In this document: piece after piece, positions 1 to 26,177 of the stretch | Layout of the letters: every line of letters begins with the position of its first letter | Numbering within the stretch: the first letter of the stretch is position 1 | NCBI GenBank assembly: GCA_030753015.1 | Contig: JASMDC010000048.1 | Location: forward strand, 1 to 26,177 | DNA from: Candidatus Undinarchaeales archaeon | Lineage (GTDB): Archaea; SpSt-1190; JASMDC01 | Reading direction: 5' to 3' | Length of the DNA: 26,177 nucleotides | Made by a program: the position numbers and the translations under genes | The notes under the pieces: generated by a model | Database searches by the model: none | Seen by the model: the letters and a program-made list of their open reading frames with translations, nothing else | What the model was told of the DNA's origin: nothing

Positions 1-1
1 C

Positions 2-40
2 GGACATCGTGCGTTCGTGATCGTGATGAAAAAGGATTAG
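2..40 (+). CDS. C-terminal end of an unidentified gene (partial)
   Basis: The frame starting at base 2 reads GHRAFVIVMKKD and then a TAG stop at 38-40. The alternating hydrophobic strand with a basic tail looks like the last beta strand of a globular enzyme. Only 12 codons are visible, so no family can be named. A T-rich stretch follows, as expected after a gene end. It could also be chance open frame at the window edge. Confidence 0.4.
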   Translation, partial: GHRAFVIVMKKD

Positions 41-56
41 TGGAAAGCTGTCACGA

Positions 57-66
57 TTTTATTTTG
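57..66 (+). terminator. T-rich stretch, possible archaeal terminator
   Basis: Nine T residues in ten bases lie 17 nt after the stop at 40 and before the next promoter at 92-99. Archaeal RNA polymerase terminates at oligo-T tracts without needing a hairpin. This assignment rests only on composition and position. Confidence 0.35.
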
Positions 67-83
67 TCCCACAGCCGACCCCA

Positions 84-99
84 GGGAAACGTTTTTAAA
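84..99 (+). promoter_or_regulatory. BRE/TATA promoter of the 148-495 gene
   Basis: A purine-rich BRE-like stretch (84-91) precedes the TATA-like TTTTTAAA at 92-99. The predicted transcription start is near 120-122. That leaves a leader of about 26 nt containing the strong ribosome binding site AGGAGG at 131-136, which supports the GTG start at 148. Confidence 0.6.
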
Positions 100-147
100 C
101 CCGTTCCAGCTCTGACAATCCACTCCCCCCAGGAGGAAGGAACCACC

Positions 148-495
148 GTGAGGCTGTTACAGAGCAAACGTGGCCAGGGCGTTGCAGGTCCCATTGATGA
201 GATCCTCTTCTTCATCCTCATCCTCATCTTCGTGTTCGGCTACTCGCCATTGGAGGCGATGTCACTCACGGGACGCATCAGCTACTGGGTGTTCGTGCTG
301 TTCCTGGCCCCGGTCGCGGTAGTGTTCCTCTCCCACCTCCTCTTCGATCCCGAGCCCATCGGCGGTGACCACGACCACTGGTGGGACGGATACGCGCGAC
401 AGGTGCACGTGACGGCCGGTACCGAGAAACTCAACAAGCTCACTCTCACCGAGGCGCAGCACCCCGACCACCACTACGCTTACCGAACGCTCTGA
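148..495 (+). CDS. Small two-helix membrane protein, paralog of 548-913
   Basis: This is a 115-residue protein of no family I recognise. I chose GTG at 148 because AGGAGG lies 11 nt upstream and a longer frame from 40 would begin upstream of the promoter. A basic start (RLLQSKRG) is followed by a very hydrophobic helix (about residues 19-32), a second helix (about 44-62), the motif DPEPIGGDHDHWWDGYA and a soluble His-containing tail ending HPDHHYAYRTL. The basic segment, glycine, acidic pair (IDE) and long helix resemble a type IV prepilin start, but the acidic residue is not in the usual +5 position, so this is only a suggestion. The next gene is a clear paralog and a pilin-like gene follows on the other strand. 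His and Asp residues at the membrane exit suggest metal binding (inference). Confidence 0.75.
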   Translation: MRLLQSKRGQGVAGPIDEILFFILILIFVFGYSPLEAMSLTGRISYWVFVLFLAPVAVVFLSHLLFDPEPIGGDHDHWWDGYARQVHVTAGTEKLNKLTLTEAQHPDHHYAYRTL

Positions 496-503
496 GGTCG
501 CTG

Positions 504-520
504 TCCGAAAGCTATTTAAC
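504..520 (+). promoter_or_regulatory. BRE/TATA promoter of the 548-913 gene
   Basis: The BRE-like TCCGAAAG (504-511) is followed directly by CTATTTAAC (512-520). The predicted start of transcription is about 541, only a few bases before the ATG at 548, so the mRNA would be nearly leaderless. The upstream paralog by contrast has a leader with a Shine-Dalgarno site. Confidence 0.6.
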
Positions 521-547
521 ACCCGTTAGGATATCTTCTAGTGGGAG

Positions 548-913
548 ATGGGCGTAACGCGAGACCTGCTTCGTGCACGGAGAGGGCATGGCCCCGCCGG
601 ACCTTTCGACGAGATCGCCATGTTCATTCTCATCCTCATCTTAGTGTTCGGCTACACACCGCTAGAGGCCCTGAACCTCACCGGGGATATCAGCTATTGG
701 ACCTTCGTCGCGATCGTCGCTCCCATCTGCCTCCTCTTCGTCGCCTATCTGGCATACGACTCTGAACCCATCGGAGGCGAACGGGACGACTGGTGGGATT
801 CGTACGCGAGTCAGATCAACCAGCGCCACGGGATCGAGCGCATCAACAAGGTGACGCTCACCGAGGGCAGCAAGAACCACTCCTGTGACCACGACGACCA
901 TCATCATCACTGA
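548..913 (+). CDS. Small two-helix membrane protein with His/Asp-rich tail
   Basis: This 121-residue protein is a tandem paralog of the 148-495 product. Both share LL-x3-RG-x-G-x-AGP-x-DE, then an ILIL-rich helix ending FGY-x-PLEA, LTG-x-ISYW, DxEPIGG, DxWWDxYA and a segment with NK(L/V)TLTE. The tail ends CDHDDHHHH, a strong candidate for divalent metal binding. ATG 548 is used because the promoter places transcription at about 541; homology begins only about four residues later, so the exact start is slightly uncertain. Family and function are unknown. The adjoining pilin-like genes may point to an envelope role, but no motif proves it. Confidence 0.75.
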   Translation: MGVTRDLLRARRGHGPAGPFDEIAMFILILILVFGYTPLEALNLTGDISYWTFVAIVAPICLLFVAYLAYDSEPIGGERDDWWDSYASQINQRHGIERINKVTLTEGSKNHSCDHDDHHHH

Positions 914-947
914 TATCTTGGCCCGATGTCGTCCGGGATCGAACGCT

Positions 948-1538
948 TCATCCACCGGATATCTTGCCCGAGCAGATGGCGCGCTCTGAATGTTCGCCCA
1001 CTGCCCCGAGCACGTCGTAGGTCACCCGCACCTTCGATGTGTACTGGCTACCCACATTAAGGTCAGTGGCACCGTTGCCCACGTCCTCTATCGAGAACAT
1101 GACGTTCGTGGACTCCATAACAAGGTGAGCCAGACAACCGCTCGTAGGATCACCCTCGACATTATTGAAGGAGCAATCGGTCCCCCGCTCCGACCACGTC
1201 ACCATGGTACCGTCGGGATACTCGACGAATATATTCGTCACCCGGACGACCCCGGTCACCGTGTTGAGCAGGTGGAGGTCGAACCGGCTCTCGCGATCGT
1301 TCCCGTCCGAGTCGTCGATGGGGAGGTCCCATGTCCCGGGCTCGCGGGTGGCCACGAGAACATGGTCCTTGTACACGAGTCTATCGAATCCCACGCATGA
1401 CGTCTTCATGTAGCTGAGCGGATTGAAGAAGCCCATGGAGTAGAAGGCAGCGCCAGCGATGACGATGATGAGGAACGTCCACCCGTAGGTGCCCAGGAAC
1501 TCCATCCCGGCCTGACCATGGTGGGCTTTCAGTATCAT
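948..1538 (-). CDS. Pilin-like protein with class III signal peptide
   Basis: The 196-residue product begins MILKAHHG followed by QAGMEFL. This is the archaeal class III prepilin pattern: a short hydrophilic leader, cleavage after glycine, Q at +1 and E at +5, recognised by a PibD/FlaK-type peptidase. A helix of about 20 residues follows. The soluble head matches the N-terminal part of the mosaic protein at 3876-4925: both have NP-x2-Y-x-K-x-SCVGF, DGNDRES, VE(Y/F)P-x-G, R-G-x2-C, SGC, EDVG-x-G and an AICSGKI end. The four shared cysteines (in SCVGF, RGTDC, SGC and AICSG) probably form disulfides. This paralog lacks the propeller extension and may be the major subunit (inference). Confidence 0.85.
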   Translation of the reverse strand: MILKAHHGQAGMEFLGTYGWTFLIIVIAGAAFYSMGFFNPLSYMKTSCVGFDRLVYKDHVLVATREPGTWDLPIDDSDGNDRESRFDLHLLNTVTGVVRVTNIFVEYPDGTMVTWSERGTDCSFNNVEGDPTSGCLAHLVMESTNVMFSIEDVGNGATDLNVGSQYTSKVRVTYDVLGAVGEHSERAICSGKISGG

Positions 1539-1557
1539 ATCGCATCCCTGCTATCGG

Positions 1558-1568
1558 TTAATATTATT
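1558..1568 (-). promoter_or_regulatory. TATA box of the 948-1538 pilin gene
   Basis: On the minus strand AATAATATTAA is centred 25 nt before the ATG at 1538, predicting an essentially leaderless transcript. The remaining intergenic bases 1569-1766 are AT-rich with no gene I can support. Confidence 0.5.
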
Positions 1569-1766
1569 CCAACCTCTACCTAACACCTCTAGACGGACCG
1601 TCGCTATATTCTTCGTCCATGGAGTGTATATACCGTGCTATACTAGATAGTCCATCTCCTGCTATTAGACAATTACTCGCGACCATCACACAATGATTCT
1701 GCAACGAGGGGTGCTGTTATCACCCACAAAAGAGCGGGGATCGTGACCGACCGTGTGCCCGATGGC

Positions 1767-3809
1767 CTAGGGCAACCAGCAGGAGGCGATCCCCTCTATG
1801 TCGTTGTAGGTCGAGGTGGTCGTGATGGATTCGCCCGACACGATCTCTTCTTGCTCTATATCGTAGACGTAGATCCTGTCACGGCCGTGAATACCGATCC
1901 ACAGCTTGCCGTCGGGGCGCATCTCCAGGCCTTCCGCATCAGTGGATCCCGGGAGGTTCCGATCGATCCTTGTCAGTCCTGGATCGCTGGGATCGTAGAC
2001 GTAGAGGTTGTCATCCTCGACGGCGTAGAGGAGGGTGCCATCGTCGTTCCACGCCAGTCCCTCGACGTTCTTACTGTTCGAATAGACAAGGGTACCCGCC
2101 CCTGTAGCGGTGTTGATCGTGATGAGGCCGTTATCCTCGGACCATCCATACAGTACACCATCGGACGGTCGGAACGAGAGGCCGACGACCTCCTCGAACC
2201 CCGTGATGGGGCCCACAGGGGCGATCATGCCGGTCACAGCATCGATTATGTGTAGGATAGCGATCTTCGAGTTGTCGTACGCAGTAGCGTAGAGCAGTCT
2301 CGTCGTGGGATGGATGTCGAGACCCTCGAAGTCCATGTTCCCACGGACAGGACCCAGCTCGGTGATCGAGCCCGTACCTAGGTCGATGGAGATGAACTGG
2401 GAGTCCTTACCCCTATCATCATGTATGGCGTAAAGGACTGTGGGTGCGCCCGATCCACAGGTGACAGGATTGACGATGTTGCAGGTGTTTTCGAACGTGC
2501 AGATGTCATCGCCCGAGCAGTCACTGTCTGTGGTGCACTCCGGCCCGGGAGTCGGAGTGGGTGTCGGCGTTGGCGTGGGTGTCGGCGTTGGCGTGGGCGT
2601 TGGCGTGGGCGTGGGCGTGGGCGTGGGCGTTGGCGTGGGCGTGGGCGTGGGCGTTGGCGTGGGTGTCGGTGTCGAGCTGCTCGTGATATGGATGAAGCAG
2701 ATCTTGGAGTTGCTGGATCCTGCCGCAGGATTGACCGTCAGCTTTCCATCGCTCACGGTCACGGTCGTGGTGTACTCGTCATAGTTGTCCTGGCCGTCCG
2801 GATCGGTCAGCACCGTCCCCTCGACGTTAAACGTGTTCACTTGGTCAGTATGGTCCGGGTCGCCCGCTGCCAGGAGAATATCGTAGGCCCCGTTGGGAAC
2901 CTCGATCTCCCAGGTCCGGTCACCGGACTTCTCGAGGTGGTTCAGCGTGTCGTAGCGCTGGTCCGGATTGGTACCGCGGTCACGGGTCTCGAAGTTGTTG
3001 GAATCCCAGCCGTAGCTGTAGCCGTTACCGCGGTCACCAAAGGCCTCGCCGCTATCCATCATATACCCGGACGGTACGGGGCGGCCATCTGGCTGGAAGT
3101 TGACCTGCATACCCGGGACAGGGGTGGGTGTCGGTGTGGGAGTAGGTGTGGGAGTAGGTGTCGGCGTGGGTGTGGGAGTTGGTGTCGGTGTGGGTGTGGC
3201 TGACGGGTCCGGTGTGGGCGTCGGGGTCGCCGACGGACCGGGCGTGGGCGTCGGTGTGGCGCCGCCGGGCGGTTGTTCGGAGGGATCGTCGCTCATGACC
3301 CACCAGGTGATAGTGTTGACGATCTCGCCTGCCGCTGCGATGTCCAGGTCGCCGTCGCCGTCGAGGTCGGCGGCGTGGACGGAGAGCGCCCCGTCGAAGT
3401 TGTCGACCACGTAGTTGCGGGTCCAGACAGATCCCTTGTTCTCGTACCACGAGATGGAGCCGTCGTTGTACTGTGCGATAACGAGGTCGAGGTCGCCGTC
3501 GGCGTTGATGTCGGCCGCGAAGATGCTGGTGACGTGCTCGAAGTTACCGTCGATGACGTGCTCGTCCCAGCTGGCGCCGTTCTCCCACCACAGGAGCTTG
3601 GCGTCGTCGTATGCGGCGCCGATGATGTCAAGGTCGCTGTCGCCGTCCAGGTCGGCCGCGTGGACCGCAGACGCACCGTCGAAGTCGTCCTTGATGACGT
3701 GCTTGGTCCAGCCGCTGCCGGTGTTCTCCCACATGGCGATCTCGTTCTCGATGTACCCGGCGGAGAGAACGTCGATGTCGCTGTCGCCGTCGATATCGGC
3801 CCCGTACAC
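1767..3809 (-). CDS. Downstream part of interrupted surface mosaic protein
   Basis: This is the continuation, in the same frame, of the gene starting at 4925 after its TGA at 3876-3878. The apparent start at 3809 is a GTG inside a repeat (the V of DVYGAD), so it is probably not a real start. The order is: blades 4-7 of an FG-GAP/VCBS-like propeller (calcium-loop type DxDGDxD repeats, each followed by W-x-EN), a Pro-Thr linker (3119-3262), a malectin-like carbohydrate-binding domain (about 2680-3110, with NFQPDG, GWD and RYDTLNH), a second Pro-Thr linker (2548-2673), a Cys-rich piece (C-x5-C-x5-C-x6-C) and a C-terminal beta-propeller (about 1770-2460, repeated LLYA, EGL and DGxL motifs). No C-terminal membrane anchor is visible, so anchoring would depend on the N-terminal pilin helix. 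Function is probably surface adhesion or glycan binding (inference). Confidence 0.75.
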   Translation of the reverse strand: MYGADIDGDSDIDVLSAGYIENEIAMWENTGSGWTKHVIKDDFDGASAVHAADLDGDSDLDIIGAAYDDAKLLWWENGASWDEHVIDGNFEHVTSIFAADINADGDLDLVIAQYNDGSISWYENKGSVWTRNYVVDNFDGALSVHAADLDGDGDLDIAAAGEIVNTITWWVMSDDPSEQPPGGATPTPTPGPSATPTPTPDPSATPTPTPTPTPTPTPTPTPTPTPTPTPVPGMQVNFQPDGRPVPSGYMMDSGEAFGDRGNGYSYGWDSNNFETRDRGTNPDQRYDTLNHLEKSGDRTWEIEVPNGAYDILLAAGDPDHTDQVNTFNVEGTVLTDPDGQDNYDEYTTTVTVSDGKLTVNPAAGSSNSKICFIHITSSSTPTPTPTPTPTPTPTPTPTPTPTPTPTPTPTPTPTPTPTPTPGPECTTDSDCSGDDICTFENTCNIVNPVTCGSGAPTVLYAIHDDRGKDSQFISIDLGTGSITELGPVRGNMDFEGLDIHPTTRLLYATAYDNSKIAILHIIDAVTGMIAPVGPITGFEEVVGLSFRPSDGVLYGWSEDNGLITINTATGAGTLVYSNSKNVEGLAWNDDGTLLYAVEDDNLYVYDPSDPGLTRIDRNLPGSTDAEGLEMRPDGKLWIGIHGRDRIYVYDIEQEEIVSGESITTTSTYNDIEGIASCWLP
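2548..2673. repeat. Hexanucleotide-type GT-rich repeat coding a Pro-Thr linker
   Basis: On the plus strand the tract consists of GGCGTG/GGTGTC/GGCGTT-like 6-bp units, reading Pro-Thr on the minus coding strand. Units of two codons can expand or contract without a frameshift, so linker length could vary between strains. The plus-strand Val-Gly frames here are by-products. Confidence 0.85.
3119..3262. repeat. Second GT-rich repeat tract coding Pro-Thr linker
   Basis: The 6-bp units encode (PT)n on the minus strand, with a few PGPSA/PDPSA interruptions at the high-coordinate end. This linker joins the first propeller to the malectin-like domain. Such linkers in surface proteins are often O-glycosylated. 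Confidence 0.85.
3699..3731. repeat. 33-bp direct repeat, copy 1 (second copy 3843-3875)
   Basis: A 33-base identical segment occurs here and at 3843-3875, exactly 144 bp apart, which corresponds to one propeller blade (48 codons). It encodes WENTGSGWTKH. It shows recent blade duplication or gene conversion. The second copy ends directly beside the in-frame TGA. Confidence 0.85.
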
Positions 3810-3875
3810 GTCACGGGCGCCGCCGAAGGACGCGTCGATCGAGTGCTTGGTCCAGCCGCTGCCGGTGTTCTCCCA

Positions 3876-3878
3876 TCA
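3876..3878 (-). other. In-frame TGA replacing a conserved TGG (Trp) codon
   Basis: The minus strand reads GTC GCC TGA TGG GAG AAC. Sister repeats read ATC GCC TGG TGG GAG AAC (IAWWEN) at equivalent sites near 4030 and 4180. One G-to-A change therefore converts a conserved Trp to a stop. The frame continues cleanly for another 2 kb. TGA is a normal stop elsewhere in the window (for example at 493-495), so wholesale Trp recoding is unlikely. Confidence 0.9.
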
Positions 3879-4925
3879 GGCGACCTCGGAGGCGAGGGCG
3901 CCAGCGCCGAGCACGTCGATGTCGCTATCACCGTCCAGGTCGATGGCGTGTATCGCGCGGGCGCCGTCGAAGGAGGAGTCGATGGAGTGCTTGGTGAACG
4001 TGGGCGGGCTCGCACCGTCGTTCTCCCACCAGGCGATCTCGTCGCCCGTGAAAGCAGCCCCGACGACGTCCATGTCGCCGTCGCCGTTCAGGTCGGCGGC
4101 GTAGGCGTCCCTCACTCCTAAGAAGGAGGAATCGATGAGGTGCTCGTCCCAGCCGGACGCGCCGCCGAGGTTCTCCCACCAGGCGATGGTGTCAACATCG
4201 TACCCGGCACCGAGCACGTCAACATCACCGTCGCCGTCGATGTCGGCCGCGTACACCGCCGTGGCTCCGCCGAAGTCCGACTCGAGATCGTAGCCCTGGA
4301 TCGGGACGGGGTTGCCGAAGTAGGCCCGGTCGTCGCCACCGAGCTCGATCTTGCCCGAGCAGATGGCCGTCTCGGACATGCCCTGCAGCTCGCCGAAGCT
4401 GTCGTAGGTGACCTTCACCTTCGCCCGGTAGACATTCCCGCCGAGCAGGTCAAGCGTCCCCGCCCCAACGTCCTCCATACGGAGAGTGACGATCTCAGCC
4501 TCAGTGAGGTTGTGCTGCTGGCATCCCGAGTTGGTCTCGCCATCACGGTTGAACGTCTCGCACGCGTACCCACGGTCGGTCCACCGCTGGACCACACCCT
4601 CGGGAAACTCGACTAGAACCTCCTTGATCATGACCTGCTTACCGAAGCCGTTCTGGAGACGAAGGTTGAAGAGGCTCTCCCGGTCGTTGCCGTCAACGTT
4701 GTCGTCCGGGATGTCGAAGAGGCCGGTCTCGCGCCTGGCACCGAGGAGGTGGTCACGGTAATGGAGTTTCTGGAAACCGACACAGGAGCTCTTGACGTAG
4801 GTGCCGGGATTCAAGAAGCCCATGGAGTTCAAAGCAGCACCAGCGATAACGATGACGAGGAAGAGCCAGCCGTAGGTCATCAAGAATTCTATTGATGCCT
4901 GACCGCGCTTGCTTCTGAAATGCAT
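3876..4925 (-). CDS. Pilin-stalk surface protein, N-terminal part before TGA
   Basis: I prefer ATG 4925 over ATG 4940. It has a GAGG site 6-9 nt upstream, and it gives MHFRSKRG followed by QASIEFL, a leader of eight residues exactly like the paralog at 1538. Cleavage after Gly8 leaves Q+1 and E+5, a class III prepilin. After the helix (MTYGWLFLVIVIAGAA) comes the same head domain as in the 948-1538 protein, then three FG-GAP/VCBS-like blades with DIDGDGDVD-type loops. The product ends in blade 3 at a TGA. Joined to 1767-3875 the gene would have 1,053 codons and a complete seven-blade propeller. The result may be a recent pseudogene, a base-call error or a readthrough gene. As predicted alone it would be a truncated pilin with an unfinished propeller. 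Confidence 0.8.
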   Translation of the reverse strand: MHFRSKRGQASIEFLMTYGWLFLVIVIAGAALNSMGFLNPGTYVKSSCVGFQKLHYRDHLLGARRETGLFDIPDDNVDGNDRESLFNLRLQNGFGKQVMIKEVLVEFPEGVVQRWTDRGYACETFNRDGETNSGCQQHNLTEAEIVTLRMEDVGAGTLDLLGGNVYRAKVKVTYDSFGELQGMSETAICSGKIELGGDDRAYFGNPVPIQGYDLESDFGGATAVYAADIDGDGDVDVLGAGYDVDTIAWWENLGGASGWDEHLIDSSFLGVRDAYAADLNGDGDMDVVGAAFTGDEIAWWENDGASPPTFTKHSIDSSFDGARAIHAIDLDGDSDIDVLGAGALASEVA

Positions 4926-5096
4926 CCAAATACCCCTCATAGCACCATCTAACGATTATCAAAGTACATGCTTCTTCCAATATTTAGTCATCTTGTGCTT
5001 TAATGCTTTCTACATAGGTTGTATATACAATAAATACATCTATACCATTCCACAAAGTACCTACATAAATACGACGTGAGCTCCAGATAATCAGTC

Positions 5097-5104
5097 ATTT
5101 AAAA
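5097..5104 (+). promoter_or_regulatory. TATA box of larA
   Basis: ATTTAAAA is centred 25-26 nt before the ATG at 5126, so the transcript should be leaderless. The upstream intergenic stretch 4941-5096 is strikingly AT-rich and holds a palindromic GTATATAC at 5020-5027. It must also carry the minus-strand promoter for the 4925 gene, but I cannot assign that box confidently. Confidence 0.6.
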
Positions 5105-5125
5105 CAGCAAGCCCATTGGACGTCC

Positions 5126-6502
5126 ATGAAATCGCAGCATGTGACTATAATTGCCGGTCTTGAGTATGGCAATAGGACGCTGCGTGATTTCTTGCCACGC
5201 GATGTCGATGTCCACATCCTGCGCCCCACATCCTGCGCGACGCCTGTCGGTGATCCCGCGACCGCGCTGGCCCGTGCGCTCGACGAGCCGCTAGGGATGC
5301 TGAGCCTAAGAGAGACGGTGGCACAGCACTACCTGCGAGGGAGGTCCGTGCTCATCCTCGTCGACGACAACACACGCCCGAACCAGCACACGCGGATCCT
5401 CCTTCCGCTGTTGCGCGATGCGCTCATCAGATGCGGTGTTGCCGATGATGACGTCCAGGTCATGGTCGCCTCCGGTACCCACCGCCCACCTACCGAGGAG
5501 GAGGTGGCCCGCATGATCCTAACGCCGGAACTGGCCCGCGACTTTGGCGAGAGGGTGTTCGTCCATGACTGCGACCGGGACAACGAGCGCATCGGTACCA
5601 CCCGGTTCGGGACACCCGTATGGCTCGACCGTCGCCTGCTCGAAGCGTCCATGGTCATCCCCCTCACCGACAGCGAGTTCCATTACTTCGCCGGCCAGGC
5701 GGGGACCGTGAAGTCCATCTGCCCCGGGACCGCAGGTCGGGAGACCATCCAGGTGAACCACGCTCGGATGTTCCATCCCGAGCACGGGTTCATGTCAGAG
5801 TGCCGGCTTGCCAATATCAAAGACAATCCCGTCTTCCAGGACATCACGGAGATCGCCCGCATGGCGACCGAGCGGGTGCCTGTGTTCGGCGTGGACGCCG
5901 TGATGGACTGCGGCCACATCGTGCACCTCGCGGCCGGGGAGCTGGGAGCGCTCCACTCCGCTGCAGCGCCCGTGCTCGAGGGATTGCGGGTGGTCGACAT
6001 AGAACGGCCCGGCGATATCGTCGTGGTGTCCGCAGCAGCCCAGGGCATCAACCTCTATCAAGCTGTAAAGGCCGTCCACTGTGGCTGGAACGCGGTACGC
6101 AAGGACGGTCGCGGACGCATCGTTGTGATCGCCCCGTGCTCGGACGGCGTCGGTAACGAGGCGTTCAGCGAGGCCATGTCGGCCGTCGCAGGTCTCCCCC
6201 CACGGGAGGCGATGCGCAAGGTGATCGCCAAGCGGTGCGGGGCCGATGTCTTCCGCATAGGGAACCAGAAGCCTGTGGACCTGCTACGCACCATCGACAC
6301 CGTGGGGGAGGGGAGTATCAACATGCTCACCGAGATGGACCCCCAAGAGCTCGAGGGGGTGTTCCGGCTGGTCGCCATCCCGGCAGGAAGCGATCCTGCT
6401 GCGGCCCTGCGAGTAGCTCTCAAGGGATTCGCTTCAGAGCACGAACGGCCGCTCATATATCTGCTGGAGGATCCGTCGGTACTAGTTCGGATCCCTCCAT
6501 GA
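5126..6502 (+). CDS. larA: Nickel-dependent lactate racemase family protein (LarA)
   Basis: The 458-residue length fits LarA (DUF2088). LarA interconverts D- and L-lactate, or related 2-hydroxyacids, using a nickel-pincer nucleotide bound covalently to a lysine. Visible signatures are DDNTRP (80-85), the catalytic-His motif SGTHRP (His119), FHYFAGQAGTVKSICPG with His186 and candidate cofactor Lys196, and NH (His212). The order and spacing match family residues His108, His174, Lys184 and His200 of the Lactobacillus enzyme. No larB, larC or larE cofactor genes lie in this window, so they must be elsewhere if the enzyme is active. Substrate may differ from lactate because the family is broad. 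The 3' end overlaps the convergent MBL-fold gene by 50 bp. Confidence 0.85.
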   Translation: MKSQHVTIIAGLEYGNRTLRDFLPRDVDVHILRPTSCATPVGDPATALARALDEPLGMLSLRETVAQHYLRGRSVLILVDDNTRPNQHTRILLPLLRDALIRCGVADDDVQVMVASGTHRPPTEEEVARMILTPELARDFGERVFVHDCDRDNERIGTTRFGTPVWLDRRLLEASMVIPLTDSEFHYFAGQAGTVKSICPGTAGRETIQVNHARMFHPEHGFMSECRLANIKDNPVFQDITEIARMATERVPVFGVDAVMDCGHIVHLAAGELGALHSAAAPVLEGLRVVDIERPGDIVVVSAAAQGINLYQAVKAVHCGWNAVRKDGRGRIVVIAPCSDGVGNEAFSEAMSAVAGLPPREAMRKVIAKRCGADVFRIGNQKPVDLLRTIDTVGEGSINMLTEMDPQELEGVFRLVAIPAGSDPAAALRVALKGFASEHERPLIYLLEDPSVLVRIPP

Positions 6503-7352
6503 ACTTGTCCTTCCACAGCTCCTGACGCCGGGCCTCGAGGAGGTTGTTATCCTGGCCCAGGTACTCGGCGGCGGTCATCACGCGCTCGTCCTCCCACACC
6601 GAGGTGAGCTTCGAGCGGTACTCCAGCTGGCGGACGGCGTGGTGGTCGAGCACGAGCTTCTTCACTCGCGTCTCGTCCAGGAGGCGGCGCAATCCCTTCT
6701 CCGCATCTTCAAGGAGATGTGTCTTGAGCTTCCCGGCAACGTAGAACCGGGGGCCACCCACGACAAGGATGGTGGGATCCCGGTCGATGATCCATTGGAG
6801 TGTTGCCTCCTCGGTGGGGCCCTGTACGTCCGAAGTGTGGACGAACGAGCCCTCCTTGGACCTTACATTGGTCATGAGCACGTACCCACGTCTGGTGCGG
6901 CTCGTACCGTGGGGCACCGCGGGGCTCATCTCGATGGTGCAGCCGGTCAGCTTGTACTTCTGGCCGTCACCGAACTCCATCTGCCGGGTCATGCTCCTCA
7001 GCCTATTGATGAAGAAGGGCGCATGCACCATCTTCTGGCTGCGGTTGATGTTCTCCTTGGGGTGCTTGACGATGACCAGCTTCTGTGTATAGAAGTTGGA
7101 GTTCGGACCATAATGGTCGTGGTGGAAGTGGGAGACGATGATGGTGTCCGCGGTCTCTGCGACCTCGGCGATGCGCTCGGCGATTTCCGTGAGGGCGTCC
7201 ATCTCGGGGCTCGTGGCCGGCAGCCCGAACCGGGTCTTGGCGAGGCAGGCACCAGGGTCCACGACGATACGGTGATCACCTGCGCGCACGAGGGTGCACA
7301 TGGAGCGCACGCCCATCGAGTCGAAGGCGATAGGGACGACCTCGAAAACCAC
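6453..7352 (-). CDS. MBL-fold protein, UPF0282/COG2248 type
   Basis: This 299-residue protein has the metallo-beta-lactamase signature HFHHDHYG at 75-82 (His75, His77, Asp79, His80), an early VDPGACL strand-turn, a central PHG segment, TSDVQGP and a late LDHHAVR motif. This layout fits the archaeal UPF0282 family, predicted hydrolases of unknown substrate. The start is GTG 7350-7352, matching a leaderless transcript from the TATA-like box at 7375-7383. The gene runs head-on into larA with a 50-bp overlap, so the two transcripts are complementary at their ends. Confidence 0.85.
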   Translation of the reverse strand: MVFEVVPIAFDSMGVRSMCTLVRAGDHRIVVDPGACLAKTRFGLPATSPEMDALTEIAERIAEVAETADTIIVSHFHHDHYGPNSNFYTQKLVIVKHPKENINRSQKMVHAPFFINRLRSMTRQMEFGDGQKYKLTGCTIEMSPAVPHGTSRTRRGYVLMTNVRSKEGSFVHTSDVQGPTEEATLQWIIDRDPTILVVGGPRFYVAGKLKTHLLEDAEKGLRRLLDETRVKKLVLDHHAVRQLEYRSKLTSVWEDERVMTAAEYLGQDNNLLEARRQELWKDKFMEGSELVPTDPPADI

Positions 7353-7374
7353 GACCTATTCTCGAACGGTAATT

Positions 7375-7383
7375 CACTTAAAG
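7375..7383 (-). promoter_or_regulatory. TATA box of the MBL-fold gene
   Basis: CTTTAAGTG on the minus strand is centred about 27 nt before GTG 7352. The plus-strand promoter for the PIN-KH ATPase lies only 35 bp away, so this is a compact divergent promoter region. Confidence 0.5.
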
Positions 7384-7417
7384 ATTATCGAAAAGGATCC
7401 GGCGCCCTGAGTGCTAG

Positions 7418-7427
7418 TTACTTAAGG
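7418..7427 (+). promoter_or_regulatory. TATA box of the PIN-KH ATPase gene
   Basis: TTACTTAAGG predicts transcription from about 7447. AGGTG at 7449-7453 is then positioned 5 nt before GTG 7459, which decides that start over a TTG at 7429 that would lie upstream of the transcript. Confidence 0.5.
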
Positions 7428-7458
7428 TTTGAAGGGGTGGCAGCGGCCAGGTGTTCCC

Positions 7459-9279
7459 GTGTCCGGCTACGTCATCGATACATCGGCCCTCATCGCCAGA
7501 GGAGCGGACCGCGTGCTCGATGCGGCGGACGGAGGGACCATCGAGCTGATCGTCCCGGCCGCCGTTGTGCATGAGCTCGAGGAGGAGGCAAAGGCCGACC
7601 ACCCGTCGGGGTGGGTGGGGCTGGAAGAGGTCAAGCGCCTCGTGGCCCTCCAGAACGAGGGACGGCTCGCCCTCAAGCTCTCGTCGGGTGAACAGCTCCA
7701 CGGCCGTATCGGTCGGACCCAGTCCGACCGCGCGGCCCGTCAGCTCGCAAAGGACGAGAAGGCCGCTTTGATTACCGCCAGCCGTGTTCAGGAGGCGCTC
7801 GCCCAAGCGCTGCAGATCAGCGTGGTGAAGGTGGGTGGTGCGAGCGAACGTCTCAAGGTTGAGGAGCTATTCAGCGAGGACACCATGTCCGTGCACCTGC
7901 GCGAAGGTGTACGCCCGCTCGTCAAGCGAGGCAGGCCTGGAGAGGTGCAGCTCGAGCCGTTGGGGGCCGAACCGCTCACGCGGGCCCAGGTCATGGAGTA
8001 CATCGTCGACACCCTTGAACGGACCCGCCGTTCACCGGAGGGGTTCGTGGAGATCGAGGCAACTGGGGCGACCGTGGTCCAGTATGGGGCCCTGCGCATC
8101 GGCATCGCTATCCCACCCTTCGCCGACGGCGTTGAGATGACGGTCGTGCGCCCCGTGGCGCGGCCGGACCTGGAGGCTTACGAGCTCGCCCCCGAGCTGC
8201 TCGAACGACTGGAATCCCGGGCCGAGGGCGTTGTCATCGCCGGTTCACCGGGTGCTGGGAAGTCCACCTTCGCCCGGGCGTTGGCCGAGCTGTACGCTGC
8301 CAACGACAAGGTCGTAAAGACCATGGAGTCCCCCCGCGACCTGCAGGTGGGCCCTGAAGTCTCCCAGTACGGCCCGCTGGACGGTTCTTTCGAGCGCACC
8401 GCCGACATCCTTCTCCTCCTCCGTCCCGACTACACCATCTTCGACGAGCTGCGCCGCACCGACGACTTCCGCATCTTCGCGGACCTGCGCATGGCTGGCG
8501 TCGGGATGATTGGGGTGACCCACTCGTCCTCGGCCATCGACGCCATCCAGCGGTTCATCGGTCGAGTCGAGTTGGGCATGCTCCCACAGATCATCGACAC
8601 GGTGGTGTTCGTCCGCGACGGGTTCGTGGATGAGGTGTTCGACGTCAAGATGGCTATCAAGGTCCCCCACGGGATGACCGAGTCGGACCTCGCCCGTCCA
8701 GTTATCGTGGTCAGCGACTTCTTCTCCAAGGAACCGAGGTTCGAGATCTACACCTTCGGGGACGAGACGGCCGTGGTCCCGGTACGGTCCATGGCACCCA
8801 AGGACGTCGCTCGGCTCAGGGACCGCATCGTCCGGATAGTGGGCCGGCGGGTGGGCTCGACACGGAGCGTGCGTGTGGAGGTGCTCTCCGAGCGGCGTGC
8901 GGCCGTGTACGTGCCCGACGACCAGGTCTCGCGGATCATCGGTCAACGCGGCAGCACGATCGCTGCGCTGGAGCGGGCCGTCGGCATCCGTCTCGACGTA
9001 CGCGCCCTGGGCGAGGCGCCCCGTGCATCCAGACCATCCACCAAGAGCGGAGCCCTGCGCTTCCGGCTCATGGAGGGGAAGCGCAACTACGTGTTCGAGC
9101 TCGGAAGCAGGATGGCCGGTGTGACCGTGGACCTGCGCGCTGGCGGTGAGACAGTGACGACCATGGTCGCCGACCGGAAGGGCAAGGTCAAGGTGCCGGT
9201 GCGGAGCCCCGAAGGCAAGCGCCTCAAGCGGGCCGCCGAGGCCGGTGAGCCGATCGAGGTCGTGGGCGCGCTCGCATGA
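7459..9279 (+). CDS. PIN domain / KH domain ATPase (COG1855 type)
   Basis: The 606-residue protein starts directly with a PIN nuclease-like fold (YVIDTSALI, Asp7, with VVHELEEEA as the next acidic cluster). A PilT/VirB11-like ATPase follows, with Walker A GSPGAGKST at 262-270 and the acidic TIFDELR segment. A KH RNA-binding domain has IIGQRG at about 493-498. This domain order is the widespread archaeal PINc/VapC-family ATPase. It probably acts on RNA in the cytoplasm, but the substrate is not established. Start GTG 7459 has AGGTG at 7449-7453. The next gene, dacZ, follows after 43 bp with its own TATA box. Confidence 0.9.
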   Translation: MSGYVIDTSALIARGADRVLDAADGGTIELIVPAAVVHELEEEAKADHPSGWVGLEEVKRLVALQNEGRLALKLSSGEQLHGRIGRTQSDRAARQLAKDEKAALITASRVQEALAQALQISVVKVGGASERLKVEELFSEDTMSVHLREGVRPLVKRGRPGEVQLEPLGAEPLTRAQVMEYIVDTLERTRRSPEGFVEIEATGATVVQYGALRIGIAIPPFADGVEMTVVRPVARPDLEAYELAPELLERLESRAEGVVIAGSPGAGKSTFARALAELYAANDKVVKTMESPRDLQVGPEVSQYGPLDGSFERTADILLLLRPDYTIFDELRRTDDFRIFADLRMAGVGMIGVTHSSSAIDAIQRFIGRVELGMLPQIIDTVVFVRDGFVDEVFDVKMAIKVPHGMTESDLARPVIVVSDFFSKEPRFEIYTFGDETAVVPVRSMAPKDVARLRDRIVRIVGRRVGSTRSVRVEVLSERRAAVYVPDDQVSRIIGQRGSTIAALERAVGIRLDVRALGEAPRASRPSTKSGALRFRLMEGKRNYVFELGSRMAGVTVDLRAGGETVTTMVADRKGKVKVPVRSPEGKRLKRAAEAGEPIEVVGALA

Positions 9280-9291
9280 GGGCCATTTCAA

Positions 9292-9300
9292 TTTATATAC
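9292..9300 (+). promoter_or_regulatory. TATA box of dacZ
   Basis: TTTATATAC lies just after the stop of the PIN-KH gene and is centred 27 nt before GTG 9323. That supports a leaderless mRNA and rejects upstream in-frame starts, which would precede or lie within the promoter. Confidence 0.65.
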
Positions 9301-9322
9301 ATTGAACGTGGGTAGTCACTCA

Positions 9323-10219
9323 GTGAAAAAGATACAGGAGTCCATCGGGAGGGCCGCGGTGAACGTGGCCAAGGAGGTCTCTGCCGACGCCATCGTGTCC
9401 CTGGAGCGTCCCGATGCACCTGTCCCCTCGGACACCTTCGAGGAGTTCAAGAAGCGCCTGATGAGCATCCTCACCCCTCCGAAGACGCCGGTGCGGGTGG
9501 TCATGTTCAAGAAATCCCGACGCGGAGCCGTCAACTACCGTCGACGCGGGGAGTTCGTCATCGAGGTGAAGGCCTCGCCCATCGAGGGTGCCATCTTCAT
9601 CAAGGAGGCGGTGATGGGCATCATCCGCGAGGGCTGGCTCAAGGAAGGTGACCGCATCGTGAGCGTGGGCGACAGTTCGCTCGGCGCGGGCTACTCGGGC
9701 CTCCTGTTCCTCTTCGACATCGACCGCACATTCTTCGAGATGTCCGTGCTCGAGCTGGACAAGAACGTGGGCAGCGACGTTCTGGAAACGGTGATCGCGC
9801 TCGCCAAGGAGGTCGCAAAGGAAGGCCGCGAGGGCCGCCACATCGGAACTGCCTTCATCGTCGGCGATTCGGACGCTGTTCTCAAGCGCTCGCGCCAGCT
9901 CATCATCAATCCATTCTCCGGGTACGCGGAAGAGCATCGGAACATAACCGACCCGGAGCTCAAAGAGACCATCAAAGAGTTCGCCCAGCTCGACGGCGTG
10001 TTCATCATCGGCGCGGACGGGACGATCTACGCCTCCGGTGCCTATTTAAACATTGACCCGGAAGGGGTCAGCGTCCCCTCGGGGCTCGGCTCGCGCCACC
10101 TGGCGTGCGCCGCCATCACCAAGAACACCATGGCGATCGCCGTGGCGGTGTCCCAGAGCGGGGGCATCATCAGGGTGTTCAAGCAGGGCGAGATGGTGAT
10201 GGAGGAGAAGCCCGAGTGA
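9323..10219 (+). CDS. dacZ: Diadenylate cyclase, archaeal DacZ type
   Basis: The 298-residue product has an N-terminal alpha/beta domain and a C-terminal DisA_N/DAC domain. The DAC signatures are LDGVFIIGADG (Asp224, corresponding to the DGA motif) and GSRHLACAAIT (Arg258-His259, corresponding to the RHR motif; the final Arg is Leu here). DAC enzymes condense two ATP into c-di-AMP. In haloarchaea and methanogens DacZ is the known c-di-AMP synthase linked to osmotic and potassium control. GTG 9323 fits the promoter at 9292-9300. A tRNA gene starts 11 bp after the stop without a separate promoter, so co-transcription is likely. Confidence 0.85.
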   Translation: MKKIQESIGRAAVNVAKEVSADAIVSLERPDAPVPSDTFEEFKKRLMSILTPPKTPVRVVMFKKSRRGAVNYRRRGEFVIEVKASPIEGAIFIKEAVMGIIREGWLKEGDRIVSVGDSSLGAGYSGLLFLFDIDRTFFEMSVLELDKNVGSDVLETVIALAKEVAKEGREGRHIGTAFIVGDSDAVLKRSRQLIINPFSGYAEEHRNITDPELKETIKEFAQLDGVFIIGADGTIYASGAYLNIDPEGVSVPSGLGSRHLACAAITKNTMAIAVAVSQSGGIIRVFKQGEMVMEEKPE

Positions 10220-10230
10220 GGGTACATCGT

Positions 10231-10305
10231 GGGCTCGTGGCCTAGTCTGGATAGGGCGGCGGCCTCCTAAGCCGTAGACCGCGGGTTCAAATCCTGCCGG
10301 GCCCA
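10231..10305 (+). tRNA. tRNA-Arg (anticodon CCT)
   Basis: The cloverleaf folds fully. The acceptor stem is 10231-10237 with 10298-10304 (one G-U). The D arm is 10240-10257. The anticodon stem is 10259-10263 with 10271-10275, loop CTCCTAA and anticodon CCT at 10266-10268. The T arm is GCGGG/CCTGC around TTCAAAT at 10286-10292. The discriminator is A10305. CCA is not encoded and there is no intron. It reads AGG arginine codons. Confidence 0.95.
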
Positions 10306-10306
10306 T

Positions 10307-10362
10307 GGGAGGGATCTTCCCCTCCCGAACCTTGCTACCAAGAGAGAAGGTTCTTCAAGGTT
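10307..10362 (+). promoter_or_regulatory. Hairpin and alternative hairpins between tRNA and next gene
   Basis: Directly after the tRNA, GGGAGGG (10307-10313) pairs perfectly with CCCTCCC (10320-10326) around a 6-nt loop. Next, the segment 10327-10334 (GAACCTTG) can pair either with AAGGTTC at 10347-10353 or with CAAGGTT at 10356-10362, so two stems compete for the same strand. The first hairpin may be a processing or termination element and the second pair a switch. Both functions are inference. Confidence 0.5.
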
Positions 10363-10394
10363 ACCCGTCACATCCGTTATCACTGGTAGGTCAT

Positions 10395-11138
10395 ATGGCC
10401 ACTAACGTCATGCTGGGTCTCTTCTGGGGCTCTGATGAGAAGGAAGAGCCGATAAAGCCCTTTGGCCCCGAGCTCGTCGAGCTTGAGCGGACTGTGCTGA
10501 AGAAGGGTATGGACACCGAGGTCACCGTGTCCATCACGAACGTCTCCAAGATGTGGCTGGAGGACCTTCATGTGAAGATCGAAGTACCGCCCGGGTTCCA
10601 TGACAAGTACAATACCTGCGACATCGATCTCGGTGATGTCAGGCCGACCGACACCGTCACCAACACGGTCACCCTTCATCCCAGCGGCTGTATTACAGGG
10701 AGCTTGAGCGGTACCGCGACCTTCACCGTCGTCGGCGGGAGGAAGGCCGTCGTCGACATCCCTCCCAAGTTGATCGGCTCTTGCACACCGTACCTCACGA
10801 CCATCCTCGTCAACGAGGAAGAGTTCACCGGGATGACGAGCGAGCTGGAGCACGTCGGGGAAGAGGTCGATGTGGAGAGCATCGACGATGCTGTCGGCGC
10901 CCTCAAGAAGGGGCTTGTCAAGCTCAACATCGTGACGTCCAGAAGGGAGGAGGAATCCTCCGGAGCGACACTCTCATTCTCGGGCAGGGAGGAGATGACG
11001 AACAACGAGATCTTCCTCACTGTCGTGTTGACCGAGAGCGACAAGGGCGGCACGGCGGCCATCACGGTGTGGTGCAAGGACCTTGACATGGCGAGCGTTC
11101 TCTGTGGCGAGGTCAGGGAAATGCTCGGACCGGCCTGA
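10395..11138 (+). CDS. Two-domain beta-rich protein of unknown function
   Basis: ATG 10395 has a TAGGT-like site 10387-10391 upstream; the frame is open back to 10305, but that start is inside the tRNA. The 247-residue product has no signal peptide. Residues about 20-140 look like an Ig-like beta-sandwich (ELERTVLKKG, then EVTVSITNVS, LHVKIEVP and TATFTVVGG). Residues about 145-247 form an alpha/beta part: an EEEFTGM segment, an amphipathic helix SIDDAVGALKKGLVKLNIV, strands TLSFSG, IFLTVVLTE and AAITVWCKD, and a last helix. Ig sandwich plus mixed platform recalls the appendage of adaptins and coatomer gamma, but I see no proof of homology. It may be co-transcribed with dacZ and the tRNA. Confidence 0.75.
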   Translation: MATNVMLGLFWGSDEKEEPIKPFGPELVELERTVLKKGMDTEVTVSITNVSKMWLEDLHVKIEVPPGFHDKYNTCDIDLGDVRPTDTVTNTVTLHPSGCITGSLSGTATFTVVGGRKAVVDIPPKLIGSCTPYLTTILVNEEEFTGMTSELEHVGEEVDVESIDDAVGALKKGLVKLNIVTSRREEESSGATLSFSGREEMTNNEIFLTVVLTESDKGGTAAITVWCKDLDMASVLCGEVREMLGPA

Positions 11139-11148
11139 GCCGACAGGC

Positions 11149-11451
11149 TCACGCGCGCTTTCCGTTGGGCTCTGAGATGAAGCCCTTCTCCTCGCACATG
11201 CGCACCACGTGGACGACGGCCCAGTGCTCCTCTTCGGAGAGGTCGCGCTCCTCCTCGACAACAAAGCGGTGGAGTCCGGCGATACCATCGTACGCGGTCC
11301 CCAGGCCACGGCGGTGGAAGAGCTCGAGCACATGGCTCGAGAGAGCGTACCCGACAGCATGGTCATGGCCCTTGACGACCGACAGTTTGAGCCCCGTCAC
11401 GCTCCGGAGCACGTCCTCGATCAATACGGTCTGTACGGCTGCGTCCTCCAT
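11149..11451 (-). CDS. Small conserved-looking hypothetical protein
   Basis: This 100-residue protein is of no recognised family. ATG 11451 is preferred to the GTG at 11481 because the TATA box at 11485-11493 places transcription near 11464. The sequence has helical segments (VLIEDVLRSVTGLKL, SSHVLELFHRRGLG) and an acidic C-terminal helix (EEERDLSEEEHWAVVHVVRMCEEKG split by a turn), with no membrane segments. It sits back to back with the zinc-finger gene and convergent with the 10395-11138 gene, ten bases from its stop. Confidence 0.65.
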   Translation of the reverse strand: MEDAAVQTVLIEDVLRSVTGLKLSVVKGHDHAVGYALSSHVLELFHRRGLGTAYDGIAGLHRFVVEEERDLSEEEHWAVVHVVRMCEEKGFISEPNGKRA

Positions 11452-11484
11452 GTCCCGGTCCCTATGTATGAACAGGGGCACAGG

Positions 11485-11493
11485 CTTTTAACC
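11485..11493. promoter_or_regulatory. Shared quasi-palindromic TATA for divergent small genes
   Basis: CTTTTAACC reads as a TATA box on both strands. It lies about 30-40 nt before each start (11451 minus and 11526 plus). No other TATA-like element lies between the two genes, so one box may serve both directions. Confidence 0.45.
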
Positions 11494-11525
11494 TTGGCGC
11501 CCACCGTCCAGAGGAGGGGTGTTCC

Positions 11526-11726
11526 ATGGTACTGTCGAAGAAGGACCAGGAGATGATCGAGCGTCAGAACCGCGGTGTGTTCGAGCGCCGGCTCAACATG
11601 CGAAAGAAGAACGCCCTCGTGTGCGCCCAGTGCGGGAAGACCTTCCCACTTGGTCGGAAGGCCGCGTTCAACAACCACATCAAGGGCTGCCGGGGGAACA
11701 AGGGAATCCCCGAGCTGGAGATATGA
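11526..11726 (+). CDS. Small C2HC zinc-finger protein
   Basis: The 66-residue, highly basic protein carries one finger: Cys33-x2-Cys36-x14-His51-x3-Cys55 (CAQCGKTF followed by FNNHIKGC). Small single-finger proteins are common in archaea and may bind nucleic acid or protein; the target cannot be told from sequence. GAGGAGG at 11511-11517 is a strong ribosome binding site for ATG 11526. The stop lies 12 bp from the end of the convergent radical-SAM gene. Confidence 0.8.
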   Translation: MVLSKKDQEMIERQNRGVFERRLNMRKKNALVCAQCGKTFPLGRKAAFNNHIKGCRGNKGIPELEI

Positions 11727-11738
11727 GTGCTGCCCCTC

Positions 11739-13031
11739 CTAGAGATGGAGGCGCTTGTACGGGATGACCACCTGGAGCTCCTCGCCCACGAGATCGCTCA
11801 CCAGCAGGTTCACCGTCGGACCGTGGTTGACGCCGGGAGCGTAGAGGACCTGGCGGGGCTTGATCCCTTCCGCGGGCTGTGAGAGGTCCACCTCGGCACG
11901 GAAGAACCCGAGCCAGTTGCCGTCCAGCTCCGCTTCCTCGGCGAGCAGCCCGTCGCCCCTGAGGATCTTCACTAGCTCCACGAACTCGTGACGTTTCTCT
12001 CCGTCGTTCTTGAGATCATCCCTGGTGTACTCGTGACGCTGGCCATCGTAGGTCAGAGAGATGGTCTCACCGGCATCGCCGTCGAGCACCGTGAGCCAAT
12101 CGGTGACCGCGGTCGTGCTCGCGACCTGTCCATTGGCCACGTCCTTGGAAGCCCGGCCCATGACGAGGTAGGGCGACACCCGGAAGCCGATGTTCCGGTC
12201 GGGGAGCGTTGCGGACATGTTCCCGGTGCCGTTCATGTCATCGTCCTCCAACCGTCCGAGCAGATATCCCTTCTCGTCGTTGGAGAGACGATCGGTGGAG
12301 ATGTTGTCCAGCACGTCCCGGAACAGGGAGACCGTGTCCTTCGTGCGCTGGTTGGTGTTCCGGTCCAGGGGGACGGTCGAGGGATTTTCCTGGTCGGCGA
12401 AGTACATCATGTCCATGTAGACATCAGTGTCCGTTGACGCACCGTCGATCGCCGCCTCGACGACCTTGGCCAGGAGCTTCGCGTCCTGTTCCTGCCCCAG
12501 CTTGCGGTACTGCATCGTCTGGATTGACATGGAGACTGCGAACTTCCCGGAATAACCTGCGGCCTGCTCGAGCTGGTCCAGGCCGTGTTGGTCCGCGACG
12601 ACCTCGTCGCCGTCGAGCTGGTAGTGAACGCCGGACGTGATGATCTTCGAGCGCTTTCCGGTGGCATCGTACACCGACTTCGTGAAGTCGCCGATGCCCT
12701 CGCCGGTCTCGTACCGGAGGTGACCGGGCTCGCTGTCCCTGAAGGTCTCGACCAGCACGCCCTCGTAGGTGTTCCCCTGCACGGGGATCCCCGTGTACGC
12801 CGATGCCTGGCCCAACGCCTCCATGAACTTCTCGGTCTGATCCCAGCGCGCGGTGGCGATCTTCGGGAGCGATGATGCGTGACATCCGGGGCACCGCTGC
12901 CGGCAGCCGCGCTGCGGGTAGACACCGTGGAGATTTCCAACAAGAGAGGAAAGTTCATCGTCCGAGAACTCCTTGAACACCTCATGGGCCACTGCGTACT
13001 CGTCGCCGGCACCCTCCTCGAGCTCATACAC
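11739..13031 (-). CDS. Radical-SAM-like protein, third gene of operon
   Basis: The 430-residue acidic protein carries CRQRCPGC at 43-50, a CX3CX2C motif of the kind that binds the [4Fe-4S] cluster in radical SAM enzymes. It follows a strand-like NLHGVYPQRG as in the first beta strand of those barrels. These are the only cysteines in the protein, so no SPASM or other auxiliary cluster is present. Later segments such as KFAVSMSIQTM and DVYMDMMYFAD are compatible with barrel strands. Start GTG 13031 overlaps the upstream gene's stop by 8 bp and has AGGAGG at 13041-13046. I do not recognise a named subfamily, and the reaction is unknown. Operon partners are a nucleoside-phosphorylase-fold protein and a zincin. 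Confidence 0.75.
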   Translation of the reverse strand: MYELEEGAGDEYAVAHEVFKEFSDDELSSLVGNLHGVYPQRGCRQRCPGCHASSLPKIATARWDQTEKFMEALGQASAYTGIPVQGNTYEGVLVETFRDSEPGHLRYETGEGIGDFTKSVYDATGKRSKIITSGVHYQLDGDEVVADQHGLDQLEQAAGYSGKFAVSMSIQTMQYRKLGQEQDAKLLAKVVEAAIDGASTDTDVYMDMMYFADQENPSTVPLDRNTNQRTKDTVSLFRDVLDNISTDRLSNDEKGYLLGRLEDDDMNGTGNMSATLPDRNIGFRVSPYLVMGRASKDVANGQVASTTAVTDWLTVLDGDAGETISLTYDGQRHEYTRDDLKNDGEKRHEFVELVKILRGDGLLAEEAELDGNWLGFFRAEVDLSQPAEGIKPRQVLYAPGVNHGPTVNLLVSDLVGEELQVVIPYKRLHL

Positions 13032-14037
13032 GGCTCGTATCCTCCTGTGCTCCGTTCCTGTGGTGGACGGACTTGACGGCGATGCGCATCAGCTTGGTGG
13101 CCGTACGCACACCGGTTGTGTACTTGGATACGTTGCCTGAGCTCATCCGCTCGCCCTTGAGCTCCGGCTGTGCGAGGTGGTCGTCCACGACCCACATGAG
13201 GCCAGTGGCACCGCCACCGTAGCTGTTCGCGACAGCGCTTACGGCCGCGAGCTCCATCTCGACGGCTTCGTAGCCCGCGTCAACGAGTTCTGTGAGCCGG
13301 GCGGGAGTCTCCTCCCGGACCCAGGAGCAGGTGTCGTAGATGGTGGCTCCCTTGAGCGTGATATCCTGTGCGTCCGCGGACGCGAGGAGCGCGTCGTTGA
13401 GCTCTTCGCTCACCGACGTTGTGGAATTGTATATCTCTGGGATGGGGGAGCGTGTCCCGACCTCGCCCGTAGCATAGATGATGTCACCGGAGTCGAGCCC
13501 GTCGGTAAGACCGCCCACGTTGCCGATGTAAGTGAAGTTGCGGGCCCCGCCGCGGCAGAGGGCATCGGTTAGCATGGCCGCATGCTCCTGGCCCATGGGC
13601 GCCGATACGATGCCCATGGTCGTGCCCTTGTAGGAGATTATCTTGTGGGTGTCCGAAAAGGATTTCTCCACCTTCGCGCCGTAGGGGACGGTGAAGGCGT
13701 CACCGTAGACCATTATGTAGTCGGTGGGAAGATCGATGTCGTCCAGTGAGGGCGCCTCGCGGGAGGGCCCCTTGGGGAGGATGGAGGTCAGTGCGTCCAC
13801 GGCATCGAAGCAGGCGTCCTGGTAGCGGGGCGGGACGTGCCGGGCGATGCCGTTGAGCGCACGGGTGAGCAATGAGGTCGTCGGTGTTGAACTGCCGTAC
13901 AAGCCTTGGGAAGTGACGTACCGGGCGACGGCCGAGTCCCGTGCCTCGGGATCGGCGATGGTCTCGAAGTAGCCCGCATGAGCTGGATCGATAGCTCCGG
14001 CCTCATCGGTCACTTCAGGTAGCTCGTACATCGTCAT
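13024..14037 (-). CDS. Nucleoside phosphorylase superfamily protein, operon gene 2
   Basis: The 337-residue product has about 100 N-terminal residues of unknown fold, then a PNP/UDP-phosphorylase-like domain. Family signatures are MGIVSAPMGQEHAAML (phosphate/base-binding strand and helix), ARNFTYIGNVGGLTDGL, the VEMELAAVSAVA segment with the Met261-Glu262 ribose-binding pair, and an acidic VVDDH at about 283-287. Relatives cleave nucleosides such as uridine, inosine, 5'-methylthioadenosine or 5'-deoxyadenosine. Beside a radical SAM protein, which would release 5'-deoxyadenosine, a role in clearing that by-product is attractive but unproven. The start overlaps the zincin stop by ATGA (14034-14037), and translation is probably coupled. 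Confidence 0.8.
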   Translation of the reverse strand: MTMYELPEVTDEAGAIDPAHAGYFETIADPEARDSAVARYVTSQGLYGSSTPTTSLLTRALNGIARHVPPRYQDACFDAVDALTSILPKGPSREAPSLDDIDLPTDYIMVYGDAFTVPYGAKVEKSFSDTHKIISYKGTTMGIVSAPMGQEHAAMLTDALCRGGARNFTYIGNVGGLTDGLDSGDIIYATGEVGTRSPIPEIYNSTTSVSEELNDALLASADAQDITLKGATIYDTCSWVREETPARLTELVDAGYEAVEMELAAVSAVANSYGGGATGLMWVVDDHLAQPELKGERMSSGNVSKYTTGVRTATKLMRIAVKSVHHRNGAQEDTSRV

Positions 14038-14873
14038 CCACTCCCAGCGGAGCTCTCCGCTGTTGCGTCGTTCGTGTGTGCCATCAGGTGAGGGAGCTCG
14101 ACCTGGAGGTCGTACTGTCCGCCCAAGGTGAACATGATCCGGTCATTACCGGACTTGTGCATGAACTTCTCGAGGAGGTAGGGCTTCGCCCGGTAGCGGC
14201 TGTCGCGTTCGATCTCGTCCATACGCGAGCCGAACCACACTTTCCTGAACGTCTCTCCCTTGAGACGCGCGTCCACGAAGGTGAGGATGAACTCATCGTC
14301 GAACCCGAACTCGTCTCTGAGATAGGTGGCGATCCGGGTCTCTGACCAGCCCTCGTCCTTCCGTAGCTTTATGGCGAGGGCGTCTGTGGTCTGTTTCATC
14401 CGCTGGTCGTGGACCCTCCTTGCGATATCGGGTCGCTCGTTCGCATCCATTAGCTGGTAGGCCACATCCATCGCCACGAGCTCCTCGAGCCACTCCGAGC
14501 AATCGTACAACGCCGCGTGGGTGCCCTCGTGGGCAAGGATGTAGTCAACGGTGGCTGCGTCAGCAGCGTGCTCGGTCTTCACGTACACCTCGGTCTCGAA
14601 CCTCCCCTTCCGCGGATTGGCGTACTTCGTGTACCCGTCCGGGTCGATGTCGGCGAAGTCGAGGTTGTTGGTGGAATAGGTGTAGTGGTGGCCGAAGTGG
14701 GCATTGACCAGGGAGAACACGCGTTCACCCTCGCTCCTGAGCTCGTGGGTCGACATGATCGCGTCGGTGCACTCGGGAGAGGCCCGGTACTGCTGGATGG
14801 CGTACCGGAGGTCGCAGACGATCTCATCGGTCGTGATGAAGCCCGTCCCGATTGAGTCGGCAAGGTCCGGCAT
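14034..14873 (-). CDS. HEXXH zincin-like metallopeptidase, operon gene 1
   Basis: The 279-residue protein carries HEGTH at 115-119, an HEXXH zinc-site motif within ILAHEGTHAAL. A downstream acidic stretch (SEWLEELVAMD, Glu127/130/131) could supply the third zinc ligand and the helix of a gluzincin-like active site. A Tyr/Asn/Asp-rich N-terminal part precedes it. There is no signal peptide or membrane segment, so it is probably cytoplasmic. I do not recognise a characterised peptidase family. It opens the three-gene operon and has a palindromic leader (14874-14899) between promoter and start. Confidence 0.75.
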   Translation of the reverse strand: MPDLADSIGTGFITTDEIVCDLRYAIQQYRASPECTDAIMSTHELRSEGERVFSLVNAHFGHHYTYSTNNLDFADIDPDGYTKYANPRKGRFETEVYVKTEHAADAATVDYILAHEGTHAALYDCSEWLEELVAMDVAYQLMDANERPDIARRVHDQRMKQTTDALAIKLRKDEGWSETRIATYLRDEFGFDDEFILTFVDARLKGETFRKVWFGSRMDEIERDSRYRAKPYLLEKFMHKSGNDRIMFTLGGQYDLQVELPHLMAHTNDATAESSAGSG

Positions 14874-14899
14874 GAGTAATCACTCGCGAGTGGTGACTC
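14874..14899. promoter_or_regulatory. 26-bp palindrome in operon leader
   Basis: The two 13-base halves match at 11 of 13 positions, with a perfect 12-bp core CACTCGCGAGTG (14881-14892). It fills the space between the predicted transcription start (about 14895) and ATG 14873. It could be a dimeric repressor operator or an mRNA hairpin masking the GTGAT ribosome site. Confidence 0.6.
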
Positions 14900-14916
14900 G
14901 CCGGAGCCATACGCCC

Positions 14917-14924
14917 TATATATA
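14917..14924 (-). promoter_or_regulatory. TATA box of the zincin/phosphorylase/radical-SAM operon
   Basis: TATATATA, one of the clearest TATA boxes here, predicts transcription at about 14895 on the minus strand. Confidence 0.6.
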
Positions 14925-14968
14925 CTCTCCGTTGGGGAAAAATGTCTAGAAGCGGGAACAGCAAGTGC

Positions 14969-15097
14969 CTAGAACGCACCCATGAGATATAGGAGGCCTG
15001 CTGACAGGAGAACGGCAAGAAGGAACATCCCCACGATGGAACGATAGGCCGAGATGGGGAAACCCATGAGCATCTGCTCCTCGTGTTCATCCCCCAT
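14969..15097 (-). CDS. Single-helix membrane miniprotein (42 aa)
   Basis: From ATG 15097 the product is an acidic head (MGDEHEEQMLMG) followed by one strong membrane helix (SIVGMFLLAVLLSAGLLYLMG). The frame stays open up to 15193, but the TATA box at 15124-15131 predicts transcription at about 15101, so the short near-leaderless form is favoured. No family is recognised. It lies just upstream of the 14873 operon in the same direction but has its own promoter, and its stop lies 45 bp before the operon's TATA box. Confidence 0.55.
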   Translation of the reverse strand: MGDEHEEQMLMGFPISAYRSIVGMFLLAVLLSAGLLYLMGAF

Positions 15098-15123
15098 TCT
15101 AAAGAACGTAGAGTCCCTAACGG

Positions 15124-15131
15124 CTTTAAGG
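15124..15131 (-). promoter_or_regulatory. TATA box of the 42-aa miniprotein
   Basis: CCTTAAAG on the minus strand is centred 30 nt before ATG 15097. Confidence 0.45.
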
Positions 15132-15208
15132 TTTTGCTTGGTGGAGCGCGCGTCAAGCCTAATCAAATGGGGATGGATCCGTTTGTCGTGCATTCAGGCT
15201 TGCACCAG

Positions 15209-15418
15209 CTACATGGGCGGGAGATTGCCCACTCCGCCCGACGGGGCGCAGTCGTCCAGGCACTTACGCAGCTTCCGCATGCAATCCGAGTATATCTCGG
15301 TAGGCTCCCCCATGCTGTCGTATTTGAGCGCGCAGCCCTTACCACAGATGGAGCTGGAGTTCGCCGGGGGGCCGGGCGCCCGGCTTGCTGCGAGGGATTC
15401 CCCCCTCACGGTCGTCAC
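15209..15418 (-). CDS. Possible Cys-rich small protein
   Basis: This is an open frame of up to 69 codons from GTG 15418. The last 45 residues look protein-like and carry five cysteines: C-x3-C-x16-C-x6-C-x3-C (CGKGC, later DCMRKLRKCLDDC). Third codon positions are mostly G or C, as in real genes here. Against it: no clear ribosome site or TATA at the right distance, and the first 24 residues are low complexity. A shorter form starting at an internal ATG (15313) would lose the first Cys pair. Treat as a candidate only. Confidence 0.4.
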   Translation of the reverse strand: MTTVRGESLAASRAPGPPANSSSICGKGCALKYDSMGEPTEIYSDCMRKLRKCLDDCAPSGGVGNLPPM

Positions 15419-15610
15419 AAATCAATATCACCGCCGGGGACCATCCTTGGAGGAGGGCCCCCGGGCGATGATGACCTTGTTACGAAGGTACGGGGGAGCT
15501 GGCCCCCGATGACCTGACCAAAGTACTGAGCCCGTGGGCCTCCAGCACTATAAACCTTTCGCCGGTGATGGCGCGGACCCCCGTCCCTCGACGGGTGCCC
15601 TTTTCCAGGC
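15419..15610. other. Intergenic, no supported gene
   Basis: Between the Cys-rich candidate and the AOR gene I see no gene with a credible start. There is a TATA-like GGTTTATAGTG on the minus strand at 15547-15557 that could drive a transcript toward the Cys-rich candidate. A 14-bp perfect GC palindrome lies nearby at 15371-15384. Confidence 0.4.
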
Positions 15611-17746
15611 CTATTTCGCGTGCTTCTCGATCAGCTCGACCACGTCGGGGAAGTCGATGCCCAGCTTCTTCACCGTCGCCAGGGTGGGGACGCCGTCGCT
15701 GTCCCACCCGCGGCGCTCGTACACCGCGTCCTTGAGCTTCTCGTACCGCTCCTCGCGGAACTTGCGCAGGATGGCGATCTTCTCCTCGGTGGACTTGCCC
15801 TCGATGTCGACCTCGTGCGTCTCTGTGAGCTGCTTGTCGTACCGCTCCTGGCGCGACTCGTACTCGATGGGAAGCACGGGGCCCACGGACCGGTAGGGGA
15901 TGTCGTCGTGCTTACGGGTGCCGAACCCGAGCTTGAGGTTGAACAGCCGCTGGAAGTTGTACACAGACTCGCTCATGGCGATGAGATCTTCGGGCTTCGA
16001 CTTCCGACCGGTCACCGCGGAGAAGTACTTGGCGTACCACTCCACGTGCTTCATCACCTTGGCAGGCTCCTTGGAATCCTTGTTGTCCTCGGGCACGATG
16101 TCGTTCCACGGCAGCTTGCACAGTCCGTTGAGACCGAACCAGGTCCGCCACATGGGGAACCAGTGGAGCGCCTCGGCCTTCTGCTCGAAGGTGGGCATGA
16201 AGTTGTGCACCATGTCCAGGAAGATGAGCCAGGCCTCGTCATGCTGAGGGCCCTTGAGCGCAAGGCCGTACCCGCCCTGCTGGGCCAGAGACTCCTTGGT
16301 CATGTACTCTGAAAACTCCATGCCCTTGGCCTCCATACCGATATCCTGCATGATGGAGGGATCGGCCCCGTACTCCGTAGCGAAGATCGCCTTCATCCTG
16401 CGGATGCCCTGGCCGACGATGACGCCGAAGCCCTCGTCGCGGGCCATCTGGTGCAAAAGCTCCAGCGCCGCCAGCCGGTTGCCGAACCTAAGCTCCAGAC
16501 CGCCGGTGTGCTCGGTAGTGATGAGCCCCAGCTCGTAGCACTCGAAGGCGAACGCCGCTCCGGTACCGTAGGATATCGTGTCGAGGCCGTAGGTGTCGCA
16601 GTAGAAGTTGATCTCGACCACGGTGTGGGGGTCGAAGATGCCGAGGTTGGAGCCACAGCCAGCGATGGTCTCGTACTCGGGACCGTCCACGAACACCTTC
16701 TTCCCGGCATAGGGGCCGGTGAGGGGAACGAAGTCCTTGACGCCGTGGGCGCAGGCGACCGTGCACCCCTTCCAGCATCCATCGAAGCCCTTGTCGAAGA
16801 GTCGGCGGTACACCTCGGCCCCCAAGTTGGCGGATTCCGGATGCTTGCCGTAGCGATAGTTGTGGGTGGGCAGGAGGTCGAAGTCGTCCATGATGGTGAC
16901 CAGATGCGTGGTACCCAGCACGGCCATCTCGTTCTGCTTGGGGTCCAGCTCCTTGATCTCCTTGGAGTGGAGCTTGGCAACCTCCTTGAGCGCTTCGATG
17001 TCGGCCGGGGCGTTCGTGTCGATCTTGACCGGGTTCCAGCGAGCGACGATTGCCTTCAGACCCTTGTCCGCGAACACGGTACCGATACCGCCACGGCCCG
17101 CCTGCTTGTAGCGGGCGAGCTTGCGCCCCATGTCGTACCAGGAGAAGTTCAGGCACCCGATGCGGGTGTTCTTGGCCCCTGTGCCCGCAGTGACGACAGA
17201 GATGTTCTGGGGCTTGTCCCCGCCGAAGTGCTCGGTGAGGATCGCGGAGATCTCGTGGGCCTCCTCGGGAAGGTCGGGGATGCTCAGGATCTTTACAACG
17301 CCCTCGATGCCGTCGATGAGGACCACGGAGTCCTCCATGCCCTTTCCGGCGACCTCAAGGACGTCGAAACCGCTGAACTTGAGGAAGGGACCGAAGTAAC
17401 CGCCGACGTTGGAGTCGATGACAGAGCCTGTGATAGGCGAGATGGTGGTGACGATGCTCTTGCCCGAGCCGGGGTAGATGGGCGTACCGCCCAGGGCGCC
17501 GGACGCGATGCAGATCTCGTTCTCCGGAGAGTCCCACTTGGTGTCGCCGGTGACCGCGTTCCACAGGAGCCACAGGTCGAAGCCCTTGCCGCCGATGAAG
17601 GTATCCTTCATCTTCTTGTCGACGGGCTTGATCGAGATCTCGTAGTCAGAGATGTTCACGTACAGCGTCTGGTCGGCGTAACCGCGGTCGATGGCGGGCC
17701 GGTCATAGGTGATGGATGCAAGCTCCTGGATGCTGAGTTTCTTCAT
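15611..17746 (-). CDS. Aldehyde:ferredoxin oxidoreductase family enzyme
   Basis: The 711-residue protein has the AOR N-terminal domain (GGKGFDLWLL, SGALGGTPIYPGSGKS, SNVGGYFGPFLKFSGFD and GRGGIGTVFADKGLKAIV), which holds a tungsten- or molybdenum-bispyranopterin. Candidate [4Fe-4S] ligands are Cys324, Cys328 and Cys332 (CWKGCTVAC) and Cys543 (NGLCKLPW). The CX3CX3C spacing differs from CX2CX3C of classical AOR, and the protein is about 100 residues longer than that enzyme. It may belong to a divergent subfamily with another substrate. The family oxidises aldehydes to acids with ferredoxin. ATG 17746 (MKKLSIQEL) is used because the 49 upstream in-frame residues cross the promoter at 17815-17825 and look non-coding. 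No pterin-synthesis genes are adjacent. Confidence 0.88.
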   Translation of the reverse strand: MKKLSIQELASITYDRPAIDRGYADQTLYVNISDYEISIKPVDKKMKDTFIGGKGFDLWLLWNAVTGDTKWDSPENEICIASGALGGTPIYPGSGKSIVTTISPITGSVIDSNVGGYFGPFLKFSGFDVLEVAGKGMEDSVVLIDGIEGVVKILSIPDLPEEAHEISAILTEHFGGDKPQNISVVTAGTGAKNTRIGCLNFSWYDMGRKLARYKQAGRGGIGTVFADKGLKAIVARWNPVKIDTNAPADIEALKEVAKLHSKEIKELDPKQNEMAVLGTTHLVTIMDDFDLLPTHNYRYGKHPESANLGAEVYRRLFDKGFDGCWKGCTVACAHGVKDFVPLTGPYAGKKVFVDGPEYETIAGCGSNLGIFDPHTVVEINFYCDTYGLDTISYGTGAAFAFECYELGLITTEHTGGLELRFGNRLAALELLHQMARDEGFGVIVGQGIRRMKAIFATEYGADPSIMQDIGMEAKGMEFSEYMTKESLAQQGGYGLALKGPQHDEAWLIFLDMVHNFMPTFEQKAEALHWFPMWRTWFGLNGLCKLPWNDIVPEDNKDSKEPAKVMKHVEWYAKYFSAVTGRKSKPEDLIAMSESVYNFQRLFNLKLGFGTRKHDDIPYRSVGPVLPIEYESRQERYDKQLTETHEVDIEGKSTEEKIAILRKFREERYEKLKDAVYERRGWDSDGVPTLATVKKLGIDFPDVVELIEKHAK

Positions 17747-17814
17747 AGTACCACGTTCCTCTCGCGCGCCGGAGGTCCGAGCGCAGGGATGTAAGGAGGC
17801 TCCATGAGGAAAAA

Positions 17815-17825
17815 GGTTTAAAAGT
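17815..17825 (-). promoter_or_regulatory. TATA box of the AOR-family gene
   Basis: CTTTTTAAACC on the minus strand predicts transcription at about 17794, giving a leader of about 48 nt with GAGG upstream of ATG 17746. Confidence 0.55.
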
Positions 17826-17870
17826 GACTTTCGGGACGTGGGAGCCAGAAGCACGGGCGAAAGCGCGCGC

Positions 17871-18398
17871 TCACTTTTCCTTGATGAGCCCAAGCTCCTT
17901 CTTCATCGAGTAATGGCGCACCCAGTCGCCGCCAGGAACCTGGGGTAGGTCGTCCACCTTTTTCCCGGGCATGACGTACATGCCGACGTTCTCCAGTTCC
18001 CTCTCTCCCGTGTCCACGGTGAACTTCTGCCGCTTGTAGCCGTAGTCACGTTCCATTCGGTCGAGGGTGCTGGCGGCCTGTTTGTTATGGACCTCGTACA
18101 GCTCTACTACGATGCTGTCCTCGGGATCGCCGGTCTTGTAGGCGATGGGGAACTTCCCGACGTCGCGCATGGCGTAGCCGGAGAGCCGCCCGTCGCCCAG
18201 GAAGGTGGCGTTCTGGTCCAGTTCGAACGCTTCGTGGTTGTACTCACCCGCCCTGAGGGTGCCGTAGATCAGCATGAGGTCCCCGGACGGCTCGAAGCCC
18301 TCGATCTCCCGCTGCTCGCCCCACTCTATCGACGCCATCTCAGGACGGCGGTACGAGTCGACTTTGGAAAGCGCGTGGTCGAGGGGCCCGTCATACAT
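17871..18398 (-). CDS. Gamma-glutamylcyclotransferase-like protein, copy 2
   Basis: The 175-residue protein has the GGCT/AIG2 fold signature YGTLRAGEYN (45-54) and LDRMERDYGYKR with Glu116 as the probable catalytic acid. GGCT enzymes cyclise the gamma-glutamyl group of gamma-glutamyl peptides or amines to 5-oxoproline. It is paralogous to the 18467-18967 product but longer at both ends. A TATA box at 18434-18441 shows a separate promoter. The substrate is not readable from sequence; the GCS2-like ligase just upstream suggests a gamma-glutamyl compound. Confidence 0.82.
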   Translation of the reverse strand: MYDGPLDHALSKVDSYRRPEMASIEWGEQREIEGFEPSGDLMLIYGTLRAGEYNHEAFELDQNATFLGDGRLSGYAMRDVGKFPIAYKTGDPEDSIVVELYEVHNKQAASTLDRMERDYGYKRQKFTVDTGERELENVGMYVMPGKKVDDLPQVPGGDWVRHYSMKKELGLIKEK

Positions 18399-18433
18399 GG
18401 TTCGTCACTTGTACGTGGTGACCGATAGGGGTG

Positions 18434-18441
18434 TATAAAAA
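18434..18441 (-). promoter_or_regulatory. TATA box of GGCT copy 2
   Basis: TTTTTATA on the minus strand predicts transcription at about 18411, 13 nt before ATG 18398. Confidence 0.55.
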
Positions 18442-18466
18442 GGTTGCCTTGAGGAGCGCGTCGAGC

Positions 18467-18967
18467 TCAACCTCGAGACGAAAGGCACTGTTTCCGGGAA
18501 AAACTCACCCAGTCACCGAAGGGCACGGACGGACATCCCTCGAGCCGTCCTTCGGACATGATGTAGATGGTGCCGGTGACGGTCATACTGTCCACCTCGA
18601 CGGTCACCTCCCTGCGATCGTACCCGGCCCCGCTCTCTAAGGCATCGATGCGGTCGTACACCGTGCGGTCGTGGACGCGGTAGGCCTCGACGACGATGCC
18701 ATCATTAGTGCTGTCCGAGGCATGAACGGCAGGGCAGTGTCCCAGCGAGCGCATGGCCCACCCGGAAAGTCGTACCGTACCCAGATAGGTCGCTCCATCT
18801 TCCAGACCACATAGGCGGTAGTTGTGCTCGCCGCGGCGGAGGGTGCCGTAGACGATCAGCACAGAACTGTCACCCGCTCCTTCATCCGCCGTCCCCATGG
18901 CGTCAGGAGAGGGATCCCGTCCTTTTAGCTGTTTGGGATGTTCCGTACCCGTTCGGTTTCCCTTCAT
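18467..18967 (-). CDS. Gamma-glutamylcyclotransferase-like protein, copy 1
   Basis: The 166-residue protein shows YGTLRRGEHN (40-49), a G-x-VRLSGWAM segment and IDALESGAGYDRR with Glu111 in the catalytic position of the GGCT family. The first 34 residues are polar and low complexity; an internal ATG at residue 24 could be the real start. ATG 18967 overlaps the stop of the GCS2-like gene (ATGA), so the two are almost certainly translated from one mRNA. This direct coupling of a predicted gamma-glutamyl ligase to a gamma-glutamyl cyclotransferase is the best functional clue. Confidence 0.82.
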   Translation of the reverse strand: MKGNRTGTEHPKQLKGRDPSPDAMGTADEGAGDSSVLIVYGTLRRGEHNYRLCGLEDGATYLGTVRLSGWAMRSLGHCPAVHASDSTNDGIVVEAYRVHDRTVYDRIDALESGAGYDRREVTVEVDSMTVTGTIYIMSEGRLEGCPSVPFGDWVSFSRKQCLSSRG

Positions 18968-20046
18968 GTCGTGCGTCCGAGCACCTCGCGGACCTGCTCG
19001 TCAGCCGATAGCTCGGACAATTGTACAGCGACCGTGCCATGCTCGAGGACATGCTCCACCGGCGCCAGTACCGTGCCCCGCTCGCCCAGGATGGTGAGCC
19101 CCTCCCGCGCGTAGGGGAGCAACCGGCGCACCCAGTCATCGACGCGTGCCTCGTTCAGCACAGTACCGTCAGGTGACCAGCGGGCGTTCATACCATCCAG
19201 ATAGGCAGCTTCCGCGTACCTGTCGCAGCTGCCGCGCTCCAGCGGCGCATCGAGCACTTGGGCCATCTGATCATCAGGATGCTCGAAGGTGTAGTAGAGC
19301 AATCCGAGCTGGAACCCTGCTAGCGCTGAGGCGACGTCCGTCATCGAGTGGACGATTACCCCGTTCTCGTCTTTAAGGGCCAGGGGCGTGTCCATGCCGC
19401 GCACCTCCACCATATACGTCTGGTCGCGGTGGCGCAGGCGGACGTTCGTCAGGACGCGATGCGGATCTCCGTCCTCCACCAGCTCGAGCTCAGGTTCCTG
19501 TCCGTCGAGCTCCCGGGTCCATGCGAAGTAGTCGTCGACCGCCTCGATGTCCGGACCGCTGCCGATGACCTCGCGGCCCGTGACCATGTCGCGGGTTATC
19601 GCTCGATAGAAGAGCTGGCGTGCGTTGTGGTAGCGCTCCGATGCCTCCCATCCTGCGGTCCCGAGGAGCTGTGCCATCTCTCCCGAGAGCAGTGAGCCCG
19701 GGCTCGTCGAGCCGAGCGCGTTGGCAAGGGGGTGGAGCTTGCGCAGCACCCGGTAGGCCGTGGCGGTCCTGTCCTCGTCATTGACGAACGAGCACGTGAA
19801 CTGGAATCCCTTGATCGCAGAGAACCCAACGTACCAGGGATTGTCCGTCCCATCCCCTCCACGCTCGCTGAGCACGTCCCCGGTCTCGTACCGGTGCACT
19901 TCACCAGAGTATGTGGCCTGGGGGAACAGAGCGCCACCTACATAGGGCGTCAGTCCCCCCAGACCGTCCACGGCCTGGCTGGAATAGGCCGCGAGCTCGG
20001 TTATGGCACCGGTCACCGGGACGGGCGCTGTTCCGATCTCCACCAT
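18964..20046 (-). CDS. GCS2-like glutamate-cysteine ligase family protein
   Basis: As read from ATG 20046 this gives 360 residues, but the real protein very probably begins about 56 codons earlier. Family marks in this part are MVEIGTAPVP (family pattern VE-x-x-T), LHPLANALGSTSPG (like the LALSANSP segment of GCS2/YbdK ligases) and TYMVEVRGMDTPL (like TVEVRVLDT). GCS2 enzymes join glutamate, through its gamma-carboxyl, to cysteine or another amine using ATP. Without the upstream segment the catalytic GxExE strand is missing, so ATG 20046 is likely wrong or the gene is damaged. It is followed, with a 4-bp overlap, by a cyclotransferase-like gene. Confidence 0.75.
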   Translation of the reverse strand: MVEIGTAPVPVTGAITELAAYSSQAVDGLGGLTPYVGGALFPQATYSGEVHRYETGDVLSERGGDGTDNPWYVGFSAIKGFQFTCSFVNDEDRTATAYRVLRKLHPLANALGSTSPGSLLSGEMAQLLGTAGWEASERYHNARQLFYRAITRDMVTGREVIGSGPDIEAVDDYFAWTRELDGQEPELELVEDGDPHRVLTNVRLRHRDQTYMVEVRGMDTPLALKDENGVIVHSMTDVASALAGFQLGLLYYTFEHPDDQMAQVLDAPLERGSCDRYAEAAYLDGMNARWSPDGTVLNEARVDDWVRRLLPYAREGLTILGERGTVLAPVEHVLEHGTVAVQLSELSADEQVREVLGRTT

Positions 20047-20250
20047 CGCATGACCGACCTCGGTGGAGTAGTCGTAGGGCGCTAAGTCCTGGTTGAGCCT
20101 GAGAGCATACGTGTTGAGCGCTTCGCCCTCAAGGCTCGTTCGCGGTGAGAAGGTAGTGGTGTCGACGGCCTCGAGCTCTAGCTCGTAACCGACGAGGTCG
20201 TTCGTGTATCTACATGCTGAGTCGCTTTTCGCACTCCCCCCTTTCTGCGT
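20047..20250 (-). other. In-frame N-terminal coding of the GCS2-like gene, no start codon
   Basis: The frame of the downstream gene stays open from TAG 20251-20253. It encodes RYTNDLVGYELELEAVD, containing the GxExE signature (Gly at 20188-20190, GYELE) of glutamate-cysteine ligases, then a plausible helix ALNTYALRLNQDL. No ATG, GTG or TTG occurs in frame. An ATG at 20213-20215 is followed by one extra base (20212) and then AGA in the coding frame. Removing that base would give MRYTNDLVGYE. This looks like a 1-bp frameshift right after the start codon, or a base-call error. Confidence 0.7.
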
Positions 20251-20285
20251 CTATCGTTAACATGACGGCATTTCATCGCGGATAT

Positions 20286-20294
20286 GTTTAAGTA
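20286..20294 (-). promoter_or_regulatory. Probable TATA box of the GCS2-like operon
   Basis: A minus-strand TACTTAAAC-type box predicts transcription at about 20264, upstream of the broken start near 20215. A GGGGGGAG purine block lies within the leader at 20233-20240. The stretch 20295-20360 is AT-rich, with no gene seen. Confidence 0.4.
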
Positions 20295-20363
20295 TGTTTC
20301 GTTTTCCTTCGATATTTCAAAATTTTATACGATTATCGTAGATTGGATATATTCCGCAAGAGG

Positions 20364-20373
20364 TTATTTAAAA
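20364..20373 (+). promoter_or_regulatory. TATA box of the dihydrouridine synthase gene
   Basis: TTATTTAAAA is centred 27 nt before GTG 20396, predicting a leaderless mRNA. Confidence 0.65.
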
Positions 20374-20395
20374 CCGCCCACACCCTTCCGCTCTT

Positions 20396-21298
20396 GTGCC
20401 CATTCCGGTCTATCTGGCGCCCATGTGCAATGTGACGGACATCGCTTACCGTCAGCTGTGTCGCGAGCACGCTGGCATAACGACCTGCCTCGACATGGTC
20501 AGCGCAAGGGGACAGCTCACCCGAGATGAGACGCCTCCCCTTTTGCCGGACGACGGGGTGCAGCTTTTAGGCGGCGATCCACAGTACCTCGTTCCTGCGG
20601 CCCTCCAGTTCCCCGATGCGGCCTTCATCGACCTCAACGTCGGCTGCTCGGTACGCAAGGTGGTACGCAAGGGACAGGGCTCGGCCCTGCTCAAGGACCT
20701 GGCTAACCTCCGCCGGTGCGTGGAGGCGCTGGTGGACGCATGTCCTCAGCCGGTGACGGTCAAGATACGGATCGGTTGGGATAGAGAGACGCTGGAGGAT
20801 ACGGCCCGTGCCCTCAAGGGCCTGGACATCGCCCGGGTGACGGTCCATGGCCGCACGGCAGTCCAGAACTTCAGCGAGCCGGCGGACTGGGGGGCCATCG
20901 AACGGGCCGTGGGGCTCTTCGACGTCCCCGTGGTGGGCAACGGCGACGTGACGTCGTTCGAGAGAGCGACGTGGATGATGGAGGGCACGGGGTGCGACGG
21001 AGTGATGGTCGGACGCGCTGCTATCAATGATCCGCTCGTTCTCCGCGATATCGAACAAGGTGAGGACACGTGTCGGACGCCCGAAGAGCGCATCACCCTC
21101 TTCGAGGAGTACGCCGGACTAGTGGAGCGGTACGGAAATGTACGGTTCGCCCAGGTGCGCCAGCATGCTGTACAGTTGTGTCGGAGCATGCCCGGGGCGG
21201 CGAAGAAGCGGATGGCGATCCTCCACAGCACGGACGTGGAGCAGGTTCTAGCCGTGCTTGGAGAGCAAAGAAGTCCCATTCAGGACAAACTTGAGTGA
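20396..21298 (+). CDS. tRNA-dihydrouridine synthase family protein
   Basis: The 300-residue flavoprotein of the Dus family reduces uridines in the tRNA D loop with FMN and NAD(P)H. Signatures in order are the opening VYLAPMCNVTDIAYR, DLNVGCSVRKVVRKGQGSALL with the catalytic Cys (usual form NxGCP; Pro is Ser here), VTVKIRIGWD, VTVHGRTAVQNFSEPADW, VVGNGDV and DGVMVGRAA for FMN phosphate binding. The C-terminal helical RNA-binding domain is shorter than in bacterial Dus. GTG 20396 matches the promoter. The gene stands alone; argG downstream has its own promoter. Confidence 0.9.
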   Translation: MPIPVYLAPMCNVTDIAYRQLCREHAGITTCLDMVSARGQLTRDETPPLLPDDGVQLLGGDPQYLVPAALQFPDAAFIDLNVGCSVRKVVRKGQGSALLKDLANLRRCVEALVDACPQPVTVKIRIGWDRETLEDTARALKGLDIARVTVHGRTAVQNFSEPADWGAIERAVGLFDVPVVGNGDVTSFERATWMMEGTGCDGVMVGRAAINDPLVLRDIEQGEDTCRTPEERITLFEEYAGLVERYGNVRFAQVRQHAVQLCRSMPGAAKKRMAILHSTDVEQVLAVLGEQRSPIQDKLE

Positions 21299-21322
21299 TT
21301 CTGGTACATCCGGGCCAGCACC

Positions 21323-21330
21323 CTTTTAAC
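21323..21330 (+). promoter_or_regulatory. TATA box of argG-argH
   Basis: CTTTTAAC predicts transcription near 21352. A perfect 6-bp inverted repeat with a 4-bp spacer (TCCGCG/CGCGGA, 21334-21349) sits between the box and that start. It could be an operator for arginine control. Confidence 0.5.
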
Positions 21331-21377
21331 CGTTCCGCGCCTTCGCGGACCCACACGATACCTGACAGGTGAACATC

Positions 21378-22649
21378 ATGATAGAGAAGAAGAAGGAGAA
21401 AGTGATCCTTGCCTACAGCGGTGGGCTGGATACATCAGTTATACTCAAGTGGCTCGTGAACAAGGGCTTCGACGTCATCGCGTACTGCGCGGATGTGGGG
21501 CAGGATGACGACTTCGAGGCTGTCAAGCAGAAGGCCCTCAAGACAGGGGCGTCAAAGGTTTACATCGAGGACATCAAGGAGGAGTTCGTGGTGGACTACA
21601 TCTTTCCTGCTGTCCAGGGGAACGCAATCTACGAGGGACGCTACCTCCTGGGCACATCCCTGGCTCGCCCCCCCACGGCAAAGCGCCAGATCGAGATCGC
21701 CTGGAAGGAGGGCGCAAAGTACGTGTCCCACGGCGCCACTGGAAAGGGGAACGACCAGGTGCGCTTCGAGCTCACCTTCCTGGCCCTGGACCCGGACATC
21801 ACCATCATCTCTCCGTGGAAGGACCCCGAGTTCCTGGAGACGTTCAAGGGGCGCAGCGATCTCCTCGCCTACGCCAAGGAGCACGGCATCGATGTGACCG
21901 CATCCAAGAAGAAGCCCTACAGCGAGGACGACAACCTGCTGCACATATCCCACGAGGCAGGAGTGCTCGAGGACCCCGACTACCGCCCGCCCGAGCACGT
22001 GTTCTCCAAGACAGTGTCCCCCAAGGACGCACCGGACAAAGATACCACCATCCAGATCCACTTCAAGGACGGCAAGCCGATCAAGGTCGTGAACCTGGAC
22101 GACGGGACACAGAAAGAAGGTGCTCTGGCGCTGTTCACCTACCTCAACGAGCTGGGCGCCGCCAATGCTATCGGACGTCTCGATATGGTGGAGAACCGCT
22201 TCATCGGTATCAAATCCCGCGGCGTGTACGAGACGCCCGGTGGCACCATTCTCTGGGAGGCCCACAGGGACCTGGAAGGCCTTGCCATGGACAAGGAGGT
22301 CATGCACCTCAGGGATACGCTCGCCCCCAAGTTCGCGGACCTCATCTACAACGGGTTCTGGTACTCTCCGGAGATGGACTTTCTCCTATGCGCCATCGAG
22401 AAGAGCCAGGAGGCCATCGACGGAATCGTCACACTCACCCTCTACAAGGGGAACGTGATGGTCGTCGGCCGCTCGTCCCCGACCTCGCTCTACGATCAGG
22501 ACCTCTCCAGTATGGAGGTGGAGGGCGGGTACGACGCCACTGATGCCAAAGGATTTATCAATATCAACTCAATCCGCCTCAAGGCCCACCATATGGTGCT
22601 GCATAAGAAGAAGCCGTACGGGTGGCGCAATCCGAAGCATTTCGGTTGA
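21378..22649 (+). CDS. argG: Argininosuccinate synthase
   Basis: The 423-residue enzyme condenses citrulline and aspartate with ATP, the penultimate step of arginine synthesis. Visible are the N-type ATP-pyrophosphatase loop [17 protein letters not shown], the [13 protein letters not shown] segment, [26 protein letters not shown], and late catalytic-domain motifs such as [13 protein letters not shown] and [15 protein letters not shown] 21378 is chosen because AGGTG at 21367-21371 is at ideal distance; the GTG at 21369 overlaps that site. Length is typical. argH follows four bases after the stop, forming a two-gene operon. Confidence 0.96.
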
Positions 22650-22653
22650 GGAC

Positions 22654-23835
22654 ATGGCGAAGTTGTGGGACAAGGGCGGAGCGCTGGACGCGCGCGTGGA
22701 GGCGTTCACCGTCGGTGACGATCCCCTGCTCGACCAGCGCCTCGTCCCCCACGACTGCCGGGCGTCCATCGCCCACGTCCGCACCCTGGGCAAGGCCGGG
22801 GTGCTCACGGACGACGAGGTGGAAAAGCTCGCAGCCGAGCTCGAGCACATCATCGAGCTCCACGCGACCGGAGACTTCCCCATACCCCCCGAGCTCGAGG
22901 ACTGCCACACCGCAATAGAGCACCACCTCACCATGGCCCTCGGTGATCTGGGGAAGAAGGTGCATACAGGGCGCTCGCGCAACGACCAGGTGCTGGCAGC
23001 GCTCCACCTCTACTACGACGAGGAGCTGGGCGGGGTCAGCGAGCTTATTTGCGAGCTTATTGCGGCACTGACCAAGTTCGCGGAACAGCACAGCGACGTA
23101 CCCATCCCGGGCCACACCCACACACGCAAAGCCATGCCCTCGTCAGTTGGCTACTGGGCCAAGGGGTTCATCGGGGCCCTCACCGACGACATAACGTTCC
23201 TAAGCCCGGTGAGTGCGCTCGCACAGCGCTCCCCGCTAGGGACCGGTGCCGGGTATGGTGTGCCTCTGGAGCTCGACAAGGAGTTCACGGCAAAGGAACT
23301 GGGATTCAAGCATGTCATTGAGAACGGTGTGCACGCCCAGCTCTCCCGCGGGAAGACGGCGGCGGCCATCCTCCACGCCCTGTCCCAGGTGACGGCCACG
23401 CTCAACGCCATGGCCTGCGACCTCATCCTCTTCAGTATGCCAACGTTCGGGTACTTCGAGCTCCCCAAAGAGATGACGACCGGTAGCTCCATCATGCCCC
23501 AGAAGAAGAATCCGGACGTGCTGGAACTGGTGCGCGCGAGCCATCACCGCGTCGTCGCCAGGGAGCACGAGGTCCAGGGCATCTGTTCGAACCTCATCTC
23601 CGGCTACCACCGCGACTACCAGCTCACCAAGGGCCCGGTGCTCACGGGTCTCGACACCACCAAGCACTGTCTGGTCATCATGGCCGCGGTCATCCAGGAG
23701 ATGGTGGTGAACGAGGAGAACTGCCGGAAGGCCATGACCGACGAGCTGTACGCCACAGAAGAGGTCTACAAGCTCGTCAGAGAAGGCGTCCCGTTCAGGG
23801 ATGCGTACAAGCAGGTCAGCGACCAGTATCGATGA
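22654..23835 (+). CDS. argH: Argininosuccinate lyase
   Basis: The 393-residue enzyme splits argininosuccinate to arginine and fumarate. It shows the superfamily signature GSSIMPQKKNPD, the early HTGRSRNDQV, PGHTHTRKAMPSS with the catalytic His region, and SPLGTGAGYGVPL. It is shorter than the usual 450-480 residues, mainly because the C-terminal region is short, ending soon after the GVPFRDAYKQV segment found in many homologs. ATG 22654 (MAKLWDKGG) has GAGG 22648-22651; in-frame codons further upstream lie inside argG. The 3' end overlaps the convergent kinase-like gene by 20 bp. Confidence 0.95.
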   Translation: MAKLWDKGGALDARVEAFTVGDDPLLDQRLVPHDCRASIAHVRTLGKAGVLTDDEVEKLAAELEHIIELHATGDFPIPPELEDCHTAIEHHLTMALGDLGKKVHTGRSRNDQVLAALHLYYDEELGGVSELICELIAALTKFAEQHSDVPIPGHTHTRKAMPSSVGYWAKGFIGALTDDITFLSPVSALAQRSPLGTGAGYGVPLELDKEFTAKELGFKHVIENGVHAQLSRGKTAAAILHALSQVTATLNAMACDLILFSMPTFGYFELPKEMTTGSSIMPQKKNPDVLELVRASHHRVVAREHEVQGICSNLISGYHRDYQLTKGPVLTGLDTTKHCLVIMAAVIQEMVVNEENCRKAMTDELYATEEVYKLVREGVPFRDAYKQVSDQYR

Positions 23836-24811
23836 GCTCTCGAGAGACAGGATCGCTCCTCTTCTCGGACTCAGCCCTGCGCTGCTGCATCTCCGTGTAG
23901 AAGTGCTCGAAGTCGCCCCGCAGTGAGTTCTTGCGCTCGATCACCGCGTCGATGAAGTCGTCCGCGGACACAAAGGCGGAGTCTGTACTGTTGAACGCCT
24001 GCAGGCTCTTCTCGCGCTCAAGGGCATATGGACGCAGGATCTCCTCGATCTCCTGGTCGGGTATGGCCTCGATGGCCGTGATGACCTTCTCGGCAGCATC
24101 GAGGTCCACCTCGCACGCGCCCTCGATGTAGTGCGTCCACATGTCGTTGTAGACGGGCGTCCATACCTTGGGCGTGTCGTATGTGTGCGACAGCTCATCC
24201 TTGCCGTAGAACCTGAACGCCTGCCCCTTGTCGATGGCGTGGTACTGGCCGTCCCGGCCGACGAGGAAGTTCTTGTGATGGGTGTCGAAGTTGCCGATGA
24301 ACCAGTCGAACACCTGGTTCCGCACCAGGAAGTCCGTCCTGTCCTTGCCGAAGTAGTCATCCTCCGACCACTTCGGGTTTGGGAGCGCGCCCCTGTTCTT
24401 CACGAACTCCTGGGATGAGCCGCTCGTGCAGAAGGGGCCATCCTCACCGTTCAGGACCAGGAAGTTCCCGTACTTTGTATAGGGGACGGTGATGTCGTCC
24501 AGCCCTGGCCGGTGCGCGAGGTCGTACACGGCGGCCTCGCCCATGGCCAGGAACCGGTCCTGGTCGCTCAACGATCCCTTGACGACCCACTCGGTGTCGT
24601 CCTTCAGGTCCCTGGCGAAGTAGATGTCGCAGGCGCTCTCACCGACCTTCATGTGCGAGGGCGTCGGGAGGAGCGTGTAGCATCCCTGGATACCTTTTTC
24701 GGTCCCGGTGAGGTAGTCGCCGATGGTCTGGGCCAGGGATCCGGTGTCAAGCTCGTCGGAGTAGGGGCGAAGGAGTTCGTCCACCGGCGCCGGAGCATAG
24801 GCCGAGACCAT
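23816..24811 (-). CDS. HipA/PI3K-like kinase-fold protein
   Basis: This 331-residue protein has the atypical kinase pattern seen in HipA, FAM20 and PI3/4-kinase relatives. Lys78 in EWVVKGS is the probable ATP-binding lysine and Glu92 in AMGEAAVYDL a possible salt-bridge partner. The catalytic loop GNFDTHHKNFLV has Asp176, His178 and Asn181, and HAIDKGQAFRF has metal-binding Asp194. The C-terminal third is helical. A protein, lipid or small-molecule substrate cannot be told. No antitoxin-like partner (HipB) is next to it, so a toxin-antitoxin role is not supported. It is transcribed toward argH from its own promoter. Confidence 0.75.
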   Translation of the reverse strand: MVSAYAPAPVDELLRPYSDELDTGSLAQTIGDYLTGTEKGIQGCYTLLPTPSHMKVGESACDIYFARDLKDDTEWVVKGSLSDQDRFLAMGEAAVYDLAHRPGLDDITVPYTKYGNFLVLNGEDGPFCTSGSSQEFVKNRGALPNPKWSEDDYFGKDRTDFLVRNQVFDWFIGNFDTHHKNFLVGRDGQYHAIDKGQAFRFYGKDELSHTYDTPKVWTPVYNDMWTHYIEGACEVDLDAAEKVITAIEAIPDQEIEEILRPYALEREKSLQAFNSTDSAFVSADDFIDAVIERKNSLRGDFEHFYTEMQQRRAESEKRSDPVSRELIDTGR

Positions 24812-24835
24812 TAGGACGGGTGCTTGTTCTTCACG

Positions 24836-24846
24836 ATATTAATATA
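24836..24846 (-). promoter_or_regulatory. TATA box of the kinase-fold gene
   Basis: TATATTAATAT-type sequence on the minus strand is centred 30 nt before ATG 24811, giving a leaderless or near-leaderless mRNA. Confidence 0.6.
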
Positions 24847-24879
24847 GTTTACCACGGGGTAGTGACAACTATGCGCCCC

Positions 24880-26031
24880 TCATTTCTTGATATGGACCTC
24901 GACCGTATCCCCGTCTCCCACCGAGTGGTCCAGCCCGACCTTCTGGCCGGGGAACCTGGCCGATCCCCAGATGCGGGCGAAGGTGAAGCGCTTGACCAAG
25001 TCCTTGTGGACGCGGATCGCCACGTCCCGCACCGTTGAATCTACGGGCAGCGTGATGGGTTTCTCCACGCGCTTCTTCCCGGGCGACTTCGTGTATACCC
25101 TGATGAGCCCGAGCTTGTCCCACACGCCGTCCCGCACCAGCTCCATCCCCTCACCCTTGAGGGGGGAGGCAGGGAGGACCGTTAGATGCGGAAAGGCCTT
25201 CTTCAGTGCTTCGAACCCCTCGGTGGAGCCGGAAAGGTCCCCCTTGGTGACCACGATCACCAGTCTCTGGTACTGGATCCGCTTGTCCATCACCCGCTCC
25301 ACGTCCAGAACGGTGGCCCGGCCCACGAGGCGCACGGTCGCGCAGTGGATGTTGCGTGCCTGGAAGGCTTGCCGTATCTCGGCGGGATCCCCGTCGAGGT
25401 ACTTCTCCCCCAGGATCTCGATGCCGCCCGTCGAGCCCACTTCGACCTTCACGGGGGGGGCGGGTCGGTCGGTGATGATGCCGCCTGACGTCAGCTCCTC
25501 GACGATTAGCTCCAGGGATCCCACGGGATCGTCGATCGCGTCGATCACGGCAACGATCATGTCGGCGTTGCGCACAATACCGAGGTAGGAACGACCGTTC
25601 TCCGTGTCGCGCCAGTCCTCCATGACCGCTGGGATCTCGACCAGCTGCACCGGGGCCCGGCCGCAGGGCATCATGGCGATCGTGGGCAGGGCGGTGGTAA
25701 AGGCGTAGTCGGCAACCTCGACGTTGGCGTTGGTAAGTAAGTTTAGCAGGGCCGACTTGCCCGCATTGGGGAGGCCAATGACGGCCACCTGTGCCGCACC
25801 GTCCTTGCGTACCGAGATAGAGAAGCGCTTGCCGGCGGTAGCGGCACGCTCATCCAGGTCACGCATGCGGGCCAGTTTGCGCTTCCATACCATGCGCAGC
25901 TTCTCGGTCCCCTTGTGCTTGGGGATGATCGAGAGGATGTTCGCGATGGCCTTCATCTTCTCCTTGGTACTGGTGGCTTCGTCGTAGGCGTTGGAGGCCG
26001 AGATGAACCCAGGTGGGAGATTGGTAGGCAT
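24880..26031 (-). CDS. DRG/Obg-type GTPase with TGS domain
   Basis: The 383-residue cytoplasmic GTPase is related to DRG/Rbg proteins, which act with ribosomes. A charged helical N-terminus (SNAYDEATSTKEKMKAI) precedes the G domain: G1 GLPNAGKSAL (86-95), G2 threonines FTT (111-113) and G4 VTKGD (261-265, in place of NKxD). The G domain contains an insertion like that of DRG proteins. A TGS domain (PITLPVDSTVRDVAIRVHKDL to the end) closes the protein. The G3 site, usually DLPG, reads EIPA (132-135), so both the Mg-coordinating Asp and the Gly are replaced. ATG 26031 follows the TATA at 26061-26068 by about 34 nt. Confidence 0.88.
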   Translation of the reverse strand: MPTNLPPGFISASNAYDEATSTKEKMKAIANILSIIPKHKGTEKLRMVWKRKLARMRDLDERAATAGKRFSISVRKDGAAQVAVIGLPNAGKSALLNLLTNANVEVADYAFTTALPTIAMMPCGRAPVQLVEIPAVMEDWRDTENGRSYLGIVRNADMIVAVIDAIDDPVGSLELIVEELTSGGIITDRPAPPVKVEVGSTGGIEILGEKYLDGDPAEIRQAFQARNIHCATVRLVGRATVLDVERVMDKRIQYQRLVIVVTKGDLSGSTEGFEALKKAFPHLTVLPASPLKGEGMELVRDGVWDKLGLIRVYTKSPGKKRVEKPITLPVDSTVRDVAIRVHKDLVKRFTFARIWGSARFPGQKVGLDHSVGDGDTVEVHIKK

Positions 26032-26060
26032 GGTCCGGATGACAAGAAAGGTGAAAGCAG

Positions 26061-26068
26061 ATTAAAGC
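26061..26068 (-). promoter_or_regulatory. TATA box of the TGS GTPase gene
   Basis: The minus strand reads GGCTTTAATC, predicting transcription at about 26039, eight bases before ATG 26031. A second AT-rich box (26094-26104) lies further upstream and could be an alternative. Confidence 0.45.
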
Positions 26069-26120
26069 CTTTCGCCGGGGCGGCGCCTTACTCATATAAT
26101 ATACCTTAATCCAAAGGGAG

Positions 26121-26131
26121 GGTTTAAATAC
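26121..26131 (+). promoter_or_regulatory. TATA box for a gene leaving the window
   Basis: A purine BRE-like AAAGGGAG (26113-26120) precedes GGTTTAAATAC. The predicted transcription start is near 26152, a few bases before ATG 26159. Confidence 0.55.
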
Positions 26132-26158
26132 GGCGTGTCGCTGCCGAGTAGTAACAGA

Positions 26159-26177
26159 ATGGGGCCTGAACGCTCTG
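26159..26177 (+). CDS. Start of a gene cut by the window edge (partial)
   Basis: ATG 26159 opens MGPERS and runs off the window. It is supported by the strong BRE/TATA element 33 nt upstream. Nothing can be said about function. Confidence 0.4.

Follow-up and report, generated by a model that had tools for sequence, protein, structure and literature searches.

Radical SAM enzymes paired with PNP-fold enzymes

In menaquinone synthesis MqnE (aminofutalosine synthase) carries out an adenosylation, after which the hydrolytic MqnB (futalosine hydrolase) cuts off the base; the former is a radical SAM enzyme and the latter has the PNP fold. A comparable pair is found in hopanoid synthesis, where HpnH (adenosylhopane synthase) adds a 5'-deoxyadenosyl radical and HpnG takes off the adenine (PMC12583986). 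5'-Deoxyadenosine is also an inhibitor of radical SAM enzymes, and nucleosidases or phosphorylases clear it away (PMC8102628).

The archaeal operon described here consists of three genes, numbered 1 to 3 in their order on the minus strand, which code for a zincin-like protein, a PNP-fold protein and a candidate radical SAM enzyme (Table 1). It resembles HpnH/HpnG in combining the last two, but differs in adding a zincin, in being archaeal and in reaching no HpnH or HpnG model: gene 2 scores E 1.5e-5 and 24.7 bits on the HpnG model TIGR03468, under its 187-bit cut-off, and gene 3 matches no HpnH model in Pfam or NCBIfam. The order of reactions proposed here, radical SAM adenosylation and then hydrolytic base removal by a PNP-fold enzyme, is that of MqnE and MqnB. 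Gene 3 has no match to MqnE in NCBIfam or Pfam.

Organization of the operon

The window, i.e. the whole stretch of DNA that was analysed, is an entire 26-kb contig (C60) of an archaeal genome bin of 3.85 Mb in 117 contigs. Of this genome, about 0.9 Mb was examined in the form of separate stretches. The neighbours of the operon are ordinary chromosomal genes, coding for argininosuccinate synthase and lyase, a dihydrouridine synthase, a DRG-type GTPase, a diadenylate cyclase, an aldehyde ferredoxin oxidoreductase and a tRNA-Arg. The contig also carries a tandem pair of gamma-glutamyl cyclotransferase-like (GGACT) genes, the first of which starts with MYDG. The nine other genomes compared from the assigned phylum measure 0.6-1.1 Mb. 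The bin has 84 Radical_SAM matches and 5% contamination; either the genome is exceptionally large for its phylum or the bin is partly mixed.

Table 1. Positions of the operon, its control elements and nearby features in the window
Feature	Position	Strand	Remarks
Gene 1 (zincin-like)	14034-14873	-	279 aa, HEXXH protein
Gene 2 (PNP-fold)	13024-14037	-	337 aa, 100-residue N-terminal extension
Gene 3 (candidate radical SAM)	11739-13031	-	430 aa, CX3CX2C
TATA box TATATATA	14917-14924	-	43 bp upstream of gene 1 start codon
Near-perfect palindrome GAGTAATCACTCGCGAGTGGTGACTC, 26 bp	14874-14899	.	abuts gene 1 ATG
MYEL, gene 2	14020-14031	-	second ATG, two codons past the first
MYEL, gene 3	13020-13031	-	GTG start
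CX3CX2C codons (Cys43 to Cys50), gene 3	12882-12905	-	by position arithmetic
Small ORF, 69 aa, five cysteines	15209-15418	-	upstream of operon; putative
Small ORF, 74 aa, C-terminal hydrophobic/transmembrane end	14969-15193	-	upstream of operon; putative
Small convergent ORF	~11526-11735	+	directly downstream of gene 3; found by eye
GGACT-like gene pair	17871-18967	-	tandem

The earlier note had reported three genes overlapping by 4 and 8 bp, and its coordinates, strand and overlaps are exact. Genes 1 and 2 share the 4 bp ATGA and genes 2 and 3 share 8 bp, which implies translational coupling. The GC content of the three genes at each codon position is like that of the housekeeping neighbours. 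Gene 1 is preceded by a single archaeal TATA box and a single palindrome. The palindrome has 11 of its 13 pairs matched, with the core CACTCGCGAGTG, and no other palindrome of this length in the window is better (0.15 expected in shuffles). It sits over the expected start site and this suggests that it is operator-like. Its core is absent from the other independent loci examined in the genome.

Gene status is not supported for either of the small upstream ORFs of Table 1; the 69-aa ORF has an atypical second-position GC of 0.59. The product of the convergent ORF downstream seems to be a zinc-finger-like peptide (CAQCGK...HIKGC).

The PNP-fold protein

The fold of the gene 2 product is certain from its sequence. 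It matches Pfam PNP_UDP_1 (PF01048) with an E of 1.8e-14 (54.1 bits vs a cut-off of 25.1), which is beyond chance and confirms that the set includes a PNP-fold protein, as had been claimed. The closest solved structures are DeoD-type purine nucleoside phosphorylases. An alignment with E. coli DeoD extends over 154 columns with 26% identity and shows that Met261, Glu262, Asp285 and Arg297 are kept as the equivalents of DeoD Met180, Glu181, Asp204 and Arg217, together with the whole EME motif (Glu179-Met180-Glu181). According to PMC3434127, the Asp204 equivalent is catalytic and is approached by the Arg217 equivalent, and Arg87 contacts the sugar.

Gene 2 differs from DeoD in its N-terminal extension and in the residue at the position of Arg87, in the ribose/phosphate site, which is replaced by Tyr170. 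The corresponding residue is Tyr173 in the paralogue and Asn in the MTA/SAH nucleosidase (MTAN, Pfs), an enzyme known to remove 5'-deoxyadenosine; the profile comparison of MTAN with gene 2 covers only 21 columns. For the DeoD phosphate residues Arg24 and Arg43 the alignment with gene 2 is unreliable. Because Arg87 is lost, gene 2 is predicted to be a hydrolytic nucleosidase, which is more likely than a phosphorylase, the label it had been given earlier. Two ordinary PNP-family proteins of the genome retain the arginine (IIRLGTCG, FIRVGTAG), which argues that gene 2 is not merely another household phosphorylase. Its scores are below the NCBIfam DeoD cut-offs (29.1 bits vs 230 for PRK05819; 19.6 vs 232 for deoD). 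A likeness between the N-terminal extension and small helical proteins on contig C23 (E 0.49; hhalign P 3e-4) is suggestive only.

The candidate radical SAM enzyme

Gene 3 had been described as a radical-SAM-like protein with a CX3CX2C motif. The motif is present at Cys43-47-50; membership of the class is probable. There are no further cysteines in the protein, and three cysteines placed randomly in 430 residues would give this spacing with p ~3e-5. The motif is followed, in order, by SEP100, TSG132 and GRA292. Of the shuffles in which the Cys motif was kept, 0.24% have SEP and then TSG, as do 10 of 29 radical SAM proteins from the genome; the pattern was selected after the gene 3 sequence had been seen.

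The match to Pfam Radical_SAM (PF04055) is sub-threshold (E 0.076, 13.6 bits vs a cut-off of 29.5) and confined to residues 38-77. Profile comparison gave results no better than those for shuffles with the Cys motif kept, and there was no signal past the motif. In a single-sequence structure model with a pLDDT of 40, strands alternate with helices; the model matches TIM barrels generically, at background scores (Z <=6.7). The Foldseek/VIA matches of the gene 1 and gene 3 models were all below a useful score and were set aside.

The HEXXH protein

The HEXXH motif of gene 1 occupies residues 115-119 (H115, E116, H119). By itself such a motif turns up in 3% of shuffles of the protein. A 55%-identical paralogue (P0004, contig C51) retains it together with the remainder of the sequence. 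Downstream lies WLEELVA, which looks similar to the gluzincin third-ligand motif WLxEGLA and whose Glu131 is a plausible third zinc ligand. Gene 1 shares HEXXH with gluzincin-type metallopeptidases, but has no family match: none was found in Pfam, even at E 10, or among the NCBIfam, PHROG and PADLOC families. A predicted structure with a pLDDT of 44 gave no structural match and is uninformative. Thus the HEXXH protein of the earlier note stands, with its motif conserved in the paralogue, and can be called a zincin by motif only.

Contigs C20 and C71 (L134:9119-9937 and L179:6843-7694) encode two HEXXH proteins that are related to one another, have an EGxA motif and match Peptidase_M13 and eCIS_core of Pfam weakly. 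Their likeness to gene 1 is confined to VDYxLAHExxHA (23 columns, hhalign P 2e-4, probability 46%), and they are possible distant relatives.

Distribution and paralogues

HMM searches found no relative of genes 1 and 3 in 393 other archaeal genomes, and only generic PNP similarity to gene 2 elsewhere in 394 archaeal genomes. Two weak zincin-like matches in the 393 genomes (E ~0.002) were short, one of them stop-ridden, and were dismissed as chance. Phages, plasmids and viral contigs yielded no relatives beyond two generic PNP-like phage matches (E 5e-3 and 8e-3), which gives no support to a mobile origin. Scans of 84,980 genomes with short exact patterns, by which distant relatives may be missed, gave no confirmed match, and the PADLOC defence models gave none for the operon at E 1. 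The three-gene set is absent from all libraries and collections searched, in agreement with the earlier remark that it was not a recognised one.

Within the genome, genes 1 and 2 have paralogues that stand apart from each other. The zincin paralogue has neither a PNP nor a radical SAM neighbour. The gene 2 paralogue (P0005, contig C25) is about 50% identical and has no radical SAM gene next to it, which suggests that this nucleosidase family needs none. The separate contexts suggest that partners have been exchanged between paralogues. None of the 84 Radical_SAM matches in the genome adjoins a PNP-family match, and the pairing of genes 2 and 3 thus appears to be specific. A second setting of this PNP subfamily is a same-strand run on C25 (L009:6839-10551), in which a protein without assigned family, a nucleotidyltransferase and a PHP phosphoesterase are followed by the paralogue of gene 2.

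A shared N-terminal motif

Gene 2 starts with M-T-M-Y-E-L and gene 3 with M-Y-E-L, while gene 1 (MPDLAD) lacks the motif. M-Y-[DE]-[LIM] is common to genes 2 and 3 and at least 13 mostly unrelated proteins of the genome. A DNA pattern for M-Y-[DE]-[LIM]-[DE], which also admits Phe and from which gene 2 deviates at the fifth residue, occurs 17 times in the genome with ATG only, vs 2 in a reversed control. About 13 of these 17 matches mark genuine gene starts, and the proteins concerned are mostly unrelated. When GTG is included the counts become 26 vs 3 in the genome and 125 vs 113 over 60 relatives (summed by hand), most GTG matches being internal or due to chance. In an unbiased sample of 618 genes, Y[DE][LIM][DE] lies near 3 starts where 1.1 are expected; this is weak evidence alone, and would put the genome-wide total at perhaps 15 to 25.

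Proteins with the motif are encoded on contigs C20, C23, C25, C29, C30, C37, C40, C47, C52, C57, C71, C73 and C106, and include a zincin, a nitrilase-like protein, glycine-zipper membrane proteins, a PNP and large helical-repeat proteins. Four tandem proteins of 474-563 aa on contig C29 (L170:820-7200, minus strand) share the N-terminal module YDLDLDGAYGxADxAxGYxQxEDLS and also contain helical repeats (VDRYEDTGGQTGAEVV) and a hydrophobic stretch rich in glycine. Small membrane proteins encoded on C23, C57, C73 and C106 have a module like it.

A DNA-level promoter element is an unlikely explanation of the motif, as the upstream sequences differ among the genes. This difference points to selection on the peptide, and the motif is possibly a lineage-specific tag. 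A more far-reaching and rather doubtful suggestion places the operon in a lineage-specific set of 15 or more mostly unrelated proteins, in which the motif, as a rule with [DE] after it, would be a sorting or assembly signal into one place or particle hosting new radical SAM and nucleosidase chemistry.

Proposed pathway and alternatives

The genes, their overlaps and the PNP fold with its catalytic residues are established. Beyond these, a single transcript would give the zincin-like protein, the PNP-fold nucleosidase and the radical SAM enzyme. Gene 3 would cleave SAM to a 5'-deoxyadenosyl radical, and would either add this radical to a substrate or release 5'-deoxyadenosine. Gene 2, which may share that substrate with gene 3, would then cut the N-glycosidic bond of the adenosyl product, probably with water instead of phosphate, leaving adenine and a ribosylated product or 5-deoxyribose. 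The zincin-like protein may process or control a protein partner in the pathway. The variants in which 5'-deoxyadenosine is cleared and in which the product is processed are not separable by sequence. This sequence of a radical SAM step and hydrolytic adenine removal, with a zincin alongside, is adopted tentatively, as a possible rather than a probable account. The idea that the PNP-fold enzyme acts on the radical SAM product had been put forward before; the link is the best available reading, whereas the phosphorylase in it gives way to a likelier nucleosidase.

Gene 3 might not be a radical SAM enzyme at all: its three cysteines could be ligands of zinc or of another metal, and the operon might be something else, for example a lineage-specific module for stress or conflict in which the PNP-fold protein is the effector. 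The sub-threshold Pfam score, the low-confidence model and the lack of homologues in the other archaeal genomes searched would fit this. However, the exact CX3CX2C spacing followed by SEP, TSG and GRA, the predominance of TIM barrels among the matches of even a poor model, and the lack of a PADLOC match make it unlikely. It is less likely again that the three genes have no common pathway and are lineage-specific neighbours merely co-expressed: the paralogues of genes 1 and 2 are indeed located separately with other neighbours, but three consecutive genes with such overlaps and a single promoter region speak for a joint function.

Radical SAM enzymes and proteases are commonly paired in peptide maturation. 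Were that the case here, gene 3 would modify a peptide or protein, the zincin would trim it and the nucleosidase would only clear 5'-deoxyadenosine. The five-cysteine ORF and the ORF with a transmembrane end just upstream of the operon could be cited in favour, but neither is supported as a gene, gene 3 lacks extra cysteines for auxiliary clusters and no precursor-recognition family was matched in Pfam or NCBIfam, so that maturation is improbable. Equally improbable is a larger salvage or modification route in which nucleotides or a modified nucleoside are the substrates of all three genes. A nucleotidyltransferase and a PHP phosphoesterase precede the PNP paralogue, and a carbon-nitrogen hydrolase and HAD proteins bear the same N-terminal M-Y-[DE]-[LIM], as such a route might lead one to expect. 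Yet the zincin has no obvious place in it, and gene 3 matches no known nucleoside-modifying radical SAM family in Pfam or NCBIfam.

If the tentatively adopted pathway is right, the operon would be a further natural case of radical SAM adenosyl chemistry coupled to adenine removal, this time archaeal and with a zincin of its own, and one matched by neither of the known pairs, hopanoid and futalosine. If the suggestion concerning the N-terminal motif is right, the motif, which is enriched in only this genome among the 61 compared, would be a new protein-sorting code.
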